Positions 1 to 64,000 of a stretch of 64,000 nt of DNA are shown here, one piece after another (position 1 is the first letter of the stretch; each line of letters opens with the position of its first letter). Under the pieces are notes generated by a model. That model did no database searches. It was not told the DNA's origin and saw only the letters and a list, made by a program, of their open reading frames with translations. The stretch lies in contig PAQM01000006.1 of NCBI GenBank assembly GCA_002709305.1, positions 62,001 to 126,000 of the forward strand, in the 5' to 3' direction. Position numbers and translations under genes: made by a program. This DNA is from Crocinitomicaceae bacterium. Lineage in GTDB: Bacteria; Bacteroidota; Bacteroidia; Flavobacteriales_D; Crocinitomicaceae.

Positions 1-1650
1 GGTGTTAATAAAGATACTCCAAGTGGAAAAAAAATTCTTAAGAATATATACCTTTCATTTTATTATGGTGCTAAAATTGGAATTATAGGCTTAAATGGGT
101 CAGGTAAGTCATCTGTCATGAAAATAATTGCAGGTTTAGACAAATCATTTAAAGGAGAAGTAGTTTTTTCAGAGGGATATTCATTAGGTTATCTACCTCA
201 AGAACCTGAACTTGATTTAAATAAAACAGTCAAAGAAGTAGTTTTAGAAGGAGTTAAAGAAACAGTTGATATTTTAGCTGAATTTGAAAAAATCAATAAT
301 TCTTTCATGGATGAATCTATTATTAATGATTCTAATAAAATGGATCATTTAATAGCTAGACAAGGAGAAGTTCAAGATATTATAGATTCATTAGATGCAT
401 GGGAATTAGATACAAAATTAGAAATAGCAATGGATGCATTAAGGTGTCCTCCAGATGATCAATTAATATCGACTTTATCAGGCGGTGAAAAAAGAAGGGT
501 GGCATTGTGTAGACTTCTACTTAAAAACCCTGACATTTTACTTTTAGATGAACCAACAAACCATTTAGATGCGGAGTCAATAGAATGGCTAGAAAGTCAT
601 CTTCAACAGTATAAGGGAACTGTTATTGCTGTAACACATGATAGATATTTTTTGGATAATGTTGCAGGTTGGATTTTAGAACTAGATAGAGGAGAAGGTA
701 TACCTTGGAAAGGTAATTATTCTTCTTGGTTAGATCAAAAAAGTAAACGTTTAAAAGACGAAGAAAAAACAGAATCTAAACGTCAAAAAATTCTTACTAG
801 AGAATTAGAATGGGTTAGATTAAATCCTAAAGGAAGACAAGCAAAAAATAAAGCTCGTATTAGCAATTATGACAAGTTATTATCTCAAGAATCTAAAGAG
901 AAAGAGCAGAATTTACAAATCCCAATTCCAAATGGACCTCGTCTAGGTAATAACGTTATTGATGCAAATAATGTATCAAAAGGTTTTGCTGAAAAAATAC
1001 TCTATAATGATTTGAATTTTAGTTTACCTCCTGCTGGTATAGTTGGAATTATCGGTCCTAATGGTGCTGGTAAGACAACAATTTTCAAAATGATAATGAA
1101 TGAATTGAAACCAGATTCTGGTCAATTCATAGTGGGTGATACAGTTAAGTTAGGATACGTAGATCAAACACATGCTGATATACAACCTGAAAAAACAGTT
1201 TTTGAAGTTGTTTCAAATGGATTAGATTACATAGAAATTGGAAATCAAAAAATAAATTCACGAGCTTATTTATCTAAGTTTAATTTTAATGGTTCAGATC
1301 AAAATAAAAAAGTTGGTGTTTTATCTGGTGGAGAGAGAAATAGACTTCATCTAGCAATGACATTAAAAATTGAAGCAAATGTTCTATTATTAGATGAGCC
1401 AACTAACGATATCGACATTAATACTTTACGAGCACTAGAAGAAGGAATTCAGAATTTTGCAGGTTGTGCTGTTATTATATCACATGATCGATGGTTTTTA
1501 GATAGAGTATGCACTCATATCCTTGCATTTGAAGGAGATTCAGAAGTATATAGTTTTGAAGGATCATATACAGAATATGAAGAAAATCGTAAAAAGCGTT
1601 TAGGTGATAATACTCCTAAAAGAATTCGATATAAAAAATTAATTAAATGA
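1..1650 (+). CDS. ettA: Energy-dependent translational throttle protein EttA (ABC-F ATPase), 5' end cut by the window
   Basis: The open frame runs from base 1 through the internal ATG at 118, so the first 39 codons shown and an unknown stretch before them belong to the gene. A Walker A motif (GLNGSGKSS) lies at codons 31-39, upstream of that ATG, so the ATG cannot be the start. A first LSGGE signature and LLLDEPTNHLD Walker B follow. A linker rich in Arg and Lys comes next, then a second ATPase with GPNGAGKTT, LSGGERNR and LLLDEPTNDID. This is the soluble, membrane-domain-free ABC-F layout. EttA binds the ribosomal E site and gates translation according to ATP level. The stop overlaps the pepD start (ATGA). 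The subfamily assignment is by overall pattern. Confidence 0.93.
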   Translation, partial: GVNKDTPSGKKILKNIYLSFYYGAKIGIIGLNGSGKSSVMKIIAGLDKSFKGEVVFSEGYSLGYLPQEPELDLNKTVKEVVLEGVKETVDILAEFEKINNSFMDESIINDSNKMDHLIARQGEVQDIIDSLDAWELDTKLEIAMDALRCPPDDQLISTLSGGEKRRVALCRLLLKNPDILLLDEPTNHLDAESIEWLESHLQQYKGTVIAVTHDRYFLDNVAGWILELDRGEGIPWKGNYSSWLDQKSKRLKDEEKTESKRQKILTRELEWVRLNPKGRQAKNKARISNYDKLLSQESKEKEQNLQIPIPNGPRLGNNVIDANNVSKGFAEKILYNDLNFSLPPAGIVGIIGPNGAGKTTIFKMIMNELKPDSGQFIVGDTVKLGYVDQTHADIQPEKTVFEVVSNGLDYIEIGNQKINSRAYLSKFNFNGSDQNKKVGVLSGGERNRLHLAMTLKIEANVLLLDEPTNDIDINTLRALEEGIQNFAGCAVIISHDRWFLDRVCTHILAFEGDSEVYSFEGSYTEYEENRKKRLGDNTPKRIRYKKLIK

Positions 1651-3110
1651 TCAACATAAAAGATATAGAGCCTAAAGTATTATGGTCTCATTTTTCAGAT
1701 TTAAATGCTATTCCTAGACCTTCAAAAAAAGAAGATCGTATAATTACATTCATGATGAATTTTGGTCAAAATTTGGGGCTTCAAACAATAAAAGATAAAG
1801 TTGGAAATGTTATAATTAAAAAGCCAGCTTCTATAGGAATGGAAAATCATAAAACCGTTATTCTTCAATCGCATCTTGATATGGTTCATCAAAAAAATGA
1901 TGAAACAAAATTTGATTTTAATAATCAAGGTATAGAAATGTATGTAGATGGTGATTGGGTAAAAGCTAATGGAACAACTTTAGGTGCTGATAATGGAATT
2001 GGTGTAGCAAGTATTATGGCTATTTTATCATCTACTAAAATCTCTCACCCACCACTAGAGGCTTTATTTACAATTGATGAAGAAACTGGAATGACAGGAG
2101 CTAAGGGTATAGATCCATCTATGTTTGATGGTGAAATACTTTTGAATTTAGATACAGAAGATGACGATGAACTTTCTATAGGTTGTGCAGGAGGAATAGA
2201 CACAAACACATCGTTTTCTTATAATCAAGAACCTGTTTATGGAAATGCTATTTTTATTGAATTGTCTGTAAAAGGTTTAATAGGAGGACATTCAGGGATG
2301 GATATTGATAAAGGTAGAGGAAATGCTAATAAATTTATGAATCGAATTCTTTATCACTTATATTCAAAAATACAGTATCAACTTATTTCATTGAAAGGAG
2401 GTAGTTTACGTAATGCAATACCTAGAGAATCTAAAGCAATAATTACTGTCAAAGAAAACACTTTTGAAACACTAAAAATAGAATTCAATAAAATAAGTGA
2501 AATTATATTAAAAGAATATAGATTAGTTGAAACTGACTTATTTTTTAAATTAAAAAAGGTATCAAATACTTCAAATTCCGCAATCAAAAAAGCTGAATTA
2601 TATAATATTTTAAACACAATATATTCAGTATACAATGGTGTTTATAGAATGAACCCCAGTATTAATGGACTTGTAGAAACATCTTCTAATCTTGCACGTG
2701 TAGTGATTTCTGAAGGTTCTTTTACAACAGAATCATTACAAAGAAGTAGTAGTGAAACCTCAAAATACGACATAGCAAATTCAATTAAAGGAGCATTTAA
2801 ATCTATGGGGTGTTCAGTAATTCAATCTGGAGATTATCCAGGATGGGAACCCAATAAAGAATCAGCTATTCTAAATATTATGATTAGTATTTATAAAGAT
2901 TTATTTTGTGAAGAACCTCAAGTTAAAGCATGCCACGGAGGTTTAGAATGCGGGATTTTCTCAAAACATTTGCCAAATGTAGATATGATTTCATTTGGTC
3001 CTAACATTAGAGGTGCACATTCACCCGATGAAAAATGTCAAATTTCCTCGGTTCAAAAATTTTGGAAATATCTGCTTTACGTATTAAAAAGTGTACCGAA
3101 GAAAAAATAG
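1647..3110 (+). CDS. pepD: Aminoacyl-histidine dipeptidase (cytosolic non-specific dipeptidase, M20C)
   Basis: A 487-residue cytosolic metallopeptidase of the M20 family that cleaves dipeptides, including Xaa-His. Metal-site motifs are in the expected order: SHLDMV near residue 78, LGADNGIG near 112, DEETGMTGA near 145 and GGHSGMDI near 216. A C-terminal region contains the CHGGLECG and GPNIRGAHSPDE segments typical of PepD. The length fits the family (about 480-490). No signal peptide is visible. Its ATG overlaps the ettA stop by four bases, so it is probably translationally coupled to that gene. Confidence 0.94.
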   Translation: MINIKDIEPKVLWSHFSDLNAIPRPSKKEDRIITFMMNFGQNLGLQTIKDKVGNVIIKKPASIGMENHKTVILQSHLDMVHQKNDETKFDFNNQGIEMYVDGDWVKANGTTLGADNGIGVASIMAILSSTKISHPPLEALFTIDEETGMTGAKGIDPSMFDGEILLNLDTEDDDELSIGCAGGIDTNTSFSYNQEPVYGNAIFIELSVKGLIGGHSGMDIDKGRGNANKFMNRILYHLYSKIQYQLISLKGGSLRNAIPRESKAIITVKENTFETLKIEFNKISEIILKEYRLVETDLFFKLKKVSNTSNSAIKKAELYNILNTIYSVYNGVYRMNPSINGLVETSSNLARVVISEGSFTTESLQRSSSETSKYDIANSIKGAFKSMGCSVIQSGDYPGWEPNKESAILNIMISIYKDLFCEEPQVKACHGGLECGIFSKHLPNVDMISFGPNIRGAHSPDEKCQISSVQKFWKYLLYVLKSVPKKK

Positions 3111-3113
3111 AAA

Positions 3114-3659
3114 TTATTTTAAAACAATTCTTCGTTCTATTTTTCCATCATCGTATCTAAATATAAGAGGTATATTATATTTAATATCTGTTTCTCTACC
3201 CATTATATCAGTAATTAATATTAATTTTCTTTTATTAAATGAATTGTATTCATCTAAAGATAGGGAAGAGGTTGCAGTACCAGTCCAAATTACTGTATCT
3301 ATAAAATTGTTGTTGGTGGTTATTTCCATTTTTATAATTCCAGTACCAGGAGTATTAGCAGGGTAAAAATGGCAATTTAAATAATTTTGAGTATTTGGAT
3401 TAAATATCAGATTTCCAGATGATATACCAATTGGATTACACATTGGAAAACAAATAGAATAATCCCAAGTAGGTGGCATTGTACTTGAAATTATATTCCA
3501 TGAAACGTTTATAGAATCATATGAATTATAGTAAGTGTTTTGATAAAAATCACTTACTGAAGCATCATCTGAGAAATTAATATTATGGTCATCAATTGAA
3601 TAAATTTGAGATGAAGAAAAAAAAGATGATAGAGTTAATATGAATAGTAGTAATCTCAT
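3114..3659 (-). CDS. Small secreted protein with T9SS sorting-like C-terminus
   Basis: A 181-residue protein with a signal peptide at residues 1-20 (MRLLLFILTLSSFFSSSQ). The middle part is Asn/Ser/Tyr rich with a Cys pair (SICFPMC) and reads like a beta-sandwich of unknown role. The last 37 residues contain ITDIMGRET, then NIPLIFRYDDG and a basic end (ERRIVLK). This is the pattern of a type A T9SS sorting domain (Gly-Arg-Glu, then aromatic-Gly, then basic tail). The same tail pattern is seen in the gene at 20481. It is probably exported and processed by the T9SS. The function of the body is unknown. It converges on pepD with a gap of three bases. Confidence 0.72.
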   Translation of the reverse strand: MRLLLFILTLSSFFSSSQIYSIDDHNINFSDDASVSDFYQNTYYNSYDSINVSWNIISSTMPPTWDYSICFPMCNPIGISSGNLIFNPNTQNYLNCHFYPANTPGTGIIKMEITTNNNFIDTVIWTGTATSSLSLDEYNSFNKRKLILITDIMGRETDIKYNIPLIFRYDDGKIERRIVLK

Positions 3660-3769
3660 AATTAAGTAGTATTAAAATTAATCAATTAATCAATTACTAA
3701 ATATAACAAAAATGAAACTTTTAAAATTATAATCCGTTCTAAATAATACTTCTGAAAAAAAAGAAAAAG

Positions 3770-3931
3770 ATGAAAGACATGAAATTAGCCCAACGCAAAT
3801 TAATTGAACATAAAATTAAAGGGAAAAATAGTGATTTAAATATCTTTGAAGTTGCTAAACTTATGGACACTATTAAAAAAATTTCAAAAAGTAATCAAGA
3901 TCAAAAATTATTTAATTATTGTTTAAACTAG
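3770..3931 (+). CDS. Possible small protein, 53 residues, unknown
   Basis: An open frame of 53 codons fills the otherwise empty stretch between the secreted protein and mnmA. It starts MKDMKLAQRKLIEHK, is rich in Lys and Ile, and looks helical and soluble with no signal peptide. A purine-rich stretch (aaaaaagaaaaag) precedes the ATG; a second in-frame ATG lies at 3779. Codon use resembles the neighbours, but AT-rich sequence readily yields such frames. It ends 11 bases before the convergent mnmA stop. I do not recognise a family. Confidence 0.35.
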   Translation: MKDMKLAQRKLIEHKIKGKNSDLNIFEVAKLMDTIKKISKSNQDQKLFNYCLN

Positions 3932-3942
3932 TTGTTAAAGAG

Positions 3943-5121
3943 CTAGTGATATATAACACCTGATCCTATTAATTCATTTTCTATATAAAATGCTGCAAAT
4001 TGACCAGGAGTAATTCCTCTTTGTTTTTTTGAAAACAAAATATATAATCCATTATTTTTTTTAAATATTTTTGCCTTTTCCAAAGGTTGTCTATATCTAA
4101 TTCTAACTAGACAGGATAGTCCATTTATATTATTAATATCATATTTGTTGGAAATAAAATGAACTGTTTCAGTTTCAATTTTCAAAGCAAATTTATTTAG
4201 TCCTGGATGCTCTTTTGTTTGACCAGTATATATAATATTTAAATCAACATCAATACCTATAACAAATGAAGGTTTTGGTCTACCACCAATATGTAATCCC
4301 TTTCTTTGACCTATAGTGTAATAATGAATACCCTGATGATTAGCTATAACTTTTCCCATTTCTGGGGTATAGTGGAATGGCGACGCTAATAATTCAATAT
4401 TTTCTTCGGTCTTTTTTATTGAATTATATTTTTGATATTCAATTAAATCACTAGGAATTTCAATAATATCACCTTTAATAGGCTTTAATTTTTGTTGTAA
4501 AAAGGTTGGTAGGCTTATTTTGCCCACAAAACATAAACCCTGAGAATCTTTTTTGTTTGCATTATGTAGATTGGCCTTTAAAGCGATTTTTCTGACTTCT
4601 GATTTTAACATTTCACCAAGAGGAAATATTGCTTTCGATAATTGCTCTTGATTTAATTGACATAAAAAGTAAGATTGATCTTTGTTAGAATCTTTACCTG
4701 CTAACAAACCATAACTACCATCTGTATTAATAGTTTTTTGACAATAATGACCAGTCGCAATAAAGTCAGCACCAATTTTTAGTGCCTCATTTAAAAAAAC
4801 ATCAAATTTAATCTCTCTATTACAAAGAATATCAGGATTAGGTGTTCTACCTTTTTCATACTCATTGAACATATAGTCAATAATTCTACTTTTATATTCT
4901 TTACTTAAGTCAATTACTTGAAAAGGTATATCTAATTTTTGAGAAATTAACAAGGCGTCATTAGAGTCATCAATCCATGGGCAATCATCTGAAATAGTAA
5001 CCGTTTCATCATGCCAATTCCTCATGAACATTCCGATGACATCGTATCCTTTTTCCTTTAATAAAAGTGCTGTAACACTTGAATCTACACCACCAGATAA
5101 ACCTACAACTACACGTTTCAT
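3943..5121 (-). CDS. mnmA: tRNA-specific 2-thiouridylase MnmA
   Basis: A 392-residue enzyme that thiolates U34 of tRNA-Lys, -Glu and -Gln using ATP and sulfur relayed by persulfide carriers. The PP-loop motif LSGGVDSSV is at residues 8-16, TPNPDILCN places the first catalytic Cys at 100, ATGHYC follows at 122-127, and GLCFVG gives the second Cys at 197. The C-terminal beta-barrel ends in ITPGQFAAFY. The length is typical for the family. The start is supported by MKRVVVGLSGG, which opens directly on the first beta strand. A promoter-like site ends only four bases upstream of the ATG. Confidence 0.96.
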   Translation of the reverse strand: MKRVVVGLSGGVDSSVTALLLKEKGYDVIGMFMRNWHDETVTISDDCPWIDDSNDALLISQKLDIPFQVIDLSKEYKSRIIDYMFNEYEKGRTPNPDILCNREIKFDVFLNEALKIGADFIATGHYCQKTINTDGSYGLLAGKDSNKDQSYFLCQLNQEQLSKAIFPLGEMLKSEVRKIALKANLHNANKKDSQGLCFVGKISLPTFLQQKLKPIKGDIIEIPSDLIEYQKYNSIKKTEENIELLASPFHYTPEMGKVIANHQGIHYYTIGQRKGLHIGGRPKPSFVIGIDVDLNIIYTGQTKEHPGLNKFALKIETETVHFISNKYDINNINGLSCLVRIRYRQPLEKAKIFKKNNGLYILFSKKQRGITPGQFAAFYIENELIGSGVIYH

Positions 5122-5125
5122 ATAC

Positions 5126-5156
5126 CAAAACTAGCATTATACAATAAAAATATCAA
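5126..5156 (-). promoter_or_regulatory. Bacteroidota-type promoter of mnmA
   Basis: On the minus strand TTG (5154-5156) is followed after 20 bases by TAGTTTTG (5126-5133), matching the Bacteroidota housekeeping pattern TTG-N19-21-TAnnTTTG. The mnmA ATG begins four bases after the -7 box, so the predicted transcript would have almost no leader. Confidence 0.6.
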
Positions 5157-5159
5157 ATC

Positions 5160-5179
5160 TTATAATTGTTAAATTATAA
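5160..5179. repeat. Perfect inverted repeat in the mnmA/5217 divergent region
   Basis: Two 8-base arms, TTATAATT and AATTATAA, are separated by GTTA. The repeat sits between the mnmA promoter and the start of the divergent secreted-protein gene. It could be an operator or a chance product of the AT-rich sequence; nothing else distinguishes these. Confidence 0.3.
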
Positions 5180-5216
5180 CAGGTCTATTACTTTAGTAAT
5201 TAAATTAATTATTAAC

Positions 5217-5930
5217 GTGAAGATAAATTATCTAGTATATATTATAATATTAATTACAAATATTACTGCATACTGTCAAGAATGTAATGAAGTATTGTTT
5301 AAAGGAAGAATATTAGATACTTTGAGACCTAAAGCATTCTATAACTTAATGGTCATAAATCAAACTACTGGACTTGGAGTTTTTGGTCAACCAAATGGAT
5401 CTTTCAACGTTTATGCTAATCAAGGAGATTCAGTTACACTTTCTATAAAGGGATATCCACTCATAAATATAGTTATAAGAGGCAATAGAGATTGTCAGCA
5501 TGAAGTTTTTTATTTTATAGAAGGAAAGATTCAAGAATTTGAACCTGTTAATGTTAAACCTTTAAAGTCTTTAGAAGAAATTAAAGAAGAAAGAAAAGCA
5601 TTAGCGATGCGAGAAACAAGAATGGTAACAGGAATAGAAGTTCTTCAGAGTCCAATTACAGCACTTTACCAAGCATTATCTAAAAAGGAAAAATCAAAAA
5701 GATGGGTTGCAAATCAAGAACATTTAGATAATCAAAAACGGATTCTTCAAGAATTATTAAGAACCTATGTTGCATATGAAATAATAGAACTTTCTAATGA
5801 TGAATTTGAATCTTTCATTTCATTTTTAAATATTAATGAAGTTTTCTTAAAAACAGCATCTGAAATGGAGTTGATAACCTTTATAAAAGATAAATTTGAT
5901 CATTATAGAAAAATAGAAATAAAAAGATAA
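5217..5930 (+). CDS. Secreted conserved hypothetical protein, carboxypeptidase-regulatory-like N-terminus
   Basis: A Bacteroidota-type secreted protein of about 237 residues. I place the start at the GTG at 5217 because it opens a clean signal peptide (MKINYLVYIIILITNITAYC). The longer TTG reading at 5166 adds a tail that lies in the inverted repeat. After the signal, about 90 residues look like the beta-sandwich of carboxypeptidase regulatory-like domains (FKGRILDTL, then GVFGQPNGSFNV, then GDSVTLSIKGY). The C-terminal half is helical and charged (LKSLEEIKEERKA). Proteins of this layout are common in Flavobacteriia, but I know of no assigned function. It converges on the M1 peptidase gene. 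Confidence 0.75.
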   Translation: MKINYLVYIIILITNITAYCQECNEVLFKGRILDTLRPKAFYNLMVINQTTGLGVFGQPNGSFNVYANQGDSVTLSIKGYPLINIVIRGNRDCQHEVFYFIEGKIQEFEPVNVKPLKSLEEIKEERKALAMRETRMVTGIEVLQSPITALYQALSKKEKSKRWVANQEHLDNQKRILQELLRTYVAYEIIELSNDEFESFISFLNINEVFLKTASEMELITFIKDKFDHYRKIEIKR

Positions 5931-5945
5931 CTTTCTTTCACACTA

Positions 5946-8240
5946 CTATTTCAGCATTTCTTGTAATCTATTATTTCTTTGCATAGGATTTTCATTAGTA
6001 TTTTTTCTTTTAAACAAACTATAACGAGTTGGTTGTTTTTTTGGAGGCCAACTATTATTATTTAAATCAGTATCAGCAGTTTCAAGGAATGGATCTAATC
6101 TTACCGAAGAAATCTTTTTATCAAACATAAATACTTTTGAAACTTTATCTTCATACCTTCTCCATATTTCCGCTGGAATTCTAATAACCACATTAGTTTT
6201 ATCAATGAATTCAAATTTTAATATAATAGGCATTGGTAAACCACCTAAATTAGAAAATTTAATTTCGTAAAACTGTTTTTCAGAATTTAAAATATTCATT
6301 TGATTTTCTGATATTTTTTTTCTCAAATCCTCATATTCTTGTATGTCAATAGCATCAACTTCATATATATTACGTTTTGCATAAAAGTCATCAATATTTG
6401 AATCTTTTTCATTAACCGTTTCTTTTATTGATGACTTATTCCTAATTACACCTATGTGTGTATCTAAATTTTGATTTTCATTTTTTTTGATCTCTTTTTC
6501 AATATTAGGGTTTTCAGTGTTTAATTGATACCAATTTACTTCATCAATACTTATATCAACATGATCAGTTGTATAAAACCAACCTCTCCAAAACCAATCT
6601 AAATCAACGGCTGATGCATCTTCCATTGTTCTAAAAAAATCAGCAGGTGTTGGGTGTTTAAATTTCCAACGTTCGCAATATATTTTAAATGCATAATCAA
6701 ATAATTCTCTTCCCATAATTGTTTCTCTTAAAATATTAAGAGCTGTTGCAGGCTTACCGTATGCATTATTACCAAATTGCCATATAGATTCTGAATTAGT
6801 CATAATTGGTGATATTCTATCTTTATCACCACGCATATAATCAACAATTAAATGTGCAGGCCCCCTTCTAGAAGGATACCCTCGTTCCCATTCTTGTTCA
6901 GTCAAATACTGAACAAATGTGTTCAGACCTTCGTCCATCCATGTCCATTGTCGTTCATCAGAATTAATAATCATAGGAAAAAAGTTGTGTCCAACTTCAT
7001 GAATGATTACTCCCCACATCCCATATTTTGTTCTTTCAGAATATGTACCATCTTTTTCAGGACGACCTCCATTGAAACAAATCATTGGATATTCCATTCC
7101 GATTGATTTAGAATGAACAGATATTGCAACAGGGTAGGGATAATCAATAGTATATTTAGAATATGTTTTAAGTGAATGTGCAACTAATTTTGTTGAATAT
7201 CTTTCCCATAATGGATTACCCTCTTTTGGATAATATGACATTGCTAGAACATTGTTTGACCCAATATTTACATTTTGTGCATCCCATATAAATTTACGAG
7301 AACTGGCAAATGCAAAATCTCTAACATTTTTAGCTTTATAAATCCAGGTTTTCTTTTTATTCGACTTATTTTTCTCAGTACTTTCTGCTTCTTGTTGATT
7401 GACTATAAATATAGGAGTATCGGATTTTTTTGCTTTATTCAACCTTGATATCTGTTCATTATTTAGCACAGCTTTCAGATTATATAATTGACCTGTTGAT
7501 GCTACAATATGGTCAGCGGGAACAGTAATTGAAACATCATAGTCACCAAAAGGTAATGCAAATTCTCCTCTTCCTAAAAATTGTTTATTTTGCCAACCTT
7601 CAATATCATTGTAAACACACATTCTTGGAAACCATTGTGCTATTGTGTATAAATAATTTCCATTTTCTTCAAAATACTCAAAACCACTTCTTCCACCAAT
7701 TTTCATTCTATCATTTATGTTATACCACCATTTAATTTTAAATGAAATAACTCCATTGGTTTTTAAAGGATTTTCTAGATTAATCCTTAACATAGTTTTA
7801 TTTATTGAATATGAAATTTTTTTTCCTGATAATGATTCAACTTTTTGAATTTTAAAACCACCATCAAAACGAAAAATTTTTCTTTCTATATCATTTATAG
7901 ATTTAAAATCTTCCATTCTTTCTATATTAATTAATTTTGAGTCAGAATCCAATGATCTAACATTTTGATCTAATTGAATCCATAAATACTCTAATTTGTC
8001 TGGAGAATTATTTGTATAAGTTATTACTTCTTCTCCATATAGTTTTTGGTTTTCATCATCTATTTCTACTTTAATTTTATAGTCAGCTTTTTGTTGATAA
8101 TAGTTATGTCCAGGTGCACCTGAAGCATTTCGATATTCGTTAGGTGTAGGTAATTCTTGTTCTAATTGAGCAAATTTATTTTGCACTTGTGAATATGCTA
8201 ATATTGGGAATAAATAAAAAAATATAAGTTTTATTTTCAT
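5946..8240 (-). CDS. Secreted M1-family metallopeptidase
   Basis: A 764-residue peptidase with a signal peptide (residues 1-18, ending LAYSQ). The zinc site is HEVGH at 414-418 with the third ligand E437 in WMDEGLN, giving the HEXXH-18-E spacing of clan MA gluzincins. GMEYP at 381-385 replaces the GxMEN substrate motif, as in the periplasmic Bacteroidota subfamily. Residues 1-250 form the N-terminal beta domain. Charged inserts near 285-300 and 585-640 (Lys, Asn, Asp rich) have no catalytic role that I can see. The gene starts three bases after the DUF6702 gene, so the two are probably co-transcribed. The role is probably aminopeptidase action on peptides in the periplasm or outside the cell. 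Confidence 0.9.
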   Translation of the reverse strand: MKIKLIFFYLFPILAYSQVQNKFAQLEQELPTPNEYRNASGAPGHNYYQQKADYKIKVEIDDENQKLYGEEVITYTNNSPDKLEYLWIQLDQNVRSLDSDSKLINIERMEDFKSINDIERKIFRFDGGFKIQKVESLSGKKISYSINKTMLRINLENPLKTNGVISFKIKWWYNINDRMKIGGRSGFEYFEENGNYLYTIAQWFPRMCVYNDIEGWQNKQFLGRGEFALPFGDYDVSITVPADHIVASTGQLYNLKAVLNNEQISRLNKAKKSDTPIFIVNQQEAESTEKNKSNKKKTWIYKAKNVRDFAFASSRKFIWDAQNVNIGSNNVLAMSYYPKEGNPLWERYSTKLVAHSLKTYSKYTIDYPYPVAISVHSKSIGMEYPMICFNGGRPEKDGTYSERTKYGMWGVIIHEVGHNFFPMIINSDERQWTWMDEGLNTFVQYLTEQEWERGYPSRRGPAHLIVDYMRGDKDRISPIMTNSESIWQFGNNAYGKPATALNILRETIMGRELFDYAFKIYCERWKFKHPTPADFFRTMEDASAVDLDWFWRGWFYTTDHVDISIDEVNWYQLNTENPNIEKEIKKNENQNLDTHIGVIRNKSSIKETVNEKDSNIDDFYAKRNIYEVDAIDIQEYEDLRKKISENQMNILNSEKQFYEIKFSNLGGLPMPIILKFEFIDKTNVVIRIPAEIWRRYEDKVSKVFMFDKKISSVRLDPFLETADTDLNNNSWPPKKQPTRYSLFKRKNTNENPMQRNNRLQEMLK

Positions 8241-8243
8241 AAT

Positions 8244-8732
8244 TTAAAATTTAATTGATTGAAGTCTTTCTGAATAAAAAAATTCTTTTGTGTAAGAATT
8301 ATTGTTGTGAATAAAAGTTATTTTATTTTGCTGCGTTTTATTCTGATCCATTAATAGATCAAATAGAACCTTAATTTCTTTGTTTAAAAGAATCTCCTCT
8401 GATTCAAGATAAAAATTCATAGTGCCATTTAAAAAAAGTTCTGTACCAATCATTTTGAGTGAAATTAAATCATCAGACCAAATTTTAAAGTGATTTTTGA
8501 TGTAATTTTCAACTAATTTAAATTCTGATTTTTTTTGATAAAGAAGATTTAAATCTGTAATCATTATTTTTTCAGAATTCATACAATCTTCGAAATCATG
8601 AGTTGAAACAGTAATTGTACATTCTATTCTTTTCGTTTTTTGATTATATTCTAATTCAGAAAAAGCGAAAAAAAAATCGTGCCCAAATGAATAAAACGAA
8701 GTTGAAAACACGATTAAAAAAAGGAATTTCAT
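8244..8732 (-). CDS. DUF6702-like secreted protein
   Basis: A 162-residue protein with a short signal peptide (MKFLFLIVFSTSFYSFG) followed by HDFFFAFSELEYN. It then has alternating beta strands (IECTITVSTHDFED) and a mid-region helix. This pattern matches the DUF6702 family, which in Bacteroidota often lies directly upstream of an M1 peptidase, as it does here with a gap of three bases. The family's function is not established. Association with the peptidase or with envelope processing is inference from context only. Confidence 0.72.
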   Translation of the reverse strand: MKFLFLIVFSTSFYSFGHDFFFAFSELEYNQKTKRIECTITVSTHDFEDCMNSEKIMITDLNLLYQKKSEFKLVENYIKNHFKIWSDDLISLKMIGTELFLNGTMNFYLESEEILLNKEIKVLFDLLMDQNKTQQNKITFIHNNNSYTKEFFYSERLQSIKF

Positions 8733-8834
8733 GAAAAGATTATAATTATAGATTAAGATGAATAAAGTTAATAAGTATTTCTTTTTTTTTTAAGAAAACT
8801 AAAAAAATAATGTGTTTGTATATCTTTACATATT

Positions 8835-9566
8835 ATGAAAAATAAAATTGATAAATTATCAATAATTATTCCTGCCTTCAATGAAGAGCAAACAATCCGT
8901 TACATTCTTGAAAAAATAATGTTTGTTTCTTTAAAAAATGATATAAATAAAGAAATTATCATTATTAATGATTATTCTTCAGATAATACAGAGGATGTTG
9001 TTAATAATTATATTCATGAAAATCCTAAAATTGATATTCTTCTACATAATCAAGATAAAAATTATGGTAAAGGTGCTGCAATAAGAAAAGGTATTGAATT
9101 AGCAAATGGAGAGTATTTAATAATTCAAGATGCAGATTTAGAGTATAATCCTCAAGAATACAATGATTTATTAACCCCTATTTTAGAAGGTCAAGCTGAT
9201 GTTGTATATGGTTCAAGATTTATTGGTGGAAAACCGCATCGTATTTTGTTTTTTTGGCATTCAATTGGTAATATTTTTTTAACTCGTTTATCTAATATGT
9301 TCACTAACCTAAATCTTACGGATATGGAGACATGTTATAAAATGATTCAAACCGACATTGCAAAATCAATAAAACTAAAAGAAAATCGTTTTGGTTTTGA
9401 ACCAGAAATTACAGCGAAATTATCTAGAATTCCTAAAATTAGAATTTATGAAGTAGGGATTTCATATTACGGTAGAACTTATGAAGAAGGCAAGAAAATT
9501 GGATGGAAAGATGGTTTTAGAGCAATCTACTGTATAATAAAATATGGACTATTTAAAATGAAATAA
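8835..9566 (+). CDS. Family 2 glycosyltransferase, dolichyl/undecaprenyl-phosphate sugar transferase type
   Basis: A 243-residue GT-A fold enzyme. LSIIIPAFNEEQTI (residues 8-21) is the nucleotide-sugar binding strand, IQDADLEYNPQEY carries the metal-binding DxD-type site, and YGSRFIGG follows. This resembles the DPM1/DPG-like group that transfers a sugar from NDP-sugar to a polyprenyl phosphate at the inner membrane. No C-terminal membrane helices are present, so it is of the soluble or peripheral type. The sugar cannot be told from the sequence. It is a lone gene. A TATCTTTA box lies six bases before the ATG. Confidence 0.85.
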   Translation: MKNKIDKLSIIIPAFNEEQTIRYILEKIMFVSLKNDINKEIIIINDYSSDNTEDVVNNYIHENPKIDILLHNQDKNYGKGAAIRKGIELANGEYLIIQDADLEYNPQEYNDLLTPILEGQADVVYGSRFIGGKPHRILFFWHSIGNIFLTRLSNMFTNLNLTDMETCYKMIQTDIAKSIKLKENRFGFEPEITAKLSRIPKIRIYEVGISYYGRTYEEGKKIGWKDGFRAIYCIIKYGLFKMK

Positions 9567-9573
9567 TAAATTA

Positions 9574-11424
9574 TTATTTTTTTCTATTTCTTTTCATCAT
9601 TGCTTCTTGTTGAGCTTTCTGCATTTTCTCTAGTCTTTCTTGAAATTTAGATTTCATTCCCTTCTTGTTATTAATAGAAGCATTAGCTTTTCGATTAGCC
9701 ATCTTTAATTTAATTTTATCTTCATCAACAAAAAACTTTTTAATTAAAATCATTATTAATATCGAAGTTAAAGTTGAAATAAAATAATAATATGATAAAC
9801 CCGAAGAATAATTATTAAAAAAGAATATCATCATAATAGGGAAGAAGTACATAATTATTTTCATGTTAGGCATTCCTGGTTGAGAAGGTTGTTGCATTTG
9901 ACTACTATTGAAATGTGAATAAATCAATGTTGTTATTGCCATCAATAATGTAAATAAACTAATATGGTCTCCATAAAAAGGAATATTTGGAATAGTAGCA
10001 ATTGAATCATATGAAGATAAATCTTCAGCCCATAAAAAAGATTTTTGTCGCAAATCAAATGTTGAAGGAAAAAATCTAAATACAGCAAGTAAAATTGGCA
10101 TTTGAATAAGCATTGGTATACACCCTGACAGAGGGCTGGCTCCTGATTCCCTATATAATGACATGGTTTCCATTTGCTTTTTCATCGCATCAGACTTATC
10201 AGGATACTTTTCATTTATAGCTTGAATTTCTGGTTTGAGAATTTTCATCTTTGCAGAAGATGTATACATTTTCCACTGAATAGGCATTAACATAAATTTA
10301 ATAATTAATGTAAGTATTAAAATAGCTATACCAATCCCCATTCCTGTTGATTTTAAAACATTAAAAATTGGTTGAACAGCATAAATATTAATCCAACGAA
10401 ATATCCCCCAACCATAATTCAAAACATCATCATAACCGTCATTATATGAAGTTAAAAGCTCATAGTCATTTGGACCAAAAAACCAATCCATACTATAAGT
10501 ATTATTATCTAAATTAGATAAATTGATAGTTGCAGTAGTAGAAAAATCTTTAAGATGAGTCCATTCTTTTGGATGATTTTCCTTATAAGTATTAATTATA
10601 AACTTTGCTTTATCAAACTCATTTTTAGGGTTAATAAATGATGAGAAATAACTTTGTTTAAAACTTATCCAATCTACTTTGTCTTCACTATCTAGATCAC
10701 CATCTGACATTTCATTTAACCAATCAAAACCTTCTTCTTTATATTTAAAACAAATTGTTGATACCCTTCTTTGCTCACTTAAAGAACGCTCTGTTTTTCT
10801 TAATGAAGCAGACCAATTAAAAAGAATATCATTAGATTTTAATTTATCTTCAAATCCATTTAAAGTAATCGAATAATCCAAGTTGTATTTATTCGGTTTT
10901 AATTCGTATGAAAATTCAATACTTTGCTTTTCTCCTTTTCTCAGTTCAAAAACAATAGTTGAATTATCAAAATATTTAACATTAAAAATCTCGTCGACTG
11001 TATTTAAATTTGAACCATCAATCATAGGAAGAATTAATCCATTTGAAGCATCACCCTTATTAAAGAAAATTAAAGGCTCAATATTTTTGTCGTTTTTCGC
11101 ATAATTTTTATATGTTTCAAATTCTTTTAATCTAACAGAAGATATTTGTCCCCCCATAGTGTTGAAGTCAATAATTAATTTATTATTTTCCATAGTAATA
11201 ATAGAATCCTTAACTTTTGGTCTATTATTTATAGTATCTTTTTTAAAAGTATCATTAGTAATAGATTCTACTGAAACATTATCATTAGTATCTTTCATTT
11301 CTATTACACTTGATTCTTTATCCTTTTCTTCTATTTTATTTTGATCAGAGGGTTTATTATAAATTGTAAAAACAGAAAGAATTAATCCAATTAAAATCAA
11401 TCCGATAAGAGTATTTTTATCCAT
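9574..11424 (-). CDS. yidC: Membrane protein insertase YidC
   Basis: A 616-residue inner-membrane insertase that helps fold and insert membrane proteins with or without SecYEG. A first membrane segment at residues 5-22 is followed by a linker rich in Asp, Ser and Thr and the large periplasmic domain (about 80-340). The conserved 60KD core follows (GIGIAILILTLIIKFMLMPI, then SGASPLSGCIPMLIQMPIL) with several membrane spans. The tail is very basic (MMKRNRKK), as in YidC proteins that contact ribosomes. It lies 10 bases after pyrG in the same direction, a pairing common in Bacteroidota. Confidence 0.96.
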   Translation of the reverse strand: MDKNTLIGLILIGLILSVFTIYNKPSDQNKIEEKDKESSVIEMKDTNDNVSVESITNDTFKKDTINNRPKVKDSIITMENNKLIIDFNTMGGQISSVRLKEFETYKNYAKNDKNIEPLIFFNKGDASNGLILPMIDGSNLNTVDEIFNVKYFDNSTIVFELRKGEKQSIEFSYELKPNKYNLDYSITLNGFEDKLKSNDILFNWSASLRKTERSLSEQRRVSTICFKYKEEGFDWLNEMSDGDLDSEDKVDWISFKQSYFSSFINPKNEFDKAKFIINTYKENHPKEWTHLKDFSTTATINLSNLDNNTYSMDWFFGPNDYELLTSYNDGYDDVLNYGWGIFRWINIYAVQPIFNVLKSTGMGIGIAILILTLIIKFMLMPIQWKMYTSSAKMKILKPEIQAINEKYPDKSDAMKKQMETMSLYRESGASPLSGCIPMLIQMPILLAVFRFFPSTFDLRQKSFLWAEDLSSYDSIATIPNIPFYGDHISLFTLLMAITTLIYSHFNSSQMQQPSQPGMPNMKIIMYFFPIMMIFFFNNYSSGLSYYYFISTLTSILIMILIKKFFVDEDKIKLKMANRKANASINNKKGMKSKFQERLEKMQKAQQEAMMKRNRKK

Positions 11425-11434
11425 TAGTATTATT

Positions 11435-13072
<1,638 letters not shown>

Positions 13073-13082
13073 CTACGGGATA

Positions 13083-13090
13083 CAAATTTA
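13083..13090 (-). promoter_or_regulatory. -7 box of the pyrG-yidC operon
   Basis: TAAATTTG on the minus strand matches TAnnTTTG and is 22 bases from the pyrG ATG. I found no TTG at the expected upstream spacing, so the site is only half supported. Confidence 0.4.
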
Positions 13091-13187
13091 TAAGATATCT
13101 AATATTTTGAATATAAAAAAACAAAATAATTTCAACGGATTACTAACAATTAAAAATAACAACTTAATAGTTTAAAGTAAGAGCTAT

Positions 13188-14012
13188 TTAATTTATTGAA
13201 ATATTTGTTTTGTTTAACTTGATTAATCTCCTCTTATATAAATTACCTATTGCTTGTTTAAAAGTTTTTTTACTTATACCAAGAATTTCACGAATGTCTT
13301 CAGGACTACTTTTATCTGTTAAATTTATTGTTTTATTTTTTTTTAATAAATCAAGAATTTTTTCTGCTGTTGGTTTAATTTTTTCATAACCAGACATATT
13401 TAAACGAATATCTATTTTCCCATCTTTACGAATATTTGAAACATACCCCTTAATTATATCACCTCTTTTTATTTCTTTACTAATATCATTCCTGAAAATC
13501 AGGCCTCCATATTTATTATTAACAATAGTTTTGACCCCTAAATCAGTATTTTCACAGATCAATAAATCAACTTTCATTTCAGGTTTTAATTGATCAGTAC
13601 ATTTTCTTAAATATTTATTTATACGAGTAGAACCAACAACACGGTCAGTTTTTTCATCAAGAAATAAATAAGTTAAATAAAAACGTCCAACTTCAAGTTT
13701 TAAGTTTTGTTCTTTAAAAGGAATCATTAATTCCTTTTCTAATCCCCAATCAACAAATGCACCAAAATTTGTAATTGAAGTTGTTCTTAAATATGCAAAA
13801 CCATTCATTTTAATAAATGGGTCTTCTGTAGTTGCAACAATACGATCTTCAGAATCTCTATAAACAAAAACATTTATTTTTTCATTTATATACATTGTGT
13901 CATCAAGGTATTTATTAGGCAACAACACCTCATTACCTTGATTATCAGATAAATAAGCGCCTACTGAAGTGAATCTAAGTATAGTCAGATTGTTATATTC
14001 ACCTACTTTCAT
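13188..14012 (-). CDS. cvfB: CvfB/YitL-family S1 RNA-binding protein
   Basis: A 274-residue protein with serial S1-like domains. The opening MKVGEYNNLTILRF is followed by LRTTSITNFGAFVDWGLEKE, the strongest S1 motif. A third S1 unit (KRGDIIKGYVSNIRKDGKID) and a C-terminal winged-helix region (ILGISKKTFKQAIGNLYKRR) come after it. This is the CvfB layout known from Firmicutes, where the protein binds RNA and affects virulence-related expression. It starts six bases after the universal stress protein gene, suggesting one transcript. It has no export signal. Confidence 0.88.
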   Translation of the reverse strand: MKVGEYNNLTILRFTSVGAYLSDNQGNEVLLPNKYLDDTMYINEKINVFVYRDSEDRIVATTEDPFIKMNGFAYLRTTSITNFGAFVDWGLEKELMIPFKEQNLKLEVGRFYLTYLFLDEKTDRVVGSTRINKYLRKCTDQLKPEMKVDLLICENTDLGVKTIVNNKYGGLIFRNDISKEIKRGDIIKGYVSNIRKDGKIDIRLNMSGYEKIKPTAEKILDLLKKNKTINLTDKSSPEDIREILGISKKTFKQAIGNLYKRRLIKLNKTNISIN

Positions 14013-14018
14013 TAATTA

Positions 14019-14825
14019 TTAAAAATAAAGTGAAGAAGCTAATTTAGAGTTCATAATTAAAACAGGAAGATCTAATTTATTTGTAATTAAATCTTGAGCA
14101 AATCTATCAAATTGAGGCAATAAACTTTCAGAATGGTACGCAATAGCAATTAATCCTCCATTATTTTCTTTGATATAATTAATAATTTTTTTACCGTAAC
14201 TCCCGCTTGAAGGTAAAAATTTAATTTTAGCATTAATTGATCTTTCTTCATATTCCTTACTAACGATACCCATTCTTATTTTAATTCTTCCATTAAGAAT
14301 TTCATCATTTTGTTTTTCAGCAAGAACATGAATTTTAGAATTAAAAATATTAGACATATCTCCAGCAATTGAAACGACCTGTAAGCTTTCTTTTGTTAAA
14401 TCAACAGGAATAATAATATTTTCAATTTCTTCAATTTTCGTTTCCTTTTGGACAACAAGAAAAGGTATTTCTGTACTTGTAATAAGTTTCATTGCATAAG
14501 AACCGTACAATCTTTGAAAACCTTTCATTCCATGAGTACCCATTATTATAAGTTGAGCTTTATATTCTTTGATTACTTTCTCTAAATCGGTAAAAAGATC
14601 TCCAACTTTAACAGAAGTAGACAATTGAACACCAGAAGGTACATTGGTGTTTGCTTTTAAAGATTCAAAATCTTTAGAACTCTCTTCTGCTTTATTTTTA
14701 TCATTTGCAAAATGAATTAAACGTATTTCTACAGAAACATGTTTAGCTAAAAATAATGCATATTTCAATGCTTTCTCACTAGCAGATGTAAAATCATATA
14801 GAACAACGTATAAATTCTTACCCAT
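14019..14825 (-). CDS. Universal stress protein with two Usp domains
   Basis: A 268-residue cytosolic protein. The first domain (residues 1-130) has YVVLYDFTSASEKALKYAL at its start and the ATP-site pattern IIMGTHGMKGFQRLYGSYA near its end (G-2x-G-9x-G/S). The second domain (about 135-268) opens IIIPVDLTKESLQ but has lost the clear glycine motif, as usual in tandem Usp proteins. Such proteins accumulate under stress and growth arrest. It is upstream of cvfB, six bases apart. Confidence 0.88.
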   Translation of the reverse strand: MGKNLYVVLYDFTSASEKALKYALFLAKHVSVEIRLIHFANDKNKAEESSKDFESLKANTNVPSGVQLSTSVKVGDLFTDLEKVIKEYKAQLIIMGTHGMKGFQRLYGSYAMKLITSTEIPFLVVQKETKIEEIENIIIPVDLTKESLQVVSIAGDMSNIFNSKIHVLAEKQNDEILNGRIKIRMGIVSKEYEERSINAKIKFLPSSGSYGKKIINYIKENNGGLIAIAYHSESLLPQFDRFAQDLITNKLDLPVLIMNSKLASSLYF

Positions 14826-15006
14826 AAATAAAAACTTTTATTAAATATAAAATATATTACTGTTAAATGTTAAACAACAACATAATAATGATTATTTAAT
14901 ATATTATAATGAGTATTTCAGCATTCAATATGAATAATTTATTATCATCACCTATGACTTTTTTCTGTTTAACATGCTCATAATTAGCGGTTAATGGAGT
15001 TTTATG

Positions 15007-15942
15007 TCAATTAGGAGTATTAGAATCTTCTGGATTTAACCACTTTAACTTAACTTTTTTACGCTCTAATTTACCTGTTTTCTTATTCATTATATAGATA
15101 TATTTTTTATCTGAATTATTAGATTTATTAACCCCTATAATATCTTCATTTAATGTCCATTTTCCTTTATTAAAAGTAAAACCATCGTAAGACATGTCAG
15201 GAACATAGAATGATCTAAATTTACTTAAGCCTGGTGATTCAGGAGATAAATGGTCAAATATTATTCTATTGGGATTTTCTTCATATTTAAGAGACATTGA
15301 AGTTTTTTTAGAATGCTCAAATAGTACACGATTTTTTGTTTTTTTACCACATTTAAAAATAGGGCTACCTAACCTAACATTTTTACCATTAAAATAAATA
15401 ACATCAATAATTTTCATTTGGCTTATTGGTGTATAATAATCCCAACCAAGAATAGTGTAATAATTTTTAATGCCCTTTTTAACAGGTATTATTTTGTAAT
15501 ATAATGCTCCATACCAATTATCATTACTAATAACTCCTTTAGGTATAGGTGATAGGGGAAGGCTATTATCTTTTAATTCTGTTAGATGTAGTTTTTTTCT
15601 TCTTTTATCTGTGTGAATAACAAATGCAGTATAAATTTGATCTAAATCATCTTTTTCAACATTCCAATTAATAATTCTTATTTGATTATCTGGACTATTA
15701 ACAAACCCAATAGTAGTTAATTTTAAAAAAGGATAAGATAAAGCTTCTTTATATTTAAGAACTCTACGCATTTCAGTTTTCAATAATTCATTTCTTTTGA
15801 TTTTTTCATCATTGTTTTTTGCTAATCTCAAATCTGTAAGTAATTTTTCAAGTTTTTTTTCTTCAGAAATCATATCAATCTCTTGACTAAATAGAGGATA
15901 GCTTATAACTATAAATAGAATTAAAAAATATATTTGTCTCAT
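15007..15942 (-). CDS. Secreted conserved hypothetical protein
   Basis: The product is about 311 residues when started at the ATG ending at 15942, which gives the signal peptide MRQIYFLILFIVISYPLFSQ. A longer frame opens at 15990, but that codon lies inside the -7 box of a well-matched promoter, so the internal start is preferred. After the signal come a helical region (KKLEKLLTDLRLAKNNDE), a beta-rich middle with GALYYKIIPVKKG and YYTILGWDYYT, and a basic C-terminus. Proteins of this type occur in Flavobacteriales, but I know of no function. It stands alone between usp and rpe. Confidence 0.75.
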   Translation of the reverse strand: MRQIYFLILFIVISYPLFSQEIDMISEEKKLEKLLTDLRLAKNNDEKIKRNELLKTEMRRVLKYKEALSYPFLKLTTIGFVNSPDNQIRIINWNVEKDDLDQIYTAFVIHTDKRRKKLHLTELKDNSLPLSPIPKGVISNDNWYGALYYKIIPVKKGIKNYYTILGWDYYTPISQMKIIDVIYFNGKNVRLGSPIFKCGKKTKNRVLFEHSKKTSMSLKYEENPNRIIFDHLSPESPGLSKFRSFYVPDMSYDGFTFNKGKWTLNEDIIGVNKSNNSDKKYIYIMNKKTGKLERKKVKLKWLNPEDSNTPN

Positions 15943-15987
15943 ATATAAATTAACGAAGATATTATATAATATATTTTGCATAAACAG

Positions 15988-16018
15988 CAAATATAATTAA
16001 TTGATTATGAGCTATCAA
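15988..16018 (-). promoter_or_regulatory. Bacteroidota-type promoter of the secreted protein at 15942
   Basis: Minus-strand TTG (16016-16018), 20 bases, then TATATTTG (15988-15995) is a full match to the phylum's promoter pattern. The TTG overlaps the rpe stop region. The predicted start of transcription is near 15981, leaving a leader of about 40 bases before the ATG at 15942. Confidence 0.62.
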
Positions 16019-16665
16019 ACTGACTTTAAATCAACTATAGTCTGAACAGGATCCTTAGAATTAAAAACATGGCTTCCGGCTACAAGTACATCTGCTCCAG
16101 ATTTAATTAAACTGGGTGCATTTTTATTATTTACTCCTCCATCTACTTCAATAATTGCTTTTGATGACTTTCTTTGAATTAAATCTTTTGTTTGTTTTAC
16201 TTTCAATAATGAATTATTAATAAATTTCTGGCCACCGAAACCTGGATTTACAGACATTATTAAAACCATATCTATATCATTAATTAAATCTTCTAAAACC
16301 ATCACATTTGTATGTGAATTCAGTGCAACTGATGCTTTCATACCTTTTGATTTAATTAGTTCAATTGTTCTGTGAAGATGAGTACACGCTTCATAATGAA
16401 CTGTTAAAATCTCTGCTCCACAATTATGAAAATCTTCTATATATTGATCTGGATTAGTTATCATAAGATGAACATCCAAAGGTTTTTTAGCATGTTTTTT
16501 AATTACTTCTAAAACTGGAAAACCAAATGATATATTTGGGACAAAAACACCATCCATAATATCAATATGGAGCCAATCAGCTTTTGAAGAGTTTAATAAT
16601 TCAACATCTCTTTGAATATTAGCAAAATCACATGATAGTATAGAAGGGGATATTAAATGAGACAT
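16015..16665 (-). CDS. rpe: Ribulose-phosphate 3-epimerase
   Basis: A 216-residue TIM-barrel enzyme interconverting ribulose 5-phosphate and xylulose 5-phosphate in the pentose phosphate pathway. Diagnostic segments are SPSILSCDF near the start, WLHIDIMDGVFVPNISFG with the metal-binding His and Asp, MSVNPGFGGQKF, and EVDGGVNNKN. Length and order are normal. Confidence 0.96.
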   Translation of the reverse strand: MSHLISPSILSCDFANIQRDVELLNSSKADWLHIDIMDGVFVPNISFGFPVLEVIKKHAKKPLDVHLMITNPDQYIEDFHNCGAEILTVHYEACTHLHRTIELIKSKGMKASVALNSHTNVMVLEDLINDIDMVLIMSVNPGFGGQKFINNSLLKVKQTKDLIQRKSSKAIIEVDGGVNNKNAPSLIKSGADVLVAGSHVFNSKDPVQTIVDLKSV

Positions 16666-16704
16666 ATTTTTATGTTGTTATTTATAAAGTTATAAATTCT
16701 TGTA

Positions 16705-18291
16705 TTATAATTCATTCATTATTTTAATATATTCATCATCACGTGAATATATATCAATATAATTCGCTATATTATTTTTTATTCTTGATACAGTTTGATA
16801 TTCAACAAAAACAGGAATAGGGGACAGCAGCTTAATTTCATGATTCAGTCCTCTTTTCAATATTGAATCTAGAGAATCAATATATGTATTATATCTCCAT
16901 CCTCTTTTATCATTACTAAGTATTTCTTTTGCTAATTCAATTGGATTTTCTGTTCTCATACAACCATGAGAATATGAACGAACATAAGTATTAAATAAAT
17001 ATTTAGATGGTGTATCATGAAAATAAACTGAGTACTTATTATAAAAATCAAACTTCACTATACCTAAACTATTAGTAAAGCCTGGCTTTTGCCTAACTTT
17101 AAAAGGGAAGGTGTTTTCGTATATTTTAGTCCAATCAACAGAATCAGCACTTACTTCATTTTTGTTTTTAAACAACTCATAATTATGAGTTTTTAGGTAT
17201 GAGCTATCTCTTTTTATGTTAGGAAGTATTTCTTTACTAGAAATAGAATAAGGTACATTCCAAAATGGATAAAAAACAATTTTCCTAAGCTTTGATTCTA
17301 ATTCTGGTGTCTGAGTTTCAATCTTACCAACAATTATCTTGTGTTCACTTTTAATTTTACCATCTACGTAATAACGTAATTTATACTCTGGTATATTAAT
17401 ATGTATATATTTATCTGGTCTATTTTCCCTATCCCTTATTTTATCCATTGCTAAAAGTATTCTCTCTACTTTTCTAAGAGTACTTTCATTTAAAGCCATA
17501 CAAGTATATTTTCCAATTACACCATCAGGCTTAAGATTATTATCTTTTTGAAATTTAATTAATGATTCCAAAAATATTGAACTATCATTATCTAACTCAG
17601 AGAAATAACCTTTTGATATTAATGCTTTTTTCGTTTGATTTAATGTCTGAATGGTATCATACTTAATTGATTTAACATTAAATGTACTTGTATCTAAAGA
17701 ATTAGAATCAAGTAATTTTATCAAGCCCGCACCAATGATTCTATATGTACTATCATTTGGGCCATATTTTAAAAATTGAGGTCTTAAGTCAAGATTAAAA
17801 TTAAACTGAATAAGTGAATCCAATTTATGATAGGGTATAATTTTTTTATTTTTTTTTATTTTATTTTTATAATCTACAAAGCCGTACTTTAAATCACTTA
17901 TAATTTGAGCTAAAGCAAGGGTTAAATTTATTTCATCTTGAATATGATTATCTGTTTTATTTAAATATTTTCTCCCTAATGGAATTGACAATAATAACGG
18001 TTTACTCAATGTTTTCTTTATTAAAAAACCCTCTTTAGTAATTGTAGAATCATTAATCCAACGAGGCAAATAATCTCTTTTGGAATAATAATCATGAAGA
18101 TATTTAAATGTAGAATCTGGTAATCCCATCTTATTTATATAACTTCTAGAAATTGCTATTTTCATTTTATCAGAAACACTTATATCTCTTATTTCAAAGG
18201 GAAGTAACGCAGGTTCTTTAGTCGAGCAACCAAAAACTAATGATAATAGAATTATATATAATAATAATCTAGACAAATAATATAGTTTCAA
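16705..18291 (-). CDS. L,D-transpeptidase lipoprotein (YcbB/LdtD type)
   Basis: A 528-residue envelope enzyme forming 3-3 crosslinks in peptidoglycan or attaching to it. It has a lipobox (LSLVFGC, Cys 22), a substrate-domain region with many helices, and a peptidoglycan-binding-like segment near 240-270 (FQKDNNLKPDGVIGKYT). The YkuD catalytic domain starts near 295 (YIHINIPEYKLRYYVDG) and carries SHGCMR at 441-446 with catalytic Cys 444. WNVPYSIS near 344 is also typical of the YcbB group. It is divergent from the rhomboid gene with 43 bases between them. Confidence 0.91.
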   Translation of the reverse strand: MKLYYLSRLLLYIILLSLVFGCSTKEPALLPFEIRDISVSDKMKIAISRSYINKMGLPDSTFKYLHDYYSKRDYLPRWINDSTITKEGFLIKKTLSKPLLLSIPLGRKYLNKTDNHIQDEINLTLALAQIISDLKYGFVDYKNKIKKNKKIIPYHKLDSLIQFNFNLDLRPQFLKYGPNDSTYRIIGAGLIKLLDSNSLDTSTFNVKSIKYDTIQTLNQTKKALISKGYFSELDNDSSIFLESLIKFQKDNNLKPDGVIGKYTCMALNESTLRKVERILLAMDKIRDRENRPDKYIHINIPEYKLRYYVDGKIKSEHKIIVGKIETQTPELESKLRKIVFYPFWNVPYSISSKEILPNIKRDSSYLKTHNYELFKNKNEVSADSVDWTKIYENTFPFKVRQKPGFTNSLGIVKFDFYNKYSVYFHDTPSKYLFNTYVRSYSHGCMRTENPIELAKEILSNDKRGWRYNTYIDSLDSILKRGLNHEIKLLSPIPVFVEYQTVSRIKNNIANYIDIYSRDDEYIKIMNEL

Positions 18292-18334
18292 ATAATTAAA
18301 TTAGTTTGTTAATAGCTAATATAAAACAATTAAA

Positions 18335-18964
18335 ATGACAATCAGTATAATTAATATCATATTAATAATAACAACTATCATATCTATCATTGGATTTAAT
18401 AATAAATCATTAATAAATAGAATGATATTTATACCATATGACATAAAAAATAATTCAAATTATTCTCGATTTTTTACTCATATGTTAATTCATGCTGATT
18501 ATGGTCATTTATTATTTAATATGATTTCTTTATATTATTTGGGAAATAGTTTATTAAATTTTCCCGGAGGTTTAATATATGAATATGGTAATTCTATTGG
18601 ACAATTACATTTTTTGTTTTTGTATTTATTAGGAGGATTATTTGCATCATGTATACCTTTTGAAAGAAATAAAGATAATCCGAATTACGCTTCTTTAGGT
18701 GCATCAGGTGCAGTCTCAGCAATAATTTTTGCTTCAATAATTTGGAATCCTAGTATGAAGCTTAATATAATGTTTATACCAATTGATATACCTGCATATA
18801 TATTCGGTCCCTTATATTTATTTTATGAGTTTTATCAAGACAAAAAAAATAATACAGGTATTGCTCATGATGCTCATATTGGAGGATCTATTTTTGGTAT
18901 AATTTACATTTTAATCATTAATATTGATAAAGGTTTAGAATTCATTAATTATTTCTTTCAATAA
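18335..18964 (+). CDS. Rhomboid-family intramembrane serine protease
   Basis: A 209-residue membrane protein with about six spans. The rhomboid signatures are HADYGHLLFNM (residues 53-63), GASGA at 122-126 with the nucleophile Ser 124, and AHIGG with catalytic His 181. It has no extra cytosolic domain. It cleaves membrane helices; the substrates are unknown. The next gene starts one base after the stop, so the two are probably one transcript. Confidence 0.92.
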   Translation: MTISIINIILIITTIISIIGFNNKSLINRMIFIPYDIKNNSNYSRFFTHMLIHADYGHLLFNMISLYYLGNSLLNFPGGLIYEYGNSIGQLHFLFLYLLGGLFASCIPFERNKDNPNYASLGASGAVSAIIFASIIWNPSMKLNIMFIPIDIPAYIFGPLYLFYEFYQDKKNNTGIAHDAHIGGSIFGIIYILIINIDKGLEFINYFFQ

Positions 18965-18965
18965 G

Positions 18966-19805
18966 ATGTTGTATATAAATCAAAATGATTCTGTAATTGA
19001 AAATAATGGGCCTGTTATTAACTCCGGAAATAGGGGTTATTTATATGGTGATGGGGTATTTGAGACAATCAGAATTATTAATGGGAAATTAATCAACTTA
19101 GAAAATCATATAAATCGCATGTTGGAAGGTGCTAAAGCAATATTTATGGACATTCCAAAATCTTATAACACATCTTTTTTTGAACACCGTATAAATCACC
19201 TTATAATTAAATCTAATATTAAAGAAGGAGGGAAGTGTAGGATTTCTCTTGATAGAGTAAATGGAGGTACCTACCTTCCAGAATCAAATGAAATTGATTT
19301 TTTTATTGAGGTATATCCTATTAACGAAAATAAATTTATTCTTAACTCCAAAGGATTTGAAATAGACTTATTTATGGACCATCAAAAAACCATAACAAGC
19401 TTATCCAATTTTAAAACTAAGAATGGATTAACTTATATACTAGGGGCAATTCAAGCTAAAAAAAAAGGCTTAGATGACTTACTAATCATGAATAATAAAG
19501 GAAACATAATTGAATCAACTAATTCAAATTTATTTATTGTTAGTAATGGTGTATTGTATACACCAAGTTTAGATGATGGATGCTTAGCTGGAACGATGAG
19601 AATGCAAATAATAAATATTGCTATTTCTAATGGAATTAAGGTATATGAATGTAATATAATGTCACAAAATTTATTAGTGGCAGATGAAATATTTTTGACA
19701 AACTCAATAAAAGGTATAATATGGGTTAGTAGTTATAGAACAAAAAGATACTTTAATAATACTTCAAAAAAATTAATTGATTTATTAAACCGAAAACTAA
19801 TTTAA
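18966..19805 (+). CDS. Class IV aminotransferase, probably 4-amino-4-deoxychorismate lyase
   Basis: A 279-residue PLP enzyme of fold type IV. YGDGVFETIRI near residue 28 is the opening signature, KTKNGLTYILG holds the likely Schiff-base lysine, and IIESTNSNLFIV and LAGTMRMQII line the cofactor and product site. ADC lyase (pabC) makes p-aminobenzoate for folate, whereas branched-chain or D-amino acid aminotransferases share the same fold. Length and the single-copy setting favour ADC lyase, but the substrate is not certain. It lies one base after the rhomboid gene. Confidence 0.8.
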   Translation: MLYINQNDSVIENNGPVINSGNRGYLYGDGVFETIRIINGKLINLENHINRMLEGAKAIFMDIPKSYNTSFFEHRINHLIIKSNIKEGGKCRISLDRVNGGTYLPESNEIDFFIEVYPINENKFILNSKGFEIDLFMDHQKTITSLSNFKTKNGLTYILGAIQAKKKGLDDLLIMNNKGNIIESTNSNLFIVSNGVLYTPSLDDGCLAGTMRMQIINIAISNGIKVYECNIMSQNLLVADEIFLTNSIKGIIWVSSYRTKRYFNNTSKKLIDLLNRKLI

Positions 19806-19811
19806 TTTTAG

Positions 19812-19838
19812 TGTAAATTATTTTTTTTGTAATTTACA
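19812..19838. repeat. Inverted repeat upstream of the cysteine-repeat lipoprotein
   Basis: Arms TGTAAATTA (19812-19820) and TAATTTACA (19830-19838) are perfectly complementary around a nine-base T-rich loop. The repeat lies between the aminotransferase stop and the lipoprotein start, ending 28 bases before the ATG. It is not followed by a T-run, so it does not look like a plus-strand terminator. An operator for a metal- or redox-responsive regulator is possible. Confidence 0.4.
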
Positions 19839-19866
19839 AGCACAATACAACCTAATTAATTACAAA

Positions 19867-20226
19867 ATGGAAAAATTATATAAAATTAATTTTTTGAAAA
19901 ACTTTCTTTTTCTCTTATTAATTTCAGCTTTAGTAAGTTGTAATTCAAATAGTCATGATTCAGAATCACATAATCATGAAGATGTTAAAAAGGAATGTTG
20001 CTCAAAAGACAAAGAGAAGTCTTGTTCTAAGGAAGAAGAAAAATCTTGTTCGAAAGATAAAAAGGAATGTTGCTCAAAGGACAAGGAGGAGTCTTGTTCT
20101 AAGGATAAAAAGAAGTGTGATCTTTCAGAATGCGCAAAAATGACAAAAGAGGAATGCGCAAAAGTATGCGAAGAAAATAAATGTACTGATAAAGAAAAAG
20201 AAGCATGCATTTCTAAAACATCTTAA
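19867..20226 (+). CDS. Cysteine-repeat lipoprotein, possible metal-binding protein
   Basis: A 119-residue protein with a lipobox (ISALVSC, Cys 25). The mature part has a short His cluster (HDSESHNH) and then about five 8-residue units of the form (C/S)CSKDKE(K/E). After these come CDLSEC, EECAKVC, KC and AC. Apart from the lipidated residue I count 13 cysteines in about 94 residues, with many Lys and Glu between them. This composition recalls metallothionein-like or metal-sequestering proteins. I recognise no named family, and disulfide crosslinking is the main alternative. A strong terminator follows. Confidence 0.75.
   Translation: MEKLYKINFLKNFLFLLLISALVSCNSNSHDSESHNHEDVKKECCSKDKEKSCSKEEEKSCSKDKKECCSKDKEESCSKDKKKCDLSECAKMTKEECAKVCEENKCTDKEKEACISKTS
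19987..20106 (+). repeat. Imperfect 72-base tandem repeat inside the cysteine-rich lipoprotein gene
   Basis: The block beginning AAAAAGGAATGTTGCTCAAA at 19987 recurs at 20059 with few changes over about 47 bases, giving a 72-base (24-codon) period. Shorter 24-base units (TCTTGTTCTAAGGA and TCTTGTTCGAAAGA) lie within it. The gene therefore grew by internal duplication, and the repeat number could vary between strains. Confidence 0.75.
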
Positions 20227-20253
20227 TATAAGAGAGAATAATTTATTGAAAAT

Positions 20254-20286
20254 AAAAAGAGCCTTTTTTTAGGGCTCTTTTTTTTT
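20254..20286 (+). terminator. Rho-independent terminator after the cysteine-rich lipoprotein gene
   Basis: A 10-base stem, AAAAAGAGCC (20254-20263) and GGCTCTTTTT (20273-20282), encloses a nine-base loop and is followed by more T residues. It is 27 bases after the stop codon. Confidence 0.85.
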
Positions 20287-20463
20287 ATGAGTAGAAATTA
20301 CAACGTAAATAGTTTATGGGATAAGTACGTAATTCATTTTAAAATAATAATTATAGTTTATATAAAATAAATTTAAATATTATTTCTTACAACTAACACA
20401 AATGTCTTATAATTAATATTATGTTAAATAGGAATTATTACAATGTTATTAAAGAATATATTA

Positions 20464-20480
20464 AGTATTTTTGAAATACT
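20464..20480 (+). promoter_or_regulatory. -7 box embedded in a hairpin directly before the start at 20481
   Basis: TATTTTTG (20466-20473) matches TAnnTTTG. The same bases form a perfect stem AGTATTT-TTG-AAATACT (20464-20480) ending exactly at the ATG. The box leaves only seven bases before the start codon, which would give a leaderless or nearly leaderless transcript. A clear TTG at the expected upstream spacing is absent. Confidence 0.35.
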
Positions 20481-21209
20481 ATGAAAAATATAATACTACT
20501 CTCACTGTTAATTATTCTATTAAAAATTAATTGTTTATCTCAAACAGAAATATTTTTTGAAGACTTTCAAAATATTGGATTAGAAATACCCTCTTCTTTT
20601 ACTATTGTAGATAATGATGGATTAAATCCTCATTCCTCTGTAAATGAATATAATTCTGCTTGGATTGCAATTCCTGATCCATTTGATAATGGCAATTCAA
20701 ATCAACTAGCTTCTTCCACATCTTATTTTGATCCCATAGGTGAAGCTGATCGTTGGTTAATAACTCCTGGAATTTCTCTTGGTCAATTTGGCAATATACT
20801 TTCCTGGGAAGCCCAATCTCATGACCCCTCTTTTCCAGATGGTTATTATGTTCTTGTTTCTGAAACAGATACAGAATTAACAAGTTTTTCTGATACATTA
20901 GCTTATGTTTACGCTGAGATTGCTGATTCTTTAAACTATAATGAAGTCAACATTAGTGAATTTGGCTATAATAATCAAACTATCTATATAGCTTTTGTTA
21001 ATAGAACAAATAACGGGTTCAAACTTTATCTTGACAATATACGTGTAGTAAAAGAAGATCCTATAGGAATAAATGAACTTAACAACACCCCTAAAGAACT
21101 AATAAAGATTGTTGATGTACTAGGCAGAGAAACACCATTTAAACCAAACACTCCTCTTCTATATATCTATAATAATGGTACTGTGGAGAGGAAAATGATA
21201 ATTGAATAA
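20481..21209 (+). CDS. Secreted choice-of-anchor J domain protein with T9SS sorting tail
   Basis: A 242-residue protein. The signal peptide covers residues 1-20 (ending LKINCLSQ). Next comes a choice-of-anchor J/MAM-like beta-sandwich: IFFEDFQNIGLEIPSSF, SAWIAIPDPF, DRWLITPGISLG, LSWEAQSHD, and YLDNIRVV. The last 40 residues (IVDVLGRET, NTPLLYIYNNG, VERKMIIE) are a T9SS type A sorting-like domain, close to the tail of the gene at 3114. It is probably secreted and surface-attached. The next gene starts two bases after the stop. Confidence 0.84.
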   Translation: MKNIILLSLLIILLKINCLSQTEIFFEDFQNIGLEIPSSFTIVDNDGLNPHSSVNEYNSAWIAIPDPFDNGNSNQLASSTSYFDPIGEADRWLITPGISLGQFGNILSWEAQSHDPSFPDGYYVLVSETDTELTSFSDTLAYVYAEIADSLNYNEVNISEFGYNNQTIYIAFVNRTNNGFKLYLDNIRVVKEDPIGINELNNTPKELIKIVDVLGRETPFKPNTPLLYIYNNGTVERKMIIE

Positions 21210-21211
21210 CT

Positions 21212-22114
21212 ATGAAAACAATACTACTTACTTTATTATTAGTCCCAATTATTAGCTTTGGTCAGAATAAGAAAAAGCAGATAGAAGCTCTTAATTTTAG
21301 TTTGGATAGTTTGAATAATGTTCTTACAACTACAAGAGATAACTCAATTAAAGAAATCAACCTACTCAAAACAAATATTGATAGTCTAAATAATTTTATT
21401 GACTATGAAAACAAAAAAAATACAAAAGAAAAAGAGTTTTTAAATAATCAAATCAATAGCCTAAACAAAAAGGAGAAACTATTAAATAAAAAGATTGATT
21501 CATTAAATTCATTTCTAGTAAAATTATCTAATGAAAATAATATTCTTGGACTAAATATAGATTCACTTAAACTAGAATTAACAACTTCAACGAATAAAGG
21601 GGTATTACAATTAATAAAAAGAAGTAGAAACTCAACAAATTTTAAAAGTTTTTTATTTTCTTTTGTTGTTGAAGTTGGTTCGCTAGATAACTTTTCCGAA
21701 CAATACGCTAATTCTTCTGAAATAATAGCAAAATATACAAATTCAAAGTTTGGAACTGGTTATTACTCTAATCCAGGCGCGTTATGTTACTTATTTAAAG
21801 ATATAGAATTTGATAACATGGTGATTATCGATTTAAAAAATTATATGAATTTACCTTTGTATAATGAAAAGGTTGTAGATGGATTTTGCGAACCCAGTAA
21901 ACAAGAAGATGGTTTATATTATAATAAAATAAACCGTTTGCCTCCTCATTACGATGAAGAATTCCGGAAAATTGATCAACCTTTTGAAGATTATAATAAA
22001 ATGTCAATTAATTTTCTAAAAGATGATTATATTAATTTTACATTATATTTTATTCAAGATAACGACAAAAAATGGTACCTAACATATATCGACAATTGTG
22101 ATTGTTCAGGTTGA
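21212..22114 (+). CDS. Secreted coiled-coil protein, shared-leader family (copy 1)
   Basis: A 300-residue protein with a signal peptide (MKTILLTLLLVPIISFGQ). The region from NKKKQIEALNFSLDSLN through about residue 135 is a long coiled coil with repeating Ile/Leu and SLN units. The C-terminal 150 residues are globular, ending KKWYLTYIDNCDCSG. The first 35 residues nearly match those of the minus-strand gene at 54143, and 32 bases there are identical. A fragment of a third copy lies just downstream (22130-22175). The function is unknown; an envelope location is inferred from the signal peptide. Confidence 0.75.
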   Translation: MKTILLTLLLVPIISFGQNKKKQIEALNFSLDSLNNVLTTTRDNSIKEINLLKTNIDSLNNFIDYENKKNTKEKEFLNNQINSLNKKEKLLNKKIDSLNSFLVKLSNENNILGLNIDSLKLELTTSTNKGVLQLIKRSRNSTNFKSFLFSFVVEVGSLDNFSEQYANSSEIIAKYTNSKFGTGYYSNPGALCYLFKDIEFDNMVIIDLKNYMNLPLYNEKVVDGFCEPSKQEDGLYYNKINRLPPHYDEEFRKIDQPFEDYNKMSINFLKDDYINFTLYFIQDNDKKWYLTYIDNCDCSG

Positions 22115-22129
22115 AAAAAAAACAAAAAA

Positions 22130-22175
22130 ACAACTCTAAGTTTTATTATTAGTCCCAATGATGAGCTTTAGTATA
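22130..22175 (+). pseudogene. Remnant of a third shared-leader gene start
   Basis: After the stop of the coiled-coil gene, the stretch around TTTATTATTAGTCCCAAT (22142-22159) repeats the signal-peptide coding part of that gene. The following ATGATGAGCTTTAG instead resembles the leader of the copy at 54143 (CCAATGATGAG). No open frame follows, so this is a decayed duplicate covering only the leader. Confidence 0.6.
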
Positions 22176-22221
22176 GGACATGTAGTATTATAAGTATTCT
22201 TGAATTGGGCAATATTGAAAA

Positions 22222-22878
22222 TTAAAAAATAAATTTATTTTTCATTAAAAGTTGATATATATCTTTTGATATTTCTTCTTTCATAGATTTTTTGACTTTA
22301 CCTCTACCTCCTGCTCCATCAATACTTTCTACAGAATTAAAATTATACTTACCATTATTCCATTGAAATAAGCAATTCATAAATGCTTCTTCATCTGGGA
22401 TATAAAATCTAACCACTAAATCTTTAATTCCTTTTTTATTCTGTCTTGTTTCTATTAAATTACCCCTAAAAGCATTAACCTTGATTAAGTAACCATTTTC
22501 ACGCTCAAAAACAATTAAATGACGCATTGGAAGTTTTTTGTTCTGCCCCTTTAAAATAGTTAAAGCTTTAATTTGTAACATAAAAGCATCTTTTAGAGCT
22601 TTATTACTATTATATGAATATATTTTAAAATATTTAGGTGTACATGGAGAACATGTTACATCAACACTCTCAATATAATCATTAGCTTGATCTAATGTAT
22701 CACAAACATTTAGCTCTTTTAATAATTCGTAGTCTACTTCTGAAGAAAATGTAGAATCTCTAAAAAGAGTCTCTATTTTGTTAATAGAAAATAAATTAGA
22801 TTCATCAATATTATTAGATTCTTCACATGAAAAAGTAAAAAACATCATGAATAAATTGAAATAGAATAATTTTTTCAT
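22222..22878 (-). CDS. Predicted lipoprotein, unknown
   Basis: A 218-residue protein with a lipobox-like end to its signal (MMFFTFSC, Cys 18). The mature part has a CSPCTPKYF motif near residue 95, a helical stretch after it, and a beta-rich domain (LIVFERENGYLIKVNAF) before a charged helical tail. I do not recognise the family. It starts 10 bases after the HMG-CoA lyase gene in the same direction and may be the last gene of that transcript. Confidence 0.7.
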   Translation of the reverse strand: MKKLFYFNLFMMFFTFSCEESNNIDESNLFSINKIETLFRDSTFSSEVDYELLKELNVCDTLDQANDYIESVDVTCSPCTPKYFKIYSYNSNKALKDAFMLQIKALTILKGQNKKLPMRHLIVFERENGYLIKVNAFRGNLIETRQNKKGIKDLVVRFYIPDEEAFMNCLFQWNNGKYNFNSVESIDGAGGRGKVKKSMKEEISKDIYQLLMKNKFIF

Positions 22879-22888
22879 AAAATTTGAT

Positions 22889-23740
22889 TTATGTTAATAA
22901 ATCTATAGTTTCTGGTATAACAGAATTAAAAATTGTTTTATTAATTTTTGTTTCAATATTCTTGTCCTCAAAGAATTCTAGCATCAATTCTGTTGGAAGA
23001 TTACCTACTAACTCATCTTTTGCCATAGGACATCCACCAAACCCCTTTATAGCACTATCAAACCTTCTACAACCTGCATTATATGCAGATTCAACTAGTT
23101 TTTTTGCATTTTCTGGTAAAGAATGTAAATGTACTCCAAATTCTACTCCATCAATATTATTTAATAATGATGAAATTAAAGAATTAACCATTAATGGATC
23201 AGCACAACCAATTGTATCAGAAATTGATTGAATTGTTACATCTAATTTATTAAATAATTTATATGACCAATTTGATACGATGTCTGGATGCCATTGCTCT
23301 CCATAAGGATTTCCAAAACCCATTGAAATATATAAAACTAATTCTTTGTTTTTCTTAAGACATATTTCTTTAATTTTTTCAACTAGAATAAATGATTCAT
23401 CTATACTTGAATTGGTATTTCTCCTTTGAAACTCTTCAGAAATAGAAAATGGATAACCCAAATAATTAATACGCTCAAAATTAGATGCATCAATTGCGCC
23501 TCTTTCATTTGCAATAATAGCAAGTAATTTAGTGCTTGAATCATTTAATCCTTTCAAAACATCAGCAGTATCTCTCATTTGAGGAATAGCACTAGGTGAA
23601 ACAAAACTACCAAAATCAATGGTGTCAAAACCACAAGAGAGTAAATTATTTATATAGCTTATCTTATTTTGAGTTGGAATAAAGTTTTTAATACCCTGCA
23701 TTGCATCTCTCGGACATTCGATAAGCTTTAATTCATTCAT
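22889..23740 (-). CDS. Hydroxymethylglutaryl-CoA lyase
   Basis: A 283-residue TIM-barrel lyase splitting HMG-CoA into acetyl-CoA and acetoacetate in leucine and ketone metabolism. It opens with LIECPRDAMQG, which carries the conserved Arg. FGSFVSP and HLHSLPENA (metal-binding His) follow, then GFGGCPMAK with the catalytic Cys-containing GGCP loop, which defines HMG-CoA lyase within the DRE-TIM family. It lies seven bases after pyrD, same strand. Confidence 0.92.
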   Translation of the reverse strand: MNELKLIECPRDAMQGIKNFIPTQNKISYINNLLSCGFDTIDFGSFVSPSAIPQMRDTADVLKGLNDSSTKLLAIIANERGAIDASNFERINYLGYPFSISEEFQRRNTNSSIDESFILVEKIKEICLKKNKELVLYISMGFGNPYGEQWHPDIVSNWSYKLFNKLDVTIQSISDTIGCADPLMVNSLISSLLNNIDGVEFGVHLHSLPENAKKLVESAYNAGCRRFDSAIKGFGGCPMAKDELVGNLPTELMLEFFEDKNIETKINKTIFNSVIPETIDLLT

Positions 23741-23747
23741 AAAATAC

Positions 23748-24782
23748 TTAGTTTAGATTTGATAAAATTGCTTTATTTATTCTTTTAATCAACCTTGGAC
23801 CCTCATATATGAAACCAGTGTAAATTTGAATTAAATCTGCACCTGCATTTAACTTATCTAAAGCATCTTTTTCACTATGAATCCCCCCTACTCCTATTAT
23901 AGGGAATGATTTTTTAGATTTATCTGCTAAATATTTAATTACTTCTGTTGATTTATCTTTAATAGGCAGACCGCTTAATCCACCATTACCAACTTTATTT
24001 AAAAATGATTTTTTTGTATTTAAATTATCACGTTTTGTTGATGTATTACATGCAATTATTCCATCAATTTTAGTTTCATTAACCAACAATATTATTTCAT
24101 CTAATTGCTTATTACTTAAATCTGGTGATATCTTCAATAATATTGGTTTTTGAAGTTGTTGTGAATTATTTAATTTTTGAACTTCTTGAATTAATTCTTT
24201 TAAGTAATTAACATCTTCAAGTTTTTCATGACTACCTACATTAGGGCAACTTATATTTAAAACAAAATAATCTACAAAAGGATGCAGTTTACTAAAACAT
24301 TCTAAATAGTCTTTAGTGTAATTATCTGGCTCAGTATTGGTATTCTTGCCAATATTACCACCTATTATTAATCTATTTTTATTTTTTTTTAAAGATTCGA
24401 TTACTTTAACCAAACCATCATTATTAAAACCCATTCTATTTATTAATCCGGAATCCTTTTCAATTCGAAATAATCTTGGCTTATCATTCCCATATTGTGG
24501 TTTAGGAGTAACTGTACCAATTTCTATAAAGCCAAAACCACAGTATGCTAAATCATTAAACATATTTGCATTTTTATCAAATCCTGCAGCTAGACCAACA
24601 GGGTTTTTAAACTTTAATCCGAATATTTCTCTATGTAATCGTTTATCATTAATATGATAAATTTTTGACCAAATCCACTTCATGCATGGAATCAAAAGAA
24701 TTATATGTATACTTTTTGTTGTAAAATAATGAACTCTTTCTGGATCAAACTTAAATAAAAAAGAACGTATTATTTTATACAT
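23748..24782 (-). CDS. pyrD: Dihydroorotate dehydrogenase, class 2 layout
   Basis: A 344-residue flavoenzyme of pyrimidine synthesis. The N-terminal extension (MYKIIRSFLFKFDPERVHYF) is the helical membrane-docking domain of quinone-linked class 2 enzymes. The barrel has NPVGLAAGFDKNA, IGTVTPKPQYGN, NRMGFNNDG, and C-terminal IGVGGI and QIYTGF for FMN binding. The catalytic-base position reads NISCPN with Cys 179, where E. coli-type class 2 enzymes have Ser; Cys is usual in class 1. The rest of the protein is clearly class 2. Confidence 0.94.
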   Translation of the reverse strand: MYKIIRSFLFKFDPERVHYFTTKSIHIILLIPCMKWIWSKIYHINDKRLHREIFGLKFKNPVGLAAGFDKNANMFNDLAYCGFGFIEIGTVTPKPQYGNDKPRLFRIEKDSGLINRMGFNNDGLVKVIESLKKNKNRLIIGGNIGKNTNTEPDNYTKDYLECFSKLHPFVDYFVLNISCPNVGSHEKLEDVNYLKELIQEVQKLNNSQQLQKPILLKISPDLSNKQLDEIILLVNETKIDGIIACNTSTKRDNLNTKKSFLNKVGNGGLSGLPIKDKSTEVIKYLADKSKKSFPIIGVGGIHSEKDALDKLNAGADLIQIYTGFIYEGPRLIKRINKAILSNLN

Positions 24783-24839
24783 ATGAAACTTTTAAGCAAA
24801 GTTAAAAACGACATTGAAGTGAACAAATATAGATAAGAT

Positions 24840-25409
24840 TTATTTTTCTAAAAAAATCTTCTTCAATCTCCTTAATGCCCTGTATGACTTTACTTTAGCA
24901 TTATTTTCTGTGATTTTTAAAATAGTTCCTATTTCCCGATATGATCTTCTTTCAAAATAACGCAATTCAATAATATTTAAATCTTTTGATTTTAGTGATT
25001 TTAATGAATTCATTAATCGTATTTTGTTGTCATTTGATTGATTTTCTTCTTTTTCTGTGACAAAACTAAATAAATTCATATCTCCAAAATTGATTAATTT
25101 GGAGGATTTTCTATTTCGAAAACTTTGATATATCTCACTTTTTGCAATCCTATATAACCATGAAGAAAATGGGACACCTCTATATTCATATTTATGAATA
25201 TTATTCATTGCTTTTATAAACACCTGTGAAGTTATATCATCTGTTAATTGCCTATCAGATATTTTATGATTTACATATCTATAAATTTGATCATAATATT
25301 TATTATATAATGAACTGAAATTATTTGGGTTTTTTTTTGAATTTCTAATCCAAATTAGTTCTTGATTAATATTATTAGAAGTTTGATGATATAGAGAATT
25401 AACTATCAT
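24840..25409 (-). CDS. ECF-type RNA polymerase sigma factor
   Basis: A 189-residue sigma-70 factor with region 2 (YNKYYDQIYRYVNHKI, DDITSQVFIKAM, FSSWLYRIAKSEIYQSFRNRK) and region 4 (LNIIELRYFERRSYREIGTIL, then NNAKVKSYRALRRLKK). No anti-sigma gene is adjacent. It lies 74 bases downstream of the di-heme enzyme gene and 57 bases upstream of pyrD on the same strand. Control of the di-heme unit is possible but not shown. Confidence 0.91.
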   Translation of the reverse strand: MIVNSLYHQTSNNINQELIWIRNSKKNPNNFSSLYNKYYDQIYRYVNHKISDRQLTDDITSQVFIKAMNNIHKYEYRGVPFSSWLYRIAKSEIYQSFRNRKSSKLINFGDMNLFSFVTEKEENQSNDNKIRLMNSLKSLKSKDLNIIELRYFERRSYREIGTILKITENNAKVKSYRALRRLKKIFLEK

Positions 25410-25483
25410 TTTTTGGAGAGATTTAATAAGATTTATATTCTAGTTATTTTATATAACGTATAAAAAAAATAAATATTATATAC

Positions 25484-26461
25484 TTAATAATCAACAATAT
25501 AACTTGTATCAGTCAAACTAATTAAAAAGTTTTTCAAATCTATACGTTCTGTTTTTGAAATATTAAATGGTACAATCCTCTTATCTTTATTCACATGTTC
25601 TTTCCCACCATTTGCATAATGATTGATTACTTCATCAATTGAAGTAAATGAACCATCATGCATATAAGGGCCAGTTAGCTCAACATTTCTTAAAGATGGA
25701 ACTTTAAATTTACCTATATCTAAAGAATCATTATGAATTCTAAATCTACCTTTATCTTTACCATAATCGATATAAAGTCCATTATTAATAGGTTTGAAAT
25801 TTGTAAAATAAGGTGCCGGATGACATTGATGACAATGGAACTTTTCTGAAAATAATTTCCAACCTCTTTTCTGTGACTTTGATAGAGCTCTATTATCGTT
25901 GTTATAATAAAATTTATCAAAATTACTATTTGTAGAGTATAAAGAACGTTCAAATGCAGAAATTGATCTAGTTAAAACCCAAGCATCAAAATCTCTATTA
26001 AAAATCTTTTTTGAAGTATTTTGATAAAAATCAATTTTACTTATTTTTAAAATAAGATCTTTCATATTCATTCCCATTTCGGTATGTTCTTGAATTGGAA
26101 CTATAACTTGTTGCTCTAAAGTTGGAAGATGAGCATCATACATTATAGTTGGAAGAAAAGCAACATTTAGTATTGTTGAAGCATTTCTTTGTGTTTTATT
26201 TCCATTTACACCAATAGATAAGGCCTTACCATCAGTGAAAGCTAATTTAGGTATATGGCAACTTGCACAAGATATTTCATTATTAATTGATAGCCTTTTG
26301 TCAAAAAACAATTTTTTACCTAACCTTATTTTTTCATTTAATAAAGTATCATTAATTGATAAGGAAGAATGATTTTGAATATTAGAGTTATTAAACTGCT
26401 TACAATTAAATAAAAAAAAGAAAATAAATATTATACTCCCTAAATAAAGAATATTTTTCAT
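25484..26461 (-). CDS. Di-heme cytochrome c peroxidase / MbnH-like (MauG family) lipoprotein
   Basis: A 325-residue protein with a lipobox (FFFLFNC, Cys 20). Two heme c sites are present: CASCH at 65-69 and CHQCH at 210-214. Family segments are GKKLFFDKRLS, FTDGKALSIGVNG, LPTLEQQ, PIQEHTEMGM and GPYMHDGSF. MauG-family di-heme enzymes oxidise protein partners or reduce peroxide. Because an MbnP-like gene lies directly upstream (eight bases), this one is best read as MbnH-like, the enzyme that oxidises a tryptophan of MbnP in methanotrophs. That activity here is inference. It would act in the periplasm or at the outer membrane. Confidence 0.9.
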   Translation of the reverse strand: MKNILYLGSIIFIFFFLFNCKQFNNSNIQNHSSLSINDTLLNEKIRLGKKLFFDKRLSINNEISCASCHIPKLAFTDGKALSIGVNGNKTQRNASTILNVAFLPTIMYDAHLPTLEQQVIVPIQEHTEMGMNMKDLILKISKIDFYQNTSKKIFNRDFDAWVLTRSISAFERSLYSTNSNFDKFYYNNDNRALSKSQKRGWKLFSEKFHCHQCHPAPYFTNFKPINNGLYIDYGKDKGRFRIHNDSLDIGKFKVPSLRNVELTGPYMHDGSFTSIDEVINHYANGGKEHVNKDKRIVPFNISKTERIDLKNFLISLTDTSYIVDY

Positions 26462-26469
26462 TATTTCTT

Positions 26470-27438
26470 CTAGTATACTATTTTAATAGATTTCAATCTA
26501 TTTCCTTGACTATCATATGTAGAAAATATATAATTTCCTTTGGATAAATCATTAAATACAACATCATCTTTAATCTTTGTCGATTTAGATTTATTAAGTA
26601 CAGATCCTGAAAAATCAATTAGTTCATAGTAAGAAATATTTTGCATCTTTTGCCAAAAAACTTTTATTCCATTTTGGCTACTTAAAAAATATATATGACC
26701 ATTATCATCAATGTTTTTAATAGAAGCATTAAATGGAGATGTAAATACAGGTCTATCATTTACATTATTCATTGTTGAAGAATTAGGACCGTTAGTCCCA
26801 TGTACAACACCAAAATCCCCCGGATTTACTCCATAAATCCATTGATCTAAATTAGTATTAATGACAATATCAATTTGAGAGTTATTTATATAAGTAGCAG
26901 TAATAGGAAGCTCTACACTTTTGAAATTATTATCACCAAAAGTATGGAGTGAAAAATTTGCTTCTGGAGAACCATCATTATTAGAATCTCCTTTTCCATC
27001 AACTAATACAAGAGCATAACCAGATGTCCAACCCCAGTGCATAGAAGGTGATTGAAAACTTAAGAAATGATTTGAAGGATATAGTGAAATATCTAGATGA
27101 TTTAGGGGTTCCGGAACACCAACACTAAAGTTTATTTTTTCAATGTTTGGTATGTTGTAATTTCCTAAAAAAAATGTATTTGCATCAGCTTTTACTAATA
27201 AAACAGTATCACTTAAATCTAAAGTTTGATTTCCATCATATGAAATAACAATATTAGAAATGTAATAATTAAAATGATTAATTTTCATACTAACACCATT
27301 AATATCTTGGACAATATCCCCTAATATTAAATCGTTACCTAAACATTTTGGCTTGAATGATAAATAAAGATTTGACTGAGCAAATGAAAAAGAACTAATT
27401 AATATAAATACAAAAAGTAAAACCCTCATAAGAAACAT
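26470..27438 (-). CDS. MbnP-like protein with T9SS sorting-like C-terminus
   Basis: A 322-residue secreted protein with a signal peptide ending SSFSFAQ (about residue 21; a second start at 27429 is possible). The MbnP-like domain spans about 22-245. It includes FNYYISNIVIS, the tryptophan-rich PSMHWGWTSGYALV (residues 131-144), a Ca-loop-like GDSNNDGSPEA, NFSLHTFG, and a WIYGVNPGDFGVVHG segment. Residues 250-322 (YYELIDFSGSVLNK, then LSKGNYIFSTYDSQGN) form a T9SS-type sorting tail. MbnP proteins bind copper and carry an oxidised tryptophan made by MbnH. The gene shares one base (TAATG) with the methyltransferase gene and is followed by the di-heme enzyme. Confidence 0.84.
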   Translation of the reverse strand: MFLMRVLLFVFILISSFSFAQSNLYLSFKPKCLGNDLILGDIVQDINGVSMKINHFNYYISNIVISYDGNQTLDLSDTVLLVKADANTFFLGNYNIPNIEKINFSVGVPEPLNHLDISLYPSNHFLSFQSPSMHWGWTSGYALVLVDGKGDSNNDGSPEANFSLHTFGDNNFKSVELPITATYINNSQIDIVINTNLDQWIYGVNPGDFGVVHGTNGPNSSTMNNVNDRPVFTSPFNASIKNIDDNGHIYFLSSQNGIKVFWQKMQNISYYELIDFSGSVLNKSKSTKIKDDVVFNDLSKGNYIFSTYDSQGNRLKSIKIVY

Positions 27439-28205
27439 TATTTTGAAACAATATACAAAATTTCACTATTTGATAACCTATACTTTTCTATGATTTTATC
27501 ATCATAATGTAAATTAAAATCAAATATATCTACATTAAATCCTGCATTTTTAAGCCATTCAGGGTAATCCATCCCAAATAAACGAACATGATCCTTTTGC
27601 CAAAAATGTTTTTCTCTGTCTTTTGCAGAAACTATACTTGAGTCTTCATATGTAACTTTTCTAGATGTATCCTGAGGAACTTGCATTATCCCCCATCCCC
27701 CAGGTTTCATAACTCTATACAACTCGCGCATGCATTTCATTGCATCATCAACATGTTCTAAAACATGATTACAAAAGATTACATCAAAACGATTATCTTC
27801 TAATGGAATAGAATGAAGGTCAAAATGCATCTCTGCAATAGGTGAAATTAAATCACCAGTCAAATAATTTAAGTTCTTTTGTTTTTTAAAAAGAGAAAAA
27901 AAGCATTGTTCAGGAGCTATATGTAGAAGATTTATATTCTTAGAAAAAAAATTAGAGTGATTTTTTAAATAAAGCCACATTAAACGATGCCTTTCTAATG
28001 TTAAATCATATGGGCATAAAACATTTTCTCTATGAGAGTTACCATAACCATACGATAAAAATTTCCTAAAACTTTTACCACAGCAAGGACATTCAACATT
28101 ATTTCCCTTATATAGATAAGGGGCAATTAATTTAAACAAATAACTAAATCTAATTAAGATAGGTCTAGGTAAACTATTTAATAAAAATTTATATATTTTT
28201 TTCAT
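27438..28205 (-). CDS. Class I SAM-dependent methyltransferase with zinc-ribbon-like N-terminus
   Basis: A 255-residue protein. The N-terminal part carries CPCCGKSF and a later Cys (VLCPYDLTLERH), which may bind zinc. The methyltransferase core follows: LLHIAPEQCF, YLTGDLISP, FDVIFCNHVLEHVDD and MKPGGWGIMQVPQD, of the Methyltransf_11 type. The substrate is unknown. Its stop overlaps the MbnP-like start by one base, so the three genes 28205-25484 probably form one transcript. Modification of a small molecule or of the glycan/protein products nearby are both possible. Confidence 0.85.
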   Translation of the reverse strand: MKKIYKFLLNSLPRPILIRFSYLFKLIAPYLYKGNNVECPCCGKSFRKFLSYGYGNSHRENVLCPYDLTLERHRLMWLYLKNHSNFFSKNINLLHIAPEQCFFSLFKKQKNLNYLTGDLISPIAEMHFDLHSIPLEDNRFDVIFCNHVLEHVDDAMKCMRELYRVMKPGGWGIMQVPQDTSRKVTYEDSSIVSAKDREKHFWQKDHVRLFGMDYPEWLKNAGFNVDIFDFNLHYDDKIIEKYRLSNSEILYIVSK

Positions 28206-28291
28206 ACTTAAACTTAAGCCTTAATGCAGATTATAATAAATGTTAAATTTATATATTTCAAATATATTTTTTAAAATAAACTTTTTTAAAA

Positions 28292-29278
28292 TTGAATAAG
28301 ACAATCTTAATTTTAATATTAATTTTCATTAAAATACCTGAATGTCTATGTCAAAAAAATGATTCTCTTTCTTATCAATTATTTAAAGATAGATTAGTAT
28401 TTTATTCAGATATAGGAATTAATTCAGCTCCATTCAATTTAAAAGATAATTTTAATTTAGGTATTGAAAAAATTAAATATAGAAATAACATAAAGCCTAC
28501 TCTAGGTTTTGGTTTTAATTATCAATGGCTTGCTATTCGAATAGGTTTTAATCTTCCTGTTAACATCCTTAATAAAGAAAAATATGGTGACACCAAATAT
28601 TTCAATATTAATATAAAATCTAATGTGAACAATTTTTTCTTTACAGTAGATTTTAAAAATTACCGAGGCTACTCAATAATTGATGCGTATAAATTTAATA
28701 ATGACATAGAAAATAATCTAATAATGCCATCTAATAACGCGATGAGTATATCAACAAATCTTTGGTATTTAAAAAATAAAACATTTAAAATGAGAGCTTT
28801 TGAAGGTAAGTCAGGTCATTTTAATAGTGAATCTAAAACTATGTATCTAAAGGGTACTCTTAATTACTTTAATATTCATAACAATTCTCAAAATATTATT
28901 CCTACTGAACTTGCGGATTCAATAGACTACAAAAATGCAGAAGAGATCGGGGCATTAGATTTTGGAATAATCCCTGGATTTGCGTATGGAAATAGAATTA
29001 AAAATTGGCAATTTGGATTATTCTTAGGTTTAGGCGGTGTTATTCAAACAAAATATTACACTAAAAATAATTCTACACGTTCATATATAGGAATAGCACC
29101 AAGGTTTGATTTTAAATTCTGTGGTGGATATTCTAAATCTAACTACTTTATACTACTTGTTAGTGATTTCGACATAAGATCGGTAAGAATTAACAACCTT
29201 AATTATAATCATACATTTTATAACGTTAGAATTACTGGTGGTTTTCGTTTAAAAACTAAAAAAAAGGACTATCAATAA
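28292..29278 (+). CDS. DUF4421-family outer-membrane protein
   Basis: A 328-residue protein starting at TTG, with a signal peptide (MNKTILILILIFIKIPECLC). The rest alternates short amphipathic strands: FNYQWLAIRIGFNLPVN, FFFTVDFKNYRGYSI, DFGIIPGFAYGNRIKNWQFG and a final YNVRITGGFRL. This fits a beta-barrel of the DUF4421 family found in Bacteroidota outer membranes. The function is unknown. Its 3' end overlaps the convergent gene by 23 bases. Confidence 0.8.
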   Translation: MNKTILILILIFIKIPECLCQKNDSLSYQLFKDRLVFYSDIGINSAPFNLKDNFNLGIEKIKYRNNIKPTLGFGFNYQWLAIRIGFNLPVNILNKEKYGDTKYFNINIKSNVNNFFFTVDFKNYRGYSIIDAYKFNNDIENNLIMPSNNAMSISTNLWYLKNKTFKMRAFEGKSGHFNSESKTMYLKGTLNYFNIHNNSQNIIPTELADSIDYKNAEEIGALDFGIIPGFAYGNRIKNWQFGLFLGLGGVIQTKYYTKNNSTRSYIGIAPRFDFKFCGGYSKSNYFILLVSDFDIRSVRINNLNYNHTFYNVRITGGFRLKTKKKDYQ

Positions 29279-29702
29279 CCCGCATTTTCCATTTTTCCCT
29301 TAATGAACTTAAATCTGTAATCATTGGATTGAAAACATTCCATTGAGGATATTTCTTTATATCAGATATATGAACTAGATTATATTCACCTTGCTTTTCA
29401 ATAACTAAATTCAAACGATTAAAAAAATTTACACTAAATCTTTCTCCTATGGACTTAATTAATTTAACAGAGGTATCTATAGAACAGCCTGATGCTTTAA
29501 CATTAGATTCATCAACTACTAAAATGATAAAATAATTATGTTCTAGGATAGCTTCTGCTTTTAAATTTAAATTATGTGCTTGCCATGAATTAACAAATTT
29601 TTTTAATTCATTATTAATTATTTTTTGTTCTGATAATTTTAATCTACGATCAGAATTATAAATCCATACTTTACTATGAGGATTGAAGTCTGGAAAATAC
29701 AT
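29256..29702 (-). CDS. Conserved Bacteroidota protein, often labelled ABC transporter ATPase without Walker motifs
   Basis: About 148 residues from the ATG ending at 29702, which begins one base after the upstream stop; an upstream in-frame ATG at 29726 would overlap that gene. The sequence has KVWIYNSDRRL, a central ILEHNYFIILVVDES and ASGCSIDTSVKLIK. There is no P-loop, so the transporter name in circulation for this family is not supported. It is the last gene of the amidase/MCE/Fe-S transcript. A role linked to the Fe-S oxidoreductase is conceivable from the recurring neighbourhood. Confidence 0.75.
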   Translation of the reverse strand: MYFPDFNPHSKVWIYNSDRRLKLSEQKIINNELKKFVNSWQAHNLNLKAEAILEHNYFIILVVDESNVKASGCSIDTSVKLIKSIGERFSVNFFNRLNLVIEKQGEYNLVHISDIKKYPQWNVFNPMITDLSSLREKWKMRVIDSPFF

Positions 29703-29703
29703 A

Positions 29704-30492
29704 TTATAGATTTGCTGCATTTGCAATTAATTCTGCTATATCAAGGACCTCCACTTCTTTTTCTTTCTCAAAATTTTTAATTCCGTCAGTCATCATCGTA
29801 TTACAAAATGGACAGCCGGTAGCTATTATATTAGGTTTTAATTCTAATGCTTCTTCAGTTCTTTCTATATTAATTTCCTTATTACCCTTTTCTGCTTCTT
29901 TAAACATCTGAGCACCTCCAGCCCCGCAACATAAACCTTTTGTTTTACATCTTTTCATTTCAACAAGTTCACCATCCAATTTTTCAATTAATTCTCTAGG
30001 AGCTTCATAAACATCATTAGCTCTACCTAGATAACATGGGTCGTGAAAAGTTATTCTTTTCCCTTTATATACTCCTCCATCAGCTAAAACAATTTTCCCT
30101 TGATTAATCAATTCTTGAATTAATTGAGAATGGTGAATTACTTCATAATTACCACCCAATTCTGGGTATTCATTTTTTAATGTATTAAAACAATGAGGAC
30201 AAGCAGTAACTATTTTTTTAATAACATAACCATCTAAGACTTGTATATTCATCATTGCTTGCATTTGAAAGGTAAATTCATTTCCAGCTCTCTTAGCAGG
30301 ATCACCTGTACAAGATTCTTCTACACCAAGTACTGCAAAATTAACTTTACAATTGTTTAATATCTTAACTAAAGCTTTTGTTATTTTTTTTGCTCTATCA
30401 TCAAAACTACCTGAACAACCTACCCAAAATAAAAAATCAGGTGACTCATTTTTGGCAATCATTTCGGACATTGTAGGTACTCTGAGATTCAT
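29704..30492 (-). CDS. Heterodisulfide-reductase-like Fe-S oxidoreductase, CCG-domain subunit
   Basis: A 262-residue cytosolic protein with two cysteine-rich CCG modules. The first spans VGCSGSFDDR to TACPHCFNTL (about 24-110), and the second spans HDPCYLGR, KGLCCGAGGAQMF and ATGCPFCNTM (about 150-240). This is the HdrB/GlpC-like catalytic part of membrane-bound Fe-S oxidoreductases. The partner, the membrane ferredoxin subunit, lies two genes upstream, with a HAD gene between them. Electron donor and acceptor are unknown. Confidence 0.9.
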   Translation of the reverse strand: MNLRVPTMSEMIAKNESPDFLFWVGCSGSFDDRAKKITKALVKILNNCKVNFAVLGVEESCTGDPAKRAGNEFTFQMQAMMNIQVLDGYVIKKIVTACPHCFNTLKNEYPELGGNYEVIHHSQLIQELINQGKIVLADGGVYKGKRITFHDPCYLGRANDVYEAPRELIEKLDGELVEMKRCKTKGLCCGAGGAQMFKEAEKGNKEINIERTEEALELKPNIIATGCPFCNTMMTDGIKNFEKEKEVEVLDIAELIANAANL

Positions 30493-30495
30493 AAA

Positions 30496-30918
30496 TTATT
30501 TCTTAAAAACTTGTATACTTGTTGTTTCTTCAATTAAATCAGAAAATTTACCTTCATATCTAGTAGCTCTTACAATATGATTATCTATCCAATGGTAATT
30601 ACCACCTCTAGGCTTACCCATTAATATTCCATGATATTTAAAGCCATGTTTATTAAGCCATTTTTCGGTAACTTCTCTATGTTTTTCAATTCTTGATGTA
30701 AAAAAAGTAATTATATGCCCCTCATCAAACCATTTGTTAATTGTTTTTAAAGCATCTGGATATAAATTGGCCGTTTCCATTCTCTCTGGTTCTTCATTTG
30801 GTATATCATCACAAATTGTTCCATCAATATCTATCATGTAATTCTTAATATTCTTTGGAAGTACAGGAGATATTTTACTACCATCCTGTTCTAATTCTAA
30901 CAATTCAAAATTATTCAT
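30496..30918 (-). CDS. HAD-superfamily hydrolase (small)
   Basis: A 140-residue phosphatase-like protein. The HAD motif I is IDIDGTICDD near residue 30. Motif II is the FFTSR segment near 73, and later conserved parts are GKPRGGNYHWIDNH. It lacks a cap domain. It starts eight bases inside the upstream Fe-S gene and ends three bases before the next, so it is translationally coupled on both sides to the oxidoreductase subunits. The substrate is unknown. Related proteins are sometimes named phosphoheptose isomerase, which the motifs do not support. Confidence 0.84.
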   Translation of the reverse strand: MNNFELLELEQDGSKISPVLPKNIKNYMIDIDGTICDDIPNEEPERMETANLYPDALKTINKWFDEGHIITFFTSRIEKHREVTEKWLNKHGFKYHGILMGKPRGGNYHWIDNHIVRATRYEGKFSDLIEETTSIQVFKK

Positions 30919-32221
30919 CTTCTGCCCATTTTAAACGATCCGTCGGACTAAATTGCCAAGGGGCGCCATTATTTTCAATATTTGTTAACATACCTGTTAA
31001 CTCATTAGGAACTTTTGATTGTTCCATTACTAAATATCTTCTTAAATCAATTATGATAGATAATGGATCTATATTTACTGGACACTCTTCAACACAAGCG
31101 TTACAGGAAGTACAGGCCCATAGCTCTTCTTCAGTAATATAATTACCTAATAAACTTTTTCCATCTTGATAATCTTTACCATTTTTCCTAAAATTATCAC
31201 CTACTTCAGTAAGACGGTCTCTAGTATCCATCATTATTTTTCTTGGGGATAAGAGTTTTCCTGTTAAATTTGCTGGACAAGAAGAAGTGCATCTTCCACA
31301 TTCTGTACATGTATAACTATCCATTAAATTTTTCCAAGTTAAATCAGTCACATCTTTAGCACCAAAACTTTCTAAATCAGTAGGATTCTCATTATTTACT
31401 GAGAAAGGATCAATATCAGGATTCATCATTAATTTAACTTCTTTCGTAACATTTTCCATATTTGTAAACTTCCCTTTTTTTTGAAGATTAGAATAATATG
31501 TATTTGGAAATGCAAGGAGAATATGAAAATGTTTTGAGTAAGGAAGATAATTTAAAAAAGCAAAAACCATAATTATATGTCCCCACCAACCTATTCTTTC
31601 TATAATAAAGAGCAAATTGTAATCTAAACTACATAGAAATGGACCTAAAAAAGAGCTAATTGTAAATCCATAAGATAGATTTGATTTTTCTATCTTAATT
31701 GCTTCATCAGCACTATTCATCATAAAAATGCATAGAACTAAAATGATTTCCATATACAAAATCATGTTAGCATCCATTTTTGGCCAACCTTTCATTTCAT
31801 TCATATTTAAACGAGGAAGTTTTAACAGATTACGTCTATATAAAAATGCAAAAGTGGCTATTAAAGCTAGAAGAGAAAGAATTTCTATGAAACTTATAAT
31901 GAAAGTATAAAAGTTACCTAATGAATCCTTAAAAAATCGATGAGTCCCAAATATACCATCAATAAAAATTTCAATTAGTTCAATTTGAGTGATAATAAAT
32001 GCTAGATATATAGCTAAATGTAATAGAGCTGGAATAGGTCTTTTGAACATTTTTTTTTGTCCAAAAGCAACTAGTATCATTGTTTTTAGTCGGTGCTTCT
32101 TATTATCATTTCTCTTAACATCTTTACCTAAATAAATATTGTAATAAATCTTATATATATTCCAACTAAAAAAACCTAAGCTTACTATAAGTAATACTGT
32201 AAAAAGTATTTTAGAAATCAT
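30911..32221 (-). CDS. Membrane-bound Fe-S oxidoreductase subunit (two 4Fe-4S clusters)
   Basis: A 436-residue protein. Residues 1-230 hold several membrane spans (starting ISKILFTVLLIVSLGFFSW) of the nitrate-reductase-gamma/HdrE-like type. The cytosolic C-terminus carries CTECGRCTSSCP and CTSCNACVEECP, two 4Fe-4S motifs. Together with the CCG subunit it would pass electrons between the membrane quinone pool and a cytosolic carrier. The physiological substrate is not known. The stop lies inside the HAD gene start. The upstream neighbour is the MCE-domain gene, 14 bases away. Confidence 0.91.
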   Translation of the reverse strand: MISKILFTVLLIVSLGFFSWNIYKIYYNIYLGKDVKRNDNKKHRLKTMILVAFGQKKMFKRPIPALLHLAIYLAFIITQIELIEIFIDGIFGTHRFFKDSLGNFYTFIISFIEILSLLALIATFAFLYRRNLLKLPRLNMNEMKGWPKMDANMILYMEIILVLCIFMMNSADEAIKIEKSNLSYGFTISSFLGPFLCSLDYNLLFIIERIGWWGHIIMVFAFLNYLPYSKHFHILLAFPNTYYSNLQKKGKFTNMENVTKEVKLMMNPDIDPFSVNNENPTDLESFGAKDVTDLTWKNLMDSYTCTECGRCTSSCPANLTGKLLSPRKIMMDTRDRLTEVGDNFRKNGKDYQDGKSLLGNYITEEELWACTSCNACVEECPVNIDPLSIIIDLRRYLVMEQSKVPNELTGMLTNIENNGAPWQFSPTDRLKWAEDE

Positions 32222-32235
32222 TTATTTTATTATTC

Positions 32236-33270
32236 TTATTGAACTGTATCTAATATCATCTTCAACTTTTGTTCTTCATTTTTTGTTAAAGGAACGCCTT
32301 TAGTCTTCTTTCCTAGCACAGAAAAATGAATATATCTCTCAGGATGATATTTAATATCATTTAACAAGTCTTGCAAATCAGTATTTGATTTTACTAACTG
32401 ATCATATAGTAAATCATCAGCCAAAAGCTTCCCAAGTGTACCTTTACCCAACTTAGCATCGGATAAAACATTATTTATAGATTCTAAAGTTATTTTTGCA
32501 TTACCAATAACACCTTTAAAATCAGCTGTAACGAGATCATCTGTAATTGTTTCAACATTTCCTACAATATTTTTTACAGCTTCGTTACTTTTTTTGAGAT
32601 TTTGGGTGATTGTTTCAACATTTGATAAAATTCGACTTAATTTAATTTTTTCTGAAGCAACTAATGCTTCAATTTCTTCAGCTGCATTTCCAAATCGTTT
32701 TATTGCAATTTTAACTTCTTTTAAACTCCCTTCTATCTCAGAAGTTGCTGTTGAATCCCAAAATGAACTAATTCCATTTACCATTTTATCAATTGAACTC
32801 ATCATTATTTGTAATTTTTGACTAATTGGGTCAGCATATGACTTAACTTGTGAAATCATATCAACAGCTAATACTCCATCAATATAATCTCCAGATTTAT
32901 AATAACCTTTTGATAAATCGGAATTTAAATGAATTAACATACCCTTACTAAACAAATCTAAAGAACCTATTTCAACATGAGAACCTATTGGAATACGAAT
33001 ATTATCTTCAGTTATATTAAATGATACTTTCACTTGTTGTTCAGGAGTGTTTTTAGGGACATACTCAACAGCCAACACTTTTCCAACTCCAACGCCATTG
33101 AGTGTTACAGAACTAGCTGGGGATAATTGTCCTGAATTAGAAAAATAAGCATAATACAAATCATCTCCACCAAAAAAACTATTCCCTTTAAGAAAGTTTA
33201 TTCCCAAAACAAATAGTCCTATAGCTAAAATGGCAATAGCTCCTGTAATTAATTCTTTTGATACTTTCAA
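32236..33270 (-). CDS. MCE/MlaD-family lipid-transport protein
   Basis: A 344-residue protein with one N-terminal anchor (ITGAIAILAIGLFVLGINFL) followed by the MCE domain (about 40-115: YYAYFSNSGQLSPASSVTLN, GVGVGKV). The rest is long and helical with heptad-like repeats. This matches MlaD-type periplasmic proteins that shuttle lipids between membranes. The MlaE/MlaF permease and ATPase genes are not in this window. It lies four bases after the amidase gene, an arrangement frequent in Flavobacteriia. Confidence 0.9.
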   Translation of the reverse strand: MKVSKELITGAIAILAIGLFVLGINFLKGNSFFGGDDLYYAYFSNSGQLSPASSVTLNGVGVGKVLAVEYVPKNTPEQQVKVSFNITEDNIRIPIGSHVEIGSLDLFSKGMLIHLNSDLSKGYYKSGDYIDGVLAVDMISQVKSYADPISQKLQIMMSSIDKMVNGISSFWDSTATSEIEGSLKEVKIAIKRFGNAAEEIEALVASEKIKLSRILSNVETITQNLKKSNEAVKNIVGNVETITDDLVTADFKGVIGNAKITLESINNVLSDAKLGKGTLGKLLADDLLYDQLVKSNTDLQDLLNDIKYHPERYIHFSVLGKKTKGVPLTKNEEQKLKMILDTVQ

Positions 33271-33274
33271 ACCT

Positions 33275-34399
33275 CTATTTTTCTGCTAATTTAATAGCTT
33301 TTTGTAAATTAATTCTATCTTCACCTAAGAATGCAACAACAAATGAATGTTGAAATCCTTTTTCAATCATCTCATTTTTATATTCTCTAGCTGCTTTAAT
33401 ATTATTAATAAATTCACCTACAGTGTATTTAAATATACCATTTTGTTTGTATTCATAAATAGAAAAATCTTTAAATCTTTTTGATTTTAATGAAATTTTA
33501 GTTTGAGATGTTTCAATTTGTACACGAAAAATAATATCATTTTCACTATTATTTTCATGTACTATATTTTTTTCATTAATATTTATATCATCTATTAACT
33601 CCTCAACCCCTTCTAATTCATTTTTATATTTTCTAAAAGCACTAAACATTGCTTGTGCCATTTTTCTTTGTGTTTTTTCACTGCTTAAAAATTTTTCTTC
33701 ATTAGGATTTGTCAAAAAACCTGTTTCAATTAAAACAGAAGGCATAGTTGTCTTGTACAAAACTAAGAAGCCAGCTTGTTTTACACCTCGATCAAATCTA
33801 CCTATATCCTTGAAAGCTCTTTGAAGTTTAGAGGCAAAATTAATAGATTGATCTAAAAAAACACTTAATTGAATTTGACGAGCTATAATAGCATCAGGTG
33901 ATAGATCAAAATCATTATATTTAGCACCACCATCATCTTCCAAATGTATTATGGCATTTTCTCTCTTTGCTACTTTTTCTTGCGACTCTGTTCTATGCAG
34001 ACCTAAGACATAGGTTTCGGTACCAAAAGCTTTAGGAGATGCTGCATTTGCATGAATACAAATAAAAAGATCTGCCTTGTTTCTATTAGCAATTTTAGCA
34101 CGTTCATCTAATTCTATAAAAACATCAGTATCTCTTGTATAAATAACATTAATATTAGGATAATTATCTTTAATAATTCTGCCAAGCATTAAAGCCATGG
34201 AAAGACAAACTTCTTTTTCTTGGGAAAAAGAACCATGACATCCTGGATCTTTCCCTCCATGACCTGCATCGATGACAACAGTTCTTATTGCAGCATAATC
34301 ATTTTCATCTTCTTGACTATATATTTCTTTAGAAAAAAGAGAAACAAATAAAAGTAAAATGGCATGAATTGTGATATTAGTATATATTTTTTCAACCAT
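33275..34399 (-). CDS. N-acetylmuramoyl-L-alanine amidase (Amidase_3)
   Basis: A 374-residue secreted zinc amidase that trims peptide stems from peptidoglycan. The signal peptide ends near IYSQ (residue 29). VVIDAGHGGKDPGCHG, ICIHANAAS and VLIETGFLTN hold the zinc ligands and catalytic Glu. The C-terminal 90 residues (FRVQIETSQTKISLKSKRF and onward) resemble an SPOR-like domain that could target septal glycan; that part is less certain. A TATATTTG box lies about 48 bases upstream, inside the start of the divergent lptD gene. Confidence 0.92.
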   Translation of the reverse strand: MVEKIYTNITIHAILLLFVSLFSKEIYSQEDENDYAAIRTVVIDAGHGGKDPGCHGSFSQEKEVCLSMALMLGRIIKDNYPNINVIYTRDTDVFIELDERAKIANRNKADLFICIHANAASPKAFGTETYVLGLHRTESQEKVAKRENAIIHLEDDGGAKYNDFDLSPDAIIARQIQLSVFLDQSINFASKLQRAFKDIGRFDRGVKQAGFLVLYKTTMPSVLIETGFLTNPNEEKFLSSEKTQRKMAQAMFSAFRKYKNELEGVEELIDDININEKNIVHENNSENDIIFRVQIETSQTKISLKSKRFKDFSIYEYKQNGIFKYTVGEFINNIKAAREYKNEMIEKGFQHSFVVAFLGEDRINLQKAIKLAEK

Positions 34400-34432
34400 T
34401 TGAAATGTAATTTTAATAATTTTACTTCGTTA

Positions 34433-36994
34433 ATGTTGTTTACAAGCAAATATAAAACACAATTGGTGTTCAAAAAACATTCCACTTTTCAATTTATTAC
34501 CTTTATATTGTTAACAATATTATTCCCCACCTATTTACTTAGTCAAAAACAAGACACACTAATACTTAATGAATCTATAATAGAGAAACCAATAAAATAT
34601 AATGCTTTAGATTCTATTTATTCTGATTTACAATTAAACAAAATACATCTTTATAACAAAGCTCAAATTGATAATGGCGAAATAAAAATACAAGCAGGAT
34701 ATATCACTATTGATATAGATAGCAATATAGTTTATGCAAGTTATATATATGACGCAGACTCGAACCGTATTCAATTACCTGTTTTTTCTGATGGTAAAGA
34801 AACAATTAATGCTTCTAGCATTCGATATAATTTTAAGACCAAAAAAGGATTTATTGAAGAAGTGTCTTTTAAAGAAGATGAAAATATTCTATATATGTCG
34901 GTTGCAAAAAGAAAAAAAAATGAAGAAATTCATTTTAAAAAAGGAAGGTTTACAACTTGTGACTTAAAAGAACCTCATTATCATTTTCAGTTATCAAAAG
35001 CGGTAATGATTCCAGGTAAAAGAATTGTTTCTGGACCAATGAACCTATGGGTTAAAGGTGTACCTACACCTCTTGGGTTACCATTTAGTGTAATACCCCA
35101 AATTGAAGAAAATACTAAAGGATTAATGTTCCCACAAATAGAATTAGTTTCTGCATATGGATTTGGCATGCGTGATTTAGGTTATTATGTTCCAATAAAC
35201 AATCGTTTACAAACAACTTTTTATGCTACACTATACAGCAGGGGAAGTTGGGGCTTGAGAAATGAGACTGACTACGCAAAAAGATATAATTATACAGGGA
35301 AATTTGAATTAGGATTTCAACAGCTTAGATCTGGTTTCCCTGACAACATAAGGAATAATAAAATAAATTTTTCTTGGATACATAAAAAAGATCCAAAATC
35401 TAGTCCATATTGGACATTTAATTCTAATGTTAACTTTATTTCTGATAACAATTCTAAAAATGATTTAAATTTAACTACAGATAATTATTTTAGAAACTCT
35501 TTCAATTCTGACATTAATTTAACTAGAGATTTCCCTGGGAAACCAATAAAAATGGGGACTAAGATTTCCCTAAGACAAAATGGCATTTCAAAAAATATAT
35601 CATTAACATCACCTATTATAAACATAAATGTGTCACGTTTTTTTCCTTTTAAAAAAATAATAAAAGAAAAGAATTCTTTATCTCAGATAATTTCTCGATT
35701 AGGTATTACTTATAATTTTGAAGGTCAAAATAGAACAATATTTGCAGATTCATTAATAACCAATTCAAATTTCTCTAGAATAAGTGATCAATTTCAAAAT
35801 GGTATTAATCAATCAATGATAGTTCAGACCACAGCTGGATTATTTAAAAATACATGGAAAATAACCCCGTCTTTAAACTATGGTAATAAAATTAATTTTC
35901 AACAAATTAAAAAGGAATATGATGTAACTTCTAACTCAACAATAATAGACACAATTTCTAAATATGGCATGAGTCATAATCTTTCCTTTAATACACAAAT
36001 TACAACTACCATTTTTAGTTATTATAAATTTATCGGACCTAAAGAACCCATTCTAAGACACGTCCTTACCCCATCATTCACATTCTCATATACACCTAAC
36101 CTATCAAACAATATAACTGATTCTGTTGGTGTTAATATGGAACCTATAACATACTCACCATTTGAACGAAGCTTATATTCATCACAAGTCAACACAAGGA
36201 AAAATCAATCAGTACTTAGATTTGCATTAAATAACACATTTGAAATAAAAAAAAGATCAAAAAAGGATACAATTACAGGTTTTAAAAAGACTAGAATAAT
36301 TGACGCACTATCTATATCAGGAAGCTATGATTTTTCAAAAGATTCTATGAATTTATCTGACATTAGAATAAGCATGAGGATAAATCCCATACCTTGGTTA
36401 AATATTGTAGCAAACTCGACATTTTCTCCGTATGGATGGATAGATTCAACTGGTGCTCAATTATATGAATATGCGACAATTACAAATGGAAAAATAGGGA
36501 GATTTACTTCAAACAATATATCCACATCTATTACATTTACATCTAAAGAAAGTCAAAAAGAATTACAATCAAAAAATAATACAACAACAAATTGGAATTC
36601 AGACTATGAATATTTTATAATGCATCCTGAACGTTTTATAAACTTTAAAATTCCTTGGAAATTATCACTCTCACATATATATCAAATAAATAGAAATCAA
36701 TTAATAACAATTAGCAATCCTGATAAATGGATACAAATCCAAACATTAATGATAAATGGTGATGTAAGCATTACTAAACGATGGAAGATCGCTACAAACA
36801 TCAATGTAGATGTTAAAACAAGAGAAGTTACAAATACAAGATTTATGCTAACACGTGATTTACACTGTTGGGCATTGGCTTTTAATTGGATTCCAATAGG
36901 AGGTAATAAAAGTTTCTTTTTCAGTATTAGATCAACTTCTAAACTTTTTTCTGATGCTAAATTAGAATTACGAAAACCACCAACATTTTTATAA
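34433..36994 (+). CDS. lptD: LPS-assembly outer-membrane protein LptD
   Basis: About 853 residues from the ATG at 34433; a GTG at 34466 would give a tighter signal peptide ending TYLLSQ, and an ATG at 34364 overlaps the amidase gene. Residues about 50-200 form the LptA-like beta-taco (AGYITIDIDSNIVYAS, then RYNFKTKKGFIEEVSF). The rest is the beta-barrel, with alternating strands and a C-terminal LKLELRKPP-type end near TSKLFSDAKLELRKPP. It inserts LPS into the outer leaflet with LptE. An LptF/G permease gene lies at 56509. Confidence 0.9.
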   Translation: MLFTSKYKTQLVFKKHSTFQFITFILLTILFPTYLLSQKQDTLILNESIIEKPIKYNALDSIYSDLQLNKIHLYNKAQIDNGEIKIQAGYITIDIDSNIVYASYIYDADSNRIQLPVFSDGKETINASSIRYNFKTKKGFIEEVSFKEDENILYMSVAKRKKNEEIHFKKGRFTTCDLKEPHYHFQLSKAVMIPGKRIVSGPMNLWVKGVPTPLGLPFSVIPQIEENTKGLMFPQIELVSAYGFGMRDLGYYVPINNRLQTTFYATLYSRGSWGLRNETDYAKRYNYTGKFELGFQQLRSGFPDNIRNNKINFSWIHKKDPKSSPYWTFNSNVNFISDNNSKNDLNLTTDNYFRNSFNSDINLTRDFPGKPIKMGTKISLRQNGISKNISLTSPIININVSRFFPFKKIIKEKNSLSQIISRLGITYNFEGQNRTIFADSLITNSNFSRISDQFQNGINQSMIVQTTAGLFKNTWKITPSLNYGNKINFQQIKKEYDVTSNSTIIDTISKYGMSHNLSFNTQITTTIFSYYKFIGPKEPILRHVLTPSFTFSYTPNLSNNITDSVGVNMEPITYSPFERSLYSSQVNTRKNQSVLRFALNNTFEIKKRSKKDTITGFKKTRIIDALSISGSYDFSKDSMNLSDIRISMRINPIPWLNIVANSTFSPYGWIDSTGAQLYEYATITNGKIGRFTSNNISTSITFTSKESQKELQSKNNTTTNWNSDYEYFIMHPERFINFKIPWKLSLSHIYQINRNQLITISNPDKWIQIQTLMINGDVSITKRWKIATNINVDVKTREVTNTRFMLTRDLHCWALAFNWIPIGGNKSFFFSIRSTSKLFSDAKLELRKPPTFL
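34447..34454 (-). promoter_or_regulatory. -7 box of the amidase-MCE-Fe-S operon
   Basis: TATATTTG on the minus strand, 47 bases before the amidase ATG, matches the phylum's -7 pattern. It lies within the first codons of the divergent lptD gene if that gene starts at 34433. A TTG at the standard spacing is not evident. Confidence 0.4.
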
Positions 36995-36997
36995 ACT

Positions 36998-37576
36998 ATG
37001 ATAGACTTTAATTTTGAAAACCATAACGTATTAAAATCAGGTAGCATATTACTTTCTGAACCATTTTCTAACGATGAACATTTTGCTCGTTCAATGGTCT
37101 TAATATGCAGTAAAAATGATGATGGATGTTTTGGATTTGTATTGAATAAATATATCAAAAATAAACCCAATGAATTAATTAAAGATTTACCACCTACTAA
37201 TAGTAAAATAAGCATTGGTGGTCCAGTAGACATTTCAAATCTATTTTATATACATTCTTTTGGAAAAGAAATACCAGAATCAATATATATTGAAAGTGGA
37301 TTATATATTGGAGGAGATTTAAATATGATTAAAAGAAAATTAATCGAGCAACCAAATAAAACAAATGAAATTAGATTTTTTTTAGGTTATTCTGGCTGGA
37401 ATCCAGGACAATTAGAAGAAGAAATTAATAATAAATTTTGGATTGTAATTAACGATATTAAGAAAGAAGAGATATTAAATACAAAGGCAAATAATATTTG
37501 GACAAAAAATATGGAAAAACTTGGAGGAAAATTTCAAATAATGTCAAAATTTCCACAAAATCCATCTGACAATTAG
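36998..37576 (+). CDS. YqgE/AlgH family protein
   Basis: A 192-residue member of the DUF179 family: GSILLSEPFSNDEHFARSMVL, DGCFGFVLNK, ISIGGPVD, LGYSGWNPGQLEEEI. The structure of the family is known but the molecular role is not settled. It begins three bases after lptD. Confidence 0.9.
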   Translation: MIDFNFENHNVLKSGSILLSEPFSNDEHFARSMVLICSKNDDGCFGFVLNKYIKNKPNELIKDLPPTNSKISIGGPVDISNLFYIHSFGKEIPESIYIESGLYIGGDLNMIKRKLIEQPNKTNEIRFFLGYSGWNPGQLEEEINNKFWIVINDIKKEEILNTKANNIWTKNMEKLGGKFQIMSKFPQNPSDN

Positions 37577-37622
37577 TATTGTATTTTAACTTAGGATAGT
37601 TTAATTTATATTTTTACTTAAA

Positions 37623-38903
37623 ATGAGTGTTTTGACCCCTTTAGCTGAACGAATGAGACCGAATATTCTCAATGAATATATAGGTCAAGAACATCTCTTA
37701 GAAAAAAATGCAGCGTTAAAACTTGCTTTAGATTCAGGATTAATTCCATCAATAATATTTTGGGGACCTCCTGGTGTTGGTAAAACAACTTTAGCTTACC
37801 TAATTGCAAAATACCTTAAAAGACCATTCCATGAACTTTCTGCTATTTCTTCAGGCGTTAAAGATGTTAGGGAAATAATTAATAAAATTAATCAAGCTGG
37901 AATGTTTCAAGAAAAAGGTACGATATTATTTATAGATGAAATTCATCGTTTCTCAAAAACACAACAAGACTCACTTCTTGGAGCTGTTGAAAAGGGCTTA
38001 ATTACTTTAATTGGTGCAACAACAGAAAATCCATCTTTTGAAATTATTTCAGCTTTGCTTTCTCGCTGTCAAGTATATAACTTAAAAGAACATTCAAAAC
38101 TTTCATTATCTAAAATACTTGACAAGGCAATTAAAAACGATACTATTCTAAAAGAAAAAAAAATTGAATTAAAAGAAATAGAAGCATTGCTTACAATATC
38201 CGGTGGTGATGCAAGAAAGATGCTCAATATTTTTGAAATAATTGTACATTCTTTCAAAACAGATAATATTGTAATTACTAATAAAGTCGTTGAGAATACA
38301 TCTCAAAAATCATTTTTCTCTTATGATAAAAATGGAGAACAACATCACGATATAATATCAGCTTTTATTAAATCAATTAGAGGAAGCGACCCAAATGCTG
38401 CAATTTATTGGCTTGCTCGTATGATTGAATGTGGAGAAAATCCATCATTTATTGCAAGAAGATTAATTATATCAGCTTCTGAAGATATAGGATTGGCAAA
38501 TCCAAATGCACTTCTTATAGCTAACAATTGTTTTCATGCTGTAAAAGTAGTAGGCTGGCCAGAAGCACGAATAATTTTAAGTCAATGTACTATATATCTA
38601 GCTTGTTCGGAAAAAGGAAATACCTCATACAAAGCAATTGATAAAGCTCAAAAAATAGTTCAAGAAACTGGAAAATTAAGTGTTCCTATTGCATTAAGAA
38701 ATGCACCTACTAAATTAATGAAAGAACTAGGTTATGGAAAAGAATATAAATATTCACATGATTTCCCTCAAAATTTTGTAGATCAAGAATTTATGCCTAA
38801 AGAAATTAAAGGAATGAATTTCATAATATCCGGAAGCAGTAATAGAGAGAAAAAAATTACTGAAGAAATCAAAAAAAAATGGGGTAAAAAATACATAAAA
38901 TAA
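37623..38903 (+). CDS. rarA: Replication-associated recombination protein RarA (MgsA)
   Basis: A 426-residue AAA+ ATPase acting at stalled replication forks. It opens with PLAERMRPNILNEYIGQEHL. Walker A is GPPGVGKTT, Walker B is LFIDEIHRF, sensor 1 is GATTENPSFE, and the C-terminal tetramerisation part has RSIRGSDPNAAIYWLARMIE. The length is normal. The acyltransferase gene shares one base with its stop (TAATG). Confidence 0.95.
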   Translation: MSVLTPLAERMRPNILNEYIGQEHLLEKNAALKLALDSGLIPSIIFWGPPGVGKTTLAYLIAKYLKRPFHELSAISSGVKDVREIINKINQAGMFQEKGTILFIDEIHRFSKTQQDSLLGAVEKGLITLIGATTENPSFEIISALLSRCQVYNLKEHSKLSLSKILDKAIKNDTILKEKKIELKEIEALLTISGGDARKMLNIFEIIVHSFKTDNIVITNKVVENTSQKSFFSYDKNGEQHHDIISAFIKSIRGSDPNAAIYWLARMIECGENPSFIARRLIISASEDIGLANPNALLIANNCFHAVKVVGWPEARIILSQCTIYLACSEKGNTSYKAIDKAQKIVQETGKLSVPIALRNAPTKLMKELGYGKEYKYSHDFPQNFVDQEFMPKEIKGMNFIISGSSNREKKITEEIKKKWGKKYIK

Positions 38904-39826
38904 TGACAAAAATTCTTTATTACTTATTTATAATTCCTTTATCATATCTACCATTAAAAATATTATATATAATATCAGATTTTTTATATCTACTAATTAC
39001 TTATATAATCCCCTATCGTAAAAAAATTGTAGAAAAAAATATTGACAATAGCTTTCCTGAAAAATCAGCTAAAGAAAAAAAAATAATTAAATTACAATTC
39101 TATCGACATTTAACTGATCTATTAGCCGAAGGCATAAAATCAATAAACATATCAAAAAATGAAATTAATAATAGAGTGAAAATTACTAACCCTGAATTAA
39201 TGGATGAATTATATAAAAAAAAGAAAGATGTGATTCTTGTTTCAGGTCATTATAATAACTGGGAATGGATAGTTAAAGGTCTTAATTTATTCTTTAAACA
39301 TAAAGCAATTGGGATAGGTATGCCACTAAGCTCAAAATTTTGGGATAAAAAAATGAATGAAAGTAGATCTAAATTTAGTATGACAGTTGTTAATTCTATG
39401 AATTATAAAAATGAATTATTAAATAGCAGTAAAAATGAAATAAAATCAATTTTATTATTAGGTGATCAATCTCCTAGTGATTCAAATAAAAGTTATTGGA
39501 TGACATTTTTAAATCAAGATACACCAGTTCTTTTTGGTACAGAAATGATTGCACATGATCTTAATTATTCAGTTGTTTTTTTGTCTGTAAAAAAAATTAA
39601 AAGAGGCTATTACAGTATAAATCTTAATTTAATCACACATGAACCACACAAATTAAATTGGGGAGAAATTACAGAAGCTCACACAAAGCTATTAGAAAAA
39701 GAAATCATTTCTAAGCCACAATACTGGCTATGGTCTCATAAAAGATGGAAACGTGAAATACCAAAAGATTTAAATAAGTTGAAAATTAAACAAAAGGAAA
39801 AATTCAATTCTAGGTTTTATAAATAG
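38903..39826 (+). CDS. LpxL/HtrB-type lysophospholipid/lipid A acyltransferase
   Basis: A 307-residue protein with an N-terminal membrane anchor (YYLFIIPLSYLPLKILYII). The acyltransferase motif SGHYNNWEW is followed by LGDQSPSD and the KPQYWLWSHKRWKRE segment, as in LpxL/LpxM late acyltransferases of lipid A. It acts at the inner membrane. Which acyl chain it adds cannot be told. It overlaps rarA by one base. Confidence 0.88.
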   Translation: MTKILYYLFIIPLSYLPLKILYIISDFLYLLITYIIPYRKKIVEKNIDNSFPEKSAKEKKIIKLQFYRHLTDLLAEGIKSINISKNEINNRVKITNPELMDELYKKKKDVILVSGHYNNWEWIVKGLNLFFKHKAIGIGMPLSSKFWDKKMNESRSKFSMTVVNSMNYKNELLNSSKNEIKSILLLGDQSPSDSNKSYWMTFLNQDTPVLFGTEMIAHDLNYSVVFLSVKKIKRGYYSINLNLITHEPHKLNWGEITEAHTKLLEKEIISKPQYWLWSHKRWKREIPKDLNKLKIKQKEKFNSRFYK

Positions 39827-39876
39827 AAATATAAAAATTATACTAATAATTATTTCATTCTAATTTGGAAAATAAC

Positions 39877-40524
39877 ATGTCAATAATTGAAAAAGTAAAA
39901 TCAATAATTTTCGAGAAATTCAAAGATGAACCTACAGGACATGACTGGTATCATATTGAACGCGTATTAACACTATCAAAATATCTACAGTCAAAAGAAG
40001 GTGGGAATTTAACAATAATTCAATTATCTGCTTTATTACATGATATTTCAGATTACAAATTTAATGGAGGTAAAATAAATAAAGGTGGTGAAGTCGCTTA
40101 TTCACTTTTAACAAAATTAGAATGTGATAAAATAACAGCAAAAAAAGTTAAATATATTGTAGACAATGTTAGCTATAAAGGAGCTAAAGTAGATACTGAA
40201 ATGAAATTATTAGAAGGGAAAATTGTACAAGATGCTGATAGACTAGATGCAATTGGAGCCATAGGAATTGCTAGAACATTTGCTTATGGTGGAAATAAAA
40301 ATCAACCAATTCATGATCCTAATTTAAAATCCAAAAAACATAATTCTTTTGAAGAATATGCAAATTCAAAGACTAGTTCAATTAATCACTTTTATGAGAA
40401 ATTACTACTTTTAAAAAGTAGATTTAATACTGTAACAGCAAAAAAAATTGCTGAACACAGACATCAGTATATGGAAAAATTCTTAAATGAATTTTTTAAT
40501 GAATGGAATTTTAAATCCAAATAA
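39877..40524 (+). CDS. HD-domain phosphohydrolase (YedJ-like)
   Basis: About 215 residues from the ATG at 39877, MSIIEKVKSIIFEKF; a TTG at 39865 is possible but less likely. The metal-binding motif order is HDWYHIERVL, LLHDISDYKF and QDADRLDAIGAIGIAR, typical of HD proteins. The C-terminus is helical. A nucleotide or phosphoester is the likely substrate. It precedes the glucokinase gene by seven bases. Confidence 0.88.
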   Translation: MSIIEKVKSIIFEKFKDEPTGHDWYHIERVLTLSKYLQSKEGGNLTIIQLSALLHDISDYKFNGGKINKGGEVAYSLLTKLECDKITAKKVKYIVDNVSYKGAKVDTEMKLLEGKIVQDADRLDAIGAIGIARTFAYGGNKNQPIHDPNLKSKKHNSFEEYANSKTSSINHFYEKLLLLKSRFNTVTAKKIAEHRHQYMEKFLNEFFNEWNFKSK

Positions 40525-40531
40525 ATTAAAT

Positions 40532-41473
40532 ATGATCAATAAACTTGTATTGGGAATTGATATTGGAGGAACGAATTCAGTTTTTGGGTTAGTTGATCAA
40601 AATGGAAAAATTCATTTTCAAAAAACACTGAAAACATCATTATACCCAACTCCTGAAAAATTAGTAAATGAAATTTATAATTATCTCAATAAAATTAATG
40701 GTTTTAAAAAAATTATAGGAATTGGCATAGGAGCTCCGAATGGTAACTTTTTTACTGGATCTATTGAATTTGCTCCAAATTTAAAATGGGATGGTAAAAT
40801 TCCTTTAGCAGAAATGTTTAAAGAAAAATTTAAATTAAATGTTATACTAACTAATGATGCGAATGCTGCAGCAATAGGTGAAATGATTTACGGAGCAGCA
40901 AAAGATTTAGACAACTTTGTTATTATAACACTTGGTACAGGTCTTGGAAGCGGTGTAGTTAATAAAAGAAAGCTAATATATGGTCATGATGGTTTTGCAG
41001 GCGAATATGGTCACATTAGAGTGATTAAAAATGGGAGGCTGTGTGGATGCGGAAGAAAAGGATGTTTAGAAGCTTATGTTTCTGCCACTGGTGTTACACG
41101 CTCAATATATGAACTTGATTCAAAAAACAAATCAAAATCGAAATTAAAACAAATAAAAAACCCTAGTTCAAAGGATGTATTTAATCTTGCAAAAAAAGGA
41201 GATTTGTTTAGTATTGAAATAATAGATTATACAGCAAAAATATTAGGTTCTTCTTTAGCTGAATTCTCTTGTTTTAATAGCCCTAAAGCATATATATTAT
41301 TCGGTGGTATTGCCCAAAATGGAAATATTTTCGCACAAAAAGTAAAAAGATATATGGAAAAAAACTTACTTAATATTTATAAAGATAAAATTGAAATTAG
41401 AATATCTCAACTACATAACAGAAACGCAGCATTACTAGGATCAGCATCATTAATATGGAATAACAATAATTAG
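40532..41473 (+). CDS. glk: ROK-family glucokinase
   Basis: About 313 residues from the ATG at 40532, which opens on MINKLVLGIDIGGTNSVFG. An upstream start at 40487 would overlap the HD gene. DIGGTN binds phosphate, LTNDANAAAIGE and GTGLGSGVV are core motifs, and CGCGRKGCLEAYVSATG is the ROK zinc site. It phosphorylates glucose or a related hexose. It is followed after one base by GH92, so released hexose could enter here. Confidence 0.92.
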   Translation: MINKLVLGIDIGGTNSVFGLVDQNGKIHFQKTLKTSLYPTPEKLVNEIYNYLNKINGFKKIIGIGIGAPNGNFFTGSIEFAPNLKWDGKIPLAEMFKEKFKLNVILTNDANAAAIGEMIYGAAKDLDNFVIITLGTGLGSGVVNKRKLIYGHDGFAGEYGHIRVIKNGRLCGCGRKGCLEAYVSATGVTRSIYELDSKNKSKSKLKQIKNPSSKDVFNLAKKGDLFSIEIIDYTAKILGSSLAEFSCFNSPKAYILFGGIAQNGNIFAQKVKRYMEKNLLNIYKDKIEIRISQLHNRNAALLGSASLIWNNNN

Positions 41474-41474
41474 T

Positions 41475-44447
41475 ATGAAATTAATCTTAATTATATCTTT
41501 TTTTTCTATTAATATTTTATATGGTACATCGCAAATTGATGAGTTAAAAGTAGCCGAAAAGAAAAGTGATAATCAAATAAAAAAAATACTTTCAGATAAT
41601 GATTCTTTTTCGAAATCATTATATGTTAATCCTTTTATAGGTACTGGTGGTCACGGTCATACATATCCAGGTGCTTCTGCCCCATTTGGCATGATACAAT
41701 TGAGCCCTGATACTAGACATGAAGGATGGGATGGTTGTTCTGGTTATCATTATTCAGATTCAATTATCTATGGATTTAGTCACACTCACCTCAGCGGAAC
41801 AGGAATTCCAGATTATGGAGATTTATTGATTATCCCTCAAAATAAAAAAGCTAAAATTAATCCAGGTTACATACAAAAAAATGGATATGGAGATATTTTC
41901 TATCATAAATCAGAATATGCATCCCCTGGATTTTATAGAGTTCATTTAGAAAATGGAAATATTGATGTTCGTCTAACTGTCAGTGATAGATGTGGTTTTC
42001 ATGAATATAAATTTAATAAATCTCAAGGTAAAAAGTTCATACTTATAGACCTAGACCATAGAGATAAACTGATTGACAGTAAAATAAATATAATTGATAA
42101 ACAAACATTATCAGGCTATAGAATATCTCAAGATTGGGCTGAAGAACAACACTTTTATTTTTATTTAAAAACAAATGTAGAATATGAAAAAGCTCATATT
42201 TATAAAAAAAATGGAAAAAATAAACTATTACTTACTTTTCCTAAAGAATCAAATACGATAAAAGTTAAAGTTGGAATTTCTTCTGTTGATGAAATTGGGG
42301 CAAAATCAAATTTAGAATCTGAGATTAATCATTGGAATTTTAATAAAACTCGTGCAGAGGTTACAAAAAAATGGAATGAAGAATTAAACAAAATCGATTT
42401 CTATTCAAGTGATAAAGAAATAATGACTAATTTCTATACAAGTTTATACCACTCTTTCTTAGCTCCAAATATATTCAATGATACAGATAGAAGATACCGC
42501 GGGAGAGATAATAAAATACATAAATTAAAAGAAAATGAATCTAATAACTACACTGTCTTTTCACTATGGGATACCTATAGAGCTACTCACCCACTATACA
42601 CAATAACACAAGTTAATAGGACAAACGATTTCATAAATGTTTTTCTAAGACAATATGAACAAGGAGGAGATTTGCCTGTTTGGGAACTTGCAGCTAATGA
42701 AACTGAATGTATGATAGGTTATCATAGTGTTTCTGTAATTGCAGATGCTTATTCAAAAGGAATAAAAGATTATGACGTTAATAAAGCAGTAGAAGCAATG
42801 AATTCAACTGCTAAGACTAATGAATATGGAAAAAAAGAATTCAGAGAAAATGGATATATAAATTCAGGAGAAGAACCTGAATCAGTTTCAAAAAACTTAG
42901 AATATTCATACGATGATTATTGTATTGGTATAATGCTCGAAAACAAAAAATTTAAAAAAGAAAATACTGCTTTCAATTTCGTGAATTCTTTTGATCCAAA
43001 CACTAAATTCATGAGAGCAAGACGAAGTGGTAAATGGTTCCACCCTTTTAACCCATCGGAAGTTAACTTTAACTATACAGAGGCTAATAGTTGGCAATAT
43101 TCATTATATGCACCACATGCAATTGGAGTTTTAAGAGATCTTTTGGGTGGTAAAGATTCATTAGAACTATGGTTAGACAAGCTGTTTTTGAGTAAATCAA
43201 AATTATCGGGAAGACATCAAGTTGATATAACAGGTTTAATTGGACAATACGCTCATGGTAACGAACCATCTCATCACATATCATATTTATATAATTATAC
43301 AAATGCTCCTGAAAAATGTCAATACTATGTAGATAGAATATTAAAAGAAATGTATTCTAATGAACCTGATGGATTATCTGGCAATGAAGATTGTGGACAA
43401 ATGTCATCATGGTATGTTTTAAGTGCTCTTGGTATATATCAAGTTGCACCGGGTAATCCATATTATGACATTGGAAGGCCTCTAATGGATAAAGCAAAGA
43501 TTAATATGGAGAATGGTAAATCCTTATTAATAAGTGTATTAAATAATAATAATAATAATAAATACATCCAGAAAATATCATATAATGGAAAAGAATTAAA
43601 TCGTCATTATATTAAACATGAAGAATTAATTGCAGGCGGTATCCTTGAATTCAAAATGGGTAATTCTCCTCAATTAAATAGGAAAAAATTCCCACACGCA
43701 CCAACAATAAGCAAACTACCTGAAAATTTTGTTCCGGTCCCATTTTTCAACCAAACAAAACACAATTTTAAGGATACAATAACCGTCAGTATAGATGCAA
43801 TAAAGAATGGACCAACTCAATTGTATTACACTTTAGATGGCACAAAACCCAATAACAGATCTCTCTTATACAAGAATCCAATTAAACTGAATGAATCTAC
43901 AACTATTAAAGCAATTGCCTATAACAATAAAGGAAAAAGCTCTATTATAAGTAATACCTTTTTGAAAAAAGACCCTGAAATTAATCTAATATTAAAATCT
44001 AAATACGCAAATCAATATTCCGCCTCAGGTCCAGAAACTTTGATTGATAAAATTAGAGGTAACAATGAATACAGAACTGGTGATTGGCAGGGATTTTGGG
44101 ATCAAAATTTAATAGCTGAAATAAACTTCGAAAAACCAAGAAAAATAGATACAATTGGAATAGGATTTATTTCAGATATTAAATCATGGATCTTTTTTCC
44201 AAGTGAAATTGAATTTTCAGTTTCTTATGATGGTAAAAAATTTCACAGACTACAAACCATAAAAACCAAAAAACAAACAAAGCAAGACATGTATCCTCAT
44301 CATAAAGATTTTAAAGTCAAAATAAATCAATCAAAAAGGATACAAAAAATACGTGTTATAGCTAAAAATTATGGGAAATGCCCCCCATGGCATCTTGGAA
44401 ATGGAAATGATACATGGCTTTTTGCAGATGAAATATTTTTTAATTAA
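41475..44447 (+). CDS. GH92 alpha-mannosidase with chitobiase-like and F5/8-type C-terminal domains
   Basis: A 990-residue secreted exo-mannosidase. A signal peptide covers residues 1-20. The GH92 N-terminal part opens YVNPFIGTGGHGHTYPGA with PFGMIQLSPD and FSHTHLSGTG. The catalytic domain has VFSLWDTYRATHPL, LPVWELAANETECMIGYH and SGNEDCGQMSSWYVLSALG, where the acid residues lie. After about 770, LYYTLDGTKPNNRS marks a CHB_HEX-type domain. The last 150 residues (YSASGPETLIDK, then LFADEIFF) resemble an F5/8 discoidin fold. It removes calcium-dependent alpha-mannose from glycans. It is the only glycoside hydrolase in the window. Confidence 0.93.
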   Translation: MKLILIISFFSINILYGTSQIDELKVAEKKSDNQIKKILSDNDSFSKSLYVNPFIGTGGHGHTYPGASAPFGMIQLSPDTRHEGWDGCSGYHYSDSIIYGFSHTHLSGTGIPDYGDLLIIPQNKKAKINPGYIQKNGYGDIFYHKSEYASPGFYRVHLENGNIDVRLTVSDRCGFHEYKFNKSQGKKFILIDLDHRDKLIDSKINIIDKQTLSGYRISQDWAEEQHFYFYLKTNVEYEKAHIYKKNGKNKLLLTFPKESNTIKVKVGISSVDEIGAKSNLESEINHWNFNKTRAEVTKKWNEELNKIDFYSSDKEIMTNFYTSLYHSFLAPNIFNDTDRRYRGRDNKIHKLKENESNNYTVFSLWDTYRATHPLYTITQVNRTNDFINVFLRQYEQGGDLPVWELAANETECMIGYHSVSVIADAYSKGIKDYDVNKAVEAMNSTAKTNEYGKKEFRENGYINSGEEPESVSKNLEYSYDDYCIGIMLENKKFKKENTAFNFVNSFDPNTKFMRARRSGKWFHPFNPSEVNFNYTEANSWQYSLYAPHAIGVLRDLLGGKDSLELWLDKLFLSKSKLSGRHQVDITGLIGQYAHGNEPSHHISYLYNYTNAPEKCQYYVDRILKEMYSNEPDGLSGNEDCGQMSSWYVLSALGIYQVAPGNPYYDIGRPLMDKAKINMENGKSLLISVLNNNNNNKYIQKISYNGKELNRHYIKHEELIAGGILEFKMGNSPQLNRKKFPHAPTISKLPENFVPVPFFNQTKHNFKDTITVSIDAIKNGPTQLYYTLDGTKPNNRSLLYKNPIKLNESTTIKAIAYNNKGKSSIISNTFLKKDPEINLILKSKYANQYSASGPETLIDKIRGNNEYRTGDWQGFWDQNLIAEINFEKPRKIDTIGIGFISDIKSWIFFPSEIEFSVSYDGKKFHRLQTIKTKKQTKQDMYPHHKDFKVKINQSKRIQKIRVIAKNYGKCPPWHLGNGNDTWLFADEIFFN

Positions 44448-44480
44448 TTATAAAACACAAAATCATTTAACCCATAAATA

Positions 44481-45284
44481 ATGGACATTATTTATATGTT
44501 TAATCAACAAATATATACTGAAACTGATAAATTTCCAGATTACATTATTGCAATATTTTTTTTTACTCCTATTATATTAGGTTTATTTTTTTTTATAAGA
44601 AACAAAAGATTTGATAAAAAATGGGATTCAGGTATCTTTCCTGAGAAATATAAATTTAACCAAGATAATTTACTAGAAGCATATTTATGTTTAGCGGCTT
44701 TAATTATACAGCTAAAGAAAACAGAGAAATCTAAGAAAATTTTATTTATAAATAGCTATTTCAATCGATACTTCAAAAAAAGCAATTATAACTTTAGTGA
44801 TTCATTAATTTATTCATTTAAACACCCCATACAAATCAATACAGTAACTCATTGGTTAAAAAAAAACATAAAAGATAGAATTGAAAGAATACACGTCATA
44901 TATTTTTTAACTGGAATTACAATGATTGATGGTAAAATATCACTTAAGGAAAAAAAAATATTAATTCTAATTAGTATGCAATTAGAAATAAACATAAATG
45001 ATTTAGACAGGATTATATTAATATATAATTCTTATAGAGAAAGTATAGAAAAAAATAAATCAAGAAAAATAAATACACCTGAAAAGATTATGCAATCCAG
45101 TAGAATATTAGGAGTAAAAACTGATTCTAGTATTGAAGAAATTAAAAAAGCATACCGTAAAATGGTAAAATTACATCATCCTGATAGATTCCAAAAATCA
45201 GGGATAGAGCACATAAAAATAGCAGAAGAAAAATTTATACAAATTCAAAATGCTTATAAAACAATGACAAATTCAAAATGCTAA
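44481..45284 (+). CDS. J-domain membrane protein (DjlA-like)
   Basis: A 267-residue protein. One membrane segment (YIIAIFFFTPIILGLFFFI, residues 21-39) precedes a helical region that looks TerB-like (FLTGITMIDGKISLKEKKIL). A C-terminal J domain follows at about 200-267 (RILGVKTDSSIEEIKKAYRK, HHPDRF with the HPD motif). It would be a DnaK co-chaperone at the membrane. The gap after GH92 is 33 bases. Confidence 0.88.
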   Translation: MDIIYMFNQQIYTETDKFPDYIIAIFFFTPIILGLFFFIRNKRFDKKWDSGIFPEKYKFNQDNLLEAYLCLAALIIQLKKTEKSKKILFINSYFNRYFKKSNYNFSDSLIYSFKHPIQINTVTHWLKKNIKDRIERIHVIYFLTGITMIDGKISLKEKKILILISMQLEININDLDRIILIYNSYRESIEKNKSRKINTPEKIMQSSRILGVKTDSSIEEIKKAYRKMVKLHHPDRFQKSGIEHIKIAEEKFIQIQNAYKTMTNSKC

Positions 45285-45290
45285 AAAAAG

Positions 45291-46337
45291 CTATGTCAAA
45301 TCATTTAGCCATTTTAAAACATTAACTCCATCAGCATAATCATCTATTTTTGGATATTGAGACATACCAAAATTAATGTGTGATCTACTAACAACAATTT
45401 GAATTTGTTTTTCATGAGTTTTTATATACTTTTCAACTTCTTCTTTTGATTTGTAAAATTGAAAATGAATCATTGATAAAGGAGAAAATAGATCATTTGA
45501 CTCCCTTAATAAAACAAAATCATTATCGTATAATTTTTCTTTACTCATTAAATATATAGCCTTATTATAATCATAGTTATTTGCATACTTATTATTATAA
45601 ATAACATTTCTGTGATTAACAATACCCTCAAAAAAATGTTTTAAATTATACCCTTCCGGAAAAAAAATATGTGAAACATTTCTACATCCTAATCCAAAAT
45701 AATCAAAAATATCATGTCCTAATTTATTTATCTCATCTATAGTTTCAGAACCTTCTATTATTGCTACAGAAGTTCTATTTGATCTAAAAATGTATGGATA
45801 TTTACCAAAATATTCCTTAAAAAAATTTAATGAATTATCACTCCCTGTAGCAATAACGGCATCAATATTTTTTACTATACCTGTTGTAAATTCAATTCTA
45901 TTTTTTAATTCTGGTAAAAAAGTAAATAAATAATTAATAAGTGATGGAATTAGAGTCTTGTCATTGGAACTTAGCTTACAAATTGCCTTATTCCCAGATA
46001 ACAAAACACATAATAAATCATGAAATCCTACTAATGGAATATTACCAGCCATTATTATAGCTATATATTTTGGTTTATCAGTGAAAGAATAATTAGAAAC
46101 CCAATTTTTCAAATCAATTTCATTTAAAAAATTAGCATTAGAAATAATACTTTGGGATACATTCTCTTTGGTAAACCAACCATTATATGATATTTGAGAA
46201 TCAATTAAAGCAAGAATATCATTATACATTTCTTCATCGATACTCAACAAAGAATTATTCCATTTTTTCTTATTTCCCAGTGATAACATTAAATTACCTA
46301 AATGAGATAATGCTTTAATTATATCTTTTTGTTTCAC
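45291..46337 (-). CDS. Acyl-CoA reductase (LuxC-like)
   Basis: A 348-residue protein beginning with GTG (MKQKDIIKAL). The aldehyde-dehydrogenase-like fold has IIMAGNIPLVGFHDLL, GNKAICKLSSND, VIATGSDNS and a catalytic-Cys loop YFGLGCRNVSHIFFP (Cys 218). It reduces acyl-CoA or acyl thioester to aldehyde. In Bacteroidota this gene is commonly divergent from the ferredoxin gene, as here. A perfect 16-base palindrome lies eight bases upstream of the start. Confidence 0.86.
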   Translation of the reverse strand: MKQKDIIKALSHLGNLMLSLGNKKKWNNSLLSIDEEMYNDILALIDSQISYNGWFTKENVSQSIISNANFLNEIDLKNWVSNYSFTDKPKYIAIIMAGNIPLVGFHDLLCVLLSGNKAICKLSSNDKTLIPSLINYLFTFLPELKNRIEFTTGIVKNIDAVIATGSDNSLNFFKEYFGKYPYIFRSNRTSVAIIEGSETIDEINKLGHDIFDYFGLGCRNVSHIFFPEGYNLKHFFEGIVNHRNVIYNNKYANNYDYNKAIYLMSKEKLYDNDFVLLRESNDLFSPLSMIHFQFYKSKEEVEKYIKTHEKQIQIVVSRSHINFGMSQYPKIDDYADGVNVLKWLNDLT

Positions 46338-46345
46338 ACTATAAA

Positions 46346-46361
46346 ATTATTCTAGAATAAT
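46346..46361. promoter_or_regulatory. Perfect palindrome in the acyl-CoA reductase/ferredoxin intergenic region
   Basis: ATTATTCTAGAATAAT is fully self-complementary and sits between the divergent genes, eight bases from the reductase start codon. This is consistent with a dimeric repressor site, but no binding protein is known to me. Confidence 0.4.
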
Positions 46362-46424
46362 AAATATTCTATCTAAATTGACACTTTTTCAATATTACAA
46401 CAAAAATAATTAATGTTCTATTTA

Positions 46425-46432
46425 TATATTTG
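46425..46432 (+). promoter_or_regulatory. -7 box of the ferredoxin gene
   Basis: TATATTTG lies 20 bases before the ferredoxin ATG and matches TAnnTTTG. No upstream TTG at the expected spacing is visible. Confidence 0.4.
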
Positions 46433-46452
46433 CATATATTCAACATTTAAGT

Positions 46453-46800
46453 ATGGCTATAATCATTACAGATGAATGCATAAATTGTGGCGCTTGTGAA
46501 CCAGAATGTCCTAACAATGCTATATACGAAGGAGGTGCTGATTGGAAATACTCTGACGGCACATCTTTAAAAGGTATGATTCAAACATCAAGTGGAATTG
46601 AAACTATGGCAGATGATTCAAATGAACCTGTTGATATGGATGTATATTACATAGTTACTGATAAATGTACTGAATGTATTGGATTTCATGATGAACCTCA
46701 ATGTGCAGCTGTTTGCCCTGTTGACTGTTGTGTAGATGACCCTGACTATAGAGAATCAGAGGAAGAACTTTTAGCAAAAAAAGACTTTTTACATCTATAA
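46453..46800 (+). CDS. 4Fe-4S dicluster ferredoxin
   Basis: A 115-residue protein with [12 protein letters not shown] near the N-terminus and [21 protein letters not shown] near residue 75, the paired cluster motifs of a bacterial 2[4Fe-4S] ferredoxin (YfhL/Alvin type) with an acidic linker. It is the cytosolic electron carrier. It is divergent from the acyl-CoA reductase and followed by the SRP RNA gene. Confidence 0.94.
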
Positions 46801-46824
46801 TTATTTTATTCTTATCCATTTCCA

Positions 46825-46854
46825 TTGTTAAAATCAATATTCATGTTAATTTTG
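46825..46854 (+). promoter_or_regulatory. Promoter of the SRP RNA gene
   Basis: TTG (46825-46827), 19 bases, then TAATTTTG (46847-46854): a full match to the phylum's pattern. It ends four bases before the first base of the RNA stem (46859), consistent with initiation at or near 46859. Confidence 0.7.
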
Positions 46855-46858
46855 TATT

Positions 46859-46955
46859 GGGGTAAGTCTTATACGACCAGCTCCCTCTAAATCCTCCAGG
46901 ACGGGAACGTAGCAAAGGTAGGAGGTTGAGCGGTGCGATATAAGTAGCTTACCCC
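46859..46955 (+). ncRNA. ffs: Signal recognition particle RNA, small bacterial type (4.5S)
   Basis: A long hairpin of about 97 bases. GGGGTAAG (46859-46866) pairs with CTTACCCC (46948-46955), and CTTATA (46868-46873) pairs with TATAAG (46939-46944). GCTC pairs with GAGC, and TCCTCC pairs with GGAGG near the tip. The apical GGAA tetraloop (46104-type loop at 46104+800, that is 46904-46907) is closed by ACG/CGT and flanked by the AGG and AGCA internal-loop bases that Ffh recognises. This is domain IV of SRP RNA without an Alu domain. It has its own promoter. Confidence 0.88.
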
Positions 46956-47014
46956 TCTTTTTATATAATTATAAATACTTTTCAACATAAATAATATTTT
47001 TTAATTCATTCTAG

Positions 47015-47022
47015 TAGATTTG
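47015..47022 (+). promoter_or_regulatory. -7 box of the transaldolase-type gene
   Basis: TAGATTTG lies 19 bases before the ATG at 47042 and fits TAnnTTTG. There is no matched TTG upstream. Confidence 0.35.
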
Positions 47023-47041
47023 TGCTAAACAATATTTTACA

Positions 47042-47698
47042 ATGAAATTTTTTATAGATACAGCTAATTTAGAAGAAATCAAACAAGCAAACGAACTTGG
47101 AATTTTAGATGGTGTAACCACGAATCCCTCTTTAATGGCAAAGGAAGGTATAACAGGTGAAAAAAACATATTAAAACATTATACTGATATTTGCAAAATT
47201 GTTGACGGTCCAGTTAGTGCTGAAGTTATTTCAACTAATTATAATGATATAATAAAAGAGGGAAAAAATCTATCAAAACTCCATAAAAATATTGTAGTAA
47301 AAGTACCCATGATTTCAGAAGGATTAAAAGCAATTAAATACTTCTCTTTAAACGGAATCAAAACAAACTGTACGCTTGTATTTTCAGCTGGTCAAGCTTT
47401 GATAGCAGCAAAAGCTGGAGCAACATATATTTCTCCTTTTTTAGGTAGGTTAGATGATATATCATCAAGTGGTATTGACTTAATTGGTCAAATACGTCAC
47501 ATTTATGATAATTATAACTTTAAAACTGAAATTCTTGCAGCATCTATAAGGCATCCAATGCATATTATTAATTGTGCTGAATTAGGTGCTGATGTTGCAA
47601 CATGTCCACTTAAAGCTATTAAAGACCTGTTAAACCACCCATTAACTGATATTGGACTAGATAAATTCTTAAAAGATTATGCGAAAGGAAATAGCTAG
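47042..47698 (+). CDS. fsa: Fructose-6-phosphate aldolase/transaldolase, small type
   Basis: A 218-residue TIM barrel: [36 protein letters not shown] with the Schiff-base Lys, [10 protein letters not shown], and [10 protein letters not shown]. This is the TalC/FSA group, which acts as transaldolase or F6P aldolase; the window cannot tell which. Its stop overlaps that of the convergent NTF2-like gene by four bases. Confidence 0.92.
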
Positions 47699-48150
47699 AT
47701 TTTTTTATCTCTTAGCTTAATAAACTCTTGAATTTTTTCATTTTCTATTAATACTGTTAAATTATAATAAATAATTTTCCAAGAATCACCATATTTAACC
47801 ATTATACCACTCCCTCTACAATTCCTCATCCACGTATCTAAATCTTCGTCAAACCAGGCTATCTTATTGTTAATAGAAAATCCCCATTTACGATTAGTAG
47901 GTATAAAATTCCAGGTCTTACCTTTATCAAAATATGGCTTAGAAAATTTTAAAAATTCAGATTTTGTCCATCTTTCCTCATCAGCTGTTCCAAGGAAAAC
48001 AAAAGAGGAATCCATAAATTCAAAATATTCTTCGAAATTAGCATTAGCAGCTGAAAGATGCCAATTATCAATAAGTGCATTTAACTTATCTTTTTGATCA
48101 AAAGTTATAAAAGAAATAATGCATAAAATAGTTAACAATATGTATTTCAT
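47695..48150 (-). CDS. Secreted NTF2/SnoaL-like protein
   Basis: A 151-residue protein with an N-terminal signal-like stretch ([17 protein letters not shown]). The NTF2-like alpha+beta fold follows: [34 protein letters not shown] and a final [16 protein letters not shown]. Such small domains bind ligands or are stress-related; no enzymatic residues stand out. It is downstream of the subtilase gene, with the terminator between them. Confidence 0.8.
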
Positions 48151-48159
48151 ATGTAAATA

Positions 48160-48190
48160 AAAAAAAGGCTAAATAAATATCTAGCCTTAT
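48160..48190 (-). terminator. Rho-independent terminator of the subtilase gene
   Basis: On the minus strand, AAGGCTA (+ 48182-48188) and TAGCCTT (+ 48165-48171) form a seven-base stem around a ten-base loop and are followed by an eight-T run. It lies about 22 bases after the subtilase stop. Confidence 0.75.
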
Positions 48191-48211
48191 TAAATATAAT
48201 AAGCCTGAATA

Positions 48212-49783
48212 TTACTTATTGTTCTTTTCTAATTCTAAGCACTTATCAACAGCATTCTTAAGATTAACAACACTACCTGTAACTGATAAAACAGCAAAAT
48301 CATCCATTTTTTTCGTTCCTGGATGCATTTGATTTACACCTTTATAGGAAGTGCCTGTAGACAATAGTACATCCGCTATTTCTTTCATCGATAATTTTGG
48401 GAAATATGATTTCAACATTGCAGCAGCTCCAGAAACCATCGGACAAGCCATAGAGGTTCCTTGAAGAACTTTATATTCACTCTGAGGAACAGTATTATAA
48501 ATTTCAGAACCTGGCGCAAATATATCAACACCATTTTTACCAAAATTTGAAAATGTTGATGGAAGATTACCTTTATTATCTTTGGTTGAAGAACCTATCG
48601 TTAGATAGTGATCAAACTTCTTTTCTTGAAATGATTTATAAACAGATGTTGGATAATTATCTTCAGTATCTATATCCTTATGGTCATTTCCTGCAGCATG
48701 AATACATAGAACCCCTTTAGAGTCAGCATATTTAAATGCTTCATAAACTTCTTTTTTGTTAGGGGAATAAGCTTTACCAAATGACATATTTATTATCATA
48801 GCACCATTATCAACTGCATAACGAATAGCTAAGGCTATATCCTTATCAAACTCATCACCGTTAGGAACAGCTCTAAGAGACATTAATAAAACATCATTAG
48901 CTACGCCATCACCACCTAAAGAGTTACCTCTTATAGCACCAACAATTCCACCTACGTGAGTACCATGTAATGCATCAGGACCTTCAACATCATTATTACC
49001 ATAATTAGTATCAGTAAAGTCAGTTGGATTATCACCAACAAGAGCACGACCATCAAAATCAGTATTTAAATGAGTGTCTAACATAGTTTGAATATATTCC
49101 TTTTGACCGTTCATAGTTTCTTCAGAAAGGTCACCTGAGAGAATAGCGATAGCCATACCTTTAACTTGCTTCATATCATTAGTTTCAGGCTTCCATTTTT
49201 TTAAATCTTTAACTGTATAATTTTCTTTACCAATTGCTTTAGCAACTTTAGATGGAATTGAAGATATCATAGGCATCATCATATCAATTCGAGATATATA
49301 ACCTTCATATTTAGCTCTATCAGAAGCAACTTCTTCTTTTACTTTATTATATAGCTTTTCATCATTAGGGCTTAAATCATTATTTTTTCTCTCTTCACTT
49401 AACCTAGCTAAAATACGTGTCTTCTCAAGTCGCATATCATTAGCATTTTCTCCTGATTTATTGCCTAAAAAATTCCATCCATGGACATCATCGACATATC
49501 CATTTTTATCGTCATCAATACCATTGTCGGGAATTTCATCCTTATTGACCCATATTTTACCTTTTAAATCTTCATGCTCAATATCAATTCCAGAATCAAT
49601 TATTGCTACAATAACAGTTTCAGATTCACGTTTCTTTAATTTTTTATACGCTTTTTCAGTTTGCATACCAGCTCCACAAGCATTATACCAATTAACTACT
49701 TTTTTATCTACTTGACTGTATGTTAAATTTGAAATAATAAACGAAAAAGTAACTAACGAAAATTTAAATATGATTTTATTCAT
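48212..49783 (-). CDS. Secreted S8-family serine protease (subtilase)
   Basis: A 523-residue protein with a signal peptide (residues 1-24). The catalytic triad is D63 in VAIIDSGIDI, H273 in HGTHVGG and S444 in QGTSMACPMVSGAA. Between D63 and H273 is a long, mostly helical and charged insert of about 200 residues (including EERKNNDLSPNDEKLYNKV), which sets this subfamily apart from standard subtilisins. There is no C-terminal sorting domain. A TAATTTTG box is 23 bases upstream. It probably degrades protein outside the cytoplasm. Confidence 0.92.
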   Translation of the reverse strand: MNKIIFKFSLVTFSFIISNLTYSQVDKKVVNWYNACGAGMQTEKAYKKLKKRESETVIVAIIDSGIDIEHEDLKGKIWVNKDEIPDNGIDDDKNGYVDDVHGWNFLGNKSGENANDMRLEKTRILARLSEERKNNDLSPNDEKLYNKVKEEVASDRAKYEGYISRIDMMMPMISSIPSKVAKAIGKENYTVKDLKKWKPETNDMKQVKGMAIAILSGDLSEETMNGQKEYIQTMLDTHLNTDFDGRALVGDNPTDFTDTNYGNNDVEGPDALHGTHVGGIVGAIRGNSLGGDGVANDVLLMSLRAVPNGDEFDKDIALAIRYAVDNGAMIINMSFGKAYSPNKKEVYEAFKYADSKGVLCIHAAGNDHKDIDTEDNYPTSVYKSFQEKKFDHYLTIGSSTKDNKGNLPSTFSNFGKNGVDIFAPGSEIYNTVPQSEYKVLQGTSMACPMVSGAAAMLKSYFPKLSMKEIADVLLSTGTSYKGVNQMHPGTKKMDDFAVLSVTGSVVNLKNAVDKCLELEKNNK

Positions 49784-49806
49784 TTTATTGTATTTATAGT
49801 TTTATG

Positions 49807-49814
49807 CAAAATTA
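49807..49814 (-). promoter_or_regulatory. -7 box of the subtilase gene
   Basis: TAATTTTG on the minus strand, 23 bases before the ATG, fits TAnnTTTG. There is no clear TTG at 19-21 bases further upstream. Confidence 0.4.
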
Positions 49815-49931
49815 TAATTATTCTTTAATTGAACTATCTTTAATAGTTTCTTTTAATTACCAAAGATTTATTTTAACATGTTTTTCATAATACTAAGAAT
49901 TTATATTTTTACGTTTTTAATTTAATTTAAT

Positions 49932-50381
49932 ATGGATTTATCATCAATTATATCTATTTCAGGGAAACCAGGTTTATACAAAATAGTTAGTCAAGCAAAA
50001 AATAGCATTATTGTAGAATCAATCATAGATAAAAAACGTTTCCCAGCATACTCTTCAGACAAAATATCAGTATTAGATGATATCAGTATATACACCCATA
50101 ATGAAGACAAACCATTAAAAGATATTTTTTCTGCAATTTATGTTAAAACAGAAGGGAAAGAAACACTAAGTCATAAAGAAAAAATAAGTGAATTAATTTC
50201 ATTTATATCAGATATTATTCCGGATTATGATGAAGACAGAGTATATCCAAGTGATATCAAAAAAATATTTCAATGGTTTAATATTTTAATCAATCATTCA
50301 GATATTGAGATGATTAAGAAGGCTGATAAGAAGGCTGCTTCAAATTCTAAAGAAAAAAAAGATACTAGTAAAACTAAATGA
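49932..50381 (+). CDS. DUF5606 domain protein
   Basis: A 149-residue protein: LSSIISISGKPGLYKIVSQ, SIIVESIIDKKRFPAYSSDK and ISVLDDISIYT form the conserved N-terminal domain. A charged tail rich in Lys and Asp (IKKADKKAASNSKEKKD) follows. The family is restricted to Bacteroidota and has no known function. Its stop overlaps the pepF start (ATGA), an arrangement that suggests coupling. Confidence 0.9.
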   Translation: MDLSSIISISGKPGLYKIVSQAKNSIIVESIIDKKRFPAYSSDKISVLDDISIYTHNEDKPLKDIFSAIYVKTEGKETLSHKEKISELISFISDIIPDYDEDRVYPSDIKKIFQWFNILINHSDIEMIKKADKKAASNSKEKKDTSKTK

Positions 50382-52084
50382 AAATCAATAAGCCCAAAAG
50401 ATGTTTTGTTAAAAACAATCTGATAATAAAAAACTGGGATTCACTTAAACCCTACTTTACAGATCTACTTAATAGGAAAATTAATTCCCTTAAAGATCTA
50501 AAAAAATGGTTGAAGGATAATAGTGAACTAGAAGCTATAATTGAAGAAGACTTAGCTTGGAGATATATAAAAATGACTATAGACACAAAAAATGAGTCTC
50601 TAAATAAAAAATTTAATTTTTTTGTAACAGAAATTGAACCTAAGATTGCTCCTTTTAGTGACAAAATAAATAGAAAACTAAATAGTTTAGAGTTAAAAAA
50701 AGAATTAGATTCTAACAAAGCTTACAATATTTTATTCAGAAAAATTAGAGAGTCATTAGAACTTTATAGAGAAGAAAACATTGAAATTATTTCTAAAGTT
50801 TCATCCGAGAGTCAAAAATACGGCGCTTTATGTGCTAATCAAGAAATTGAACATAACGGGAATAATTTAACACTACAACAAGCATCTCTCTTCCTAAAAG
50901 AACCAGATGAAAAATTAAGAAAAATAATTTTTAATAAAATTGCAGCAAGACGTCGTGAAGATTTTATTGCATTTGACAATCTCTTTGATAGTTTAAGAAA
51001 AAAACGTCACAAAATTGCTATAAACGCAGGATTTAAAAACTTTCGAGACTATAAGATGAAATCATTAGGAAGATTTGATTATACAGTTGATGATTGCTAT
51101 AATTTCCATAAATCAATTAAAAAAGTTATTGTTCCAATTGTTAAAAAAATACAAAAAAACAAACTATCACTTTTAGGTAAAGATAAATTTATGCCTTGGG
51201 ATACGGATGTAGATCCAGAGGGTAAATCACCTTTAAAACCATTTAAAACCGGAAAAGAATTAATTCAAAAATCAATAAAAATGTTTAATGACATTGACCC
51301 ATTCTTCGGTGAATGTTTAAAAACAATGAAAGAAATTAACCATTTAGACTTAGAATCTAAAAATGGTAAATCACCTGGTGGATATAACTACCCTCTTTAT
51401 GAAACTGGTATTCCTTTCATTTTCATGAATGCTGTGGGATCTCATCGTGATCTTGTCACAATGATTCACGAAGGTGGTCATGCAATTCATTCTTTCTTAA
51501 GTAAAGATTTAGAATTAACCGAATTTAAAAACTTACCATCCGAAGTTGCTGAATTAGCTTCAATGTCAATGGAATTGATATCTATGGGGAAATGGAATCA
51601 ATTTTATAATATAGATGATTGTAATCGTGCAAAAAAAGAACAACTAGAAACAATTTTAAAAATATTACCATGGATTGCACAAATAGATGAATTTCAACAC
51701 TGGGTTTATGTAAATCATAATCACACATCTAAAGAAAGAAAAAATAAGTGGTTATCATTATGCAAAGAATATGGAACAGGACTTATTGACTGGAGTAAAA
51801 ATGAAGACATATTAGCTACTTCTTGGCAAAGACAATTACATATTTTCGAAGTGCCATTTTATTATATTGAATATGGAATTGCTCAATTAGGAGCTGTTAG
51901 CATTTGGAAAAACTTTATAGAGAATAATGAAAAAGCAATTGAACAATATAAAAATGCATTAAGACTTGGATATACAAAAAGTATTCCTGAAATATATAAA
52001 GAAGCCAATGTGAAATTTGACTTTACTATCAATCACATAACAGAGCTCTCATCTTTCCTTGAAAAGGAATTAGAAAAAATATAA
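50378..52084 (+). CDS. pepF: M3-family oligoendopeptidase (PepF-like)
   Basis: A 568-residue cytosolic zinc peptidase. The helical N-domain ends near 340. HEGGH at 364-368 with Glu 389/392 in LPSEVAELASMSMEL gives the zinc site, and YNYPLYETGIPFIFMN and GAVSIW are substrate-site segments. It hydrolyses short peptides. It is coupled to the DUF5606 gene. Confidence 0.92.
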   Translation: MKINKPKRCFVKNNLIIKNWDSLKPYFTDLLNRKINSLKDLKKWLKDNSELEAIIEEDLAWRYIKMTIDTKNESLNKKFNFFVTEIEPKIAPFSDKINRKLNSLELKKELDSNKAYNILFRKIRESLELYREENIEIISKVSSESQKYGALCANQEIEHNGNNLTLQQASLFLKEPDEKLRKIIFNKIAARRREDFIAFDNLFDSLRKKRHKIAINAGFKNFRDYKMKSLGRFDYTVDDCYNFHKSIKKVIVPIVKKIQKNKLSLLGKDKFMPWDTDVDPEGKSPLKPFKTGKELIQKSIKMFNDIDPFFGECLKTMKEINHLDLESKNGKSPGGYNYPLYETGIPFIFMNAVGSHRDLVTMIHEGGHAIHSFLSKDLELTEFKNLPSEVAELASMSMELISMGKWNQFYNIDDCNRAKKEQLETILKILPWIAQIDEFQHWVYVNHNHTSKERKNKWLSLCKEYGTGLIDWSKNEDILATSWQRQLHIFEVPFYYIEYGIAQLGAVSIWKNFIENNEKAIEQYKNALRLGYTKSIPEIYKEANVKFDFTINHITELSSFLEKELEKI

Positions 52085-52126
52085 AAACATTATTTTAAAA
52101 AGAATGCTTTGAAATTAAATTACTAG

Positions 52127-52134
52127 TATATTTG
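52127..52134 (+). promoter_or_regulatory. -7 box of the tRNA-Met gene
   Basis: TATATTTG lies 15 bases before the first tRNA base. A TTTG at 52108-52111 lies 15 bases further upstream, shorter than the usual 19-20 spacing. Confidence 0.4.
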
Positions 52135-52149
52135 CCGAAATATATCTAT

Positions 52150-52223
52150 GGCGAGGTAGCTCAGTTGGTTAGAGCGCCGGATTCATAACCCGGAGGTCGG
52201 GAGTTCAAATCTCCCTCTCGCTA
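52150..52223 (+). tRNA. tRNA-Met (anticodon CAT), elongator type
   Basis: A 74-base cloverleaf. The acceptor stem is GGCGAGG/TCTCGCT, with G-U pairs at both ends. The D arm contains AGCTCAGTTGGTTAGAGC, the anticodon loop is TTCATAA, and the T arm is GGGAG-TTCAAAT-CTCCC, with discriminator A. The anticodon stem CCGGA/CCCGG has an A-C mismatch next to the loop. CCA is not encoded. CAT could also be a lysidine-modified tRNA-Ile; the absence of a C1-A72 mismatch argues against an initiator. Confidence 0.93.
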
Positions 52224-52224
52224 C

Positions 52225-52254
52225 AAAAAGACAACTTACAGGTTGTCTTTTTTT
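52225..52254 (+). terminator. Terminator after the tRNA
   Basis: An 11-base stem, AAAAAGACAAC (52225-52235) and GTTGTCTTTTT (52242-52252), has a six-base loop and a T run, directly behind the tRNA 3' end. Confidence 0.88.
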
Positions 52255-52256
52255 AT

Positions 52257-52266
52257 GGGGGGGGGG
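52257..52266 (+). repeat. G10 homopolymer in an AT-rich intergenic region
   Basis: Ten consecutive G residues stand just after the tRNA terminator in a region otherwise about 70% AT. The rest of the gap to 52420 holds no gene that I can support. Such runs can be slippage-prone. Confidence 0.8.
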
Positions 52267-52420
52267 TCCGAACAACTTAACAGCTTATTAAAGGCAACTT
52301 ACTTTAACATTTACTATTTAATAAATGGCCCTCAAAGTAATCAGATATAGAAACCATGGATTAATCTCTTAGATAAGTTAGACTCACATTAATAGATGAG
52401 CTTAAAAAAAATTGATAATA

Positions 52421-52783
52421 TTAGTTCAATATAATTATAGATAATAATAGCAATAAAATACTTAAAGCCGGTAATGACTTCTTCAGAGGATCTTTTACCT
52501 TTAGATGCATTAATACAGCTCCAGCCATCAATAAAATCATAGAATAAATTACATATTGGTTTATTATAGGAAACCAAATACCAACGATAAGTAAAACAGC
52601 TAAAGTAACTTTAATTGAACCAATTAAATACATGAACCATGTTGGTAATCCGTAAACTAAAAATTCTTCTTTGAGTGTATTGGATGCTCCCCCCCTATAT
52701 GGGGTTTTTTTATTAAATCTTAAAAGCCAAACATTTAATATAGTTAAAGAAACTAATATATTAATAAGTAGAAAAAAATTCAT
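52421..52783 (-). CDS. DoxX-like small membrane protein
   Basis: A 120-residue protein with four membrane segments: NFFLLINILVSLTILNVWLL, FMYLIGSIKVTLAVLLIVG, IINQYVIYSMILLMAGAVL and SIL-LLLLSII. The loop after the first helix (RGGASNTLKEEFLVYGLPTW) is the DoxX-like signature. The function is unknown; some relatives aid oxidoreductases or redox stress. A G7 run lies in the conserved Arg-Gly-Gly codons. Confidence 0.86.
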   Translation of the reverse strand: MNFFLLINILVSLTILNVWLLRFNKKTPYRGGASNTLKEEFLVYGLPTWFMYLIGSIKVTLAVLLIVGIWFPIINQYVIYSMILLMAGAVLMHLKVKDPLKKSLPALSILLLLLSIIILN

Positions 52784-52874
52784 TGCATGTTAATTTAGTA
52801 AACAATAGTGATGAGTATAAAATTAAAAAAAAATAGTAATTTAAAAATATATCATATTATTTAATAATTAAAGA

Positions 52875-52988
52875 ATGAAAAGGATTATTGCGACAATTAT
52901 TATTGGGATTCTATTTTATTCATGTGAGTCTTTAAAAATAGAATATTTTGATTCAGGAGAAATATCTAAAAAAGGAAAAGCAAATTAA
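52875..52988 (+). CDS. Small lipoprotein, 37 residues, possibly truncated
   Basis: Reads MKRIIATIIIGILFYSCESL, then KIEYFDSGEISKKGKAN. It has a short signal and a lipobox (ILFYSC, Cys 17). The mature peptide is only 21 residues, and its YFDSGEISKKGK end resembles one unit of MORN/YwqK-type repeats, so it may be the stump of a longer gene. It ends one base beyond the convergent coiled-coil frame's stop. It is too short for firm family assignment. Confidence 0.45.
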   Translation: MKRIIATIIIGILFYSCESLKIEYFDSGEISKKGKAN

Positions 52989-53247
52989 AATGGATTTAAT
53001 TCTAAATACCACTTCTCATTTATTTTAACCAAATTCATTCTAAAAATTTCATTAAGGTTTGGACCATAAACAAAATTAACGGTTGCGTTCGAATCTAAAG
53101 AATGGTCGTCATAAATCACTGGCCCAACCATTTTTGCTTCAGATAATAATTTGCAGAGCTCATCTTTATCTTTATTTTTATTTAATTTTTCTATGAATTC
53201 TACAACCTTATCTTGTTCTAAATTCTCTATATAAATTAGTTTTTTTT
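52985..53247 (-). pseudogene. Out-of-frame C-terminal part of the coiled-coil gene at 54143
   Basis: From the A8 run at 53240-53247 (T8 on plus) the +1 frame reads KKLIYIENLEQDKVVEFIE and continues open for about 85 codons through ELCKLLSEAKMVGPVIYDD to EKWYLELNPF and a stop at 52985-52987. It has no stop and no start of its own. Its last residues (EKWYLEL) echo the end of copy 1 (KKWYLTY). Changing the run length by one base would fuse it to the upstream frame. Confidence 0.8.
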
Positions 53248-54143
53248 AATTTATTAAATTCTTGAGTATTGGCAACATCAAATAAAGTATGCATTACAGA
53301 CTCTGGAGATGAATTTGAGGATAAATAACTTAATTTCCCTTTTTTTTCTTTAATTATATAACTAGTATAATCATCATCTATACCCGAACAGATAGAATTT
53401 TCTCTACCAAAAAGCCAAAAACTATTATTAACACCAATATACTCATCAATATAAAGCCTCATATTAGATAGTTGAAATTGCACAATATGTTCTGTAATAT
53501 AAAATTTGTTATTTAAACTATTTTTTTTAATTGAAAAGAGAGAAACCTCTTCTTTCGGACTTGACTCCCAGTCTCCAGGATAGTGACTATATATAATTAA
53601 TGTATTTGTAGGTAAGTGAATTAATTGTTCAGTTTCACCAACTCCTCCACAAGGTTGCATAAACAATTCCATGATAAAACAAACTACTTCAGCACCATCA
53701 CATAATTCATATCCTTCTGTTTCAATAAAAGGGCTATTATTTAAAACTTCATAAAGATCTTCATCATTAAGATAAATAACATCATCATTACTTCCATCTC
53801 CAATTTCACTATCATAAATGTACTTCAGAACAGATATATTTGTTTCTTTTTCAAAATTTGTAATTATACTTAAAGAGTCTATTTTAAATTTTAATAGTTT
53901 TTCATTAGACTCATAGGTTTCAATTAATTGTTTTTGTGTTTCTATTTTTGGCTTTAATCTATTTTCAATATCATGGCATAAATCCCATAAATCATTAGAC
54001 AACTTACTCGATTCATTTATTTTTTCTTCAAGTACACTATTTAAACTATCTAAACTGAAATTAAGCGCTTCTATCTGCTTTTTCTTATTCTGACCAAAAC
54101 TCATCATTGGTATTAATAGTAAGGCAAGTAATAGTGTTTTCAT
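53208..54143 (-). CDS. Secreted coiled-coil protein, shared-leader family (copy 2), frameshifted
   Basis: 311 residues as read, with the signal peptide MKTLLLALLLIPMMSFGQ and then NKKKQIEALNFSLDSLNSVL, almost the same as copy 1 at 21212. The coiled coil continues to about residue 95 and is followed by a globular domain with Cys residues (YELCDGAEVVCFIMELFMQP). The frame ends in NLYREFRTR after an A8 run. The downstream +1 frame continues the protein, so the full product would be about 385 residues. The function is unknown. It is last in the cupin-sirtuin-nuclease group. Confidence 0.78.
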   Translation of the reverse strand: MKTLLLALLLIPMMSFGQNKKKQIEALNFSLDSLNSVLEEKINESSKLSNDLWDLCHDIENRLKPKIETQKQLIETYESNEKLLKFKIDSLSIITNFEKETNISVLKYIYDSEIGDGSNDDVIYLNDEDLYEVLNNSPFIETEGYELCDGAEVVCFIMELFMQPCGGVGETEQLIHLPTNTLIIYSHYPGDWESSPKEEVSLFSIKKNSLNNKFYITEHIVQFQLSNMRLYIDEYIGVNNSFWLFGRENSICSGIDDDYTSYIIKEKKGKLSYLSSNSSPESVMHTLFDVANTQEFNKLKKTNLYREFRTR

Positions 54144-54169
54144 ACTGAAAAATAAACTAATAATTATTT

Positions 54170-54895
54170 CTATTTGTTAGTAAAATACCATTTTTTGATA
54201 TTTATTTTTGATTCGAGATCATCTTGTATTATTTTTTCTAAGTCATAAAAAAAATCAATATCCGTTAAATTTTCTATATAATCAACTGATTTAACGTAAT
54301 CTTTAAGATTATTACTTGTTTTACAATTTGGTATAACAAAACCAATCATTTTATTATCTGATTTAGAGTAAACAATTTTATAAAAAGAACTAGGTACAGT
54401 AACATTATTTAAGCCAATAGAACCAATAGGTTTAACTAAAACAGGACCTGTAACAATATACATATCACCTTCAGATAAAACCCAACTTCTAATTTGAGAC
54501 TCAAGATTTTTCCATACTCCCCTATTAAAAGAAGGATTCTGGGGTGATATATTAGAAAGAAGAAATGATTCTGACATTGATATGCGAGAAATTTTCATAT
54601 CTCCAGCTGGAGCTAAATGACCCCTATCATACCCTGACTTATAATAATCTGATTTTGAAGCAGAACCGGTTAGAATCTTACTATCTTCTCGAAAATTATC
54701 ACTTCTTTTATAGTTTCCATTTATCATATCAGAAGTAAGAAAATAATAAACCCATTCAGCTTGCTCATGATTTTCATTATATGATAATGAATAATAGGAA
54801 TGGTTTACTAATTGTCCTTTTGATTTAGGGTATAAATTACTTTGATTAAAAGCAAAAATGGGAAATAGTAGAAATAGAAATAATAGTTTATTCAT
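54170..54895 (-). CDS. Secreted DNA/RNA non-specific endonuclease
   Basis: A 241-residue nuclease with a signal peptide ending AFNQS. The beta-beta-alpha-metal motif is DRGHLAPAGDM (90-100, His 93 general base), with the metal Asn in SPQNPSFNRGVW (N124). It degrades DNA and RNA outside the cell for nutrients. It starts 10 bases after the sirtuin gene. Confidence 0.93.
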   Translation of the reverse strand: MNKLLFLFLLFPIFAFNQSNLYPKSKGQLVNHSYYSLSYNENHEQAEWVYYFLTSDMINGNYKRSDNFREDSKILTGSASKSDYYKSGYDRGHLAPAGDMKISRISMSESFLLSNISPQNPSFNRGVWKNLESQIRSWVLSEGDMYIVTGPVLVKPIGSIGLNNVTVPSSFYKIVYSKSDNKMIGFVIPNCKTSNNLKDYVKSVDYIENLTDIDFFYDLEKIIQDDLESKINIKKWYFTNK

Positions 54896-54904
54896 AATAT
54901 AGTT

Positions 54905-55585
54905 TTATATAACACAACATAAAAGTTCATCGACTAATTTTGGAACAGCTATACTCGCTTTTTTTCGAATAACTTCAATACCTTCATAAGAAGAAGATTT
55001 TGGATCTATAAGAATAACTCTATCTGCAATTTTAGCATAATCAACAAGAGAAGCAGCTGGGTAAACATTTAATGAAGTACCAATTATTATAAAAATATTC
55101 GCTTTTTTTACTATTTCTATGGCTTGATCCATATTTGGAACTTCTTCTCCAAACCAAACTACATTTGGGCGAAGTTGACAGCCTTTTTCACAATAGTCAC
55201 CAATATTTAACTCATGCTCTTTAATTGAATAAATTTTATTATCTAAAGTACTTCTTGATTCCATTAACTTACCATGTAAATGTAAAATATTTTTAGTTCC
55301 GCTTCTTTCATGTAGATCATCTATATTTTGAGTTATAATAGATAAATTAAACTTTTCTTCAAGCCTATTTAATGCAAAATGTGCATCATTAGGATTTGAA
55401 TTAACTAGTTCTTTTCTTCTAATATTATAAAAATCTAAGACAAACGAAGGATTTTTATGAAAAGCTTCCAAAGTTGCAACTTCTTCAATCTTATATTTAT
55501 CCCATAATCCTCCGGAATCTCTAAATGTTCCAAGTCCACTTTCAGCGCTAATTCCGGCACCTGTAAATACTACAATATTTTTCAT
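54905..55585 (-). CDS. cobB: Sirtuin NAD-dependent deacylase (SIRT5/CobB class)
   Basis: A 226-residue sirtuin: FTGAGISAESGLGTFRD (7-23), ITQNIDDLHERSG (84-96), HLHGKL with catalytic His 104, and RPNVVWFGEEVP. Tyr 53 and Arg 56 (FYNIRR) form the Y-x-x-R pair linked to removal of succinyl and malonyl groups. The zinc module is reduced: only Cys 132 and Cys 136 remain, and the first pair is missing. Acts on cytosolic lysine acyl groups. Confidence 0.92.
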   Translation of the reverse strand: MKNIVVFTGAGISAESGLGTFRDSGGLWDKYKIEEVATLEAFHKNPSFVLDFYNIRRKELVNSNPNDAHFALNRLEEKFNLSIITQNIDDLHERSGTKNILHLHGKLMESRSTLDNKIYSIKEHELNIGDYCEKGCQLRPNVVWFGEEVPNMDQAIEIVKKANIFIIIGTSLNVYPAASLVDYAKIADRVILIDPKSSSYEGIEVIRKKASIAVPKLVDELLCCVI

Positions 55586-55607
55586 AATTATAATTTAGAA
55601 TGAAAAA

Positions 55608-55985
55608 TTAAATCCAATCTAATTTTTTAACAGTCATTTTAGTATCGGTATTCCCGGTATGTAAAGTTGACTTAGGTTCAAAGAGTAAATTCAAGACAAT
55701 TTCACCATTAGTATGAGGCCTATGTTCTACCCCTTTAGGAATAATTAATATTTCCCCCTCATTTACTTCAACTTTCTTTCCATCCCTAAAATCAATTAAA
55801 AGTGTACCTTTAAAAACCATGAACAACTCATCTTCATTATCATGACTATGCCACACAAATTGATCTTTCAGTTTACATATTTTTACATATTGATTATTTA
55901 ACTCTCCTATAATTTTCGGAGTCCATGTTTCATCGAATAATGAAAATTTATCCATTATATTAATTGATTTTAATGTCTGTTTCAT
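55608..55985 (-). CDS. Cupin-domain protein
   Basis: About 125 residues from the ATG ending at 55985; a start at 56012 adds a poorly conserved tail. The single cupin barrel has FVWHSHDNEDELFMVFKGTL with the His/Glu metal ligands and IPKGVEHRPH for the fourth ligand. The function is not known; small cupins of this kind are often isomerase- or oxygenase-like. It heads the short group with the sirtuin. Confidence 0.87.
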   Translation of the reverse strand: MKQTLKSINIMDKFSLFDETWTPKIIGELNNQYVKICKLKDQFVWHSHDNEDELFMVFKGTLLIDFRDGKKVEVNEGEILIIPKGVEHRPHTNGEIVLNLLFEPKSTLHTGNTDTKMTVKKLDWI

Positions 55986-56077
55986 AAAAACGAATTTACT
56001 TAATAAAAACACTAATTATCATAAAAAAATGTGTATATTGCAACTTTTCAATATTTACTGAAATTTTTAAAATTATT

Positions 56078-56467
56078 ATGGTAGCAAAAGAAAAATATGA
56101 ACTAGAATTTTTACTTAAAACATCTCCTAAAGTTTTAGATGGAATGATAAGTACACCAAGTGGATTAAGTGAATGGTTTGCTGATGATGTAAATATAAGA
56201 GATGATATTTATACTTTTTTTTGGGATGGCTCAGAAGAAAAAGCAAGACTATTAAACAAAAAAACTAATTCTAAAGTTAAATTTCAATGGCTTGAAGATG
56301 AAGAAGATGGAATAGAATCATACTTTGAATTAAGATATGAAGTAGATCCAATGACAAAAGCAGTAGTTCTTAAACTAACATTCTTCTCTGAACCAGATGA
56401 ACAAGAGGAAACACAACGTTTTTGGGAAAATCAAATAAATGAACTAAAACGCACTTTAGGAGCATAA
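56078..56467 (+). CDS. START-like domain protein
   Basis: A 129-residue protein with YELEFLLKTSPKVLDGMIST, SGLSEWFADDVNIRDD and YTFFWDGSEEKARLL, then a C-terminal helix (TQRFWENQINELKRTLGA). This is the SRPBCC/START-like family common in Bacteroidota; the ligand is unknown. It precedes the LptF/G gene by about 40 bases. Confidence 0.87.
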   Translation: MVAKEKYELEFLLKTSPKVLDGMISTPSGLSEWFADDVNIRDDIYTFFWDGSEEKARLLNKKTNSKVKFQWLEDEEDGIESYFELRYEVDPMTKAVVLKLTFFSEPDEQEETQRFWENQINELKRTLGA

Positions 56468-56508
56468 TATTTGGTTTAAAATCTCGTTATATAATGTATA
56501 TAACAACA

Positions 56509-57951
56509 ATGTCTATTAAACGCCTCTATTATTTTACTATTCGATCATTTATAGGTCCTTTTTTGGTAACATTTGCGATTTCAATGTTTCTATTAATAAT
56601 GCAATTTTTTTGGAAATATATTGATGACTTAATGGGTAAAGGATTATCAATCAGTGTTATTTTAGAACTTTTACTTTACATTTCAGCTAGTTTAATTCCT
56701 CTAGCACTTCCACTATCCATACTACTTTCCTCAATAATGACATTAGGAAATCTTGCTGAAAACAATGAACTTACAGCTTTAAAAGCAAGTGGCTTATCTC
56801 TTCAAAAAATATTAAGGCCACTTACTGGGATGGTACTGGTTATTTCTTTTATAACTTTCTTATTTTCTAACTACGTTATTCCATCGGCAACATTGAAATG
56901 GCATTCATTAATTTATGATATTCAAAACACCAAAATTTCCAGTATAATTAAACCTGGCTCATACAGTACAGATTTAGATGGTTATGCAATTAAAGTCAAC
57001 GAAGAAAATGAAAATTCATTTAAAGATATTTTGATTCATGATCACAGCACACCCAATGAAATCAAATCAATACGTGCAAAAGAAGGGTTTATGTACAAAT
57101 CTAAAAATGGAAAATTTATTTTTTTTGAATTAAAAGATGGAACAGTAATGGAAGAATTAGGCCCTAAAACCCCTAGGTTTAGCGAAGATGGTATAATACA
57201 TAGCCCTGACAAAAATCATCCATCTAGAAGATCAAGCTTCAAACAAGCAACTTATAAAATCGACTTACAAGGTTTTGATTTGAACCGCTCCGATGAAGAT
57301 TTATTTAATGACAAACATGAGATGCTAAATGTTTTTCAAATAAAATACACTATTGATTCCATTAAAAAAAGTGGGGGAAATATTTTAAATAATTTCTTGA
57401 AAAGTATAAAAAATGATCACCCATACTTAAACTCTTACTTTTTTGTAAAGAACAGTAAATTGAAACAAAACATTAAGCATAATAATACACTTTCGTATGA
57501 TAAATTATCAAATGATAAAAAAATAAAAGTGATTTCAAAGGCACAGACAAAAATTAGAAATAAAAATAAAAATCTTGAAAATCAAAAAAATTTTATTGCA
57601 GCAATGAATAGAGATATCAACCAATATTTAATCGAATTCCACAGGAAATTTGCACTGACTATTGCGATTATAATATTATTTTTTGTCGGGGCACCATTAG
57701 GAGCAATAGTCAAAAAAGGTGGTTTTGGCGCACCAGTTGTTATTGCTGCACTCCTATTTATGGTTTATTTTGTTTTAATCACCATTGGTGAAAATATGGT
57801 AAAAACAAATTCTTTTTCTCCATTTGTAGGCATGTGGTTTTCATCTATAGTACTTATTCCAATAGCATTTTGGTTAATGAGGTGTTCTGCTAATGATATT
57901 CCTATTTTCAATCTTCCAAAATTTAAAACAATATTTAAAAAAAGATCTTGA
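56509..57951 (+). CDS. LptF/LptG-family permease
   Basis: About 480 residues from the ATG at 56509 (MSIKRLYYFTIRSFIGPFLV); an ATG at 56494 adds five residues. Three spans open the protein, with FFWKYIDDLMGKGL between them. A periplasmic beta-jellyroll follows, then charged helices, then three spans ending in VKTNSFSPFVG and LMRCSAND. It is the inner-membrane part of the LPS export machine with LptB. Only one of the F/G pair is in the window. The TTGA at 57948 is the next start. Confidence 0.9.
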   Translation: MSIKRLYYFTIRSFIGPFLVTFAISMFLLIMQFFWKYIDDLMGKGLSISVILELLLYISASLIPLALPLSILLSSIMTLGNLAENNELTALKASGLSLQKILRPLTGMVLVISFITFLFSNYVIPSATLKWHSLIYDIQNTKISSIIKPGSYSTDLDGYAIKVNEENENSFKDILIHDHSTPNEIKSIRAKEGFMYKSKNGKFIFFELKDGTVMEELGPKTPRFSEDGIIHSPDKNHPSRRSSFKQATYKIDLQGFDLNRSDEDLFNDKHEMLNVFQIKYTIDSIKKSGGNILNNFLKSIKNDHPYLNSYFFVKNSKLKQNIKHNNTLSYDKLSNDKKIKVISKAQTKIRNKNKNLENQKNFIAAMNRDINQYLIEFHRKFALTIAIIILFFVGAPLGAIVKKGGFGAPVVIAALLFMVYFVLITIGENMVKTNSFSPFVGMWFSSIVLIPIAFWLMRCSANDIPIFNLPKFKTIFKKRS

Positions 57952-59123
57952 AAATTCTATATATCACACATAAACCAATTTATCCAACAATTGATGGTGG
58001 CTGCATAGCAATGGATAGTTTTCTAAGATGCTTATTAAATGCTGAAACTAAAATAGATCATATTTGTATTTCAACAATAAAACATCCGTTTAAAAAGGAA
58101 TTATATCCTAATAAAATCAGATCAAAGGTTAATATTTATAATCATTTTATTGATACAAAAGTTACTTTTCTAAGAGCTCTCACAAGTCTTTTTCAAAATG
58201 GATCATATAAAGTAAACAGATTCCATTGTCATAAACTTGAAAGTAAAATCAATAATGAACTAATAAATATAAAATATGATTGTATAATTCTAGAAAGTCT
58301 TTTTACATCAAGTTATATTAAAACAATTAGATCTGTTAGCCAATCAAAAATATACTTAAGATCTCATAATATTGAACATAATATAAGATCCATAAGTTAT
58401 AAGTCTATTTTTAATCCAATAAATTATTTTTTATATAAATTATTTAAAGATTTAAGAAAATATGAGTTAAAAACATTAAGTCAAGTAGATGGATTATTAA
58501 CAATTTCAGAAGACGATAAACTTAATTTTCAAAAATTAGGTATAAAAACACCTATAAAGAATATTAATGTAGCAATAAAAGCTCATGATTATAACAATGA
58601 TTACAATTCAAAAAATATTTTTTACTTAGGATCATTGAATTGGAAGCCTAATATTGATGCATTAAATTATCTTATAAATATTTTCCCTAAAGTTAAAAGA
58701 TATGAACCATTATGTAAATTATATATAGCGGGGTCATTTAGAAATAATAATTTTAAAGCAAATCAAATCAACAATATCCATTTTGACGGATTTGTTAATG
58801 ATATTTATGAATATGCTAAAAATAGAGGCATATTAGTCTGTCCAACTATATCAGGTTCTGGAATTCGAATTAAAATATTAGAAATGATGTCAATTGGTAT
58901 ACCAATTATAACTACAAGATTAGGTGCATCTGGGATTGATAACTCCTCCCAATGTCTAATTATTAAAGATAATGAAGAAGATATTGTTAATTCAATAATA
59001 GAATTGATTAAAAATATTGATTTAAGAAAGAAATTAGGGAAAAATGCAATTGAGTATATTAAAAAAAATCATAATATTGATAAAATAAGTAAAGAACTAA
59101 TTGAATTCATCGAAAAAAAATAA
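57948..59123 (+). CDS. Glycosyltransferase, GT4/GT1 family
   Basis: A 391-residue GT-B enzyme starting at TTG (MKILYITHKPIYPTIDGG), overlapping the permease stop by four bases. RSHNIEHNIRSISY and the C-terminal donor site ISGSGIRIKILEMMSIGIP with a Glu for the nucleotide sugar are diagnostic. It probably makes a cell-surface polysaccharide. The sugar is unknown. Confidence 0.9.
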   Translation: MKILYITHKPIYPTIDGGCIAMDSFLRCLLNAETKIDHICISTIKHPFKKELYPNKIRSKVNIYNHFIDTKVTFLRALTSLFQNGSYKVNRFHCHKLESKINNELINIKYDCIILESLFTSSYIKTIRSVSQSKIYLRSHNIEHNIRSISYKSIFNPINYFLYKLFKDLRKYELKTLSQVDGLLTISEDDKLNFQKLGIKTPIKNINVAIKAHDYNNDYNSKNIFYLGSLNWKPNIDALNYLINIFPKVKRYEPLCKLYIAGSFRNNNFKANQINNIHFDGFVNDIYEYAKNRGILVCPTISGSGIRIKILEMMSIGIPIITTRLGASGIDNSSQCLIIKDNEEDIVNSIIELIKNIDLRKKLGKNAIEYIKKNHNIDKISKELIEFIEKK

Positions 59124-60294
59124 GCCTAAATTATTGATGCTTGTATCTCGATTTCCTTTTCCCTTGGATAAAGGTGATAAATTACGCGCATTTTATCAAA
59201 TAAAAGAAATGAGTGATTTCTTTGATATAACGCTTATAGCACTAAGCGAAAGGGAAGTATCAAAAAACAACTTTAATCAAGTAAAAATTTTTTGCGATAA
59301 AATTATTATTTGCAAACTCACCCTGTTTTCAAAAATATTTCATATTAGCAGAAGTATAATAAATGGAAATCCTTTTCAAATCGGCTTTTTTTATTCATAT
59401 AGAGCTCAAAAAAAGATTAACTCTATTATTAAAGAGAATAATTTTAAATACATTTATTGTCAGTTAGTTAGAACATCAGAATACGTAAAAAATCATCACG
59501 AAATACCTAAAGCATTAGATTATATGGATGCACTCAGTATAGGTGCAAAAAGACGAATTAAAAAAGAGCCATTTTACAAAAAATGGATATTTAAACTAGA
59601 AAATGAACGTTTAATTAGATATGAAAAATTAATTTTTGATTTTTTTGAAATCAAAACTATTATAAGTGAACAAGATCAAAAATTAATTCACCATCCTGAA
59701 AACAATAAAATAATTTGTATTCCTAATGGAATTGATGATTTTTTTTTCAAACCAATTCAAATTAAAAAAGATCACGACTTTGTATTTATAGGAAATATGA
59801 GCTATGCTCCAAATATTCAAGCAGTAAAGTATATATATAAAAATATATTACCAAAATTCCCAAAATCTAAACTCTTAATATCAGGTGCTTCACCACATAA
59901 AAGCATTATAAGATTAACAAAAAAATCAAATCAGATAACCTTAATTGGATGGGTCGATGATATTAGAAAATCATATTATAGAGGTAAATTATTTTTAGCA
60001 CCTATGATTATTGGAAGTGGCATGCAAAACAAAATCCTAGAAGCAATGGCAATTGGTATACCATGCGTAACAACACCTCTTGTTAACAATGCAATTAAAG
60101 CAAAACAAAATAAAGAAATATTTGAAGTAAATTCTATTAATGAGTTTAATAAAGTTATTAGTAAACTACTAAAAGACCCAAAATTACAAAAGACAATAGG
60201 AGAAAATGGAAAAATGTACGTAAAGAAAAATTACACTTGGACTGAATCAACATCTATTTTAATAAACTTAATGAAAGAAGATTATACTAATTAA
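59101..60294 (+). CDS. Glycosyltransferase, GT4/GT1 family, second gene
   Basis: A 397-residue GT-B enzyme (start TTG at 59101, overlapping the previous gene by 23 bases; an ATG at 59137 would cut the first beta strand). KPKLLMLVSRFPFPLDKGDK opens the acceptor domain. APMIIGSGMQNKILEAMAIG is the donor loop. It is a close functional relative of the preceding gene, so the two may act in sequence on one glycan. A terminator follows. Confidence 0.88.
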   Translation: MNSSKKNKPKLLMLVSRFPFPLDKGDKLRAFYQIKEMSDFFDITLIALSEREVSKNNFNQVKIFCDKIIICKLTLFSKIFHISRSIINGNPFQIGFFYSYRAQKKINSIIKENNFKYIYCQLVRTSEYVKNHHEIPKALDYMDALSIGAKRRIKKEPFYKKWIFKLENERLIRYEKLIFDFFEIKTIISEQDQKLIHHPENNKIICIPNGIDDFFFKPIQIKKDHDFVFIGNMSYAPNIQAVKYIYKNILPKFPKSKLLISGASPHKSIIRLTKKSNQITLIGWVDDIRKSYYRGKLFLAPMIIGSGMQNKILEAMAIGIPCVTTPLVNNAIKAKQNKEIFEVNSINEFNKVISKLLKDPKLQKTIGENGKMYVKKNYTWTESTSILINLMKEDYTN

Positions 60295-60309
60295 TTATAA
60301 ATTAATTAT

Positions 60310-60336
60310 TCAAGTTAATCTATAACTTGATTTTTT
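60310..60336 (+). terminator. Terminator after the glycosyltransferase pair
   Basis: TCAAGTTA (60310-60317) and TAACTTGA (60323-60330) form an eight-base stem with a five-base loop, followed by six T residues. Confidence 0.78.
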
Positions 60337-60360
60337 ATGAATAATAATATACACAAATAA

Positions 60361-60368
60361 TATATTTG
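60361..60368 (+). promoter_or_regulatory. -7 box of ribBA
   Basis: TATATTTG lies 36 bases before the ribBA ATG, after the terminator. No FMN riboswitch fits the short leader. Confidence 0.4.
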
Positions 60369-60404
60369 AACTAATTTTAAAGCTAATTAAAAGACACCTA
60401 AAAT

Positions 60405-61619
60405 ATGGAGTTTAAACTTAATACAATAGAAGAAGCTATTGAAGATATCCAGAAAGGAAAAGTTATTATAGTAGTAGATGATGAAGACCGAGAAAATGAA
60501 GGTGATTTTCTTACTGCAGCAAGAAATATAACACCTGAAATAATTAATTTTATGGTTACACATGGTAGAGGATTAGTATGCGCTCCATTAACAGAAGAAC
60601 AATGTGATAAATTAGGTTTAGATTTAATGGTTAATTCTAATTCATCATCACATGAAACACCATTTACTGTTTCTGTTGATTTAATAGGACATGGCTGTAC
60701 TACTGGAGTGAGTGCTTCTGACCGATCAAAAACAATAAAAGCACTAATAGATCCAAATATTAAATCTGAAGAACTTGCAAAACCTGGTCACATTTTTCCT
60801 CTTCGAGGAAAAAAAAGCGGTGTTTTAAGAAGAGCTGGTCATACTGAAGCTGCAATAGATTTATCTCGTCTAGCTGGTTTTGAACCTGCTGGAGTAATTG
60901 TTGAAATATTAAATGAAGACGGTTCTATGGCAAGACTTCCTGAATTAATGGAAATTGCAAAACGTTTTAATTTAAAGATAATTTCAATAGAAGATTTAAT
61001 AAATTATAGAGTTCAAACAGAATCTTTAGTTGAAAAAATAGTGGATGATATAAATTTACCAACAGAAATCGGTGATTTTAAACTTCACTTATATAAAAAC
61101 AAAAACACAGGAGAAGAGCATTTAGCTTTAACAAAAGGAGACTTTGAAAAAGATGAACCTACTCTACTTCGTGTTCACTCATCTTGTATGACTGGTGATA
61201 TATTTGGATCATGTAGATGTGATTGCGGACCACAATTGCAAAGTGCAATGCAACAAATTGAAAATGAAGGTAAAGGTGCAATTATATATATGAACCAAGA
61301 AGGTAGAGGTATTGGACTAAAAAACAAATTAAAAGCATACAAACTTCAAGAAGAAGGATATGATACAGTTGAAGCAAATATAAAACTAGGTTTTAAACCT
61401 GATGCAAGAGATTATGGAATTGGAGCACAAATTATTCGTGATTTAGGCATATCTAAAATAAAATTAATGACAAACAATCCTAAAAAAAGAATAGGATTAA
61501 CAGGTTATAATATCGAAATTATTGAAAATATACCTATTGAAATTGAAACTAATAAACATAACAAAGATTATCTCAAAACAAAAAGAGATAAAATGGGACA
61601 TAATTTAAATATTAAATAA
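60405..61619 (+). CDS. ribBA: Bifunctional DHBP synthase / GTP cyclohydrolase II
   Basis: A 404-residue enzyme for the first two routes of riboflavin synthesis. The RibB half opens with [11 protein letters not shown] and has [14 protein letters not shown] and [14 protein letters not shown]. The RibA half has the zinc-cysteine segment [20 protein letters not shown] and [15 protein letters not shown]. Both active sites appear intact. lolD follows seven bases later. Confidence 0.95.
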
Positions 61620-61626
61620 ATAATTT

Positions 61627-62283
61627 ATGCTGTCAGCAAAAGGTATAACTAAATCTTACAATAAATTTGATATACTAAAAGGCATTGATTTAGAAATTAA
61701 AAAGGGTGAAGTTGTTTCAATTGTAGGATCCTCAGGTGCTGGAAAAACAACCTTACTTCAAATTTTAGGAACACTAGACACGCCTGATAATGGAGATTTA
61801 TTAATAGATGGTATCAACCCTTTTAAATTAAAGAGAAATAAACTTGCTAACTTTAGAAATCAATTCATTGGTTTTATTTTTCAATTTCATCAATTATTGC
61901 CAGAATTTACAGCTATTGAAAACATCATAATCCCTTCATTAATAAAAGGAACATCTCAAAATACAGCTAAAAAAGAAGCAAGGAGAATTTTAGAAATACT
62001 TAATATTAATGAATGTATAAATAAAAAACCAAGTGAACTTTCTGGTGGAGAACAACAACGTGTAGCTGTTGCAAGATCATTAATTAATAAACCTAAAATT
62101 ATCTTTGCAGATGAACCAACAGGAAACTTAGATAGCCATAATTCTTCTGAATTACATAAAATATTCTTTAACTTAAGAGATGAATTAAATCAAACATTTG
62201 TAATTGTAACACACAATGAGAATTTAGCAGAAATAACGGATCGAAAACTAATTATCTCTGATGGTTTAATATCACCTTCATAA
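61627..62283 (+). CDS. lolD: LolD-like ABC ATPase
   Basis: A 218-residue ATPase: [15 protein letters not shown] (Walker A), [16 protein letters not shown] (Q-loop in the LolD/MacB style), [15 protein letters not shown] and [12 protein letters not shown]. It powers release of lipoproteins from the inner membrane with LolC/E. MacB-type export is the alternative. The permease is not in the window. Confidence 0.88.
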
Positions 62284-62317
62284 TCTAAATCCCTAATACT
62301 TTGTTAAATAAAAACAT

Positions 62318-63076
62318 ATGAATAACAAAGAAATAAAAGAATATCTGGATTTTAAATCTCAACAATACAATACTACTAAATTTATTGAAACAGACCCTAT
62401 TCAAATACCACATTTATTTTCTCGAAAAGAAGATATAGAAATAATAGGATTTTTAATCTCAACAATCGCTTGGGGAAATAGAAAATCAATAATTAATAGT
62501 GGTAATAAAATTCTTAAAATAATGAATTATTCACCATATGAATTCATTATGAATTATTCTCCAAAACCACTAAATTTTACTCATAGAACATTTAATTCTA
62601 TTGATTTAGATTTTTTCTTTAGAAGCTTACAAAACATATATTTAAATCATGGAGGTTTAGAAAAATCATTCTCCAATGACTCTGAATTCACAAGTATTAA
62701 AGAGAAAATAATAAAATTTAGAAATATATTTTTAGAAACTGAACACGAAAAACGTTCTGAAAAACACATCTCTAATCCCCAAAAAAATTCAACCGCAAAA
62801 AGAATTAATATGTTTTTACGTTGGATGGTTAGAAATGACTCGACAGGAGTTGATTTTGGAATATGGAAATCAATTAAAACATCTGAATTATATATCCCAC
62901 TTGATATTCATACAAGCAAAGCAGCAAGAAGTTTAGGTCTAATTAAACGAAAAAGTAATGACTGGAAAGCATTAGATGAATTAATGCAAAATCTAAGATT
63001 ATTTGACTCAGAAGATCCTGTTAAATATGATTTTGCTTTATTTGGAATTAGTGCATTTGAAGATGTAATTACTTAA
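62318..63076 (+). CDS. TIGR02757-family protein
   Basis: A 252-residue protein: LDFKSQQYNTTKFIETDPIQ, EIIGFLISTIAWGNRKSI, FFRSLQNIY, FLRWMVRNDSTGVDFGIW and PLDIHTSKAARSLGL. This is the DUF2400/TIGR02757 family, conserved in Bacteroidota with no known function; it has a helical, HhH-like pattern. It lies 34 bases after lolD. Confidence 0.9.
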   Translation: MNNKEIKEYLDFKSQQYNTTKFIETDPIQIPHLFSRKEDIEIIGFLISTIAWGNRKSIINSGNKILKIMNYSPYEFIMNYSPKPLNFTHRTFNSIDLDFFFRSLQNIYLNHGGLEKSFSNDSEFTSIKEKIIKFRNIFLETEHEKRSEKHISNPQKNSTAKRINMFLRWMVRNDSTGVDFGIWKSIKTSELYIPLDIHTSKAARSLGLIKRKSNDWKALDELMQNLRLFDSEDPVKYDFALFGISAFEDVIT

Positions 63077-63102
63077 TTTTAAAAAACTCAACGATAAAAT
63101 TT

Positions 63103-63110
63103 TATCTTTG
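63103..63110 (+). promoter_or_regulatory. -7 box of the BatA-domain gene
   Basis: TATCTTTG matches TAnnTTTG exactly and ends six bases before the ATG at 63117. Transcription would start at about the start codon. Confidence 0.45.
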
Positions 63111-63116
63111 AATATT

Positions 63117-64000
63117 ATGAATTTTTTTCATCATGAATTTCTTTGGGCATTTACAATTTTAATTATCCCAATAATTATTCATCTTTTTAACTTCAAACGA
63201 TATAAAACACTTTATTTTTCAAGTCTAAGTTTTATTAAACATGTTGATGAACAAACTAAAGCAACGAAAAAACTAAAATACCTTCTAACTCTAATAAGTA
63301 GACTACTTGCGTTTAGTTTTTTAATCCTTGCATTTGCACAACCTTATTTTGCAGATGATAATAAAAACTTAAAATTTAAAAATAGTATCATAGCATTCTA
63401 CATTGATAATTCTTTCTCAATGCAAGCAGTTGGCTCAAATGGTGAATTGTTGTCTGAAGCTAGAGAGATTGCAAGAGAAATAATAAACAAATCATCATTA
63501 GATACTAAATTTTTGATATCAACAAATGCTAAAAATGGAAGTGAAGAAAGATTATTATCTAAAATTCAAGCAATTGAAAAAATAGATGAAATAAAACTAT
63601 CTCCACTGACACGATCAATTAATGAAATAATTGAATGGCAAAATGAAAAAATAAATTCAAACAAATTAATAGGAGATGAAACTTCAATTCAACGCTTATT
63701 GATAAGTGATTTTCAATCAAATACTAGATTTGATTCAAACAGTATACCTGTCAAAATAAAATCAAATAACTCATTTTCACCAATTAAACTATCCCCTAAG
63801 AACTTTGAAAACATATTTATTGATTCTATTTGGTTTTCATCTCCAATTAAAAAACTAGGCAAAAAAAATGAGTTAAACATAAAAATAAATAACCCATCAA
63901 AAAAAGATTTAAAAAATGTCGAATTAAATATAGAAATTGAAAATTATCAAAACACTATATTTATTGATTTACCAAAAAATGAAAAAACAACCACTATAAT
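63117..64000 (+). CDS. batA: BatA-domain membrane protein, 3' end cut
   Basis: The first 294 codons are in the window. The conserved N-terminus is FFHHEFLWAFTILIIPIIIH, with a second span near 60 (LLAFSFLILAFAQPYF), giving the double-membrane BatA domain. A vWA-like region starts at IAFYIDNSFSMQAV, where DNSFSM replaces the DxSxS MIDAS pattern. The rest is periplasmic or cytosolic beta structure. It belongs to the Bat family of aerotolerance-type proteins, whose role is not settled. Confidence 0.85.
   Translation, partial: MNFFHHEFLWAFTILIIPIIIHLFNFKRYKTLYFSSLSFIKHVDEQTKATKKLKYLLTLISRLLAFSFLILAFAQPYFADDNKNLKFKNSIIAFYIDNSFSMQAVGSNGELLSEAREIAREIINKSSLDTKFLISTNAKNGSEERLLSKIQAIEKIDEIKLSPLTRSINEIIEWQNEKINSNKLIGDETSIQRLLISDFQSNTRFDSNSIPVKIKSNNSFSPIKLSPKNFENIFIDSIWFSSPIKKLGKKNELNIKINNPSKKDLKNVELNIEIENYQNTIFIDLPKNEKTTTI

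Follow-up and report, generated by a model that had tools for sequence, protein, structure and literature searches.

Methanotrophs are known to have copper sites that include a kynurenine derived from the protein itself. In Methylosinus trichosporium, the di-heme enzyme MbnH reportedly forms this residue in MbnP, a protein whose copper ligands have reportedly been described. Genes for proteins of the same two kinds are found behind a methyltransferase gene in a Crocinitomicaceae bacterium, within a 64,000-nucleotide stretch of one contig that was analysed as a whole (the window). The questions raised by this locus are what such a pair does in a member of Bacteroidota, where its product would act, and whether the methyltransferase has a share in it.

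The gene pair and its families

On the minus strand, the methyltransferase gene is followed by the genes for the MbnP-like protein and the di-heme protein, and then by those for an ECF sigma factor and pyrD (Table 1). The three genes, the CASCH and CHQCH motifs and the SMHWGW motif with Trp135 and Trp137 are as described in the first-pass annotation of this DNA. The one-base overlap that it gave for the first two genes holds if ATG 27438 is the MbnP-like start, and is replaced by a gap of 8 bases if the true start is Met4 (27429), as is perhaps the case, the start of most aligned relatives being at the place of residues 3–4. Promoter-like sites occur in the window at chance level (30 vs. 31.5 expected), and the sole terminator-like site found is on the plus strand. 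Of the 118 TAnnTTTG sites in the window, one lies at 28266; no promoter is claimed there or for the locus.

Table 1. Features of the locus (positions in the window)
Feature	Position	Strand	Basis and remarks
Class I SAM-dependent methyltransferase	27438..28205	-	255 aa; N-terminal CPCCG motif; PF08241 6.4e-15
MbnP-like protein	26470..27438	-	322 aa; Sec-like signal (by eye), C-terminal Ig-like tail; PF20243 9.1e-26
MHWGW, residues 133-137 (Met133, Trp135, Trp137) within SMHWGW	27028..27042	-	Conserved motif; Trp135 is the presumed kynurenine site
His165, candidate copper ligand	26944..26946	-	His in 43/49, Arg in 5, Ser in 1; putative role
C-terminal domain, residues 246-322, putative diverged T9SS type A sorting domain	26473..26703	-	TIGR04183, own-genome tail model, fold
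MbnH/MauG-type di-heme enzyme	25484..26461	-	325 aa; CCP_MauG 3.8e-48
First heme motif CASCH, residues 65-69	26255..26269	-	Sequence
Tyr108, inter-heme position (Trp93 in MauG)	26138..26140	-	Alignment column; spacing to Gln118, Pro122, Glu128
Second heme motif CHQCH, residues 210-214	25820..25834	-	Sequence
Tyr282, axial ligand position (Tyr294 in MauG)	25616..25618	-	Invariant in 57 sequences of alignment A4; range 244-282 aligned with MauG 256-294

Placement of the two proteins in the MbnP and MauG families, also claimed at first pass, is confirmed by scores well above the Pfam cut-offs (91.4 bits vs. 27 for PF20243, MbnP; 164.3 vs. 25.6 for CCP_MauG). In the predicted model of the MbnP-like protein, whose mean pLDDT is 93.2, the MbnP domain (residues 19–237) has MbnP of M. 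trichosporium (7l6g) as its best fold match (Z 17.5, 202 aligned, rmsd 2.9); a Foldseek comparison of the full chain with the same structure yields E 1.3e-07 and a TM-score of just 0.42–0.47. Sequence searches of the PDB gave no match at E<=10 with the window protein alone, matches to tails and none to MbnP with a profile of the tailed family, and a weak match to 7l6g (E 0.21) with a wider profile; thus it is Pfam and the fold that tie the protein to MbnP. For the di-heme enzyme, MbnH (6e1c) is the best match in the PDB both by sequence (1.3e-44; MauG about 1e-15) and by fold (Z 33.5, 298 aligned, rmsd 3.1). Since the fold Z values are 32.5 and 32.4 for peroxidases and 31.2 for MauG, fold alone hardly separates the three groups. 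The NCBIfam equivalog models set a stricter limit: 38 bits are scored with TIGR04052 (MbnP, cut-off 140), 252.7 with TIGR04039 (MbnH, 362.85), which is the best among the NCBIfam models matched by the enzyme, and 198.7 with the MauG model TIGR03791 (443.85). Because both proteins score below these cut-offs, they are classed, by score, as relatives and not members of the equivalogs.

Met133, Trp135 and Trp137 are each kept in all 49 MbnP-labelled sequences that were found among the relatives with the Pfam profile (window included), and His134 and His114 in 36 and 33 of them. The Trp residues of WxW are invariant also in a larger alignment, A3, which is no evidence because WxW was itself part of the pattern used to collect those loci. 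At the WxW place, 7l6g has GMAWNW according to the weak profile match (E 0.21). The four-Cys feature named in the molecule name of 7l6g is absent, the window precursor having one Cys (residue 32). The conserved residues would agree with Cu(I) binding and with conversion of the leading Trp of WxW to kynurenine.

The pairing itself is widespread. PF20243 proteins, tailed or not, are found in 57 of 60 relatives, and MbnP and MbnH labels are adjacent in 36 of 40 loci. The pattern scan that supplied A3, run on contigs, gave 316 relatives, the best 80 of which are called named loci here (some are near-copies, e.g., L179/L180 and L209/L212, and some end at contig ends); 77 of the 80 have an MbnH-labelled frame. 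Proteins of about 220 aa and 400–560 aa also bore an "MbnP" label, which was ascribed to the common tail; they were left out of the MbnP counts.

The reading that we judge best, and somewhat probable, is an MbnP/MbnH-type pair whose copper protein carries a T9SS tail. The MbnP-like protein would cross the inner membrane by Sec and fold in the periplasm; the di-heme enzyme, membrane- or lipid-anchored, would use peroxide to convert Trp135 of WxW to kynurenine; a Cu(I) site would then be completed with Met133, perhaps His165, and water, with Kyn135 nearby; finally, T9SS would place the protein on the cell surface, and copper may be bound there for uptake or protection. Lipidation of the enzyme, stated at first pass, is plausible, as a Cys at the end of a hydrophobic stretch is seen by eye in most of its clade; the lipobox itself (LFNC) is irregular with Asn at -1, and the near relatives L038 and L033 are without the Cys. 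The remark that methanobactin genes are not nearby extends to the genome level for one marker: the MbnB family PF05114 has no match in the window's genome (the control was positive in 2 of 14 genomes).

The C-terminal tail and the cell surface

The sorting-like C-terminus noticed at first pass stands, in spite of a low score in the window itself. With TIGR04183, the window tail reaches 13.5 bits, below the curated cut-off of 23. Among relatives the same model matches 18 of 18 members of alignment A1 at E<=1, the best at 2e-14, and the A1 profile in turn matches the solved T9SS tails 8glk (6.9e-6) and 8glj (6.5e-4). Furthermore, when 30 tails from the window's own genome are made into a model, the window tail scores 14.6 bits with it, vs. 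at most 10.5 for 500 shuffles and at most 4.1 for 10 decoys. The domain is well predicted, with blocks of pLDDT 94–97. Its fold matches to RemA-CTD (8gl6) and RemZ (8gl8), Z 8.6 each, do not stand out, unrelated Ig-like domains reaching Z 10.2. The T9SS of the host is marked by SprA, found in the window's genome with 2415 bits, together with 75 T9SS tail matches, 72 of them above the cut-off. These comparisons point to a T9SS type A domain that has diverged, with a weak signal in the window and a clearer one in relatives, and by which the window protein may be exported.

Alternatively, the protein may be a periplasmic copper protein with kynurenine as in MbnP, whose tail has degenerated and no longer sorts. 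We regard this as unlikely, though less so than the other rivals. In addition to the sub-threshold TIGR04183 score, the window tail is the weakest of the set with the own-genome model, below all 60 relatives of A3 (15.0–68.3 bits), and the same genome encodes a second MbnP that is tail-less and lipoprotein-like and has its own MbnH. Against a degenerate tail speak the confident prediction of the domain, a T9SS tail score in 60 of 60 A3 relatives, and the T9SS of the genome.

Linkage of the methyltransferase gene

The first-pass annotation suggested that the methyltransferase belongs to the same unit. In gene order the link is real. When 150 genomes of the family were searched for a window-like MbnH (E<=1e-75), 113 places were found in 107 genomes: 40 have methyltransferase, MbnP and MbnH in a row, with the methyltransferase upstream (six genera), 25 have the methyltransferase directly upstream of MbnH (five genera; seven genera for the two arrangements together), 15 have MbnP and MbnH, and 33 are arranged otherwise. 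Four further places have the methyltransferase and MbnP and no MbnH in range. Thus the neighbourhood comparison proposed at first pass finds the methyltransferase linked in 40 places, not absent from all relatives. With starts picked by script, the gap between methyltransferase and MbnP is -8 to 77 bases in 23 other loci of the complete unit (-8 to 13 in 22 of them), and that between methyltransferase and MbnH is -32 to 51 bases in 16 loci. Among 39 related loci that were compared, all chosen for holding the unit, it stays intact even in loci with different listed genes on either flank (L286, L292, L293, L302, and L114).

A common function with the pair is unproven, because 58 of 127 methyltransferases have neither MbnP nor MbnH adjoining and up to 15 pairs have no methyltransferase, three of which (G114, G147, and G165) may be cut by contig ends. 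In genus g29, six MbnP–MbnH pairs lie apart from the methyltransferase, and in 16 loci from other genera and families the methyltransferase does not adjoin either gene. A methyltransferase specific to MbnP was accordingly rejected, with a homologue in 40 of 60 relatives and these 16 unlinked loci. Most likely, the methyltransferase is a frequent operon partner that shares transcription with the pair, whose chemistry does not need it.

The alternative that it is a working third component, acting for example on a surface glycan that anchors the T9SS cargo or on MbnP before export, seems to us improbable. It would account for the 40 and 25 linked places of the two arrangements, for the small intergenic gaps and for a unit held together among varying neighbours. 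The free-standing methyltransferases, the pairs that do without one and the unlinked loci of other genera and families weigh against it, and no signal peptide is seen by eye in the methyltransferase, so that a meeting with folded MbnP is unlikely.

The arrangement without MbnP bears on the enzyme as well. In 25 places no MbnP lies between the methyltransferase and a window-like MbnH, so that some other role of the enzyme is possible. A distant MbnP partner is also possible because, of the 29 genomes with this arrangement, 23 were searched for PF20243 and all 23 carry a member elsewhere. The axial Tyr is absent in 2 of 16 such enzymes (L105 and L118).

Heme residues, copper genes and known systems

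None of the 57 enzymes in A4 departs from the window at Gln118, Pro122, Glu128, or Tyr282. The MauG counterparts of these residues, Gln103, Pro107, Glu113, and Tyr294, are named in PDB titles, and PMC6405878 gives the numbering of Trp93, Gln103, and Pro107. Window residue 108 can be equated with MauG 93, since its spacing to 118, 122, and 128 equals that of 93 to 103, 107, and 113. The chemistry called established at first pass is so for M. trichosporium; the window enzyme departs from it at this inter-heme residue, Tyr108.

The 164 enzymes compared, of which 101 come from the named loci and the other 63 from the window and relatives, have Tyr at the axial position in 158 cases, His in 2 and a gap in 4. 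The inter-heme position has Trp in 71, Arg in 50, Phe in 25, Leu in 8, Tyr in 3, Ser and Met in 2 each, and Ala, His, and Thr in 1 each. In a tree of 161 enzymes made by a quick search with no bootstrap, a branch with SH-aLRT 98 separates the 69 Trp enzymes from the others, and the window enzyme falls in a clade of 26 (Phe 22, Tyr 3, Ala 1; SH-aLRT 99). Loss of the Trp is not uniform in the methyltransferase-linked group, because L298 and L299, such enzymes from another genus and outside this tree, have Trp. The named loci (best 80 of 316) often combine the two types: 38 encode a Trp and a non-Trp enzyme, 31 non-Trp only, 6 Trp only, and 5 have no readable letter. The inter-heme Trp is reported to be necessary in MauG, yet BthA, with Ser at that place, makes bis-Fe(IV) (PMC6405878). 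If tailed MbnP proteins carry kynurenine sites, the residues found in nature at this position (Trp, Arg, Phe, Tyr, and Leu) would provide a ready test of the need for Trp in protein oxidation.

It is very improbable that the di-heme protein is a peroxidase detoxifying peroxide, with MbnP as an electron or docking partner without kynurenine. In its favour, cytochrome c peroxidase folds nearly match the best Z, some MbnH copies sit beside the methyltransferase without MbnP, and the inter-heme Trp is replaced, although this Trp is found in peroxidases too (PMC6405878). Against it stand the MauG axial Tyr in nearly all enzymes, where peroxidases have Met (same source), and the tight pairing with a WxW protein.

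The copper role proposed at first pass is supported by the neighbouring genes of relatives, not in the window's genome. In 13 of the 80 tailed-MbnP loci (best 80 of 316), the pair is adjoined by a three-gene set that includes multicopper oxidase genes. The set, whose domains were read from the copies in L033 and L056, encodes a protein of about 225 aa with a T9SS tail, one of about 287 aa with a Cu-oxidase_2 domain (no NCBIfam match for the L056 copy), and one of about 400 aa with a multicopper oxidase domain and a T9SS tail. Conserved in at least 90% of 19 homologues each are His87, His89, His128, Cys129, His130, His136, and Met141 of the 400-aa protein, and His214, His216, His262, and His264 of the 287-aa protein, which in the copy read has Asp263 where Cys would be. 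The four HxH motifs, which we take to be ligands of a trinuclear copper site, are spread over two chains, and this suggests a split trinuclear site, that is, a split multicopper oxidase. All 13 oxidase loci are among the 31 with non-Trp enzymes only and none among the 38 with both types (Fisher 5e-6, kinship uncorrected).

More broadly, among 137 nearest neighbours from 40 loci (of 198 neighbours up to 1000 aa, near-copies being dropped and the list shortened), at least 8 match Cu-oxidase_2, at least 5 Cu-oxidase_3, at least 3 HMA, and at least 15 T9SS tails, overlapping the three-gene set. Around the methyltransferases of the 16 unlinked loci (77 of 91 neighbours), at least two T9SS tails and no copper families are among the 25 matches listed of 108, where single matches may hide. 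A neighbour of about 700 aa, considered as a copper ATPase, is a prolyl oligopeptidase. In the window's genome, a search with the 400-aa protein matched in the tail only, and one with the 287-aa half, run without a positive control, gave no match.

A wider picture can be drawn tentatively, though we doubt that it holds in full. Bacteroidota would possess their own copper system at the cell surface, with a kynurenine copper protein exported by T9SS and matured by di-heme enzymes whose inter-heme Trp is replaced by Arg, Phe, Tyr, or Leu, and which often come as a Trp/Arg pair. Some lineages would add a multicopper oxidase divided between two exported proteins. The methyltransferase would be a working part of the operon in Crocinitomicaceae, and MbnH copies without MbnP beside it would act on another target. 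Should tailed MbnP proteins carry kynurenine copper sites, many Bacteroidota may bear these on their surface.

Among known systems, MbnP and MbnH of M. trichosporium (7l6g and 6e1c) are alike in folds, WxW with a preceding Met, tandem genes and axial Tyr position. They differ in that the window's genome has no MbnB match, the window protein has a T9SS-like tail and no four-Cys motif, the enzyme has Tyr where 6e1c has Trp in the alignment, and both window proteins fall below the NCBIfam equivalog cut-offs. That MbnP and MbnH occur as a pair beyond methanobactin producers is already stated in PMC3621798.

MopE/SACCP and CorA/CorB of methanotrophs resemble the preferred reading of the window pair, a surface copper protein with kynurenine and a di-heme partner gene: CorA and MopE are copper proteins associated with the cell surface, contain kynurenine and are transcribed together with a gene for a di-heme protein (PMC3912023, PMC3621798). 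MbnP proteins have no marked sequence similarity to MopE or CorA (PMC3621798), and T9SS, present in the window's genome, has no occurrence in the text of PMC3912023. MauG shares the distal Gln, Pro, and Glu and the axial Tyr positions with the window enzyme, and differs in its substrate, in the inter-heme Trp and in being the more distant relative. BthA of Burkholderia, like the window enzyme, is without the inter-heme Trp, with Ser in place of the Tyr; an MbnP-like partner is not mentioned in the excerpt of PMC6405878. We found no description of a tailed MbnP in a literature search that left most subscription papers outside, so novelty is not proven. The window pair represents known families in a new form, a relative of a copper protein with a T9SS-like tail, linked to a methyltransferase.

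Enzyme complement of MbnP loci

Two MbnH-type enzymes are encoded at the one locus in 38 of the 80 tailed-MbnP loci from relatives (L143-L222), and in these the inter-heme residue is Trp in one enzyme and mostly Arg in the other. The genome to which the window belongs has a further MbnP/MbnH pair on contig C25: its MbnP is lipoprotein-like, lacks the tail and has the motif MHWDW, and its MbnH-type enzyme contains FFWDG, with the inter-heme Trp present. There are also loci (L105, L109-L115, L118, L296-L302) in which a window-like MbnH directly follows the methyltransferase and MbnP is absent between them; the axial Tyr is missing in two such copies, L105 and L118.

Features discussed (L-numbers are loci with their own coordinates)
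Feature	Locus	Position	Strand
Three-gene set	L033	7894-10620	
Three-gene set	L056	1416-4158	
Two-enzyme MbnP locus	L166	6992-9092	
Two-enzyme MbnP locus	L183	6961-9074	
Second MbnP/MbnH pair	L070	4826-6648	
GVCGMC small protein	L166	1896-2243	
Lipoprotein-like protein, 119 aa	window	19867-20226	+
Divergent exported-looking protein, 328 aa	window	28292-29278	+

Other genes of the window

The 328-aa protein, without a match in Pfam or NCBIfam, adjoins or stands close to the methyltransferase in many relatives. The 119-aa protein, without a match in Pfam, has numerous Cys pairs, in CCSKDKE repeats, and possibly binds metal.

Multicopper oxidase and small-protein genes

Tailed MbnP/MbnH is adjoined at L033, L056 and 13 of the 80 loci by a three-gene set, consisting of a T9SS-tail protein and a multicopper oxidase whose copper motifs look divided between two proteins, one of which has a T9SS tail. 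A small-protein cluster lies close to tailed MbnP at L146, L162, L166, L174, L187, L209, L212 and L220. In the one copy examined by eye, from L166, the motif GVCGMC is found, which by its sequence looks like that of a heavy-metal-binding domain.
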